Program-made: the position numbers and the translations under genes
Source: Burkholderiaceae bacterium
GTDB lineage: Bacteria > Pseudomonadota > Gammaproteobacteria > Burkholderiales > Burkholderiaceae_C
Assembly (NCBI GenBank): GCA_023954035.1
Contig: JAMLIT010000036.1
Coordinates: 1 to 39,354 of the forward strand
Length of the DNA stretch: 39,354 nt
Direction of reading: 5' to 3'
The notes under the pieces: generated by a model
Databases searched by the model: none
The model's input: the letters and a program-made list of their open reading frames with translations, nothing else
Told to the model about the DNA's origin: nothing
In this document: positions 1-39,354 of the stretch, piece after piece
How the letters are laid out: every line of letters starts with the position of its first letter
Position numbering within the stretch: the first letter of the stretch is position 1

Positions 1-414
1 TTCAAGATCTGGGAGATGGCCTGCTTCGGCGGCTTCCTCGCGGGGCGCGAGGTGGCCCGGCGCATGGTGGCGCGCGGGCGCGGCACGATTTTGTTCACCG
101 GCGCCACGGCCGGACTGCGCGGCTCGGCCAACTTTGCCGCTTTTGCCGGCGCCAAGCATGCGCTGCGGGCGCTGGCGCAAAGCATGGCGCGGGAACTCGG
201 GCCGAAGAACATCCATGTGGCGCATGTGGTGGTCGATGGCGCGATCGACACCGACTTCATCCGCGAGAGCTTCCCCGAGCGCTATGCGCTGAAGGACCAG
301 GACGGCATCCTCAACCCCGACCACATCGCCGACAACTACTGGCATTTGCACGCCCAGCCGCGCGATGCCTGGACCCACGAGTTGGACTTACGCCCCTGGA
401 TGGAGCGTTGGTAG
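1..414 (+). CDS. SDR-family oxidoreductase-like protein, C-terminal part (5' truncated)
   Basis: The frame is open from the first base and ends at TAG 412-414; the N-terminal nucleotide-binding part lies outside the window. The visible 137 residues have the second half of a short-chain dehydrogenase fold: a TILFTG strand, the helix carrying the active-site lysine (FAGAKHAL), then ARELGPKNIHVAHVVVDGAIDT, which matches the usual SDR stretch before the substrate loop. The catalytic tyrosine of YxxxK is phenylalanine here (FAGAK), and the usual serine 13 residues earlier is Ala/Thr (TGATA). I recall a recognisable SDR subgroup with this FxxxK pattern, so this is probably a feature of the subfamily and not recent decay. 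Whether it still does redox chemistry is unknown. The next gene starts 18 bp downstream on the same strand. Confidence 0.8.
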   Translation, partial: FKIWEMACFGGFLAGREVARRMVARGRGTILFTGATAGLRGSANFAAFAGAKHALRALAQSMARELGPKNIHVAHVVVDGAIDTDFIRESFPERYALKDQDGILNPDHIADNYWHLHAQPRDAWTHELDLRPWMERW

Positions 415-432
415 ACCCTGCTGGAGCACACC

Positions 433-1029
433 ATGAGCAAAACCGTTGAATTCCTTTTCGACCTGGGCAGCCCCTACAGCTACCTGGCCTGGCACCAGTT
501 GCCCAAGGTGGCAGCGGCGCAGGGCGCCGCCATCGTCTATACGCCGGTGCTGCTGGGTGGCATCTTTCAGGCCACGGGCAATGCCAGCCCGGCCGAGGTG
601 CCGGCCAAGGCGCGCTACCTGGACGTCGATCTGCAGCGCTGGGCGCAGGCATGGGGCCTGCAGTTTGAAAGCAACCCGGCGTTCCCCATCAACACGCTGG
701 CGCTGATGCGCGGCGCCGTCGCCACGCAGATGCAGGGCGACGAGCCCTTCCAGCGCTACATGCAGGCGATGTACCACGCCATGTTTGGCGCGCCGCGCAA
801 TATGGGCGAGCCGGCCGAGGTGGCCGCAGTGCTCACGGCGGCGGGCTTCGATGCGGCGCAGTTCATGGCGCAGGTCGGCGAGCAGGCGGTGAAAGACCGG
901 TTGAAGGACAACACGCAGCGGGCGGTGGCGCGCGGCGTGTTCGGTGCGCCCAGCTTCTTCGTGGGCGACGAGCTGTTTTGGGGGCAGGACCGGCTCGATC
1001 AGGTGGCACAGGCGCTGGCGCGCGCTTGA
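433..1029 (+). CDS. 2-hydroxychromene-2-carboxylate isomerase-like (DsbA/kappa-GST fold)
   Basis: A 198-residue protein of the DsbA-like thioredoxin fold. Characterised members isomerise 2-hydroxychromene-2-carboxylate with glutathione in naphthalene breakdown. Visible hallmarks are the N-terminal FDLGSPYSY motif, whose Ser13 is the expected glutathione-activating residue in place of a CxxC pair, and GVFGAPSFFV near the C-terminus, which holds the cis-proline and the last strand. The length fits the family. The gene follows an SDR-like gene by 18 bp, so the two are probably co-transcribed, but no other aromatic-degradation genes are near. The true substrate is therefore uncertain and a general glutathione-linked detoxification role is equally possible. 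A palindromic repeat lies directly downstream. Confidence 0.85.
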   Translation: MSKTVEFLFDLGSPYSYLAWHQLPKVAAAQGAAIVYTPVLLGGIFQATGNASPAEVPAKARYLDVDLQRWAQAWGLQFESNPAFPINTLALMRGAVATQMQGDEPFQRYMQAMYHAMFGAPRNMGEPAEVAAVLTAAGFDAAQFMAQVGEQAVKDRLKDNTQRAVARGVFGAPSFFVGDELFWGQDRLDQVAQALARA

Positions 1030-1035
1030 TGCTCC

Positions 1036-1091
1036 CAAAAATATAGCTTCTAGCGCTTATACAGTAAGCGCTAGCAGCTATTCTTGCCTAA
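1036..1091. repeat. Dispersed palindromic repeat, copy 1
   Basis: A 17-bp stem with one mismatch (1043-1059 against 1065-1081) around a 5-nt loop, built on TAGCGCTTA/TAAGCGCTA. An A-rich stretch precedes it and a T/A-rich stretch follows. It sits between the isomerase gene and the broken Bug gene, which point at each other. A hairpin with A's on the left and T's on the right could terminate transcription from both sides. It is one of nine related copies in the window. Confidence 0.85.
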
Positions 1092-1097
1092 AAACTC

Positions 1098-1318
1098 GAC
1101 GGTGTTTGGTCCATCCACCGTCGCACCCGTAGCCTTCCCCAGCGTCTTGTAGTTCGCGCGTTCCCCCGCGCTGTCGAACGGCTTTGGCGGGGTGGGCACC
1201 GGTTCGGACGGCAGGTGGCCAAAGCGCGTCTTGGTCTCCGGGGCGTTCAGCGCCGCGACGAAAGCCTTGATCAGCTTGTCGATCACCGCCTTGAGCGGCG
1301 CCGGCCGTGGCGATTGCC
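1098..1318 (-). pseudogene. Broken copy of a Bug (tripartite tricarboxylate transporter) substrate-binding protein gene
   Basis: Read on the minus strand, this stretch encodes a C-terminal piece (KAFVAALNAPETKTRFGH, then EPVPTPPKPFDS and TVDG) that closely matches the last 65 or so residues of the intact Bug protein at 2872-3846. The similarity is also obvious base by base. Nothing corresponding to the first three quarters of the gene is present. The frame lacks the normal stop and runs on into the palindromic repeat. Both the broken and the intact copy carry the same palindrome just beyond their 3' ends, so the unit was either duplicated together with its repeat, or a tandem pair lost most of one member. 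Expression of a functional product is unlikely. Confidence 0.8.
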
Positions 1319-1435
1319 GCACGCGGCTCCCGCCCTTCGTAGGCGCCTTCTCACGCACTCCCTCGCAGCAGCCCTACGCGCCGGTCCCCAGCGCGTCTTT
1401 TACGCTGGCACCCTCGTGATCTACAGGAGTGCGCC

Positions 1436-1750
1436 ATGCCCCAAGGTGACAAGTCTGCCTATACCGACAAGCAGAAACGAAAAGCCGAGCACATCGAAGA
1501 TTCGTACGAAGAGCGGGGCGTCAGCAAGGCCGAAGCCGAAAAGCGCGCCTGGGCGACCGTGAACAAGGAATCCGGCGGCGGCAACAAGTCGGGCTCCGGG
1601 CACGGCACGCCGGAGAACAAGAGCGCGTCCAAGCGCGGCGGAAAAAAGGGTGGCGAGGCCTCGGCCGCACGGTCGGCCGAAGAGCGCTCGGCATCGGCAA
1701 AGAAAGCAGCAGCGACGCGCAAGCGCAATGCGGAAAAAGCCGAACACTGA
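1436..1750 (+). CDS. KGG-type small basic stress protein (often labelled plasmid stabilisation protein)
   Basis: A 104-residue, strongly basic, low-complexity protein. The N-terminus (GDKSAYTDKQKRKAEHIEDS followed by an acidic/basic helix and RAWATVNKESGGG) matches the family commonly annotated as plasmid stabilisation or KGG-motif proteins. The second half carries a RGGKKGGE segment and an Ala/Lys/Ser-rich tail typical of disordered, nucleic-acid-binding or desiccation-related proteins. CAGGAG at 1425-1430 sets the ATG at 1436. It lies 18 bp upstream of a YghA-type dehydrogenase with a similar Lys/Ala-rich N-terminus, so the two probably form a stress-related operon. The plasmid label looks historical; nothing here indicates a plasmid. 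The function is not established. Confidence 0.75.
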   Translation: MPQGDKSAYTDKQKRKAEHIEDSYEERGVSKAEAEKRAWATVNKESGGGNKSGSGHGTPENKSASKRGGKKGGEASAARSAEERSASAKKAAATRKRNAEKAEH

Positions 1751-1768
1751 ACCGGCAGACGCAGCATC

Positions 1769-2755
1769 ATGACCAAGACCGATCCGGCGAAGGCCGCGCA
1801 GGCTACCGCCAAGAAGACGCAGCGCCTGCAAGAGGGGCAAGACAGCCGCGACGCGCAGGCTGCCGCAAAGAAGCCCGCCGCCAAGCCCGCTCCCGGGCCG
1901 GGCCACGACGAGCCGGCGCCGCCGCTGCCGGCGCAGCACCTGCGCAAGCCGGGTCGGGAATCCGAGCTGAAACTGCCTCCGCGCTTTGAGGCGAAGCACT
2001 ACCGCGGCAGCGGCAAGCTCGAGGGCCTCTGCGCGCTCATCACCGGCGGCGACTCGGGCATCGGCCGTGCGGTGGCGGTGCTCTTTGCGCGCGAAGGTGC
2101 CGACGTCGCGGTGCTGTACTTGAACGAGCACGAGGACGCCAAGGAAACCAAACGCCATGTCGAGGCCGAGGGCAGGCGCTGCCTGTTGATTTCGGGCGAT
2201 GTGAAGGACCGGGCTTTTTGCCAGGATGCGACGCAAAAGGCTGTCAAGCACTTTGGCCGTCTGGACGTGCTGGTCAACAACGCCGGCTTTCAGTTGCACG
2301 CCGATGCGCTGGAAGACATCACCGAGGAGCGGCTCGATGAAACCTTCAGGACCAACATCTACGGCTACTTTCACATGGCGCAGGCGGCGCTGCCGCATCT
2401 CAAGCGCGGCGCCTGCATCATCAATACCGGGTCGGTGACGGGCATCAGCGGCAGCAGCCACCTGATCGATTACGCCGCCACTAAGGGGGCCATTCACGCC
2501 TTCACCCTGTCGCTGGCGAAGAACCTGGCGAACAAGGGCATACGCGTCAACGCCATTGCGCCCGGCCCGGTCTGGACGCCGCTGAACCCGGCCGACAAAC
2601 CCGCCGACGAAATTGCCGAGTTTGGCAAGGACACCGACCTGGGTCGCCCGGCGCAGCCCGAGGAAATCGCGCCGGCCTACGTCTTTCTCGCCGCGCCGGT
2701 GTGCGCGAGCTACATCACCGGCATCGTGCTGCCTGTGACGGGCAGCGTCGGCTGA
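1769..2755 (+). CDS. SDR-family oxidoreductase, YghA/general-stress type, with Lys/Ala-rich N-terminal extension
   Basis: A 328-residue NAD(P)-dependent short-chain dehydrogenase. After a charged, Pro/Ala/Lys-rich extension of about 75 residues comes the Rossmann motif TGGDSGIG (residues 92-99), then NNAG, catalytic Ser222, and the YAATK motif with Tyr235 and Lys239. The C-terminal PGPVWTPLNPA and the proline-rich extension match the group containing E. coli YghA and Bacillus general stress protein 39, whose physiological substrates are not firmly known. It is probably cytosolic: the extension lacks a hydrophobic core and is not a signal peptide. It follows the KGG protein by 18 bp. All catalytic residues are present, so activity is expected. 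Confidence 0.88.
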   Translation: MTKTDPAKAAQATAKKTQRLQEGQDSRDAQAAAKKPAAKPAPGPGHDEPAPPLPAQHLRKPGRESELKLPPRFEAKHYRGSGKLEGLCALITGGDSGIGRAVAVLFAREGADVAVLYLNEHEDAKETKRHVEAEGRRCLLISGDVKDRAFCQDATQKAVKHFGRLDVLVNNAGFQLHADALEDITEERLDETFRTNIYGYFHMAQAALPHLKRGACIINTGSVTGISGSSHLIDYAATKGAIHAFTLSLAKNLANKGIRVNAIAPGPVWTPLNPADKPADEIAEFGKDTDLGRPAQPEEIAPAYVFLAAPVCASYITGIVLPVTGSVG

Positions 2756-2798
2756 GCTTTGGCGGCAGCGGCGAAGGGCGATGCCGCACGTTGCTCCT

Positions 2799-2847
2799 AA
2801 AAAAATAGCTGCCAGCGCTTAGTTGATAAGCGCTGGCAGCCTTTTTT
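2799..2847. terminator. Dispersed palindromic repeat, copy 2; likely bidirectional terminator
   Basis: A perfect 14-bp stem (2808-2821 with 2827-2840; GCTGCCAGCGCTTA) around a 5-nt loop, preceded by seven A's and followed by CTTTTTT. In either direction this is a GC-rich hairpin followed by a U-run, the layout of an intrinsic terminator. It separates the plus-strand dehydrogenase from the minus-strand Bug gene. This is the best preserved copy of the repeat family in the window. Confidence 0.85.
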
Positions 2848-2871
2848 GCTTAAAAATCTGACGCTGCTCGC

Positions 2872-3846
2872 TCAATCCACCGTCGCGCCCGAGGCCTTCA
2901 CCAGCGTCTTGTACTTGGCGCGCTCCGCCGCCATGAAGCTGTCGAACTGCTCCGGCGTGGTGGGCACAGGTTCTGCCAGCAGGTGGCCAAAGCGGGTCTT
3001 GGTTTCGGGGGCGTTCAGCGCCGCGACGAAGGCCTTGTTCAGCTTGTCGACAACCGCCTTGGGCGTGCCGGCCGGCGCGACCAGGCCCCACCAGGTGTCG
3101 ATGGCAAAACCTTTGAGGGTGTCGGCCACGGGCGGTACGCCGGGCAGCGCGGGGCTGGCCTGGGCGGTCGTTACGCCGAGCGCCAGCAGCTTGCCGCTCT
3201 TGATGTTGGGCGCTGCGGTGGCCAGGTTGTCGATGTTGAAGTCCACCTGGCCGGAGAGCAGCGCCAGCTGCGCCGGGCTGCCGCCGTTGTAGGGGATGTG
3301 CACGGCAAAGATGCCGGCCATCTGCTTGAACATTTCGCCCGCCAGGTGCCCGGCGCTGCCGTTGCCGCCGCTGCCGTAGTTGAGCTTGCCGGGGTTGGCG
3401 CGCGCGTAGGCGATCAGGTCGGCCAGCGTCTTGATGTTGTGCTTTTTCGCCATCTCGGCGTTCACCACCAGCACGTTGGGCACGCGCACCATTTGCGTGA
3501 TGCCGGCGAAGTCCTTGGCGGCGTCGTACGGCATGCGTTTGAACAGCCAGGGGTTCACGGCGTGGGTAGCGGTGGCGGCAATGCCGATGGTGTTGCCGTC
3601 GGGCGCGGCCTTGGCGACCATGTCGGCGCCGATGTTGCCGCCGGCGCCGGGCTTGTTCTCGACCACGATGGTGCCCAGCGCGTCTTTGGCTGCCTCGGCC
3701 AGCGCCCGCGCGGTGATGTCTACCGGGCCGCCCGGGCCGTAGGGAACGATGAGACGGATGGGCTTGGATGCGTCTTGCGCCTGGGCGCCGGTGGCAAATA
3801 GCGCGGCGGCTGCGGCGCTGGCAAGGAGGAAGGTACGAAGTTTCAT
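2872..3846 (-). CDS. Bug-family tripartite tricarboxylate transporter substrate-binding protein
   Basis: A 324-residue periplasmic solute-binding protein. A signal peptide (residues 1-23, ending AQA) is followed by the family hallmark KPIRLIVPYGPGGPVDITAR, then ENKPGAGGNIGADMVAKA and YGSGGNGSAGHLAGEMF, both of which shape the ligand pocket. Bug proteins deliver carboxylates or related small molecules to TctAB-type permeases. They are greatly expanded in Burkholderiales and most have no permease gene beside them, as here, so the ligand cannot be told. The ATG at 3846 is chosen because it starts the signal peptide; a longer frame exists upstream. It is divergent from the cysteine-rich protein gene. 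A second, broken copy of its 3' end lies at 1098-1318. Confidence 0.92.
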   Translation of the reverse strand: MKLRTFLLASAAAAALFATGAQAQDASKPIRLIVPYGPGGPVDITARALAEAAKDALGTIVVENKPGAGGNIGADMVAKAAPDGNTIGIAATATHAVNPWLFKRMPYDAAKDFAGITQMVRVPNVLVVNAEMAKKHNIKTLADLIAYARANPGKLNYGSGGNGSAGHLAGEMFKQMAGIFAVHIPYNGGSPAQLALLSGQVDFNIDNLATAAPNIKSGKLLALGVTTAQASPALPGVPPVADTLKGFAIDTWWGLVAPAGTPKAVVDKLNKAFVAALNAPETKTRFGHLLAEPVPTTPEQFDSFMAAERAKYKTLVKASGATVD

Positions 3847-3958
3847 GGCCTGATTGTGCAAAAAACTGTGTGTCTGCGCTGTCTCCTCTGCTCTCCTACA
3901 GACGCAGGGCCAGCGATTCACTACAAGCAAGCATTGTTTCACTCTTGGGAGTACCGCT

Positions 3959-4312
3959 TTGAACACTGCCAACAACCTGCCCAACACCCCCGAACGCTAC
4001 GCCGAATGCATTGCTGCCTGCCAGGCTTGCGTGCTCGCCTGCGAGGGCTGCGCCAGCGCCTGCCTGCGTGAGAGCGATGTCACTGCCATGGCGCGCTGCA
4101 TCACGCTGGACCGCGATTGCGCAAATCTTTGTCAGTTGGCGGCCACCTTGATGGCGCGCGACAGCGAGCATGCGTCTGCGCTCTGTGCGTTGTGCGCCAA
4201 GGCTTGCGATGCCTGCGCACAGGAATGTGGCAGCCACAAAATGGACCACTGCCAAGCTTGTGCGGCCGCATGCAAGCGCTGTGCCGATGCGTGCCGGGCG
4301 ATGGCGCACTAA
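3959..4312 (+). CDS. Four-helix-bundle copper-storage-like protein (Csp/DUF326), TTG start
   Basis: With the start placed at TTG 3959 the product is 117 residues with 19 cysteines, spaced as CxxxC and CxxC along four predicted helices (for example residues 17, 21, 24, 28, 31, 35 and 76, 79, 83, 86, 90). This is the pattern of Csp proteins, which line a four-helix bundle with Cys and hold many Cu(I) ions. There is no Tat or Sec signal, so it resembles the cytosolic Csp3 group. The start was chosen because GGGAG at 3947-3951 lies 7 bp before the TTG. An in-frame ATG at 3854 would begin only 7 bp from the divergent Bug gene and add a poorly matching leader. The gene stands alone, with no copper regulator or exporter adjacent. 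Confidence 0.85.
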   Translation: MNTANNLPNTPERYAECIAACQACVLACEGCASACLRESDVTAMARCITLDRDCANLCQLAATLMARDSEHASALCALCAKACDACAQECGSHKMDHCQACAAACKRCADACRAMAH

Positions 4313-4334
4313 GCGCGAACCCCCGCTGGAAGCC

Positions 4335-5396
4335 TCAGGCGCCGTGCTTGTCTGCCTCCGAAGTAAAGGCGTCGGCAAAGAACTCTTCGGCTGGCAGGCC
4401 GCGCGCGCCGCAATACGCCTCGCGCGCGCTGTCGACGACGATGGGCGCGCCGCAGGCATAGACCTGGTGGCCCGAGAGATCAGCGAAGTCGTCGAGCACG
4501 GCCTGGTGCACAAAGCCAGTGCGACCGCTCCAGGCGTCTTCCGGCAGCGCGTCGGACACCACGGGCACGTACTGCAGTTGCGGCAACAGCGCTTGCTGAG
4601 CGCGCACCCAGGCGTCCATGTACAGGTCGCGCGGGCGCCGCCCGCCCCAGTAAAGCACCACCGGGCGGGTGCTGGCGCTGTGGTGGAGTTGTTCGATCAG
4701 GGCTTTCACGGGGGCAAAGCCGGTGCCTGAGGCCAGCAGCACCACGGGTTTGCTGGAGTCTTCGCGCAGGAAGAAGCTGCCGTACGGCCCTTCGATGCGC
4801 AGGATGTCGCGCTCTTTCATGCCGCCAAAAACATGGTCGGTGAATGTGCCGCCCGGCATGTGGCGCAGGTGCAGCTCAATGCCGCCCACGTCGGCCTGCG
4901 TGTGCGGCGCATTGGCCATCGAGTACGAGCGGCGCACGCCGCCTTGCAGCAAGAATTCGACGTACTGGCCGGCGTGGTAGCGAAACGCTTCGGTGGCCGG
5001 CAGCTGCAGGCGCAGGCGCATGACGTCGTGCGAGAGCGGCTCGCGCGCGGCCACGCGCACCGGGAACTTGCGGATGGGAAACGCGCCTTCGTCGGTGACC
5101 TGGCGCGATTCCAGCACCACGTCGGTCTGCGCCACGCCGCAGCAGGTGAGCACAAAACCGGCAGCTTCTTCCTCGGCGCTCAGCGCCTTGTCCTGGTGCT
5201 TGCCGTGCACCACCGTGCCAGAAATCTTCTTGCACTTGCAGGAGCCGCAAGCCCCGTCCTTGCAGCCGTAGGGCAGGCCAATGCCCTGGCGGATGGCCGC
5301 TGTCAGCATCGGTTCGCCGGGCTCGGCGACAAAGCTGCGGCCGCTGGGCAATACGCTGATCTGGTGGGCGGAATCTGCGGGCGGGGCGCTGCTCAT
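4335..5396 (-). CDS. Ferredoxin-type oxidoreductase (CDP-6-deoxy-delta-3,4-glucoseen reductase-like)
   Basis: A 353-residue flavoprotein reductase with an N-terminal plant-type [2Fe-2S] domain: Cys45, Cys50 and Cys53 in YGCKDGACGSC, plus Cys85 in LTCCG. It is followed by an FAD domain (RSYSMANAP) and an NAD(P) domain (GTGFAPVKA, YACGAP). It would pass electrons from NAD(P)H through FAD to the iron-sulphur cluster and on to a partner. In this group of bacteria it is usually named after the ascD-like reductase of deoxysugar synthesis, but no such pathway is nearby, so the partner is unknown. Cys55 and Cys86 are extra cysteines next to the ligands. It is transcribed divergently from the epimerase-like gene. 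Confidence 0.9.
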   Translation of the reverse strand: MSSAPPADSAHQISVLPSGRSFVAEPGEPMLTAAIRQGIGLPYGCKDGACGSCKCKKISGTVVHGKHQDKALSAEEEAAGFVLTCCGVAQTDVVLESRQVTDEGAFPIRKFPVRVAAREPLSHDVMRLRLQLPATEAFRYHAGQYVEFLLQGGVRRSYSMANAPHTQADVGGIELHLRHMPGGTFTDHVFGGMKERDILRIEGPYGSFFLREDSSKPVVLLASGTGFAPVKALIEQLHHSASTRPVVLYWGGRRPRDLYMDAWVRAQQALLPQLQYVPVVSDALPEDAWSGRTGFVHQAVLDDFADLSGHQVYACGAPIVVDSAREAYCGARGLPAEEFFADAFTSEADKHGA

Positions 5397-5438
5397 GCTT
5401 TGGGTATCCTCGTTGTTTCTTCAAGACGCGAATCAATT

Positions 5439-6380
5439 TTGCCTTCAAACCAAAGCCCTTCTGGCGCACTGCCTTCGCGCTTTCGCCGCCCGCGCCTGCT
5501 CATCGTGGGCTGCGGCGACGTGGGCGTGCGCGTGCTGCGGGCCTTGTCGCCGGGCTCTGCCATGCCGCGAATGCGTGTTCTGGCGCTCACCTCCAGCCCG
5601 GAGCGCATGGCCGAATTGCGCCAGCTCGGCGCGCAGCCGCTGCGCGGCAATCTGGACGATGCGGCCACGCTGCGCCGCCTGGCCGGGCTGGCAACGCAGG
5701 TGCTGCATCTGGCGCCGCCACCCCAGGCGGGCACGCAAGACACCCGCACGCGCGCGCTGATGCGCGCCCTGCGCCTGCGCACGCCGCCGCGTGCCCTGGT
5801 GTATGTCTCGACCAGCGGCGTCTATGGCGACTGCGGCGGTGCCTGGGTGAGCGAAACACGCGCCCCGGCGCCCGCCACCGCCCGCGCCGTGCGCCGGGTG
5901 CACGCCGAGCGCAGCGTGCGCCAACTGGGGCGCGCCGGCGTGCGCGCCAGCGTGCTGCGCGTGCCCGGCATCTACGCGCCAGACCGCGAGAACGGCACGC
6001 CCCAGGCGCGCCTGCGCCGAGGCACGCCGGTACTGCGGCCCGAGGACGATGTCTTCACCAACCACATCCACGCCGACGACCTGGCGCGGGCCTGCCTGGC
6101 GGCCCTGTGGCATGGCGCGCCGCAGCGCACATACAACGTGAGCGACGCCAGCGCGTTGCGCATGGGCGAGTATTTCGATCTGGCCGCTGATCTCTATGGC
6201 CTTCCGCACCCGCCCCGTATTGCGCGCAGCGACGCCGCCGAGCAACTGGGCGCAATGCAGCTGAGCTTCATGAGCGAGTCGCGCCGACTCGACGCAACAC
6301 GCATGCTCTGCGAGCTGGGCTTGCGGCTGCGCTACCCCACGGTGCGCGAGGGGCTGCAGGTGGGGAATGAAGTCACCTGA
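5439..6380 (+). CDS. NAD(P)-dependent epimerase/dehydratase-like extended SDR (YeeZ-like)
   Basis: About 313 residues. The N-terminus has a Rossmann motif GCGDVGVRV, followed by STSGVYGDCGG and a C-terminal half with VFTNHIHADDLARACLAAL and YNVSD, as in atypical extended SDRs related to YeeZ. The classical YxxxK pair of active epimerases is not visible after STSGVYG, where an Arg-rich RAVRRVHAERS stretch takes its place. No ATG lies in a sensible position; TTG 5439 is the best guess, 42 bp from the divergent reductase start, and TTG 5400 is a less likely alternative. The start is uncertain. The substrate is unknown. The gene ends just before a large foldback element. Confidence 0.75.
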   Translation: MPSNQSPSGALPSRFRRPRLLIVGCGDVGVRVLRALSPGSAMPRMRVLALTSSPERMAELRQLGAQPLRGNLDDAATLRRLAGLATQVLHLAPPPQAGTQDTRTRALMRALRLRTPPRALVYVSTSGVYGDCGGAWVSETRAPAPATARAVRRVHAERSVRQLGRAGVRASVLRVPGIYAPDRENGTPQARLRRGTPVLRPEDDVFTNHIHADDLARACLAALWHGAPQRTYNVSDASALRMGEYFDLAADLYGLPHPPRIARSDAAEQLGAMQLSFMSESRRLDATRMLCELGLRLRYPTVREGLQVGNEVT

Positions 6381-6383
6381 CGA

Positions 6384-7097
6384 TGTAGCTGCCTCAGAGA
6401 CAAGAACGAGAGCGCGGTTTTGATGGGCTCACGCCTCGTGGCAGAGGGCGGGAGCCGGGATGTGCGCCCGGCGGCGCAGTAACTTTTTTTGCCAAAAAAA
6501 GTCACCAAAAAAGGCTCGCCCTGCTGTCTGCGACCCCTTCGCTGCGCTGCGGGGCAACCTGCGGCGGGGCACTTGCGGGGTGCGCCGTGGAACTCACTTC
6601 GCTGCTGTGCAGCTGCGCTCGAACAACCACGGCGAATCAGTCAACAAAGCATGCGCGCACCTGCGCGCATGCCACCCCGCAAGCACCCCGCCGCAGGCGC
6701 ATCCACAAGGGCGGGGAAGTGCACGGGCCTTTGCTGCGCTCGGCCTGGGGGAAACGGTTCGCCCAATAGCGACGCATCGGGTTTTTTCTTGGGCCGAGCG
6801 AAGCAATGGCCCGTACGGATGTCTGAGCCCTTGTGGCCGTGCCGAGAAGCGCAGGGGCGGGCGGATCAGGGCTCGCGTCTGTTTGAGCACCGCAGGTGCG
6901 AGTTGAGCGAGACCCCGCCCGGCGCGAGCATCGCAGGTTGCTCCGTGCGCAGCACGGGGTCACGGACAGCAGGGTCGCCTTTCTTTTGGCATCTTTTCTT
7001 TGGCGACGCAAAGAAAAGATGCTCGCCTGCCGGGGCGAGACCCGGCTTCCGCCCTTTGCGAAATGGCGCTCTCCAATCTTTGTCGGAGGCAGCTATA
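6384..7097. repeat. 714-bp gene-free foldback element with nested inverted repeats
   Basis: The two ends match each other in inverted orientation over long stretches: 6384-6414 with 7066-7097, 6445-6459 with 7041-7055 (one mismatch in 15), and 6507-6563 with 6932-6987. Inside are further hairpins: 6558-6581 with 6674-6697, a perfect 11-bp pair 6649-6659 with 6662-6672, 6703-6711 with 6832-6840, and 6721-6746 with 6791-6816. Near each end is an A/T-rich hairpin: 6482-6490 with 6494-6502, and a perfect 14-bp stem 6989-7002 with 7009-7022. The open frames crossing it are arginine- and cysteine-rich and look like no protein I know. I remember similar sequences between genes in Burkholderiales and Xanthomonads, but this is recollection only. 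Its nature (mobile element, structured RNA or other) is not known to me. Confidence 0.75.
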
Positions 7098-7107
7098 AAG
7101 TCCCATG

Positions 7108-7160
7108 AAATAACGCGCTATCGCTTACTGGACAAGCGCGAGCAGCTATCAAAAAAATAG
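7108..7160. repeat. Dispersed palindromic repeat, copy 3 (degenerate)
   Basis: A weakened member of the AGCGCTTA family: CGCGCTATCGCTTA, then a short loop, then CAAGCGCGAGCAGCTAT and an A-run. It lies between the foldback element and the 3' end of the ubiM-like gene, so it could terminate that minus-strand gene. Confidence 0.65.
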
Positions 7161-7167
7161 AAAACGC

Positions 7168-8379
7168 TTAGTGGCCACCCGACAACGAAGCCGCCACCGC
7201 CCGCTTGAACGGCGGAAAGTTCTGCGCCAGGCGCAGGGCCGCGCCGCGCAGCAGGCGCGCCGGGCCGGCGTCTGCGGTGTAGAGCTGGGCGACGAAGTTG
7301 GTGGCCAGGTACAGCGGCAGCGTGGCGCGGCGGTGGCCGCGCTCGTACTGGGCCAGCAGGCGCGGCGCGGCAATGTCGCCGCCGGAGGATTGCGCTGTGC
7401 GGATGGCGTCGGCCAGGGCGGTAATGCCCAGCAGACCGAAGTTGAAGCCATGGGCAGTGACCGGGTGCATGCCCACGGCGGCGTCGCCCACGCAGGCAAA
7501 ACGCTCAGCCACCAGACGGTGTGGGCGCACGCCCACCAGCGGATACAGGTGGCGCGTGCTGGCCAGCTCCATCGCGCCCAGGCGCTCGGAAAAGCGCGCG
7601 GTGAGCGCGCGGCCGAATTCGGGCGCCTCCATGGCCTCCAGCGCTTCGAGCTGGTGGTGCGGCAGCGTCAGCACCACGCAGGAGCGGTGGGCGCCGGAAT
7701 CGGGCGCGTCGTTCATGGGCAGCAGCGCCAGCGTCTGGCCGTAGCCAAACCATTCCCAGGCCACCTGGTGGTGCGGCTCCCGGTGCGTCATGGTGCACAG
7801 CAGCATGGAGCGGCCAAAGTCGTGCATGTCGGCGCCAATGCCCATGGCGCGCCGGGTGCCGGAAAAGCGGCTGTCGGCCGCAATCAGCAAGCGGGCGGAC
7901 AGCGCCTTGCCGCTGGCCAGCCGCACATGCGCGCCCTCAGCGTCGGTGTGGGCATGTGCCACGCTCTCGCCGGCCAGCAGGGTGATGTCGCCATTCTTGT
8001 CTTGTGCGCCACGCAATTCGGCAAAGGCGGCGCGGCGAATCAGGTGGTTGGACACCAGCCAGCCCAGTTCGGAGTGGCGCGAGAGCGTGTGCTCGATGCG
8101 CATGGCGTAGCGCGACATGCCGTCCAGGACCTGGGCGTCGCGCAGGGGCGAGAACGCCGTGGGCTCGTAGCCTTCGATGCGTGCCCACAGACCCAGCGCA
8201 CGCATCTGGTGGGCGGAGCGCTGTGTCAGTGCAATTTCGCGGCCGTCGTAGGCCGGGTTTTCCAGGGCGCAGAGCGGCTGCGGGTCCGCGATGCCGATGG
8301 TCAGCCCGCAGCCAGAGAGCGCGCGCGCCAGGCAGAGCCCTGCCGGGCCGGCGCCGCTGATGAGAATGTCGTAGTCCAT
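7168..8379 (-). CDS. ubiM: FAD-dependent ubiquinone-biosynthesis hydroxylase, UbiH/UbiF/UbiM family, probably UbiM
   Basis: A 403-residue class A flavin monooxygenase. An N-terminal FAD-binding GAGPAGL (residues 9-15) is followed by DGREIALT and, in the C-terminal half, GDAAVGMHPVTAHGFNFGL, the second FAD motif of the UbiH family. These enzymes add hydroxyl groups to the ring of ubiquinone precursors. DGREIALT, in place of the more common DARAIAL, and the MDYDILISGAG start fit UbiM, the broad-specificity hydroxylase of some proteobacteria; I assign this by memory of the subfamily. The ATG at 8379 begins the flavin fold, and the frame upstream lacks family character. It is divergent from a UbiA/MenA-type prenyltransferase gene, which supports a quinone role. 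Confidence 0.82.
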   Translation of the reverse strand: MDYDILISGAGPAGLCLARALSGCGLTIGIADPQPLCALENPAYDGREIALTQRSAHQMRALGLWARIEGYEPTAFSPLRDAQVLDGMSRYAMRIEHTLSRHSELGWLVSNHLIRRAAFAELRGAQDKNGDITLLAGESVAHAHTDAEGAHVRLASGKALSARLLIAADSRFSGTRRAMGIGADMHDFGRSMLLCTMTHREPHHQVAWEWFGYGQTLALLPMNDAPDSGAHRSCVVLTLPHHQLEALEAMEAPEFGRALTARFSERLGAMELASTRHLYPLVGVRPHRLVAERFACVGDAAVGMHPVTAHGFNFGLLGITALADAIRTAQSSGGDIAAPRLLAQYERGHRRATLPLYLATNFVAQLYTADAGPARLLRGAALRLAQNFPPFKRAVAASLSGGH

Positions 8380-8437
8380 GGAACGCAACCCTAACGTTGA
8401 AGTGTTCGGAGCACCATCACAAGGGCCGATGGGGTGA

Positions 8438-9454
8438 ATGTGCTGTGTCGGCGAGCCTATCGCAAACCCGAGGTTAAGCTCAGGGTGCCGCCACATTCCC
8501 CTGCCTGCATTGCGCCAAGTTGCCCCGTCGCCGATTCCCTGGACCGTCTGCCTGGCCATGACCCGGCCGGGTTTTCTCGTCATCACCGCCATCGGCTGCG
8601 CGCTCGGCATGGCGACGGCCGTCGCCAGCGGCGGCGGGTTTTCGTGGCCGCGTGCGCTGGCGACCTGGGCGCTGGCGCTGCTGGCCCATGCCTCTGCCAA
8701 CATGCAAAACGACTACGCAGACGCGCTCAATGGGGCGGACGCTGCCAACCGCGCCGGCCTGTATCCCTTCACCGGGGGCTCGCGCCTGGTGCAGCGCGGC
8801 GCGGTGGCGGCTGCCGACATGCGCCGTTTTTCGCTGGCGCTGGTCGCCGTGGTGGTGCCGGGTGGCATCTGGCTTGCCGCGCACAGCGGCGGTGGTTTGC
8901 TGGTGCTTGGCCTGGTGGGCCTGCTGCTGGGCTGGGCCTATTCCTTGCCGCCCCTGGCGCTGATGAAGCGCGGCTGGGGCGAGGGGACGGTGGCGCTGGC
9001 CTGGGCCTTGGTGGTGGTGGGAGCCGACTATGCGCAGCGGGGTCAATTTTTTCTGCTGCCCGCCGCTGCAGCGCTGGGCTATGGGCTGATGATTGGCAAT
9101 ATCCTGCTCGCCAACGCCTTTCCCGATGCCGCAGCCGACGCGCGCGTGGGCAAGCGCACCCTGGCGGTGCGCCTGGGCTTGCGGCGAGCGGCCTGGCTGT
9201 ATCTGGCGGTGGCCTTGGCAGCACAGGCCTGGGTGCTTGCGCTGGTGGTTGCGGCTCTGTTGCCCCGGCCTGTGCTGGCCGCGCTGGCCGCAGCGCCGTT
9301 GTCGCTGGCGGCGGGCGCGCTGCTGCTGCGCCACGCCAGCGAGCCCGCGCGGCTGCGCGCTGCGCTGGTCTTGGGCATTGCAGCGGCGGCGCTTTATGGC
9401 CTGGGGATGACCTGGGGTTTCTGGATGGTGCGAGCGCAAGGCGTTCATTTCTAA
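8438..9454 (+). CDS. UbiA-superfamily prenyltransferase, MenA-like
   Basis: About 338 residues with roughly eight or nine hydrophobic segments. The two Asp-rich motifs of the UbiA superfamily are visible: NMQNDYADALNGAD and NAFPDAAADARVGKRTLAVR. Both resemble MenA (1,4-dihydroxy-2-naphthoate prenyltransferase) more than UbiA. The enzyme would attach a polyprenyl chain to an aromatic or other acceptor in the inner membrane. No other menaquinone genes are in view, so the acceptor is uncertain. The first 30 or so residues from ATG 8438 look poor; the fold begins near PSPIPWTVCLAMTRPGFL, and an internal start such as TTG 8508 is possible. It is divergent from the ubiM-like gene and 12 bp upstream of the YlqF GTPase gene. 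Confidence 0.8.
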   Translation: MCCVGEPIANPRLSSGCRHIPLPALRQVAPSPIPWTVCLAMTRPGFLVITAIGCALGMATAVASGGGFSWPRALATWALALLAHASANMQNDYADALNGADAANRAGLYPFTGGSRLVQRGAVAAADMRRFSLALVAVVVPGGIWLAAHSGGGLLVLGLVGLLLGWAYSLPPLALMKRGWGEGTVALAWALVVVGADYAQRGQFFLLPAAAALGYGLMIGNILLANAFPDAAADARVGKRTLAVRLGLRRAAWLYLAVALAAQAWVLALVVAALLPRPVLAALAAAPLSLAAGALLLRHASEPARLRAALVLGIAAAALYGLGMTWGFWMVRAQGVHF

Positions 9455-9466
9455 GCTGGGCAATAC

Positions 9467-10426
9467 ATGGCGATTCAGTGGTTTCCAGGGCATATGCACC
9501 TGACGAAGAAGGCGATCACCGAGCGCATCAAGGACATTGACGTCGTGATTGAAGTGCTTGACGCGCGCTTGCCCGGCTCCAGCGCCAACCCGCTGCTGGC
9601 CGAGCTCACGGGCCACAAGCCCACGCTGAAGGTGCTCAACAAGCAGGATGTGGCCGATGCGGAGCGCACGGCGCAGTGGGTGCATTGGTACAACGCCCAG
9701 CAGGACACCCTGGCCGTGGCGCTGGACGCTTCCGAGCCTGCGCCCGCGCGCCGCCTGATCGACGCCTGCCACCTGCTGGCACCCCAGCGCGGCGGCATGG
9801 CCAAGCCGATGCGGGTGCTGATTTGCGGCGTGCCCAACGTGGGCAAATCCACGCTGATCAACACCCTGACCAACAAGCGCCAGGCCAAGACCGGCGACGA
9901 AGCGGGCATCACCAAGCTGGAGCAGCGCATCACCCTGGCGGACGACTTCTACCTGTGGGACACGCCCGGCATGTTGTGGCCGCGCATCGCCGCGCCCGAA
10001 AGCGGCTACCACCTGGCCGCCAGCGGCGCCGTGGGCCGCAACGCCTACGACGAGGAACTGGTGGCGCTGGAACTGCTGCGCCGCCTGCAAGTGCATTACG
10101 CGCCCTTGCTGGAGGCGCGCTACCGCCTGAATCTGGCGCCCGAGGCGGTGGCCGGGATGCCCGACGACGAACTGCTTGCCGCCATTGGCCGCAAGCGCGG
10201 CGCGGTGATGAGTGGCGGGCGCGTCAACCTGCAAAAGGCGTCAGAAATCGTGCTGACCGATTTCCGCAGCGCCGTGCTCGGCCGCATCACGCTGGAGACG
10301 CCGCACGAGTTTGAAGCCTGGCGGGCTGCCGGCCTGCTGGCCGACGCCGAGCGCGAAGCCAGGAAGGCTGCACGCAAGGGACGCAAGGGGCGAGCCGGCG
10401 ACGCAGCGCAGCGCGGGGCTGCGTGA
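9467..10426 (+). CDS. ylqF: Ribosome biogenesis GTPase YlqF/RbgA
   Basis: A 319-residue circularly permuted GTPase, which in Bacillus (RbgA) promotes late assembly of the 50S subunit. The motif order shows the permutation: G4 NKQD (residues 58-61) comes before G1 GVPNVGKST (121-129) and G3 DTPG (165-168). The N-terminal MAIQWFPGHM with DARLPGSS is characteristic of the YlqF group. The C-terminus ends in a Lys/Arg/Ala-rich tail suited to RNA contact. Only 12 bp separate it from the preceding prenyltransferase gene, so they are probably co-transcribed, although the functions are unrelated. Confidence 0.93.
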   Translation: MAIQWFPGHMHLTKKAITERIKDIDVVIEVLDARLPGSSANPLLAELTGHKPTLKVLNKQDVADAERTAQWVHWYNAQQDTLAVALDASEPAPARRLIDACHLLAPQRGGMAKPMRVLICGVPNVGKSTLINTLTNKRQAKTGDEAGITKLEQRITLADDFYLWDTPGMLWPRIAAPESGYHLAASGAVGRNAYDEELVALELLRRLQVHYAPLLEARYRLNLAPEAVAGMPDDELLAAIGRKRGAVMSGGRVNLQKASEIVLTDFRSAVLGRITLETPHEFEAWRAAGLLADAEREARKAARKGRKGRAGDAAQRGAA

Positions 10427-10520
10427 GATCGGCCCAGTGACGGGACAAGCAGGGTCGAACGATTTCCGGCGCGGCGCACTCTATGGTGTTCGGTGGGTTC
10501 TCGTCAAAAAGGTGAAATGC

Positions 10521-11555
10521 ATGCGCACAGGTTTTTTTGCACGCTGGTCGCTGTGGCTGCTTGCGCTGCTGCTCACCCCGGCATGGGCCCAGGACGTCGC
10601 GGGCGGGCGAGACCACCCGCTGATACGGCGCCCCGCAGGCAGCACGCTGGTGGGCTATGCCCAGGCGGCGCAAGGCAGCATCGACTTTCAGGCGTCGACC
10701 TATACGGGTTTCGATCTGGAGACGGGGCGGCGCCAATATGCCGAGCAAGCGCTGACGCTCGATGGCCGGCTCACGCGACTGTGGTACGAAGTGCCCGGCA
10801 CGGTGACTTCCACCCAGATCTACGAAAACCAGGTGCGGGCCTTGGCGGCGCAGGGCTTCAAGACGCTGTACGACTCGGCGCAGGACAGCGCTGCCGCGGC
10901 CGGCAAGTGGGTGAATTTCCTGGCCAGCTTTGCGCCCGGCCGGCGCGACGCCATCGCCAACAACCGCTCGCCCCTGATTTTTTCCGCCGCCCGGCCCGCC
11001 AGCCTGCGCACCGGCACCTTTGCGCAAGACAACACCACGGTGCGCCTGGTGGCCGTGGATTGGCCCAAGGCCGACGACGATGCCAAGGCGCGCCAGGGGG
11101 CCTACCTCGCCGTCGACATTGTGCAGGCGCGCGTGCTGCGCGACGCACCGGCCGGGCGTGCGTCTGAGCCAGGCACGCACACCGACGACGCGCTGGCGCG
11201 CGCGCTCTCGGCGACGGGATACGTCCAGCTCAGCGACGTGCACTTTGTCTCGGGCAGCGCCGAATTCGAGCAAGGCGCCCGCCCGGTGCTCGCAGCCGTG
11301 GCGCAATACCTCCGGGCCCAGCCCGATGTGCGGCTCTACGTGGTGGGGCACACCGACGCATCGGGCGAGCTGGACGGCAACCTCGAACTCTCGCGCCAGC
11401 GCGCCCAGGCCGTGGTGGACGCACTGGTGCACGATTTCGGCGTGGCCCCGGGGCGACTCAGCGCGCATGGGCTGGGGCCCTTGGCGCCCCGGGCCGACAA
11501 CCAGAGCAGCGCTGGGCGCGCGCGCAACCGGCGCGTGGAACTGGTGCGCCATTGA
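10521..11555 (+). CDS. OmpA-family outer-membrane protein with an N-terminal DUF4892-like domain
   Basis: A 344-residue exported protein. The signal peptide is residues 1-23 (hydrophobic LWLLALLLTP, ending AWA). A middle region (DHPLIRRPAGS, then TRLWYEVPG and a repeated strand pattern) resembles the DUF4892 domain found in Pseudomonas relatives; this is a moderate-confidence resemblance. The C-terminal 120 residues are an OmpA domain: FVSGSAEF, GHTDASGELDGN, LSRQRAQAVVDAL and RNRRVEL, with the Asp and Arg that bind diaminopimelate in peptidoglycan. AAAGG at 10508-10512 supports ATG 10521; the frame is open further upstream without signal-like sequence. It likely anchors to the cell wall in the periplasm. 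A metallopeptidase-family gene follows after 12 bp. Confidence 0.88.
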   Translation: MRTGFFARWSLWLLALLLTPAWAQDVAGGRDHPLIRRPAGSTLVGYAQAAQGSIDFQASTYTGFDLETGRRQYAEQALTLDGRLTRLWYEVPGTVTSTQIYENQVRALAAQGFKTLYDSAQDSAAAAGKWVNFLASFAPGRRDAIANNRSPLIFSAARPASLRTGTFAQDNTTVRLVAVDWPKADDDAKARQGAYLAVDIVQARVLRDAPAGRASEPGTHTDDALARALSATGYVQLSDVHFVSGSAEFEQGARPVLAAVAQYLRAQPDVRLYVVGHTDASGELDGNLELSRQRAQAVVDALVHDFGVAPGRLSAHGLGPLAPRADNQSSAGRARNRRVELVRH

Positions 11556-11567
11556 CCAAAGATACCC

Positions 11568-12509
11568 ATGAGCCACCCATCCCCGACATTCGAAGTCCTG
11601 CCGCGCGATCTGTCGGCCTATCGCAACGGCAATACCGGAGTGGACTACGTGCACCGGTTCGAGTCCGGAAAGCCCGGCCCGCATGTGCTCGTCAATGCCC
11701 TGACCCACGGCAATGAGTTTTGCGGCATGGTGGCCGCACTGCATTTGCTCGATACCGGCGTGCGGCCGCGGGTCGGCACGCTCACGGTCAGCTTTGCCAA
11801 CGTGGAGGCCTACGAGAGCTTTGACATCGAGCGGCCTTTCGAGAACCGCCAACTGGTGCACAACCTGAACCGCGTCTGGTCGGTGGCCGAACTCGAAGGC
11901 TCGGCCGTGAGCCCCGAGCTGCTGCGCGCGCGGGCGCTGCGCCCGGTGGTGGCGGCGGCCGACCACATTCTGGATTTGCATTCCACCAGCCAGGACGTGC
12001 AGCCGTTCTGGGTCTACCCGGCGTTTGCGCGCAATGCGCAGGCGGCGCGCGCCATCGGTGTGCCGGCCGTGCACCTGGTGATGCCCGAGGGGCTGGGCAC
12101 CGGCGTGCCGCTGATCCAGCATGGCCGCCATGGCGAAGCGGAGGGCACGGGCGTGGCGCTGGTGGCCGAATGCGGACAGCACTTTCGCCAGGCCTCGGCC
12201 GACATGGCCATCTCGGTGGCGCGGGGATTTCTGGCGCACTTCGGATTGGTCGAACCGGCGCCTACGGACACTCCTGCGGTGCCGACACGGCGCTTCGAAC
12301 TGCTGGAGACCGCTCTGGTGCGTACGCCGGGCTTCGCCTTTGTGCGCCCGTTGATCGGTTTCGAGACCTTTGGCGCGGGCGAACTGATTGCCACCGATGG
12401 GGAGCATGACATCCGTTCGCCCTGCGAGGGATGCACCGTCTTCATGCCCACGCGCGAGCCCGTGGTCGGGCGCGAGGCGGTCTACCTCACGCGCCCGTTG
12501 GCGGATTGA
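11568..12509 (+). CDS. Succinylglutamate desuccinylase/aspartoacylase-family zinc amidohydrolase
   Basis: A 313-residue member of the M14-like AstE/AspA family. It has the zinc-binding THGNE (His and Glu ligands) near residue 45 and the third ligand in DLHSTSQD near residue 130, with NLNRVW between them as the substrate-carboxylate binder. Family members remove succinyl or acetyl groups from N-acylated amino acids or act as carboxypeptidases. The C-terminal third (from FVRPLIGFETFGAGE on) matches the beta domain that caps the active site. No arginine-catabolism (ast) genes are adjacent, so the exact substrate is open. It lies 12 bp after the OmpA-like gene. A degenerate palindromic repeat follows. 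Confidence 0.88.
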   Translation: MSHPSPTFEVLPRDLSAYRNGNTGVDYVHRFESGKPGPHVLVNALTHGNEFCGMVAALHLLDTGVRPRVGTLTVSFANVEAYESFDIERPFENRQLVHNLNRVWSVAELEGSAVSPELLRARALRPVVAAADHILDLHSTSQDVQPFWVYPAFARNAQAARAIGVPAVHLVMPEGLGTGVPLIQHGRHGEAEGTGVALVAECGQHFRQASADMAISVARGFLAHFGLVEPAPTDTPAVPTRRFELLETALVRTPGFAFVRPLIGFETFGAGELIATDGEHDIRSPCEGCTVFMPTREPVVGREAVYLTRPLAD

Positions 12510-12591
12510 GCAGGCCAGGACCGCGGGCCGGCGCGCTCGGGGCGCGCGGTTGGCCAGAGAGCCGCAGCGCTTGCCGCCTTGTTCTTTGGTT

Positions 12592-12646
12592 GAAATTAGC
12601 CTCCAGCGCTCTATGCGAAAGCGTCTACAGCTACCAAAGTAATAGC
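12592..12646. repeat. Dispersed palindromic repeat, copy 4 (degenerate)
   Basis: AAATTAGCCTCCAGCGCT and GCGTCTACAGCTA flank a short loop, recognisably the AGCGCT-centred palindrome with several substitutions in the right arm. It fills the gap between the convergent amidohydrolase gene and the small minus-strand gene. Confidence 0.6.
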
Positions 12647-12648
12647 AA

Positions 12649-12867
12649 TCAAGCTTCGTCGAGCCTGATTTTTCCTTCGCGCACGTAGCGCTCGAAGGCG
12701 TCGCGGGGCATGGCGGCCGAACCGGCGGCGTCGTTGTCCGCCGTCCAGGACAGCGTGGTGCTGTCTTCGCTGCGGTCGATGTGCACCGGTCCGCGCGGAA
12801 TCGTGATCGGGGCGCCGTCGCCTGGGGTGTAGGTCACGTCGCCGCTGATGGTCGCTTGCTCGGTCAT
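12649..12867 (-). CDS. Small conserved-looking protein of unknown function, 72 residues
   Basis: A short acidic protein with alternating beta-strand character (ATISGDVTYTPG, then ITIPRGPVHIDRSEDSTTLSW), an alpha-helical DAFERYVREG and an acidic end. There is no signal peptide, membrane segment or cysteine. The start is well supported: a strong GGAGGAA lies 7 bp upstream of ATG 12867 on the minus strand. I do not recognise a named family. It sits about 93 bp downstream of the EamA transporter gene on the same strand, between it and a convergent gene, so it may be co-transcribed with the transporter. Confidence 0.75.
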   Translation of the reverse strand: MTEQATISGDVTYTPGDGAPITIPRGPVHIDRSEDSTTLSWTADNDAAGSAAMPRDAFERYVREGKIRLDEA

Positions 12868-12960
12868 GGGGAGTTCCTCCGTAACACTCCATTGGAGCCG
12901 CCCCCGGGCGCCTCGCTTGTGGGACGAGCGCGCAAAGTCGGTGGGCCGTGGTCCAGCGTG

Positions 12961-13845
12961 CTAGCGCAGCGCCGTGCGCCGGCGCTCGCTGCGCACCAGC
13001 GCGATCCCGCTGGCGATGATGATGGCGCCGCCCAGCAGCGTGGCGCCATCGGGCAAGGCCTGCCACAGCAGCCAGTCGAGCCCCACGCCCCAGGCCAGGG
13101 CGGTGTACTCCAGTGGCGCCACCACCGAGGCCTGGCCATGGCGAAAGGCTTCGGTGATCGCGGTTTGCCCCAGAAAGCCGGTGAGGGCCAGCCCGGCGAC
13201 GAGGGGCCAGTGGGCCTGCGCCACGCTCGTCCACCCTGGCAAGGCCAGCGCGCCCGCGCCCAGGGCCAGCATGGTGGTGGTCCAGAAAACGATGGCCGCA
13301 CTGGAATCGGTGCGGGTCAGCACGCGCCCGGCGACGGCGGAGACGGCATAAAAGCTGGCCGCAGCCAGCACGGCGAGCCCCCCCATGGACAACATTGCCC
13401 GCTGGTCTGGCCGCAAGGCCACCAAGACGCCCGCCAGCCCCGCGCCTATGGCCAGCCAGTGGGCAGGACGCACGCGCTCGCCCAGGACGGGCGCCGAGAG
13501 CGCGGTGATCAGCAGCGGGGCGATGAAGAACAAGGCATAGGCCTCTGCCAGCCCCAGGGTGCGCAGGCTGCCGGTAAAGAGTGCCAGCATGGCCACCACC
13601 AGAACCCCACGCAGCAGGTGCAGTCCCCAGCGCACGCGCAGGAGCTTGCGCCACTCGCCGCGCCAGAGCACGTAGGCCAGCACCAGGGGCAGCGCGGCCA
13701 GTCCGCGCAGCGCCGCCACCTGCATGGGCGGATAGTGGGCCGCAAGCATCTTCAGTTGCGCGTCCATCATGGAAAAGCATGTCACGGCGGCGAGCATGGC
13801 AAGAGCGCCGCGCAGGTTGCGGGGGGCCGGAAGGGGCTCGGTCAT
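12961..13845 (-). CDS. EamA/DMT-family inner-membrane transporter
   Basis: A 294-residue protein with about ten hydrophobic helices in two EamA repeats: one from AMLAAVTCFSMMDAQLKML and one from MGGLAVLAAASFYAVSAVAG. Each repeat ends in the family's characteristic sequence (LLITALSAPVLGE; VVAPLEYTALAWGVGLDW). Drug/metabolite superfamily members export amino acids, metabolites or toxins; the substrate here cannot be predicted. ATG 13845 is preferred because the hydrophobic fold starts 15 residues later; an ATG at 13926 would add an unrelated leader. Its neighbours on the same strand are MgtC/SapB upstream and the 72-residue protein downstream. Confidence 0.88.
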   Translation of the reverse strand: MTEPLPAPRNLRGALAMLAAVTCFSMMDAQLKMLAAHYPPMQVAALRGLAALPLVLAYVLWRGEWRKLLRVRWGLHLLRGVLVVAMLALFTGSLRTLGLAEAYALFFIAPLLITALSAPVLGERVRPAHWLAIGAGLAGVLVALRPDQRAMLSMGGLAVLAAASFYAVSAVAGRVLTRTDSSAAIVFWTTTMLALGAGALALPGWTSVAQAHWPLVAGLALTGFLGQTAITEAFRHGQASVVAPLEYTALAWGVGLDWLLWQALPDGATLLGGAIIIASGIALVRSERRRTALR

Positions 13846-13953
13846 GGGCGGATGCAGTGGTGGGACAAGGGCGGCAGCGCAAGAGCAGGGGGCAGGGCGC
13901 TGCAAGAATTGCAGCGCCCGCACCACTGTAGTGCGAAGCTGTCTGCAGCGGCG

Positions 13954-14466
13954 CTAAGGATTGGGATCCGCAGGCGGCTCTGCGCGCTGCATCGGCATCG
14001 CTTGCAGCAGTGGCAGCGCGCCCAGCACGGCCAGGGCCAGCACGGCGCTGAGAACGGCGGTCGCTTCCAGGCCCAGGCCTGCCGCGGTGCCGATGGCGGC
14101 GGTCAGCCAGATGCCGGCGGCGGTTGTCAGGCCATGGACTTTTTCCTCCCCGCTGCCCTTGAGAATCGTCCCAGCGCCCAGGAAACCCACCCCGGCGACG
14201 ATGCCCTGGACCACGCGGCTCATGTCCGGCGCCTCGATGCCCACCTGCTGCGACGCCAGCACGAACAGCGCCGCGCCCATGGCAACCAGCATGTGCGTGC
14301 GCACACCGGCCGCCTTGCCAGCGTGCTCGCGCTCCCAGCCGAGAATGCCGCCGAGCACGCCCGCCACCAGCAGGCGCACCACGATGCGCGTCGCGTCCGA
14401 AAGATCGGGCAGGTCGGAAAACTCCGCAGCCACGGTGCGGGCGATCTGGTTCCAGGCGCTATCCAT
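13954..14466 (-). CDS. MgtC/SapB-family membrane protein
   Basis: A 170-residue inner-membrane protein with four to five hydrophobic segments. The MgtC core is clear: GGILGWEREHAGKAAGVRTH, GVGFLGAGTILK and VHGLTTAAGIWLTAA. Short members of this family lack the cytoplasmic ACT-like tail of Salmonella MgtC, and this one ends soon after the last helix. MgtC proteins affect survival at low magnesium and inhibit the F1Fo ATPase in Salmonella; short environmental homologues are less studied. The gene is 108 bp upstream of the EamA gene on the same strand. No magnesium riboswitch or uptake gene was seen nearby. Confidence 0.9.
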   Translation of the reverse strand: MDSAWNQIARTVAAEFSDLPDLSDATRIVVRLLVAGVLGGILGWEREHAGKAAGVRTHMLVAMGAALFVLASQQVGIEAPDMSRVVQGIVAGVGFLGAGTILKGSGEEKVHGLTTAAGIWLTAAIGTAAGLGLEATAVLSAVLALAVLGALPLLQAMPMQRAEPPADPNP

Positions 14467-14608
14467 GGTGGGCGGCCACGGGTGGGAAGGCAGGGGGGCA
14501 GGGACACATGCCGCTACTGTGCCGGTGGCGCGCGCCAGCCACCAGCAGAGGGCAGCGCCGGGCTCTGTCGGAGCGCGCCTACAAGCTCCATGCGCCTTCA
14601 GAATTTTA

Positions 14609-14660
14609 GATAAAAAAGGCTCCAGCGCTTATGCAGTAAGCGCTTGCAGCTCTCTTTATC
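14609..14660. repeat. Dispersed palindromic repeat, copy 5
   Basis: CCAGCGCTTA and TAAGCGCTTG around a short loop, with GATAAAAAA on the left and CTTTATC on the right, so the A/T ends also pair. It lies just beyond the 3' end of the terB-like gene and upstream of the MgtC gene, consistent with terminating the minus-strand terB transcript. Confidence 0.8.
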
Positions 14661-14666
14661 GAAGCA

Positions 14667-15134
14667 TCAGGCGAGGTTTGCGGCCGACTTGGCGCGCATC
14701 TTGGCGGCGATGTACTCGCCATGCGTGACGTGCAGCAGCCCAGCGATCTTATTGATGGCGTGGTTCTCGTTGGCGTCGATGTGGGCGTCGGCATAGGCGA
14801 TCTGCCAAAGGGCTTCGACGAGCCGGACCTTGTCGTCGTGGCTGAAGGCGTCGTTGATGCGGCTGGTGAACTGCTGGTAGTCGTAGGCGCTGCGGGAGCT
14901 TTCCTGCGCCTGCGCGAGCAAGGCGGCCAGCGCGTCGGGCGCCAGGTCAAACCGCTGGCGCAGGGCGGCCAGGGCGGCGGCGCGCTCCTCGGCGTCCAGC
15001 CGCCCGTCGGCGCGCACCACCTCCACCATCAGCACCGCGGCCGCGAGCTGCACGCGCTGCGTCTGCTCGGCGGGCGACGCGACCGGGCGAGCCTGGGTGA
15101 TGTCCGACAAAAAGTCCTTGAAGCTTTGAAACAT
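14667..15134 (-). CDS. TerB-family tellurite-resistance-like protein
   Basis: A 155-residue, all-helical acidic protein. It shows the TerB pattern twice: VEVVRADGRLDAEERAA, and IAYADAHIDANENHAINKIA, where the Asp/Glu residues form the metal-binding sites of the fold. The C-terminus (LLHVTHGEYIAAKMRAK) is typical of stand-alone TerB-like proteins in Burkholderiales. TerB domains associate with membrane and stress complexes; tellurite resistance itself usually needs other ter genes, none of which are present here. A housekeeping stress role is a guess. It is divergent from the DHH phosphoesterase gene. Confidence 0.88.
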   Translation of the reverse strand: MFQSFKDFLSDITQARPVASPAEQTQRVQLAAAVLMVEVVRADGRLDAEERAAALAALRQRFDLAPDALAALLAQAQESSRSAYDYQQFTSRINDAFSHDDKVRLVEALWQIAYADAHIDANENHAINKIAGLLHVTHGEYIAAKMRAKSAANLA

Positions 15135-15238
15135 GCCTGCAACTGTGCGTGAAACCCGCTCGATTCACGCGGACCGCGCAAGGTTCCCAAAAAGCGCGGC
15201 GCGGCAGGCCGCGCCGGCGCGGCGACAATCGCAGATTC

Positions 15239-16168
15239 ATGAAATCCATTCTTCCCCTGCAACTGCTGGTGGCTCCGCGCCAGGACGATCCCGAGCCGCT
15301 CGTGCTTTTTCACGGCCGCAACTGCCCCGACGGCTTTGCGGCCGCGCTGGCCGCCTGGCGGTTTTACGGCGGCGCCGTGGAGCTGCGCGGTCTGGACCAT
15401 GGCGAGGCCCGCACGGTGGGCGATTTGCCCCCGCTGGAGGGGCGCTCGGTCTACGTGCTGGACTTTTCCTTCCCGGCCGAACTCTTGCAAGCCATCGACG
15501 AGCGCGCAGCCCGCCTGGTGCTGCTGGACCACCACAAGAGCGCTGCCGATGCGCTGGAGGGCTTTGCCTGCCGCTGCGGCGTGGTGCACTTCGACCTGGC
15601 CAAGTCGGGCGCGCGCCTGGCCTGGGAGTTTTTCTTTCCTGATGCGCCGCTGCCCGACCTGGTGCGCTATGTCGAGGACCGCGATCTGTGGAACTGGCAG
15701 TTCCCTGAGAGCGCAGCCTACCTGGCCGCACTCGACATGGAGCCGCAGGACTTCGCGCGCTGGAGCGCCCTGGCCGATTTCAGCCCCGAGGACAACGCCC
15801 GGTTCATGGCGCGCGGCCAGGCCATGGACGAAAAATTCAGCAAGCTCGCGGCCGACATTGCCGAGGGCGCGCAGCCGGTGGTCTTCAACGGCGAGCCTGG
15901 CCTGATGGTCAACGCCCCCGGCGTGTTCCACAGCCTGGTGGGCGATCTGCTTTCGCGCCGCTCGGGCAGCTTTGCGCTGATGTGGAGCGCCGGCCCGGGC
16001 GGCGTGGTCAAGGTGGGCCTGCGCTCGCAGCGCGGCTACGACTGCATTCCCCTGGCGCAAAGCATGGGCGGCGGCGGCCACGCGCAGGCCTGCGGCTTCA
16101 AGATGCCGGCAGAGCGCCTGCCTGGTTTGCTGGGCGGCGCTCTCGACGCCCGGCCTGGCGCGCAGTGA
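15239..16168 (+). CDS. DHH-family phosphoesterase
   Basis: A 309-residue protein. It has FHGRNCPDGFAAALAA, an N-terminal active-site-like motif, then LDHHKSA, the DHH signature that binds manganese, and near the end GGGGHAQACGF, the DHHA1 substrate-binding motif. DHH phosphoesterases split phosphodiester bonds in small nucleotides or short RNAs (for example NrnA on nano-RNA and pAp, or c-di-AMP enzymes). This group lacks the membrane and PAS parts of GdpP. Nano-RNA or pAp breakdown is plausible but unproven. The ATG at 15239 is chosen; the upstream frame is Arg-rich. With c-di-GMP enzymes encoded nearby, a pGpG-degrading role is conceivable, although Orn normally does that job. Confidence 0.88.
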   Translation: MKSILPLQLLVAPRQDDPEPLVLFHGRNCPDGFAAALAAWRFYGGAVELRGLDHGEARTVGDLPPLEGRSVYVLDFSFPAELLQAIDERAARLVLLDHHKSAADALEGFACRCGVVHFDLAKSGARLAWEFFFPDAPLPDLVRYVEDRDLWNWQFPESAAYLAALDMEPQDFARWSALADFSPEDNARFMARGQAMDEKFSKLAADIAEGAQPVVFNGEPGLMVNAPGVFHSLVGDLLSRRSGSFALMWSAGPGGVVKVGLRSQRGYDCIPLAQSMGGGGHAQACGFKMPAERLPGLLGGALDARPGAQ

Positions 16169-16211
16169 CCCCCGGGTCGCAGGCCGCGTCGCGCGCATCG
16201 CAGGCCCTGCC

Positions 16212-17135
16212 ATGCTGAAGGGGGTGTTGGCTTCGGTGCTGGCGTCGGTGCTGTTTGGCGTGATCTACTGGATATCGCCCTTTCTCAAGCCGCTTGCTGG
16301 CGAAGAAATCTACGGCTGGCGGGTGTTGGCGACGCTTCCGTTCACCACGGTGCTGCTGCTGTGGCGGGGCGAGTGGGCGCAGGTGCGCGCGCTGGCCCGG
16401 CGCGTGCAGGAACGCCCGGCGCTGGGCGCCGCGCTGGTGCTCAGCGCTGCCATGGTGGGCGTGCAGCTGTGGCTGTTCATGTGGGCACCCATGGCGGGCC
16501 GGGCTTTGCCGGTGTCGCTGGGCTACTTTTTGCTGCCCCTGGTGATGGTGCTCGCTGGCGGCGTGCTGTACCGCGAGCGGCTCTCGGGCCCGCACAAGCT
16601 GGCGACCGCGCTGGCTGCTGCCGGTGTCGGCGCCGAGCTGCTGCGCGCCGGCGGCGTGTCCTGGGAGACCTGGTTGGTGGCGGTGGGTTATCCGCTGTAT
16701 TTCGCGCTTCGCCGGCGCCTGCGCACCGAGAAGCTCGGCGGCCATTGGGTGGACATGGCGCTGGCCGTTCCCGTTGCGGTGTACTTCGTGCTGCGGGCGC
16801 CGTCCACGCTGTCCGTGGTCGCGGGGGACTGGCCGCTGGCGGCGCTGGTGCTGGTGGTGGGCGTGCTCAGTGCGGTGGCATTGGCGCTGTACATGGCGGC
16901 CAGCCAGTTGCTGCCCATGGGTTTGTTTGGTCTGCTGACCTACGTCGAGCCGGTGCTGCTGGTGGTGGTGGCGCTGCTGCTGGGCGAGCGCCTGGCGCCG
17001 GGGCAATGGGTGCTGTACGGACTGGTGTTTGCCGCAGTGGGCGTGCTGGTGGTCGATGCGCTGCGCCAGATCCTGCGCGATCGCCGGACGCCTGAAATTG
17101 TGAAAAATAGTGACCCTAGCGCTCATCCAGATTAG
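16212..17135 (+). CDS. rarD: RarD-type EamA-family transporter
   Basis: A 307-residue membrane protein with ten hydrophobic helices. The RarD type shows in ASVLFGVIYWISPFL, the GEEIYGWRVL loop, VGVQLWLFMWAP followed by GYFLLPLVMVLAGG, and LTYVEPVLLVVVALLLGE. RarD proteins are named for chloramphenicol sensitivity in Pseudomonas; the natural substrate is unknown. The final 12 or so residues and the stop codon at 17133-17135 are read from a degenerate copy of the dispersed palindromic repeat, so the C-terminal tail appears to have been acquired from it. A lipoprotein gene follows on the same strand. Confidence 0.88.
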   Translation: MLKGVLASVLASVLFGVIYWISPFLKPLAGEEIYGWRVLATLPFTTVLLLWRGEWAQVRALARRVQERPALGAALVLSAAMVGVQLWLFMWAPMAGRALPVSLGYFLLPLVMVLAGGVLYRERLSGPHKLATALAAAGVGAELLRAGGVSWETWLVAVGYPLYFALRRRLRTEKLGGHWVDMALAVPVAVYFVLRAPSTLSVVAGDWPLAALVLVVGVLSAVALALYMAASQLLPMGLFGLLTYVEPVLLVVVALLLGERLAPGQWVLYGLVFAAVGVLVVDALRQILRDRRTPEIVKNSDPSAHPD

Positions 17136-17155
17136 GTTTTCTGCTATTGTTTTTG
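17108..17155. repeat. Dispersed palindromic repeat, copy 6 (half degenerate), overlapping the rarD 3' end
   Basis: AATAGTGACCCTAGCGCT, then CATCCAG, then a decayed right arm ending CTGCTATTG and a T-run. The left arm and loop keep the family sequence while the right arm has lost its AAGCGCT. It supplies the last codons and stop of rarD. Confidence 0.55.
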
Positions 17156-17182
17156 AAGTTCTTTAGCCTGCAGGAGGTTTTC

Positions 17183-17734
17183 GTGGTCCGTCGGTCCTTT
17201 GCTTGGCGCAGCGCCCCGGTGGCGCTGGCGCTGGCGCTGCTGCTCGCAGGCTGCAGTTCTGCCCCGCACCAGTACGCCTTGCAGGAGCGTTTTGGCTCGG
17301 GCGACATGCATTCGCGCCTGTTTGACGCCACGCCCGAGCAAACCTGCGAAGCGGGCCGGCGCGCGCTGCTCAGCCAGGGCTATCTGATCAACGTGGCCCG
17401 CAAGGACATGGTGGAAGGCGGCAAGAGCTTCCAGCCCGACGCCGAATCGCATATGCAGATGACGATCCGCGTGGTCTGCGTGCCCGACGGCGGGCGCGGC
17501 AGCGTCACGCTGGGTTTCGTCACCGGCGTGCAGGACAGCTACACGGTCAAAAAGGGCAACAACTCGGCCAGCGTCGGCGTGCCGGCGCTGGGTTCAGTGT
17601 CCTTGCCCTTCATGGCAGGAAGCGAATCGCTGGTCAAGGTCGGCAGCCAGACCATCAATTCCGAAGTCTTCTACGACCGCTTTTTCGACATTCTCAAGCG
17701 CTACCTTCTGGAAGATCCGGCGGCCGCCCAGTAG
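17183..17734 (+). CDS. DUF2242-type outer-membrane/periplasmic lipoprotein, GTG start
   Basis: A 183-residue lipoprotein. A short positively charged start (VVRRS) and a hydrophobic stretch end in the lipobox LLAGC, with Cys24 as the expected lipidated residue; SS follows it, so sorting to the outer membrane is likely. The mature part matches the DUF2242 type (FDATPEQTCEAGRRALLSQGY, then RKDMVEGGKSFQPD). Its function is unknown. The GTG at 17183 is selected by a strong AGGAGG at 17172-17177, 5 bp upstream; no ATG suits. A large c-di-GMP signalling gene begins 45 bp downstream. Confidence 0.85.
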   Translation: MVRRSFAWRSAPVALALALLLAGCSSAPHQYALQERFGSGDMHSRLFDATPEQTCEAGRRALLSQGYLINVARKDMVEGGKSFQPDAESHMQMTIRVVCVPDGGRGSVTLGFVTGVQDSYTVKKGNNSASVGVPALGSVSLPFMAGSESLVKVGSQTINSEVFYDRFFDILKRYLLEDPAAAQ

Positions 17735-17779
17735 CCGGTATTTCGCGGCGGGAGCGGGCCGGCCGGCCATAATGGCCGC

Positions 17780-20700
17780 ATGGACACCCAGCCCCTGGCC
17801 CCAGACGAAGCCGAGCAATGGCAGGAAGCGGCGGTCGAACCGCTGCCGCGCTTGAGCGAGATGCTCGACGTGCTGCGTCGGCGCTGCGGCATTGATTTTT
17901 CCGGCTACAAGTCCACGACCCTGACCCGGCGCGCCCGCCAGCGCATGGCGCGCCTGTCGGTCACCAGCAGCGACGATTATCTGAAGAGCCTGCAGGAGCA
18001 AGCGGGCGAGCGCGAGGCCTTGTGCGGCGAGCTGCTGGTCAACGTGACCGAATTCTTTCGCGACGCACAGGTGTTTCGCCAGCTGGAGGGCGCGGTGTTG
18101 CCCGACCTGCTGCGCGGGCGCGACGCGGGCGACGACCTGCGCATCTGGTGCGCCGGCTGCGCCAGCGGAGAGGAAGCGTATTCCGTGGCCATGCTGGCGC
18201 TGGAGGCGGCTGGACGCCTGGGCTTTCACGGCAACGTCAAGGTGTTTGCCACCGATCTGGACGCACCGGCCTTGGCGCAGGCCTCGCGTGGAAGCTATGG
18301 CGACGACTGCCTGGCCCCCGTTCCAGAGGCTTTGCGCCGGCGCTACCTGCAGGCCGACCCCGCCGGTGGCATGCGCGCGGACCCCACCCTGCGCAGGCAC
18401 CTGGTCTTCGCCCGGCACAACCTGCTGTCCGACCCGCCGTTTACCTGTATCGACCTGGCGCTGTGCCGCAATCTGCTGATCTACCTCAAGCCCGAGATGC
18501 AGTTCAAGGCCTTGTCGCGACTGCACTTTGCCCTCAAGCCGCAGGGGCTTTTGCTGCTGGGCGCCAGCGAAAATGTGGGCGCGTTTGAATCGAATGCGTT
18601 TTCCGCGGTCGACCGCAGCCACAAGCTGTTTCGCAAGCAGCCCGCGGTGCTCGCGCGCAATTTCGAAGCGCCCACGCTGGGTGCCCAGGCGGTGCCGGCA
18701 TTGCCCGCCAGGCAGCCCAGCGCCGAGGGCCAGGCCGCCGACAGCCTGGCCGCCGAACTCGACGCCACGCGCGAGCGCCTGCACGAGATGGTGCTGGAAC
18801 TGCAGGCCAGCCATGAGCGTTTGGACCTGAGCAACGAAGAGTTGACTGCGTCCAACGAAGAACTGCAAAGCACCAACGAGGAACTCAAGTCGGTCAATGA
18901 AGACCTGTACGCGCTGAACAAGGAGCTGGAGGCGCGCAACGACGAGCTCGATGCCCTCAACCGCGACTACGACCATTTGCTCGACAGCACCGAGATCGGT
19001 ACCGTCTTTCTCGACGGCGACCTGAATTTGCGGCGCTTCAGCCCCGGGGTGGAGGACTTTCTCTCGCTGCGGGCCAGCGACATGGGCCGCCCGATTGGTG
19101 ACATCCGCTACCGCCTGGGCGCTCAGGAGGACTTCCTGCAGGACCTGCGCGCGTGCGCAGCCAGCGGCAAGCGCCTGGAACGCGAGGCCATGCTGCCCGA
19201 CGGGCGCTGGGTGTTCGAGCGCATGCTGCCGTTCCAGAACGGGGCGGACGAAAGCCAGGGCGTGGTGCTGACCTGGACCGACATCAGCAAGATCAAGCAC
19301 ATCGAGTCGCTCGCCGAAACGCTGGCCGCGGACAGAGCGCGTTTGCTGAGCATTCTGGAAGCCCTGCCCGATGGCGTGCATATCGTCAATGCCCAGCACG
19401 AGCTCGAATACGTCAACCCCGTGCTCAAGCGCGAGTTCGGCGAAGTCGATGGACGCAAATGCCACGAGTACTTTCTCGACAGCCCGACACCGTGCACCTG
19501 GTGCAACATCGAAAAAGTGCTTGCGGGGCAGACGGTGCAGCGGCAGTGGGTGTCTCCCAGAGGGCGCACCTACGACCTGTTCGACATTCCTTTGACCAAT
19601 GCCGACGGCAGCGTCAGCAAGCTCGAGCTGTTTCACGACGTCACCGACATGCAGGAGGCGCGCCGGCGCCTGGACGAGGCTGCCCGCATCGCTCGCGTGG
19701 GCCACTGGGAATGGAACATTCCGACCGATGAATTGAGCTGGAGCGACGAAACCTTCGCCTGTTTCGGCTTTTTGCCAGGAGCGTTCACGCCCACCTTTGA
19801 GCGCTTCCTGCAGCAGGTGGTGCCCGACGATCGCAAGCGCGTGCAGGACGGAGTGGCCCAGGCCCTGCGGCAAGACGAAGCGTGCGAAACGGAGTTCCGC
19901 TTCCGCCGCAGCGACGGCAGTCTGGGCGTCGGTTTCTCCAGCGGGCGCGTGGAACGCGATGCACAGGGCAAGCCGGTCAAGCTCAGCGGCGCCATGCAGG
20001 ATATCAGCGGCCTGCGCGAGAGCGAGCTGCGATTCAAGGTGGCTTTTCGGGCCAGCCCGATGGCGGCGTCCATTGCCCGCGTCCGCGACGGCGTTTTCGT
20101 CGAGGTCAACGACCGCTATGAGACCTGGTTTGGCTGGTCGGTAAGCGACCTCGTGGGCCGCAGCACGCTGGAGGTGGGCCTGTGGGCCGATCTGGAGGTG
20201 CGCGCCGCCTGGCTTGCGGAGCTGCAGCACCGCGGCAGCACGCTGGACTTCGAGGCCGAATGGGTCTGCAAGTCCGGCGAGAAGCGCTGCGTGAGCCTCT
20301 CGGCCGAGCTGATGGATCTGCACGACGAGCCCCACGTGGTTGCATTTGCGCAAGACATCACCGAACGCAAGGAAAGCGCGGCGCGCATCGAGTTCCTGGC
20401 GCACCACGATCCGCTCACCGGCCTGCCCAACCGCGTGCTGTTTCGCGACCGCTTCGAGCTGGCCCGCGCCTGGACGGAGCGCAGCAACCACAAGCTGGCA
20501 CTGCTCTACCTCGACCTGGACCATTTCAAGCAGATCAACGACACCCTGGGCCATCCGGTGGGTGACCTGCTGCTCAAGCAGGTGGCCCAGCGCCTTACCG
20601 GCACGCTGCGCGACACCGACACCATCAGCCGCCAGGGCGGCGACGAGTTCCTGATTGCCTTGACCGACGTCCAGGACGTGGAGGGCGTGGGCCGCATTGC

Positions 20701-21691
20701 AAGCAAGATCACGGAGGCCCTGGCGCATCCGTTTGACATCGAGGGGCATCAACTGGCGGTGACGCTCTCCATCGGGATTGCGCTGTGCCCCGACGACGGG
20801 GCCGACTTCGACACCTTGCTGCAGCGCGCGGACACGGCGATGTACCGCGCCAAGGAGAGCGGGCGCAACACCTATTGCTTCTACACCAGCGAGATGAATG
20901 CCCAGGCGCTGGAAAATCTCAAGATGCGCTCGGCCCTGCATTGGGCGCTGGACCAGCAAGAGTTCGTCCTGCATTATCAGCCGCAGATCGACCTGGTCAG
21001 CGGCAAGGTGATCGGTGTCGAAGCGCTGCTGCGCTGGCAGCGCGCCGACGGCGAATTGGTGCCGCCGGGGCGCTTTATCCCCGCCGCAGAGGAAAGCGGG
21101 CAAATCGTTCCGATTGGCGAGTGGGCGCTGCGCGAAGCTTGCGCCCAGGCCGTGCGCTGGCAGCAGGCCGGGTTGCCGGAGCTGACCATGGCGGTCAACC
21201 TGTCGGCGGTGCAGTTCCGGCGCGGTGATTTGCTGGCCAGCGTGACGCAGGCATTGGAAGAGTCGGGCCTGGACCCGTCGCGGCTGGAGCTCGAACTGAC
21301 CGAGTCGCTGCTGATGGAAGATGTCGAAGCCACGCTGCGCACGGTGCAGCGCTTCAAGGCGCTGGGCGTGAGCCTGGCCATCGACGACTTCGGCACCGGC
21401 TACTCCAGCCTGGCCTATCTGCGCCGCTTTTCCGTGGACAAGCTCAAGATCGACCAGTCTTTCGTGCGCGACATCGTGAGCGACCCCGAGGACGCCGCCA
21501 TCGTGCGCGCGGTCATCAGCATGGCCCGCAGCCTCAAGCTGCGCGTGGTGGCCGAGGGCGTGGAGAGCGCGGAAGTGGCGCGCATCCTCAACCTCTACCA
21601 CTGCCAGGAAGCACAGGGCTACCATTTTGCGCGGCCCATGCCGGCGCAGGCCTTGGCCGACTGGATGCGCGAGCGAAGTGAGCCAGGCTGA
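17780..21691 (+). CDS. CheR-like methyltransferase / coiled coil / PAS x4 / GGDEF / EAL signalling protein
   Basis: A 1303-residue cytosolic protein. The N-terminal CheR part has NVTEFFRD (about 88-95), the SAM-binding CAGCASGEEAYS (124-135) and LCRNLLIYL (about 228). A coiled coil follows (about 321-400, repeated NEEL/NEELKS). Four PAS-like regions come next (about 400-500, 525-630, 637-745 and 748-870). The GGDEF domain (about 875-1040) has GGDEF intact at 953-957 and a product-inhibition RxxD (RDTD 944-947) five residues before it. The EAL domain has EAL at 1081-1083 and DDFGTGYSS, so it looks active. It could therefore both make and break c-di-GMP. No CheB domain, receptor or other chemotaxis gene is nearby, so any methyltransferase target is unknown. 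No membrane segments are seen. Confidence 0.93.
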   Translation: MDTQPLAPDEAEQWQEAAVEPLPRLSEMLDVLRRRCGIDFSGYKSTTLTRRARQRMARLSVTSSDDYLKSLQEQAGEREALCGELLVNVTEFFRDAQVFRQLEGAVLPDLLRGRDAGDDLRIWCAGCASGEEAYSVAMLALEAAGRLGFHGNVKVFATDLDAPALAQASRGSYGDDCLAPVPEALRRRYLQADPAGGMRADPTLRRHLVFARHNLLSDPPFTCIDLALCRNLLIYLKPEMQFKALSRLHFALKPQGLLLLGASENVGAFESNAFSAVDRSHKLFRKQPAVLARNFEAPTLGAQAVPALPARQPSAEGQAADSLAAELDATRERLHEMVLELQASHERLDLSNEELTASNEELQSTNEELKSVNEDLYALNKELEARNDELDALNRDYDHLLDSTEIGTVFLDGDLNLRRFSPGVEDFLSLRASDMGRPIGDIRYRLGAQEDFLQDLRACAASGKRLEREAMLPDGRWVFERMLPFQNGADESQGVVLTWTDISKIKHIESLAETLAADRARLLSILEALPDGVHIVNAQHELEYVNPVLKREFGEVDGRKCHEYFLDSPTPCTWCNIEKVLAGQTVQRQWVSPRGRTYDLFDIPLTNADGSVSKLELFHDVTDMQEARRRLDEAARIARVGHWEWNIPTDELSWSDETFACFGFLPGAFTPTFERFLQQVVPDDRKRVQDGVAQALRQDEACETEFRFRRSDGSLGVGFSSGRVERDAQGKPVKLSGAMQDISGLRESELRFKVAFRASPMAASIARVRDGVFVEVNDRYETWFGWSVSDLVGRSTLEVGLWADLEVRAAWLAELQHRGSTLDFEAEWVCKSGEKRCVSLSAELMDLHDEPHVVAFAQDITERKESAARIEFLAHHDPLTGLPNRVLFRDRFELARAWTERSNHKLALLYLDLDHFKQINDTLGHPVGDLLLKQVAQRLTGTLRDTDTISRQGGDEFLIALTDVQDVEGVGRIASKITEALAHPFDIEGHQLAVTLSIGIALCPDDGADFDTLLQRADTAMYRAKESGRNTYCFYTSEMNAQALENLKMRSALHWALDQQEFVLHYQPQIDLVSGKVIGVEALLRWQRADGELVPPGRFIPAAEESGQIVPIGEWALREACAQAVRWQQAGLPELTMAVNLSAVQFRRGDLLASVTQALEESGLDPSRLELELTESLLMEDVEATLRTVQRFKALGVSLAIDDFGTGYSSLAYLRRFSVDKLKIDQSFVRDIVSDPEDAAIVRAVISMARSLKLRVVAEGVESAEVARILNLYHCQEAQGYHFARPMPAQALADWMRERSEPG

Positions 21692-21796
21692 GGCCATTGT
21701 GTGGCGGGGGCCGACAAGCCGGCGAGCGCCGCTGGGCTACAGTTGCCAAACCGTTTCGGGCGCGCCATGGCGCCTTTCTTTTCGCCCATCGAACCC

Positions 21797-22762
21797 ATGT
21801 CCACCACTTCTGCCTCGAAAGACAGCAAAGAGTTCCGAATCCTCTCGCTCAGCGGTGGGGGTTTCCTGGGGCTGTACACGGCGGTCGTGCTCGCCGACCT
21901 GGAAAAGCAGGCCGGCGAGCCGCTGGGCCGGCGCTTTGACTTGATCGCCGGCACATCCGTCGGCGGTCTGCTGGCCATGGCCCTGGCGTTCGAGGTGCCC
22001 ATGGCGCACATCGTTCGGCTTTTCATCGAACGCGGGGAAGACGTTTTTTCGTCGCGCAGGCTTCCGGGCGGCACAGTCACCCGCCTGTTGGACATGACGC
22101 GCTCCGTGCTGGGGCCCAAGTACACCGGGGAAGCCTTGCGCCGGGAGCTGCAAAAGCATTTCGGAGCGCGCGCCATGGGAGACGCGCTGCACGCCGTGGT
22201 GGTTCCGGCCGTTGACGTAAGCCGCAGCGTGACCAAGGTGTTCAAGACCCCGCACACGCAGGGCTCGCTGGGCGACGAGGGTTTGTCCGCTGTCGACGTG
22301 ACTCTGGCCACCTGCGCTGCACCAGCCTACTTTCCGTGCGTCCAGGTCGGTGAGCGGCTCTACGCCGACGGGGGGCTTTTTGCCATGGCGCCCGACCACG
22401 TGGCGCTGCACGAGGCCGAGCATTTCATGGGCGCCAGACTGGGCCGCATCCGCATGCTGTCCATTGGCACGGCCACCATGGGCTACCAGCCCACCGAAGC
22501 CGTCGAAGCTGATGCCGGAGCGGTCGGCTGGCTCACCGACGGGCGTCTGATTCTGACCATGATTTCCGTGCAGCAGCAGCATGTGAGCGCGGTGATGGAA
22601 GACCGTCTGGAGGACCGCTACATGCGCATCGACGCTGGCTGGCCGGTGCGTGCCGGCTTGGGCATCGACGTGGCCACGCCGGAAGCGACGAAAACCCTGG
22701 TCGGTCTGGGCGAGGCAACCCTGGCCGCCCTGGATCGCAAGCGCCTGGCGGCGTTTGTCTGA
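21797..22762 (+). CDS. Patatin-like phospholipase (CapV-like, orphan)
   Basis: About 321 residues. The patatin features are all present: the oxyanion loop SLSGGGFLG (residues 17-25), the nucleophile Ser54 in GTSVGG, and the dyad Asp191 in ADGG. It would hydrolyse acyl esters of membrane lipids. The overall length and single-domain form resemble CapV, the phospholipase effector of CBASS anti-phage systems, and bacterial relatives are often labelled so. No CD-NTase, Cap2 or Cap3 gene lies within 15 kb on either side, so a CBASS role is not supported here. ATG 21797 is chosen for its position just before the fold; ATG 21767 is an alternative, and neither has a clear ribosome site. Its stop is 1 bp from the convergent M23 gene. 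Confidence 0.85.
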   Translation: MSTTSASKDSKEFRILSLSGGGFLGLYTAVVLADLEKQAGEPLGRRFDLIAGTSVGGLLAMALAFEVPMAHIVRLFIERGEDVFSSRRLPGGTVTRLLDMTRSVLGPKYTGEALRRELQKHFGARAMGDALHAVVVPAVDVSRSVTKVFKTPHTQGSLGDEGLSAVDVTLATCAAPAYFPCVQVGERLYADGGLFAMAPDHVALHEAEHFMGARLGRIRMLSIGTATMGYQPTEAVEADAGAVGWLTDGRLILTMISVQQQHVSAVMEDRLEDRYMRIDAGWPVRAGLGIDVATPEATKTLVGLGEATLAALDRKRLAAFV

Positions 22763-22763
22763 C

Positions 22764-23711
22764 TCAGGCGGCAAGAAACAGCGCCGGGTCCACCATGCTG
22801 CGGTTGAGCATGACGCCCCAGTGCAGATGCGGGCCGGTGACGCGGCCTGTGGCGCCCACCGCGCCCACGCGCTGGCCGGCTTCTACGGCGTCACCTGCCT
22901 GCACCGCGATCTCGCTCAAGTGGCAGACCATGCTCAGCAGCCCGCCGCCGTGGTCCAGCCAGACCGTGTTCCCGTTGAAAAAATAGTCGCCCGTGTCCAG
23001 GGCGCGCCCGGCCAGCGGCGCCAGCACCGGCGTGCCCGTCGCGGCCGCAATGTCCATGCCGCTGTGCGGATTGCGCGCCTGGCCATTGAACACGCGGCGC
23101 AGGCCAAACGAGCTGGAGCGTCGCCCTTGCACCGGCGCCTGCATGGCCAGGCGCTGGGGCAGCGGCGTGCTGAAGGTGGCCATGACGCCCGCCTGGTGGG
23201 CGCGCTCGCGCTGCCAGCGGGCCTCGTCCTTGGGCGACAAGTCGACCGTGCGCGGCGCCACGGTCAGACGCTGCTCCCGATACCGCTTGGGTGCGATCTC
23301 CACGCTGAGGGCGCTGCCGGCGCCGTTGGATTCGACGCGAACCTGCACCTTGCCGGGCGGCGTCGCCAGCGCAATGCCCAGCAGCGCGGTCCAGCCTGTG
23401 GGCCCACCCAGAACCAGCAGCGGCACTTCGCCGGATCCATCCGCCGCCATCGTGAAGGCCCGTGGGCGCACGGCCGCACCGCCCAGCGCCAGGCGGACCA
23501 CGCCGCCCGGGACCGCCAGCTCGCGCGGCAGCCGGTGTGCCCCGGGGGGCGCCGCGCCGGCCCAGGCGGCGGGGCCCATGCACGCGCTGGCGGCTGCAAC
23601 CAGGGCACCGCGGCGGGAAACCGGCCTGGACACAGCGTGGGAAGAGCCGAGTGATGAACCGAGAGGAAGGCCGAGGGAAGGGCCGAGGGAAGGGGATGAG
23701 AGCGATGGCAT
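22764..23711 (-). CDS. M23/LytM-family zinc metallopeptidase with possible Tat signal
   Basis: A 315-residue exported protein. The C-terminal LytM domain has the zinc ligands His216 and Asp220 (HSGMD) and His295/His297 (HLHW), so it should be an active peptidoglycan endopeptidase. Upstream of it is an IgG-like/PGA-binding region (about 60-160). The N-terminus is unusual: a Ser/Leu/Gly/Pro repeat (residues 2-24), encoded by a 12-bp tandem repeat, precedes VSRRGALVAAASA, a twin-arginine-like signal ending near AWA. The protein may begin later than ATG 23711; no strong ribosome site distinguishes the options. It converges on the patatin gene with 1 bp between stops. Confidence 0.88.
   Translation of the reverse strand: MPSLSSPSLGPSLGLPLGSSLGSSHAVSRPVSRRGALVAAASACMGPAAWAGAAPPGAHRLPRELAVPGGVVRLALGGAAVRPRAFTMAADGSGEVPLLVLGGPTGWTALLGIALATPPGKVQVRVESNGAGSALSVEIAPKRYREQRLTVAPRTVDLSPKDEARWQRERAHQAGVMATFSTPLPQRLAMQAPVQGRRSSSFGLRRVFNGQARNPHSGMDIAAATGTPVLAPLAGRALDTGDYFFNGNTVWLDHGGGLLSMVCHLSEIAVQAGDAVEAGQRVGAVGATGRVTGPHLHWGVMLNRSMVDPALFLAA
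23659..23694. repeat. Three tandem 12-bp units in the 5' end of the M23 peptidase gene
   Basis: CCGAGAGGAAGG, CCGAGGGAAGGG and CCGAGGGAAGGG run head to tail, with looser copies on each side. On the minus strand they encode the PSLG-type repeat before the signal peptide. Because the unit is a multiple of three, gain or loss of copies would change the length of the N-terminus without breaking the frame. Confidence 0.8.
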
Positions 23712-23845
23712 GGCGCATCAGCCTACCAGCAAGCGCCCCGCCCGCGTAGGCGCCGCGCTCGGCGGCATCGCGCTTTTCGCCTTCGCGGCAGCGGCCGTGG
23801 GGGCGAAGAGAATGAGAGCCTTCTTTGTTGCAATGGAGGAGTCGC

Positions 23846-24079
23846 ATGCCGCGTCTGTCGTCCAACCCGGGCAAGCCGCTGTCCGTGCCGCTCAGCAGCG
23901 CCCTGCGCTACCCCAAGGCGCAGATGTGCGAGCGTGCCGAAGACTTGCTGGCCCAACTGCGCAGACGCAAGCAGATTCGCGTGATCTCCAATGAGGCCGT
24001 GCCCATGAACATGGTCGAGCAATGTCTGGTGCCCCACATCCGCAAGCGCGCGCTGGCCAGCATCGCCAGTTTTCTTTAG
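23846..24079 (+). CDS. Small protein of unknown function, 77 residues
   Basis: A basic, mostly helical protein (RAEDLLAQLRRRKQIRV, then EQCLVPHIRKRALAS) with no signal or membrane segment. GGAGGAG at 23835-23841 lies 5 bp before ATG 23846, a strong start. I do not recognise a family. It is 23 bp upstream of the cation efflux gene on the same strand and is probably co-transcribed with it. It is too short and lacks a recognisable helix-turn-helix, so a metal-responsive regulator cannot be claimed. Confidence 0.65.
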   Translation: MPRLSSNPGKPLSVPLSSALRYPKAQMCERAEDLLAQLRRRKQIRVISNEAVPMNMVEQCLVPHIRKRALASIASFL

Positions 24080-24102
24080 AGTCTGTGCTTCGCCCGACCG
24101 CC

Positions 24103-25080
24103 ATGGCGCACCCCCACGCTTCTCCCGACCCGCACGACCACGGCCAGGCCGATAGCCATGGCCCGCACGGCCACGCCGGCGGGCACGACCACACGCGCGG
24201 AGCCAGCACCCGTGCGCTGTGGCTGGCCCTGTGCCTGACCGGCGGCTTCATGCTGGTGGAGGTGGCCGGCGGCCTGTTGACCGGGAGTCTGGCGCTGCTG
24301 TCCGACGCCGCGCACATGCTGACCGATACCGCCGCGCTTGGCATCGCGCTGCTGGCGCAGCGCATGGTGGCGCGCCCCGCGGACGCGCGGCGCAGCTTTG
24401 GCTACGGGCGCTTCGAGGTGCTGGCGGCGGCGTTCAACGCCGTGCTGCTGCTCTTCGTGGCGGCGTACATCCTCTACGAGGCGTGGCAGCGCATTCGCGA
24501 GCCGGCGGAAATTGCTTCTCTGGCGATGCTCGGGGTGGCGGCGGTCGGGCTGGTCGTGAACCTGCTGAGCATGCGCGCGCTTGGCGGCGGCAAGGACGAC
24601 AACCTCAATATGCGCGGCGCCTACCTGGAGGTGTGGAGCGACATGCTCGGTTCGGCCGGCGTGATTGCCGCTGCGCTGGTGATTCGCTTCACCGGCTGGC
24701 TCTGGGTGGACTCGCTGGTCGCCGTCGGTATCGGCTTGTGGGTGCTGCCGCGCACCTGGACACTGCTGCGCCAGAGCGTCAACCTGCTGCTCGAAGGTGT
24801 GCCCGAGCATTTGTCGGTGCCGCAGATCGAAGCCGCGCTGCTGGCCGTGCCAGGCGTCTCCAGCGTGCACGAACTGCACGTCTGGGCCGTGGCCAGCGGC
24901 CAGGTGAGCGTCGCGCTGCACGCGGTGCACGGCGCGCAAGTGCACGACCCACAGGCGCTGCTGACGCAATTGCGCCAGATGCTGGCCGAGCGCTTTGCCC
25001 TGCACCACAGCACCATCCAGCTCGAAGCAAAGGCCTGCGAGCAGGCCGAGGGCGCGCACCGCTACGGCCCGGCGTCCTAG
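24103..25080 (+). CDS. Cation diffusion facilitator (CzcD/ZitB-type metal exporter)
   Basis: A 325-residue inner-membrane protein with six hydrophobic helices and a cytosolic C-terminal metal-sensing domain. The first 33 residues hold nine histidines, typical of zinc-handling members. The HxxxD metal site in helix 2 (LLSDAAHMLTDTAAL) is intact, and helix 5 has the second site (VWSDMLGSAGV, then LWVDSLVAVGIG). Such proteins exchange Zn(II), Co(II) or Cd(II) for protons, moving the metal out of the cytosol. ATG 24103 follows the preceding gene by 23 bp. A palindromic repeat lies 28 bp downstream. No metal-responsive regulator is adjacent. Confidence 0.92.
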   Translation: MAHPHASPDPHDHGQADSHGPHGHAGGHDHTRGASTRALWLALCLTGGFMLVEVAGGLLTGSLALLSDAAHMLTDTAALGIALLAQRMVARPADARRSFGYGRFEVLAAAFNAVLLLFVAAYILYEAWQRIREPAEIASLAMLGVAAVGLVVNLLSMRALGGGKDDNLNMRGAYLEVWSDMLGSAGVIAAALVIRFTGWLWVDSLVAVGIGLWVLPRTWTLLRQSVNLLLEGVPEHLSVPQIEAALLAVPGVSSVHELHVWAVASGQVSVALHAVHGAQVHDPQALLTQLRQMLAERFALHHSTIQLEAKACEQAEGAHRYGPAS

Positions 25081-25108
25081 CTGGGCGTACCGAGGGCGTT
25101 GGGATTGG

Positions 25109-25165
25109 CCAAAAAAACGCCTTTCAGCGCACTATGGGTAAGCGCTGATAGCTATCGAAAAAGAA
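25109..25165. repeat. Dispersed palindromic repeat, copy 7
   Basis: TCAGCGCAC and GTAAGCGCTGATAGCTATC around a short loop, with an A-run before it and GAAAAAG after. It lies between the convergent metal exporter gene and the 82-residue protein gene. Confidence 0.75.
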
Positions 25166-25169
25166 GCGA

Positions 25170-25418
25170 TCAGCCAGGCAGGAACTCGTAGCGCACGGCC
25201 TCGCTGTCGACCATGTCGAGCAGCTCGTTGAGCGCGGCCTCGTCGTCCGTGCTGGCCCAGGTGTCCTCGGGATCGCTGGCAAACAGCGGCTCCATGGTCA
25301 TGTCCAGGTAGGTGCCGCCGGGCAGCTGGAGCACTGCGCTGCCCTCCGAAGTGTGGGCCAGTTCCCAGTCGTCGGGGACGGTCATGGCGATTTCAAGGGT
25401 GACGCGAAGCTGTTTCAT
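25170..25418 (-). CDS. Small acidic protein of unknown function, 82 residues
   Basis: Begins MKQLRVTLEIAMTVPDDWEL and is rich in acidic residues towards the end (DDEAALNELLDMVD), with no cysteine, signal or membrane helix. AGGGG lies about 7 bp upstream of ATG 25418 on the minus strand. A longer frame to 25511 would overlap the divergent ligase promoter and start and is rejected. No family is recognised. It is transcribed away from the acyl-CoA ligase gene with 91 bp between the starts. Confidence 0.7.
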   Translation of the reverse strand: MKQLRVTLEIAMTVPDDWELAHTSEGSAVLQLPGGTYLDMTMEPLFASDPEDTWASTDDEAALNELLDMVDSEAVRYEFLPG

Positions 25419-25509
25419 GGAAGGGCCCCTAGGTAAAGCACGCTTTATAAGCCTTGGCGTGTCCCGCGCTGCAGCGCCCCGGCGCGGCCTTTGTGGCGAC
25501 AATGTCGCC

Positions 25510-27066
25510 ATGAGCCTTGTTCAAGCTTTGCTGCGGCAGGCGCATCTGGCGCCTGACCGCCCCGCCATCTTTTTTGGTCCACAGGAATGGGCCAGCTACG
25601 GCGAGTGGGCCGCGCGCAGCGCCGCGCTGGCCGATCGCCTGCACGGCGCTGGCCTGCAGCCCGGCGAGCGGGTGCTTGTGTTCATGCGCAATCACCCGCG
25701 CTATCTGGAAGTGCTGTGGGCGCTGTGGTGGGCAGGCTTGGTGGCCGTCCCGGTCAACGCCAAGCTCCACCCGCGTGAAGTGGAGTGGATCGTGGGCAAC
25801 GCGCAGGCGCGCTGGGGTTTTGTGACTGCCGACGTCGCGCCGACGGCGCTGGCCGGGCTGGAACGCCAGATCGACGTCAATTCGCACGACGCCGAAGCGC
25901 TGTTGGCGCCGGCGGCCCCCTTCGACACTGTGCCGGTGGCAGAACGCGCACCGCACGACCTGGCCTGGCTTTTCTACACCAGCGGCACCACAGGCCGGCC
26001 CAAAGGCGTGATGCTCACGCACCGCAACCTGATGACCATGGGGTTGACGTACTTCGTGGACGTGGACCCGGTCGCCGCGGACGATGCCATCGTCTACGCC
26101 GCGCCCATGTCGCACGGCGCCGGGCTCTACGCCATCCCGCACCTGATGGCCGGTGCACGCCACGTGGTGCCCGCGTCGGGCGGCGTGGACCCGGCCGAGT
26201 TGTTCGCGTTGGGTCAGGCGCTGGGCGGCCTATCCACCTTTGCTGCGCCCACCATCGTCAACCGCCTGGTCGAGCACGCGCGGCAAGAGGGTCTGGACCA
26301 CGCCGCCTGCGCGCGCGCCTTCAAGACCATCGTGTATGGCGGAGCGCCCATGTACCTGGCCGACATCCAGCGTGCGCTTGCCGTCATGGGGCCGCGCTTC
26401 GTGCAGATCTACGGCCAGGGCGAGACGCCCATGGTGGCCACGGCGCTGTCGCGCGCACATCTGGCTGACACGGCGCATCCGCGCTATCTGGAGCGCATCG
26501 CCTCGGTGGGCGTGGCGCAGACGCCGGTGCAGCTGCGCGTGGCCGACGCGGACGGCCGGGCACTGCCGCCGGGCGAAGTCGGCGAGGTGCTGGTGCGTGG
26601 CGACAGTGTCATGGCCGGCTATTGGCAAAGCCCCGAAGCCACGGCGGCGGCGCTGCGGGGTGGCTGGCTATGGACTGGCGATCTGGGCAGCCTGGACGCC
26701 GACGGCTTCCTCACGCTCAAGGACCGCAGCAAGGACCTCATCATCAGCGGCGGCTCGAACATCTATCCGCGCGAAGTGGAAGAAGTGCTGCTGACCGCGC
26801 CCGGCGTGGCCGAAGTGGCGGTGGTGGGTGCGCCCGACGCCGAATGGGGCGAAGCGGTGCTGGCATTCGTCGTGCTGCAGGCCGGCGCCACCACGACCCC
26901 GGAATCACTCGACCAGCATTGCCTGGCGCAGATGGCGCGCTTCAAGCGGCCCAAGCACTACCAAATGGTGCAGGCGCTGCCCAAGAACGACTACGGCAAG
27001 GTGCTCAAGACGGCGCTGCGCGTGCAGTGGCAGGCTTTGGCCGACGCGGCTTCAAACAGGCGCTGA
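25510..27066 (+). CDS. Acyl-CoA synthetase / AMP-dependent ligase
   Basis: A 518-residue ANL-superfamily enzyme, which activates a carboxylic acid as acyl-AMP and transfers it to CoA. The signature loop FYTSGTTGRPKGVMLTH lies at about 155-170. IYGQGE, in place of the more usual YGxTE, sits near 300, then WLWTGDLG with the nucleotide-binding Asp, the hinge KDRSKDLIISGGSNIYP, and PKNDYGKVLK with the catalytic lysine near the C-terminus. Length and motif spacing fit medium/long-chain or aromatic acyl ligases; the substrate cannot be fixed. ATG 25510 is close to the divergent small gene. The kinase-HDOD gene begins 115 bp downstream. Confidence 0.9.
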   Translation: MSLVQALLRQAHLAPDRPAIFFGPQEWASYGEWAARSAALADRLHGAGLQPGERVLVFMRNHPRYLEVLWALWWAGLVAVPVNAKLHPREVEWIVGNAQARWGFVTADVAPTALAGLERQIDVNSHDAEALLAPAAPFDTVPVAERAPHDLAWLFYTSGTTGRPKGVMLTHRNLMTMGLTYFVDVDPVAADDAIVYAAPMSHGAGLYAIPHLMAGARHVVPASGGVDPAELFALGQALGGLSTFAAPTIVNRLVEHARQEGLDHAACARAFKTIVYGGAPMYLADIQRALAVMGPRFVQIYGQGETPMVATALSRAHLADTAHPRYLERIASVGVAQTPVQLRVADADGRALPPGEVGEVLVRGDSVMAGYWQSPEATAAALRGGWLWTGDLGSLDADGFLTLKDRSKDLIISGGSNIYPREVEEVLLTAPGVAEVAVVGAPDAEWGEAVLAFVVLQAGATTTPESLDQHCLAQMARFKRPKHYQMVQALPKNDYGKVLKTALRVQWQALADAASNRR

Positions 27067-27181
27067 CGGCGTTGGCTGCGTTGGGTGGCCAGGGCGCGGA
27101 AAGGTTTTCAGGGTTTCGCCAGGGGCATGGGGCGCGCGGCCCATGCCATACTTCTCGGCGCTTTCTGGCCTTGCACCCCAC

Positions 27182-29593
27182 ATGACAACCCACATCGGCC
27201 GTTTCGAACTCAAGCGAATGCTGGGGCAGGGGGCGCAGGCCCAGGTCTGGTTGGCATTCGACCCGCGCCTGGAGCGCGACGTCGCCATCAAGCACCTGTT
27301 GCCGGCGCCAGAGCACTTGCCCCTTGCCATGGACCAGTGGCTTCAGGAGGCACGCAGCGTGAGCCGCCTCACGCACCCGCACATCGTTCCGGTGTTCGAG
27401 GCCGACGTGCACCAGCAGCGGCCCTATATGGTGTTCGAATACGTACCCGGCCAGACGCTGGCCCAGCGGCTGGCGGCGCAGGGGGCGCTGCCTGCGTTGC
27501 AAGCCGTGCCGCTCGTGCAGGACGTTCTCAGTGCCCTGGTGGCCGCCCACTTCCAGGGCGTGGTGCACCGTGACCTCAAGCCGTCCAATGTGCTGCTCGA
27601 TGACCGTGGCCGCGCGAGGGTCATGGACTTTGGCATCGCCGCCCGCCTCGCCCGCGCGCCCCGCGATGCCAGGCAGCTCGAGGCTGCGGGCAGCCCCGGC
27701 TACATGGCGCCAGAGGCGGTGCGTGGCGAAGCGATTTCTCCCTTGATGGACGTCTACGGCGCGGGGCTCTTGCTGGCCGAGCTGCTTTGGGGCCGGCCCA
27801 TCAGAACCGGACGCGACGTGTCGCAGGTGTTGCAGCAGACAGCCGCGCAGCCGCTGCAACTGCCGACGCAGCTGCTCGACGGTCTCGACGATGGACTGCG
27901 TGCGGCAGTGCTGCGCGCCACGGCGTTCGACCCGGCCCGGCGCCACGCGGACGCGCAGGGCTTTCTCGACGCCTTGTTGCACTGGTCGGGCGGGCACCGC
28001 GATGCAGCGGCGCAGGACGCAGCTGGCGGTGCCAAGCAGAACAGCACACTGGAATTTCTGCTGCGCCGCATGCGCAACAAAACCGACTTTCCCGCGGTCT
28101 CGGAGTCCATCGCCAAGATTCAACGCATGGCGTCGTCCGATACGGAGAGCATCAGCAGCGTCACCAACGAAATCCTCAAGGACGTGGCACTGACCAACAA
28201 GCTGCTGCGCCTGGTCAACAGCGCGCACTACGCCCGGGGCGACAGCATCGGCACGGTCTCGCGCGCCGTGGTTCTGGTGGGCTTCAACGGCATTCGCAAC
28301 ATGGCGCTCAGCCTGGTGCTTCTGGAGCACATGCAGGACAAGAGCAATGCCCACCTGCTCAAGGAAGAGTTTTTGCGCGCCCTGATGGCCGGGTCGATCG
28401 CCGCCGAGCTGGGCCCCACGCTCAAGGAAGGCGAGGAAGCCTTTCTTGGCGCCCTGTTCCAGAACCTCGGCCGCATGCTGTCGCAGTTCTACTTTCCGGA
28501 AGAAGCCGACAGCATTCGAAAGCTGTTGGCCTCGCCGCGCGAACCCCTCACCGAGGAACTGGCGGCCACCCGTGTTCTGGGCATTGGTTTTGAGGCGCTG
28601 GGGCTGGGCATTGCCAAGGCCTGGGGCCTGCCCGAAGGCATTCAGCGCTGCATCGTGCGTCCACCTGGCGCCGCACCCGGCCGCCTGCCCGACGATGGCA
28701 TGGAGCGGCTGCGCTGGCGCTCCCGCGCCGCCAACGACATGGCCGATGCCATGCTGCAGACCGACGACCGGGAACTGGAGGCGCGCCTGGACCAGGCCGC
28801 GCAGTCCTACCACAAGGCCTTGGGACTGAGCGTGGACGACATGCAGGCGGCCACGGCGATGGCCCGCAAGAAGCTCGTCGAGCTGGCGCAGGCGATGGAC
28901 ATCAACGTGCGGCCCCACTCGCGGGCTGCCCGGTTGCTGCAGAACGCGCTGGCCGTGCCAGAGCTGCTGGACCCATCCAGCCGCGGGCAGGATGCGCTGG
29001 CGGCAGCCGAACTGCAGGCCACCCAAAAACTGCCGGTTGCGCCCCACATCGGGCAGCCGGCCAGAGAGGCGGTCTCGCAAACCCTGGCAGCGGGTGTTCA
29101 GGACATCACCAACGTCATGGTGGAGCAATTCAAGCTCAGTGACGTACTGCGCATGATTCTGGAAACCATGTTCCGCGCGCTGGATTTTCACCGGATCGTG
29201 TTCTGCATGCGCGAAGCGAAATCCGATCTGCTTACCGGGCGCTTTGGTTTGGGCGAGGACGTGGAGGATGTGGTCAGACGGTTCCGCGTGCCCCTGAGCA
29301 AGGGCGGGGGCCAAGCCGACCTGTTTGCAACCATCTGCGCCCACGGCGCCGACACCCTGATCAGCGACGCCAGCGCCCCGCGGATCGCCGAGCGCCTGCC
29401 GGACTGGTACTGCGAGGCAGTGCATGCTCCGACCTTTCTGATTCTGCCCCTGCTGTTCAAAGGAAAGGCGCTGGGGATGATTTACGCCGACAAGGCCGAG
29501 CAGGGCAGCCTGGTGGTGGACGAAAAGGAGCTGGCCTTGCTGCGCACGCTGCGCAACCAGGCGGTGATGGCGTTTCGCCAATCGTCGGTCTGA
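27182..29593 (+). CDS. Ser/Thr protein kinase fused to HDOD and GAF domains
   Basis: An 803-residue protein. The kinase domain (about 5-270) has the Gly loop GQGAQAQVW, Lys37 in VAIK, HRDLKPSN with Asp131, DFG with Asp149 and MAPE, so it should be catalytically competent. An HDOD domain follows (about 290-490; NKTDFPAVSESIAKIQRM, then KLLRLVNSAHYARG), an HD-fold module without the metal-binding His-Asp. The C-terminal 160 residues form a GAF domain (ITNVMVEQFKLSDVLRMIL to the end). No membrane helix separates them, so all parts are cytosolic. GAF ligand sensing driving the kinase, with HDOD as a protein-interaction module, is a reasonable reading but an inference. ATG 27182 starts the kinase fold; the frame upstream overlaps the ligase gene and is rejected. 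Confidence 0.92.
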   Translation: MTTHIGRFELKRMLGQGAQAQVWLAFDPRLERDVAIKHLLPAPEHLPLAMDQWLQEARSVSRLTHPHIVPVFEADVHQQRPYMVFEYVPGQTLAQRLAAQGALPALQAVPLVQDVLSALVAAHFQGVVHRDLKPSNVLLDDRGRARVMDFGIAARLARAPRDARQLEAAGSPGYMAPEAVRGEAISPLMDVYGAGLLLAELLWGRPIRTGRDVSQVLQQTAAQPLQLPTQLLDGLDDGLRAAVLRATAFDPARRHADAQGFLDALLHWSGGHRDAAAQDAAGGAKQNSTLEFLLRRMRNKTDFPAVSESIAKIQRMASSDTESISSVTNEILKDVALTNKLLRLVNSAHYARGDSIGTVSRAVVLVGFNGIRNMALSLVLLEHMQDKSNAHLLKEEFLRALMAGSIAAELGPTLKEGEEAFLGALFQNLGRMLSQFYFPEEADSIRKLLASPREPLTEELAATRVLGIGFEALGLGIAKAWGLPEGIQRCIVRPPGAAPGRLPDDGMERLRWRSRAANDMADAMLQTDDRELEARLDQAAQSYHKALGLSVDDMQAATAMARKKLVELAQAMDINVRPHSRAARLLQNALAVPELLDPSSRGQDALAAAELQATQKLPVAPHIGQPAREAVSQTLAAGVQDITNVMVEQFKLSDVLRMILETMFRALDFHRIVFCMREAKSDLLTGRFGLGEDVEDVVRRFRVPLSKGGGQADLFATICAHGADTLISDASAPRIAERLPDWYCEAVHAPTFLILPLLFKGKALGMIYADKAEQGSLVVDEKELALLRTLRNQAVMAFRQSSV

Positions 29594-29657
29594 ACCCCGC
29601 CCGTCCCCCCCCCGATAGCTCATTGCGCCGCCCGGCACTTTGTTCCACCGCACTCAC

Positions 29658-30611
29658 ATGCCCACGCCGACTTCTCATCGCTATCCGATTGGCACACCCG
29701 GCCAGGCCTGGGGCGAGGCCGAGCGTGCCCAGTGGCGGGCCCGCCAGCTGCGCCAGCGCAGCCATGCGGACGATGTGCTCGCTCGCATCGATGCGCTGCG
29801 CACCCGCTTGGATGTGCAGACTTATGGCGAGCTGCGCTATGGCAGCGGGCTCCACGCCGAAGAGCGCTTTCCCCTCATGGGTTTGCGCAGCCGGAATTGG
29901 CAGCGCAAGCTGCCCAGCGTGCTCGTCACCGGCGGCGTGCACGGCTATGAGACCAGCGGCGTGCACGGCGCGCTGCGCTTTCTGGACGCACACGCTGGCG
30001 ACTACGCAGGCCGGGTGAACCTGCTGGTGGTGCCCTGTGTCAGCCCCTGGGCGTATGAGCGGATTCAACGCTGGAACTTCGATGCCATCGACCCCAACCG
30101 CTCGTTCAAAGACGGCTCCCCCGCGCAGGAATCTGCTGCCCTCATGCGGCTGGTGGCGCAACACCAGACCCAATATGGCCCGTTTGCCGCCCACATCGAC
30201 CTGCACGAAACCACCGACACCGACGAATCCGAATACCGCCCCGCCGTGGCCGCGCGCGACGGCAAGGTGTTCGAGCCCGGCAGCATCCCCGACGGCTTCT
30301 ACCTGGTGGACGACACGGAGAACCCCCAGCCCGCATTCCAGCAAGCCATCATCGAGGCCGTCAGCCGCGTGACGCACATCGCGCCTGCGGACGAGAAGAA
30401 CGAAATCATCGGCTCGCCCGTAGTGGCGCCGGGTGTGATCCGGTACGCAATGAAGCAACTGGGCCTGTGCGCGGGCATCAGCGGCGCGCGCTACACCACG
30501 ACGACAGAGGTGTACCCCGACAGCCCGCGCGCCACGCCCGAGCAGTGCATCGCGGCGCAGGTGGCGGCGGTGTGTGTGGCGGTGGAGTTTGTGTGGGGGG
30601 AAACGAAGTAG
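29658..30611 (+). CDS. M14-family zinc carboxypeptidase-like protein
   Basis: A 317-residue protein of the M14/succinylglutamate desuccinylase-like fold. The zinc site is visible as GGVHGYETSG (His and Glu) near residue 97 and DLHETTDTD, while DPNRSF supplies the Asn-Arg pair that binds the substrate carboxylate. TTTEVYP near the C-terminus includes a plausible catalytic Glu. There is no signal peptide, so it is probably cytosolic. The function within the family (peptidase, deacylase) is not resolved. ATG 29658 is preferred over TTG 29640. It is 64 bp downstream of the kinase gene on the same strand. Confidence 0.85.
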   Translation: MPTPTSHRYPIGTPGQAWGEAERAQWRARQLRQRSHADDVLARIDALRTRLDVQTYGELRYGSGLHAEERFPLMGLRSRNWQRKLPSVLVTGGVHGYETSGVHGALRFLDAHAGDYAGRVNLLVVPCVSPWAYERIQRWNFDAIDPNRSFKDGSPAQESAALMRLVAQHQTQYGPFAAHIDLHETTDTDESEYRPAVAARDGKVFEPGSIPDGFYLVDDTENPQPAFQQAIIEAVSRVTHIAPADEKNEIIGSPVVAPGVIRYAMKQLGLCAGISGARYTTTTEVYPDSPRATPEQCIAAQVAAVCVAVEFVWGETK

Positions 30612-30633
30612 CACTGGTTGCTGAATTTTTGAT

Positions 30634-30687
30634 GTCAAACAGCCCTCTAGCGCTTGATAGGTAAGCGCCAGATGCTATTATAAAAAG
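30634..30687. repeat. Dispersed palindromic repeat, copy 8
   Basis: CTCTAGCGCTTGATAGG and TAAGCGCCAGATGCTATT with flanking A/T runs: the same family, mildly diverged. It is just downstream of the M14 gene. Confidence 0.75.
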
Positions 30688-30829
30688 AGCAAATCTGCCG
30701 CCCAGTGCCTGGCGCTCACAGGGTCTTTAAGCGAGGAACCGTCTACAAGCTCGTTCTGCAGAGTGCCCAGCAAGCGGCGCTCAGCTCGGCGGCAATCGGG
30801 CGTGGCGAACTGCATGTTGTGCTGCTTCG

Positions 30830-31036
30830 TCAGCGGCCATGCCCGGGCTCCATGCGCCTGGCGGCGTCATAGGCCATGGCCTTGAACTTCCAGAGAGCGC
30901 CGACCTGCTTGAGCGAGCGCCCATGCGCGCCATCGGCGGTGTGTACCGACACCAGGGCGGCGAGCCATCCCGCAGTGAGCGCGATGTCGCGAGCGCTTGG
31001 AGTGGACTTGTGGAGTGCCCGCTGCGGACCCCCGGC
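30830..31036 (-). pseudogene. Possible coding remnant between the M14 and GGDEF genes
   Basis: On the minus strand the frame directly after the GGDEF gene's stop stays open for 68 codons to TGA 30830-30832. Its translation is protein-like (SARDIALTAGWLAALVSV, then SLKQVGALWKFKAMAYDAAR), and roughly four fifths of codon third positions are G or C by hand count, as in real genes here. There is no start codon at its beginning. It may be the 3' end of a deleted gene, or an ancestral extension of the cyclase cut off by a stop. I recognise no family. The remaining 30690-30829 holds nothing I can identify. Confidence 0.35.
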
Positions 31037-32356
31037 TTAGGGTGAGGCCGGGACGTTGTCGCTTTCGGCTCCCATGTCGCTTGCGCAAACCACGCGGTCC
31101 CGACCGTTTTGCTTGGCGCTGTAGAGAGCGGTGTCAGCTGCACGAATCTGCTGGACAGGATTGTCGTTGGGCCCGTCGGCCACTCCCACGCTGACCGTGA
31201 ATGTGGGCAGACCGGCCCGGCTGCACGCCGAGGGCAGGTCGGCTCGGCAGCGCTGCAGCAGGGCGGCGGCAGAGGCGGTGTCCATGCCCGGGAGAATGAG
31301 CAGGAATTCCTCGCCGCCGTATCGGCACAGGATGTCTTCGCGCCGGATGCAGGCGCGTACCACGTCCACCAAAAGTTTGATGGCTCGGTCGCCCACCTCA
31401 TGGCCATGACCGTCGTTGATTTTTTTGAAGAAATCGATGTCCAACATGGCCACCACGTACTTCTCGCCGTGCTGGGCCAGGCCGGCCAGACGCGCCTCGC
31501 CGCTTCGACGGTTCGCCGCGCCGGTCAAAGGATCGGTGGCTGCTTCCCGTGCAGAATTGGAGAGGGAGCGCACGACCGCCAGCCGTGCACCGACGTGGTG
31601 GGCTGCGGTATTGAGCGATTGCAGCAACCGGTAGAGGCTGGGGTCGCCCGAGGGTCCCAATGCCCGCAAAACGCCCACGCCCGTCCCCGCCACGGTGATC
31701 GGCGTGCATGCGGCAGCACAGTCCCGAGCCATGGGGCCACGCATGCCGCGGCAAGCGCTCAAGGTGAGGCTGTCTTCAAACACCGTACCCATGCCGCGGC
31801 GCACGGCAGGGCAGTCGGTGGGACGCTCGACATAGCAGCGGCCTTCGTCGTTGGTCCAGCCTTCGATCAAATCAAAGCGCATGGCCGTGTTGGGCGAGTC
31901 GGCCAGCAACATTTGCGCCGGGGCTCCATCGGTGGCGAGCGTGAGCGCCTGGCGGGCAATGCGCAGAACCGATTCTTCGTCTTCCGCCATGTCCAGCGCC
32001 GCTGTCAGGCGCACGTTCAGATCATGGGTGCGCAGGCGTTCGTGCAGCGCGGTCGATTCGCGCTCCAGCGATTCCCGAGCGTCCTGCGCTTCGCGCCGTA
32101 TCGGAGCGCAAAGGAAAAACCAGATGGGGCCGGTCGCGACGAGCAGAAGCAGGCCAGCCTCCATGGCAATACGTCCGGCCAGGGGGAATGCTTCCCAATG
32201 CGGCATCAGCCAGGTCCGCAAAACGGCATAACCCACAGCCACCAGGACCAAGGTGAGCCAGAAACGTATTTCCGGCTGCGCCCAGGGACGCACCGGCAGT
32301 TCCGCCGGATGATGGGCCGAAGCGGAGCCCGAATGGGCCAAGTCCAGCTTTGCCAT
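31037..32356 (-). CDS. Membrane-bound GAF-GGDEF diguanylate cyclase
   Basis: A 439-residue protein with two N-terminal hydrophobic helices (about 31-50 and 62-85), a linker coiled coil, a Cys-rich GAF-like region (about 115-265; CYVERPTDCPAVRRG, then CAAACTPI), and a GGDEF domain with the motif GGEEF intact. Five residues before the motif is RRED, the RxxD inhibitory site, so the enzyme should make c-di-GMP under product control. AGGAGG stands just upstream of ATG 32356. The clustered cysteines in the GAF recur in related cyclases; a redox or metal role is possible but not shown. A possible coding remnant continues in the same frame after its stop. Confidence 0.92.
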   Translation of the reverse strand: MAKLDLAHSGSASAHHPAELPVRPWAQPEIRFWLTLVLVAVGYAVLRTWLMPHWEAFPLAGRIAMEAGLLLLVATGPIWFFLCAPIRREAQDARESLERESTALHERLRTHDLNVRLTAALDMAEDEESVLRIARQALTLATDGAPAQMLLADSPNTAMRFDLIEGWTNDEGRCYVERPTDCPAVRRGMGTVFEDSLTLSACRGMRGPMARDCAAACTPITVAGTGVGVLRALGPSGDPSLYRLLQSLNTAAHHVGARLAVVRSLSNSAREAATDPLTGAANRRSGEARLAGLAQHGEKYVVAMLDIDFFKKINDGHGHEVGDRAIKLLVDVVRACIRREDILCRYGGEEFLLILPGMDTASAAALLQRCRADLPSACSRAGLPTFTVSVGVADGPNDNPVQQIRAADTALYSAKQNGRDRVVCASDMGAESDNVPASP

Positions 32357-32483
32357 GGGCGCCTCCTTGTAAAAAATGCAGGAAACCGCGCTCGCCGGAT
32401 GCCAAGGGCTGTTCCGTGGAAGGTCGAAATTTTGTATTCCGAAATGTGGCGATACTTTGATTCAGATCAGCGCGCAGCCTCGC

Positions 32484-34313
<1,830 letters not shown>

Positions 34314-34472
34314 TTTAGGCGGCGCGTTCGTGCGGTTTTACGCATGGAAACAAGCAGTTGTACGCACAGACACACTTTAGACACCCTTTCGTGCCATCCT
34401 TTCAGGCATGTGGCGCGTTAAGGCGTCTGAGGGCTGGCAATTGCAGCCAATCTGTTTAACCAGGAGATGCAT

Positions 34473-34826
34473 ATGTTCAAGACCGTTTTCAGCAAGCTGG
34501 CCGTGGTGGGCTTCGGAGTTGCGCTGGCGGCCTCGGCCGGTGTGGCGCAGGCGCGCGACAACGTGAGCTGGTCCATAGGCGTGGGCGTTCCGGGTGTGGT
34601 GGTGGGAGCAAGCAACAACTACTACCCCGGCTATGTGTACCGGGCCCCGGCACCTGTGTATTACGCTCCGCCACCGGTCTACTACGCGCCGCCGCGTCCG
34701 GTGTATTACGCCCCGCCCGTGGTGTATTCGCCGCCTCCGTACTATGGCGGCCGTTATTACCGCGATCGGGACGACCGCCGTGGGCATCGCCACCATCGCC
34801 ACGGTCATTGGCGCGATCGGGATTGA
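34473..34826 (+). CDS. Secreted Tyr/Pro-rich repeat protein of unknown function
   Basis: A 117-residue protein. A signal peptide (residues about 1-26, ending AQA) is followed by SWSIGVGVPGVVVG and then a repetitive stretch of PVYYAPP units (about 60-92), ending in a short Arg/His/Asp-rich tail (RDDRRGHRHHRHGHW). Small exported proteins with YYAPPP repeats are common in Betaproteobacteria and have no assigned role; the His-rich tail could bind metal. ATG 34473 is used because AGGAG (34462-34466) is correctly spaced for it, while an ATG at 34467 directly abuts the site. It is divergent from glnS. Confidence 0.8.
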   Translation: MFKTVFSKLAVVGFGVALAASAGVAQARDNVSWSIGVGVPGVVVGASNNYYPGYVYRAPAPVYYAPPPVYYAPPRPVYYAPPVVYSPPPYYGGRYYRDRDDRRGHRHHRHGHWRDRD

Positions 34827-34958
34827 GCGGAGGTGGCAGGCGATGCCGAGGTGCGGCTTCGCCGTGCCAGTCCGAGCGTCGCATAATTTGCGCTTCACCC
34901 GCTTGCGCGTCGGCTTGCAGAATGCACAGCCGCCCGCACCCAGCCTGAAAGCGCATTT

Positions 34959-35402
34959 GTGTCCACTCTTTTCGTTCTCAACGGCCCCAACCTCAACCTG
35001 CTCGGCACGCGTGAGCCGGCGGTTTATGGGCACCACACCCTTGCAGACGTAGAAGCCCTGTGCGCAGCCGCCTGCGCCAAGGCGGGCTTTGCGCTGCGCT
35101 TTCACCAGAGCAACCACGAGGGTGCTTTGCTCGATTGGTTGCACGAAGCCGGACGCCTGCACCAGCAGGGCGAACTGGCCGGCGTGGTGCTCAACGCCGG
35201 TGCCTACACCCACACCAGCATTGCATTGCACGACGCCATCAAGGGCACCGGCGTGCCGCTGATCGAGCTGCACATCAGCAACGTGTTTGCGCGCGAAGCA
35301 TTTCGCCACCATTCAACAATCTCCAGCGTTGCGCGCGCCGTGGTCTGCGGCTTTGGTGTGCAGGGCTACGTGCTGGCCATAGAAGGGCTGGCGCGCCTGT
35401 GA
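34959..35402 (+). CDS. aroQ: 3-dehydroquinate dehydratase, type II, GTG start
   Basis: A 147-residue enzyme of the shikimate pathway, which removes water from 3-dehydroquinate. The type II signature NGPNLNLLGTREP (with the catalytic Arg), the active-site Tyr in VYGHHTL, HQSNHEG, NAGAYTHTSIAL and ELHISN are all present. The dodecameric enzyme usually has about 145 residues, so it is full length. It begins at GTG 34959 with only a weak upstream site. Its stop overlaps the GTG start of the alpha/beta hydrolase gene, suggesting translational coupling. Confidence 0.95.
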   Translation: MSTLFVLNGPNLNLLGTREPAVYGHHTLADVEALCAAACAKAGFALRFHQSNHEGALLDWLHEAGRLHQQGELAGVVLNAGAYTHTSIALHDAIKGTGVPLIELHISNVFAREAFRHHSTISSVARAVVCGFGVQGYVLAIEGLARL

Positions 35403-36271
35403 GCGCGTCCACGCCGGCGCCGACCGCAATGCCCGGTGCGGTGCAGCCACTGATCGACCGCGCCCGGCAGCGCACCACGCCCTGTGGCTCGGGTGAGCTG
35501 GTCTGGCATGTCTGGGGCACGGCGCAGCCCGGCGTGGCGCCCCTGGTGATGCTGCATGGCGGCAGCGGCAGCTGGACGCATTGGGTGCGCAACATCGACG
35601 CCTTGGTGGCTGCAGGGCGTGAACTGTGGCTGCCGGATCTGCCCGGCTTTGGCGCCTCTGCGCCGCCCCCTTTGGGTACCGATGCCGATGCGCTGGTCGA
35701 GCCGCTGCGCGCGGGTCTGCAGGCCTTGCTGGGTGAGCAGCCGGTGGATCTGGTGGGCTTTTCGTTCGGGGGGCTCACCGCCGGGCTGCTGCTGGCGGCG
35801 CACCCGGCGCTGGCGCAGCGCCTGGTGCTGGTGGGGGCGCCCGCCATGGGCGTGGTGCCCCAGCGCCAGTTCGAGCTGAAGGCCTGGCGCCATCTGGAAG
35901 ACCCTGAAGCGCAACGGGCCGTGCACCGCCACAACCTCGCCGCGCTGATGCTGTACGACCCGCAGCAGATCGAGGGCCTGGCCCTGGACCTGCATGTGGC
36001 CAACATGCACCAGGACCGCATGCCGGGCCGCCGCCTCGCAGGCACCGACATTCTGGCGCGCTCGCTGCCGCGCATCCCGTGCCCGGTGCACGCCATTTAC
36101 GGGCGACATGACGCGGTTTACCTCGATTACATGGAGCCGCTCGCAACCGCCTATGCGGCCGCAGCACCGGATTTTCGCGGCATGACGCTGATCGAAGAAG
36201 CTGGCCATTGGGTGCAGTTCGAGCAGGCGCGGGCCTTCAACGCGGCGCTGCTCGCCGCGCTGGGCGACTGA
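35399..36271 (+). CDS. Alpha/beta-fold hydrolase, GTG start overlapping aroQ
   Basis: A 290-residue alpha/beta hydrolase. The oxyanion region is MLHGGSGSW, the nucleophile Ser lies in GFSFGG, a plausible acid follows in IYGRHDAVYLD, and the catalytic His is in EEAGHWVQFEQ. The fold matches esterases and C-C bond hydrolases; the substrate is not assignable. The GTG at 35399 overlaps the aroQ stop by 4 bp (GTGA), so it is probably translationally coupled; ATG 35429 is the alternative. The arfB gene starts 4 bp after its stop, making a tight aroQ-hydrolase-arfB run. Confidence 0.87.
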   Translation: MSASTPAPTAMPGAVQPLIDRARQRTTPCGSGELVWHVWGTAQPGVAPLVMLHGGSGSWTHWVRNIDALVAAGRELWLPDLPGFGASAPPPLGTDADALVEPLRAGLQALLGEQPVDLVGFSFGGLTAGLLLAAHPALAQRLVLVGAPAMGVVPQRQFELKAWRHLEDPEAQRAVHRHNLAALMLYDPQQIEGLALDLHVANMHQDRMPGRRLAGTDILARSLPRIPCPVHAIYGRHDAVYLDYMEPLATAYAAAAPDFRGMTLIEEAGHWVQFEQARAFNAALLAALGD

Positions 36272-36275
36272 GTCC

Positions 36276-36683
36276 ATGAAGGCACCGAAACTGCGGGTGG
36301 ATGAGCGTGAGGTGGAGTTCAACGCCATCCGCGCGCAAGGCTCGGGCGGGCAAAACGTCAACAAGGTGTCGAGCGCGGTGCATCTGCGCTTTGACATTCA
36401 TGCTTCGTCCCTGCCCGAAGATGTGCGCGAGCGCCTGCTGTCGCGGCGCGATGCGCGCATTACCGACCAGGGCGTGGTGGTGATCAAGGCGCAGCAGTTT
36501 CGCACCCAGCTGCAAAACCGCGCCGATGCGCTGGAGCGCCTCAACGCCCTGGTCAACAGCATGGCCGTGCCGCCCAAGGCCCGCCGCGCCACGCGCCCCA
36601 GCTACGGTTCGAAGATGCGCCGTCTGGAGGGCAAGAGCCAGCGCAGCGACACCAAGGCGCTGCGCGGCCCGGTGCGGGACTGA
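36276..36683 (+). CDS. arfB: Alternative ribosome-rescue factor / peptidyl-tRNA hydrolase ArfB
   Basis: A 135-residue protein with the release-factor motif GSGGQNVNKVSSAVHLRFD; the GGQ (residues 24-26) hydrolyses peptidyl-tRNA on stalled ribosomes. The basic C-terminal tail (RRATRPSYGSKMRRLEGKSQ) is the part that enters the empty mRNA channel in ArfB. The length fits YaeJ/ICT1-like proteins. It starts 4 bp after the hydrolase stop. Its stop codon overlaps by one base the first base of a 102-bp element with inverted ends. Confidence 0.93.
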   Translation: MKAPKLRVDEREVEFNAIRAQGSGGQNVNKVSSAVHLRFDIHASSLPEDVRERLLSRRDARITDQGVVVIKAQQFRTQLQNRADALERLNALVNSMAVPPKARRATRPSYGSKMRRLEGKSQRSDTKALRGPVRD

Positions 36684-36784
36684 TTCCATTTCCAAATCAT
36701 CAGTGACATAGTCGACTTCGCCTTGGCGTGCTACAGCCGTGTCTGCGGCTTGCCTTCGCGTCACCAATGATTTGGAAATGGAAT
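36683..36784. mobile_element. 102-bp element with 25-bp imperfect terminal inverted repeats (MITE-like)
   Basis: The outer 18 bp are perfectly inverted (ATTCCATTTCCAAATCAT at 36683-36700 against 36767-36784), and the match continues to 25 bp with two mismatches. The 52 bp between hold two small hairpins (CGCC/GGCG and AGCCG/CGGCT) and no reading frame. No T-run follows the ends, so it is not a standard terminator. The left end starts at the last base of the arfB stop codon. No clear target duplication is visible. The layout is that of a short non-autonomous element, though a regulatory or structural repeat is an alternative. Confidence 0.55.
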
Positions 36785-36906
36785 GAGCGCAGCGCCCGTC
36801 CCGGTCTCGTCGCGCATCCGTGCCAAAGGCCCTTGCCGGGTGGTGGGGGCTTGCGGCGCGCAGCCAAGGGTCTAAAGTGAGAGCCTTGCCCCAACGCGAT
36901 TTGTCC

Positions 36907-37737
36907 ATGCCGCCTTCTGCTCAGCACACCACCCCGCCGCAGGCCCTTGTGCCGGTGCTGTACGTGTCGCACGGTGCTCCGCTGTTTGCCATCGAAGCCG
37001 GGGAGACGGGGCCGGCACTTGCGCGCTGGGGTGCCGCGCTGCGTGCGCAGTTTCCGGAACTGCGTGGCGTGTTGATTCTGTCGCCCCACTGGATGGCGCC
37101 CGAGGCCCGTGTGACTCTGACCGAGTGGCCGGAAACCTGGCACGACTTTCGGGGCTTCCCGCCCGAGCTGTATGCATTGCAGTACCCGGCGCCCGGCGCT
37201 CCTGCATTGGCCGAGCAGGTGCTTGATTTGTTGCACCAGGCTGAAATCGCGGCGCATGGCGACACGGAGCGTCCCTTGGACCATGGCGCCTGGGTGCCGT
37301 TGATGCATTTGTTTCCAGAGGCCGACCTGCCCGTGGTGCAACTGGCGTTGCCACAGACCGCCGGGCCGACCGAGGTTTACGCGCTGGGGGCCGCCCTGCA
37401 AGGCTTGTGCAGCGAGGGCGTGCTGGTGGTGGGTTCGGGCAGCATGACGCACAACCTGTCGGAGTTTTTTGGCGGTGAGCGTGGGGCCGCGCCGTATGTA
37501 CTGGAGTTTGCGCGCTGGATCGAGGCGGCGCTGGAGCGGGGCGACCGGCAGGCGCTGCTCGACTACCGCCGCCAGGCGCCGCATGCACTGCGGGCGCACC
37601 CGAGCGAAGACCATTTCTTGCCGCTGTTTTTTGCGCTGGGCGCGGCAGGGCCGGATGCACGCGCCACCTACTTGAGCCGCGAGGTGATGTACGGCATCCT
37701 GGCGATGGACGCCTTTGCTTTGCACGTTGCTGCCTGA
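36907..37737 (+). CDS. Class III extradiol dioxygenase, 4,5-DOPA dioxygenase / YgiD-like
   Basis: A 276-residue LigB-superfamily protein. It has YVSHGAPLF, SPHW and DHGAWVPLMHLFP, which contribute the metal-binding histidines of YgiD-type enzymes, then GSGSMTHNL and HPSEDHFLPLFF, which are also typical. E. coli YgiD cleaves L-DOPA with a metal cofactor; plant homologues make betalamic acid. The natural substrate in this bacterium is unknown, and no aromatic pathway is adjacent. ATG 36907 is the start of the family-like sequence. The esterase gene follows after 49 bp that contain half a palindromic repeat. Confidence 0.88.
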   Translation: MPPSAQHTTPPQALVPVLYVSHGAPLFAIEAGETGPALARWGAALRAQFPELRGVLILSPHWMAPEARVTLTEWPETWHDFRGFPPELYALQYPAPGAPALAEQVLDLLHQAEIAAHGDTERPLDHGAWVPLMHLFPEADLPVVQLALPQTAGPTEVYALGAALQGLCSEGVLVVGSGSMTHNLSEFFGGERGAAPYVLEFARWIEAALERGDRQALLDYRRQAPHALRAHPSEDHFLPLFFALGAAGPDARATYLSREVMYGILAMDAFALHVAA

Positions 37738-37750
37738 AGCCGCAAACGGC

Positions 37751-37793
37751 CTATTTTTTAACAAAAATCGCCTCTGGCGCTTATCCATGCTGG
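37751..37793. repeat. Dispersed palindromic repeat, copy 9 (left half only)
   Basis: CTATTTTTTAACAAAAATCG, then CCTCTGGCGCTTATCCA: the left arm and the loop region of the family, with the right arm missing. The esterase start codon (37787) falls at what would be the loop. Confidence 0.5.
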
Positions 37794-38458
37794 ACTTACC
37801 GCTCACTTTTTTGAAGCGTCCTGCCACTTCCAACGCGCCGCGACCGTGGCTGCTGGTGCTGCTGCACGGAGTCGGCAGCAACGAGCAGGACCTGTTTGCC
37901 CTGAGCGCGCAGATCCCTGATCGTTACTACGTGCTCAGCCTGCGCGCGCCCTACCGCATGGCGCCGGGAGCGTTTGCGTGGTTTGATTATTCGATCGAAC
38001 CGGGCGGTGGGCGCCGCATCGACGAGACCCAGGAGGCGGCGAGCCGCGCGCTGCTGGCGCAGGTCGTGGCGAGTGCTTCGGAGCAACTGGACATACCGCC
38101 CGAACGCGTACTGGTGGCCGGTTTCAGTCAGGGGGCGTGCATGGCCTTGTCGCTGCTGCTGACGCAGCCCGAACTGATGCGTGCGGCCATCGTCTGGCAT
38201 GGGCGGCTGATGGAGCAGGCGCTGGCTGCAGCAGCTCCGCCCGATGCACTGAGCGGGCACGCACTGTGGGTGAGCCACGGTACGCACGACGATGTGATTC
38301 CCATCGCGCACGCGCAGTCCATCGCGCACCATGTGGCCACGCTGCCGCTGACGCTCACGTACCGCGAGTTTCCCAGCGCCCACGAAATCCGCCCATCTGA
38401 GCTGGCCGCCTGTGTGAGCTGGATGGAGAGTCTCAGCGCCAAACCGACCTCGTTTTAG
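37787..38458 (+). CDS. Phospholipase/carboxylesterase-family serine esterase (YpfH-like)
   Basis: A 223-residue alpha/beta hydrolase. It has LLHGVGSNEQDLF (oxyanion loop), GFSQGACMAL with the nucleophile Ser, SHGTHDDVIP with the acid Asp, and a catalytic His in SAHEI. This is the acyl-protein-thioesterase/carboxylesterase group. It is cytosolic, with no signal peptide. The ATG at 37787 is embedded in a half copy of the dispersed palindrome, which leaves no proper ribosome-binding site; the open frame extends upstream to 37715. The Lrp gene converges on it with a 31-bp gap that holds a small 5-bp-stem hairpin. Confidence 0.86.
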   Translation: MLDLPLTFLKRPATSNAPRPWLLVLLHGVGSNEQDLFALSAQIPDRYYVLSLRAPYRMAPGAFAWFDYSIEPGGGRRIDETQEAASRALLAQVVASASEQLDIPPERVLVAGFSQGACMALSLLLTQPELMRAAIVWHGRLMEQALAAAAPPDALSGHALWVSHGTHDDVIPIAHAQSIAHHVATLPLTLTYREFPSAHEIRPSELAACVSWMESLSAKPTSF

Positions 38459-38489
38459 GGCCTGCTGAACAGGCTGGCCGACCTGCGGG

Positions 38490-38972
38490 TCAGGCCAGAT
38501 CCACCGGCAGCGCCACGGTGCGCTTGACTTCCTTGAGCGAAAAGCTGGTGGATATCTCGCGCACCCCAGGCAGATTGCGGATGCGGGTGCGCAAATACTC
38601 CGCGAACGTTTCCAGGTCGGGCGCTACCAGCTCGATCTGGTAGTCGTAGCGGCCCGAGAGGTTGTGGCACGACAGGACCTGCGGCAGCGCCAGCACCTCG
38701 CGCTCAAAGGCCGCCGTGGTGTCCGCCGTGTGGTTGTGCAAGCCCAACTGCACAAAGCCCAACACGCCATAGCCCACGCGGTGCCGGTCCAGGTGCGCGT
38801 GGTAGCCGCTGATGACGCCCGATTCCTCCAGTTGCCGCACCCGCCGCCAGCAGGGCGAGGTGGAAAGAGAGACCCGCTCGGCCAGCTCGCCGACGGTGGC
38901 GCGGCCGTCTTTTTGCAGCGCGTCGAGCAGGCTGCGGTCGACGGCGTCCAGGGCTGCGGCGGTGTTAAGCAT
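38490..38972 (-). CDS. Lrp/AsnC-family transcriptional regulator
   Basis: A 160-residue regulator. The N-terminal helix-turn-helix (VDRSLLDALQKDGRATVGEL, then LSTSPCWRRVRQLEESGVI) is followed by a RAM ligand-binding domain (GVLGFVQLGLH; CHNLSGRYDYQIELVA). Lrp-type proteins bind amino acids and act as octamers or hexadecamers on DNA. It is transcribed divergently from a methionine gamma-lyase gene, the same arrangement as mdeR and mdeA in Pseudomonas putida, where the Lrp protein controls the lyase. It is therefore likely the local regulator, with methionine or a relative as effector, by analogy only. Confidence 0.93.
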   Translation of the reverse strand: MLNTAAALDAVDRSLLDALQKDGRATVGELAERVSLSTSPCWRRVRQLEESGVISGYHAHLDRHRVGYGVLGFVQLGLHNHTADTTAAFEREVLALPQVLSCHNLSGRYDYQIELVAPDLETFAEYLRTRIRNLPGVREISTSFSLKEVKRTVALPVDLA

Positions 38973-39106
38973 AAATTGCCTTTATAGATAAAAAAATCGG
39001 TCGATGTTTCCAATATCGCTTCTTTATGTGGGCTAGATAGCGAATTTTTGCCCGGTGATTTGGGAAAGAATTCAATTACCACACACGATACTCAGGAGAC
39101 AACATC
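38973..39106. promoter_or_regulatory. AT-rich divergent control region between the Lrp gene and the methionine gamma-lyase gene
   Basis: This 134-bp gap is much richer in A and T than the surrounding genes. On the minus strand TTGGAA (39008-39013) and TATCTA (38985-38990) are 17 bp apart, a fair sigma-70 promoter for the Lrp gene that would give a very short leader. CGAT and ATCG half-sites flank the TTGGAA, and an AATTGAATTC-like palindrome lies near 39069. A strong CAGGAG (39093-39098) serves the lyase. The Lrp sites themselves cannot be proven by eye. Confidence 0.4.
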
Positions 39107-39354
39107 ATGGGCAAGGCAAACACACCCACCGGCGGCTTCAGCACCCGCGCCATCCACTTTGGCTACGACCCGGCCGACCACCAGGGCGCGCTGGTGCCGC
39201 CGATCTACACCTCGGCCACCTTTGCCTTTCCCGATGTGGGCTATGGCGCGCGCTGCTTTAGCGGCGAAGAAAACGGCTACTTCTATACCCGCATTGCCAA
39301 CCCCACGCTGGCGCTGCTCGAAGGGCGGCTGGCCAGCCTGGAGCAGGGCGTGGG
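39107..39354 (+). CDS. megL: Methionine gamma-lyase / Cys-Met PLP-dependent enzyme, N-terminal part (3' truncated)
   Basis: The window ends 83 codons into the gene. The visible sequence (STRAIHFGYDPADHQGALVP, then PIYTSATFAFPDV and FYTRIANPTLALLEGRLASL) matches the start of methionine gamma-lyases, which split methionine into methanethiol, ammonia and 2-oxobutyrate with pyridoxal phosphate. The YTRIANPT motif includes the Tyr and Arg that reach across the dimer to the cofactor phosphate. The PLP lysine lies outside the window, so cystathionine gamma-synthase/lyase relatives cannot be fully excluded. CAGGAG stands 8 bp before ATG 39107. The divergent Lrp gene supports the methionine assignment. 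Confidence 0.85.
   Translation, partial: MGKANTPTGGFSTRAIHFGYDPADHQGALVPPIYTSATFAFPDVGYGARCFSGEENGYFYTRIANPTLALLEGRLASLEQGV

What the first reader, a model, noticed from the sequence alone, without database searches (positions are those of the whole stretch)
6384..7097. Large gene-free foldback element with nested hairpins
A 714-bp spacer is almost entirely self-complementary at several scales: outer arms of about 180 bp that match in inverted orientation in blocks (6384-6414/7066-7097, 6445-6459/7041-7055, 6507-6563/6932-6987), A/T-rich hairpins near both ends, and four or more internal stems (for example 6558-6581/6674-6697 and 6721-6746/6791-6816). Nothing coding explains it, and paired arms that differ by scattered substitutions yet still match suggest selection on structure or copying of both arms. 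It could be a non-autonomous mobile element, a structured RNA, or a recombination/replication element. I recall similar spacers in related genomes but know of no accepted description.
Basis: partly seen in the sequence, partly recalled or inferred. Interest (0 to 1): 0.75.

Follow-up and report, generated by a model that had tools for sequence, protein, structure and literature searches.

The report
Foldback repeat with triple-helix ends
This non-coding stretch is one copy of a repeated, insertion-like DNA element found in many related bacteria, and each of its two ends carries a small hairpin whose sequence is kept able to form a three-stranded helix, which gives a concrete lead on what such palindromic spacers are for.

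Summary
Window 6384-7097 folds far better than shuffles (z -17 to -22), is not coding and matches no Rfam family. It is one copy of a dispersed family: 6 places in this genome, 16 of 24 same-genus genomes, 62 of 150 genomes sampled from the family. Each end is a ~150-bp inward-facing arm with an A/T-rich hairpin, a 6-nt linker and a purine tract. Over 39 distinct arm triples of the genus and 37 of other genera, that tract mirrors the hairpin's own purine strand, far beyond permutation and not as a direct repeat. This is the signature of an intrastrand triplex. The only two such motifs in the 39-kb window are this element's ends. Fold mismatches show no strand bias, the two arms are not homogenised, one site is empty in four relatives, and the element sits inverted in place in 2 of 15 pairs. 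Best reading: a non-autonomous, DNA-level mobile repeat with triplex-hairpin ends, working like a REPIN or BoxC pair. Triplex motifs are known from E. coli; this A/T-rich paired-end family was not found in print. Triplex formation is untested and the mobilising enzyme unknown.

The parts
6375..7105 (.). Probable full extent of the element, outer terminal inverted repeat included (ACCTGACGATGTAGCTGCCTC... on the left, ...GGAGGCAGCTATAAAGTC on the right); right limit approximate; the finding's 6384-7097 lies inside
   Evidence: Ends shared with copies L047, L048, L046, L051, L017; position of ACCTGACGATG; boundary fuzzy
6446..6459 (.). Outer stem P1, left strand (GGGCGGGAGCCGGG)
   Evidence: pairs with 7041-7054
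7041..7054 (.). Outer stem P1, right strand (CCCGGCTTCCGCCC)
6463..6478 (+). Left G/C hairpin H1 (TGCGCC-CGGC-GGCGCA)
   Evidence: this variant and a CTCGCCC-CGGC-GGGCGAG variant recur (32 and 16 of 163 distinct arms)
7022..7039 (-). Right G/C hairpin H1 (CTCGCC/GGCGAG)
6484..6512 (+). Left triplex hairpin, class II order on + strand: pyrimidine strand 6484-6490, loop 6491-6493, purine strand 6494-6500, 6-nt linker 6501-6506, third strand 6507-6512
6980..7017 (-). Right triplex hairpin, class II on - strand / class IV on + strand: third strand 6980-6987 (TTTCTTTT), linker 6988-6993, pyrimidine strand 6994-7001, loop 7002-7009, purine strand 7010-7017
6446..6563 (+). Left arm (inward-facing end module)
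   Evidence: nhmmer arm model; blastn with arm consensus
6932..7054 (-). Right arm (inward-facing end module)
   Evidence: nhmmer arm model; blastn
6558..6697 (.). Internal hairpin module 1 (6558-6582/6673-6697)
6696..6843 (.). Internal hairpin module 2 (6696-6712/6827-6843 and 6723-6745/6792-6814)

Best explanation
The spacer is one copy of a non-coding, dispersed, non-autonomous DNA element of about 0.6-0.75 kb. Its working parts are the two end modules. Each holds a small G/C hairpin and an A/T hairpin that can add a third strand and form an intrastrand triple helix. The ends face each other and the middle holds variable hairpins. I propose that when the duplex opens (lagging strand in replication, or behind RNA polymerase) each end folds locally into its triplex hairpin. 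A trans-acting single-strand-processing enzyme, still unknown, would use these marks to move the element, much as a RAYT is thought to use paired REPs in a REPIN. Recombination between the two inverted ends also flips the element in place. SHOWN: architecture, three-strand co-variation, dispersal, one empty site, two in-place inversions, no RNA-strand bias, no arm homogenisation. INFERRED: that the triplex forms in the cell, the single-strand intermediate, the enzyme, the route of inversion, and that the element is mainly selfish.
For: Multi-copy and patchy: 6 places in G000, 16 of 24 same-genus genomes, 62 of 150 family genomes. Arms found mostly as facing +/- pairs. Mirror co-variation at a fixed 6-nt linker: genus 6.33/8 vs permuted 5.15 (sd 0.155; maximum of 5000 shuffles 5.82); other genera 6.54/8 vs 5.28 (max 5.87); direct-repeat control no excess (4.31 vs 4.42; 4.62 vs 5.05). 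Elements whose two ends have different tails, duplicate loci removed: the stem fits its own tail better in 67, equally in 7, the partner's better in 4 of 78 comparisons (39 genus elements), and 30, 4, 2 of 36 (18 elements of other genera). On a tree without these columns the stem base and tail base of triplet 4 change 30 and 28 times, jointly 33; triplet 5: 25, 26, jointly 27. Generic triplex scan: 57 hits in 110.8 kb of genus loci and 0 in plain letter shuffles; all 18 adjacent pairs face inward. Whole window: 2 hits, both ends of this element; 0 in 100 Markov controls. Flank-to-flank 980 bp in G012 vs 240-286 bp in G018, G007, G021, G004. In-place inversion: G012 vs G018 and Xanthomonas codiaei vs X. 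sp. 3793. No G.U/A.C asymmetry. Own arm rarely closest: 2 of 64.
Against: No clear target-site duplication and no linked transposase. Y1_Tnp (PF01797) occurs in 22 of 26 genus genomes, including 6 of the 8 without elements, and is absent from G003 and G019, which have elements. Several sites are conserved between species and 13 of 15 orthologous pairs show no clear inversion, so movement is slow. Outside the Burkholderiales set the paired inward layout is not the rule: in 80 mostly gammaproteobacterial loci 20 of 43 adjacent pairs face inward and 9 face outward, and most clusters there are single hairpins. One context, between two tandem RND efflux genes, recurs in Burkholderiales and in Dyella and Frateuria, which could mean a host function. 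For the published E. coli motif, Holder et al. saw no triplex footprint in vivo (PMC4666352). Independent pairs on well-supported branches are few: about 5 of 6 (median p 0.06) and 6 of 7 (median p 0.03) go the same way.
Confidence: 0.6

Rival explanations
1. A host DNA element rather than a selfish one: the triplex hairpins act as replication or transcription pause sites, or separate neighbouring genes, and are kept at useful places.
For: Avoids divergent (promoter-promoter) gaps: of 68 elements 31 convergent, 32 tandem, 5 divergent. Same context between tandem RND permease genes in several genera and in gammaproteobacteria. Orthologous sites conserved between species. PIT elements can block DNA polymerase in vitro (stated in PMC4666352, introduction).
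Against: Patchy presence, 8 of 24 same-genus genomes without a match; different sites in different genomes; avoidance of promoters is also expected for tolerated selfish DNA; PIT elements showed no promoter or terminator activity in E. coli (PMC4666352, citing its ref. 41).
Confidence: 0.2
2. A large structured RNA transcribed from the spacer, with U.A-U triple helices protecting its 3' end.
For: Very stable RNA folds. The pyrimidine-type triplex that one strand offers can form in RNA (PMC4666352, introduction). The third base opposite A-T pairs is almost always A (391 of 409 cells; G 10, C 5, T 3), the strict rule expected for the pyrimidine motif on the other strand.
Against: No sense-strand excess of G.U over A.C in 32 tandem-context elements (57 vs 63); also none in 31 convergent ones (98 vs 114); divergent, 5 elements, 17 vs 12. 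No Rfam match. The element is found inverted relative to its neighbours.
Confidence: 0.12
3. Passive by-product of replication slippage and template switching that builds and repairs palindromes, without mobility or function.
For: Long inverted repeats and several nested hairpins; in-place inversions.
Against: Template switching makes inverted or direct copies, not mirror images at a fixed 6-nt spacing; arms of one element are not homogenised; the same arm family recurs at unrelated sites in many genera.
Confidence: 0.05

Closest known systems
Intrastrand triplex motifs: PIT elements / BoxC / TM_ECO (Holder et al. 2015, PMC4666352; Hoyne and Maher's earlier work known to me from memory and from its citation there)
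   Same: Same order of pyrimidine strand, purine strand, linker and third strand; repeated, intergenic; sometimes in inverted pairs. The published TM_ECO pattern occurs beside the A/T motif: 17 hits in 10 of 120 named loci, all 10 Dyella or Frateuria, 14 of the 17 within 900 bp of an A/T hit, and in 4 of 89 loci of this genus and family, always in or just outside the arms. Order G+ A+ A- G- in three Dyella silvae loci and in L137 (G061, another genus of the window's family).
   Different: Here the motif is A/T-rich with a 6-nt linker, sits at both ends of a 0.6-0.75 kb foldback unit, and shows three-strand co-variation over many types; TM_ECO is G/C-rich with a 3-nt linker. A search of that paper's main text for Burkholderia, Acidovorax, Delftia and Xanthomonas gave 0.
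REPINs (REP doublets thought to be mobilised by RAYTs; PMC3116915, passages read)
   Same: Two inverted hairpin-bearing ends with a variable spacer; singlets also occur; intergenic; no own gene.
   Different: Much longer; ends are triplex hairpins in ~150-bp arms; no GTAG/CGTC tag seen at the hairpin; no RAYT correlation.
MITEs (PMC10969869, passages read)
   Same: Short, non-coding, terminal inverted repeats, dispersed, occupied and empty sites.
   Different: No target-site duplication seen, no related insertion sequence found, internally structured.
BRE, Beta-proteobacterial repeat element (PMC3110155, passages read)
   Same: Dispersed intergenic repeat in overlapping hosts (Bordetella, Polaromonas, Acidovorax, Delftia).

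Membership tests
Intrastrand triplex (PIT/TM) motif | Pyrimidine strand, purine strand and third strand in one strand, stem 6-15 nt, short loops | tested here: met
   Both arms of the window and the great majority of family arms
Intrastrand triplex (PIT/TM) motif | Occurrence above chance | tested here: met
   57, 128 and 28 hits in three locus sets vs 0 in plain letter shuffles (the sets were fetched by similarity or by a pattern that contains the motif); in the window 2 vs 0 in 100 Markov controls
Intrastrand triplex (PIT/TM) motif | Triplex forms in vitro | not testable with these tools
   needs CD/NMR/melting
BoxC / TM_ECO | Consensus CCCTCNCCC..GGGNGAGGG N3 GGGNGAGGG | tested here: not met
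   0 hits in the window; present near the A/T motif in some other loci
REPIN/RAYT | Two inverted hairpin ends as one unit | tested here: met
   18 of 18 adjacent pairs face inward in 41 genus loci, 7 of 8 in 20 loci of other genera; in 80 mostly gammaproteobacterial loci only 20 of 43
REPIN/RAYT | GTAG or CGTC tag at the REP hairpin | tested here: not met
   By eye in the arm listing, no formal scan; the tag rule is from the title and abstract start of PMC3733652 in the listing
REPIN/RAYT | Cognate RAYT in the same genome | tested here: not met
   PF01797 in 22 of 26 genomes, in 6 of 8 element-free ones, absent in element-bearing G003 and G019
MITE | Target-site duplication | tested here: inconclusive
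   None evident at one empty-site comparison and in four copies of G186
MITE | Related autonomous element | tested here: inconclusive
   No systematic search; the one insert examined, in L046, is a DDE_3 transposase gene inside a copy
Structured RNA | RNA-strand-specific pairing (G.U over A.C) or known family | tested here: not met
BRE | Sequence homology | not testable with these tools
   Its sequences are in a figure and a supplement, which could not be read here

The most novel reading that the evidence does not exclude
Triplex-hairpin-ended foldback elements form an unrecognised superfamily of mobile DNA across beta- and gammaproteobacteria that includes E. coli BoxC/TM_ECO as its G/C-rich branch. 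The triple helix is an evolutionarily maintained end signal, read by an undiscovered enzyme acting on single-stranded DNA. The three-strand co-variation would be phylogenetic evidence that an intrastrand triplex is under selection in bacteria, which I found nowhere in the papers searched.
Probability: 0.35. Interest if true: 0.85.

Novelty: new variant of a known kind. Interest (0 to 1): 0.62.

Why it matters
Intrastrand triplex repeats have been known in bacteria since about 2000 (PMC4666352 and the work it cites), but with no assigned function. Here many natural variants change stem and third strand together, so the triplex hypothesis becomes directly testable with matched and mismatched natural pairs. 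It also ties loose ends together: palindromic spacers of Burkholderiales and Xanthomonadales, the E. coli BoxC repeat, and REPIN-like paired-end mobility.

Tried and rejected
Coding: ORFs run through the spacer, but 10 of 13 indels between five orthologous pairs are not multiples of 3 (one pair had no indel) and three ORFs have no Pfam match. Rfam: nothing. Phages: no match; plasmids: 6 records, 4 of them the hairpin region alone. E. coli: a 59-nt A/T core gives no match. RAYT link: no correlation. Autonomous version: the insert in L046 is a DDE_3 (IS630-like) transposase gene, an unrelated insertion. Idea that the two ends must carry different triplex types (as reported for paired E. coli motifs): genus 41 of 43 pairs differ, expected same 5.5, 308 of 5000 shuffles as low; other genera 18 of 24 differ with no trend; dropped. 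A first test with longest common substrings did not separate mirror from direct repeats (6.36 vs 6.49); only the fixed-register test did. One search ended with a script error after its main results; one search repeats them. Hairpins taken without any demand on the tail: in the genus 32 of 96 show the mirror at the main register and 1 at another; in other genera 34 of 116 at the main register and 12 at others; in named loci with the search pattern excluded (250 hairpins) the counts are 26 and 17 at two registers, partly G/C types. Rows dropped: 4 genus arms and 1 other-genus arm lacked a parsable tail, while mis-anchored arms were kept and duplicate loci remained in the arm counts (distinct triples were used for the permutations); removes 8 and 5 duplicate or near-duplicate loci; removes 7 and 5; one search leaves out 8 loci and spans outside 150-1200 bp. 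In one search the G021 row was cut wrongly; only G012, G018 and G007 are comparable there.

Literature: searches found no paper on this A/T family. Searching six letter strings of the core found one unrelated paper. PMC4666352: abstract, outline, sections 15 and 16, first parts of sections 3 and 20, and passages. PMC3110155, PMC2267715, PMC10969869, PMC3116915: passages only. All others: search listing.

Full report
What is there. The 714-bp spacer lies between an ORF with an NAD-dependent epimerase domain (PF01370, + strand, ending at 6380) and one with a FAD-binding domain (PF01494, - strand, ending at 7168). It is a nested foldback. It is not a known RNA, three ORFs in it match no Pfam family, and orthologous copies differ by frame-breaking indels (10 of 13).

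It is a family. A search with the spacer gives 15 matches at 6 places in the same genome and matches in 18 of 40 genomes. Sixteen of these belong to the 24 of the same genus, own genome included; the other two are weak matches elsewhere in the order. An iterated profile of one end (148 positions) recovers 109 arms in 59 loci, a few of them the same place fetched twice, mostly as a + arm facing a - arm. The arm consensus is found in 62 of 150 genomes sampled from the family, 56 of 141 genera. An exact pattern for the hairpin core occurs in 22 of 369 genomes of a class sample, with no match of the backward control in the rows listed.

The ends are triplex hairpins. In each arm an A/T hairpin is followed by a 6-nt linker and a purine tract. 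Listing the arms shows many variants, for example (purine strand / tail) AAAGAAAA / AAAAGAAA, AAAAGAAA / AAAGAAAA, AAGAGAAA / AAAGAGAA, GAAAGAAA / AAAGAAAG: mirror images. With the register fixed on the tail alone, 39 distinct genus triples match 6.33 of 8 positions against 5.15 after permuting tails (sd 0.155; highest of 5000 shuffles 5.82). For 37 distinct triples from other genera the numbers are 6.54 against 5.28 (highest 5.87). The same test for a direct repeat shows no excess in either set. Where the two ends of an element have different tails, a stem fits its own tail better than the partner's in 67 of 78 comparisons, equally in 7, worse in 4 (39 genus elements, duplicates removed), and in 30, 4 and 2 of 36 in other genera (the first count, with duplicates, was 71, 8, 5 of 84). 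Hairpins collected without any demand on the tail show the mirror almost only at this spacing in the genus (32 of 96, 1 elsewhere) and mainly there in other genera (34 of 116, 12 elsewhere). On a tree built without these columns the stem and tail bases change together (30, 28, joint 33; 25, 26, joint 27), but well-supported independent pairs are few (6 and 7; median p 0.06 and 0.03). Because arms can be exchanged between copies, the number of independent changes is uncertain.

A mirror tract behind a hairpin is what an intrastrand triplex requires: A.A-T and G.G-C triplets on this strand, or T.A-T and C+.G-C on the other (triplet rules from PMC4666352, section 3). Opposite A-T pairs the third base is A in 391 of 409 cells, T in 3 (triples with at least 5 matches). 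Since T would also serve in the purine motif, this strictness and the A/T richness favour the pyrimidine motif on the complementary strand; that step is inference. In the whole window the motif (7-nt strands, at least 6 of 7 mirrored) occurs twice, at the two ends of this element, against none in 100 Markov controls.

DNA, not RNA, and not arm copying. Inside inverted-repeat helices found without strand bias, sense-strand G.U and A.C mismatches are about equal: 57 and 63 in 32 tandem-context elements; 98 and 114 in 31 convergent and 17 and 12 in 5 divergent ones. The two arms of an element are 0.738 identical (33 elements), arms of different elements of the same genome 0.768, and the own partner is closest for only 2 of 64 arms. 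So the long foldback is not maintained by copying one arm onto the other; each end is kept as a local structure, as for left and right ends of a mobile unit.

Mobility. Five other genomes were searched with flanks of three G012 elements. The flanks of the L047 site lie 980 bp apart in G012 and 240-286 bp apart in G018, G021, G007 and G004; in G022 only one flank was found. The insertion lies next to a small terminator-like repeat that is present in the empty sites of G018 and G007 too, and there is no clear target-site duplication. The window's element is present at the same site in G012 (99%) and, inverted, in G018. A second in-place inversion is seen between Xanthomonas codiaei (L208) and Xanthomonas sp. 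3793 (L218). These are 2 clear cases of 15 pairs compared; most others are collinear and the pairs at the RND site are ambiguous because the element is nearly symmetric. No cognate enzyme was identified; Y1 transposase genes do not follow the element.

Context and kin. Of 68 elements 31 lie between convergent ORFs, 32 between tandem and 5 between divergent ones, with genes called by a simple composition rule. One context, between two tandem RND efflux permease genes (ACR_tran), recurs in G000, G012, G018, G007, G021, in another genus (G045), in Rhodoferax sp. OV413, and in the gammaproteobacteria Dyella sp. C11 and Frateuria sp. STR12. In mostly gammaproteobacterial loci the layout is looser: 20 of 43 adjacent motif pairs face inward, 9 outward, 14 the same way. 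The published E. coli BoxC/TM_ECO pattern sits close to the A/T motif in 10 of 120 named loci, 8 of Dyella and 2 of Frateuria: 14 of 17 hits within 900 bp. It also occurs in 4 of 89 loci of this genus and family. Three Dyella silvae loci and L137 of another genus in the window's family show an outer G/C pair and an inner A/T pair, all facing inward. The window itself has no TM_ECO match.

Verdict. The motif class is known (intrastrand triplex, PIT/TM/BoxC) and the layout resembles REPINs. The A/T-rich, paired-end foldback family with three-strand co-variation was not found in the searches made. I call it a new variant of a known kind. The weakest links are that triplex formation is untested and the mover is unknown.

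Noticed in passing
window 1052, 2814, 7122, 14624, 30649: Small palindromic repeat (about AAAAATAGCTGCYAGCGCTTA-loop-TAAGCGCTRGCAGCTATTTTT) that looks like a two-way intrinsic terminator; it lies beside the window's element, and the L047 insertion is next to one.
   Followed up: partly
L050 1027-1815; L004, L062, L024, L027, L135, L235, L226, L160: Elements sit between two tandem RND efflux permease genes in several genera and in two gammaproteobacteria (ACR_tran confirmed for L050 and L160).
   Followed up: partly
L046 1231-2268: A DDE_3 (IS630-like) transposase gene of 345 aa is inserted inside a copy of the element in G012.
   Followed up: yes
L179, L217, L240 (Dyella silvae); L137 (G061): Nested pairs of G/C-type (BoxC-like) and A/T-type triplex hairpins, all facing inward.
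   Followed up: partly
L173 6542-6695 (Aggregatibacter kilianii): Another triplex variant, CCCCTCTTT..AAAGAGGGG..GGGGAGATTT, as a close inverted pair.
   Followed up: no
L171, L197, L214, L227, L253: The hairpin core appears in contigs labelled Ruminococcus, Sphingobacteriaceae, Selenomonadaceae/Selenomonadales and Mucilaginibacter: either wide transfer or mis-binned contigs.
   Followed up: no
G000:C39:29579-29908 and equivalents: A Y1_Tnp protein, mostly about 235-270 aa, occurs in most genomes of the genus, also in element-free ones.
   Followed up: no
G002, G005, G010, G015: Same-genus genomes at 97-100% completeness without any element match, useful as a contrast set for finding the mover.
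   Followed up: no
L329 2001-2047 (Pasteurella multocida plasmid record): The A/T hairpin region lies between a DUF484 gene and dapF; blastn matched only these 47 bases.
   Followed up: no
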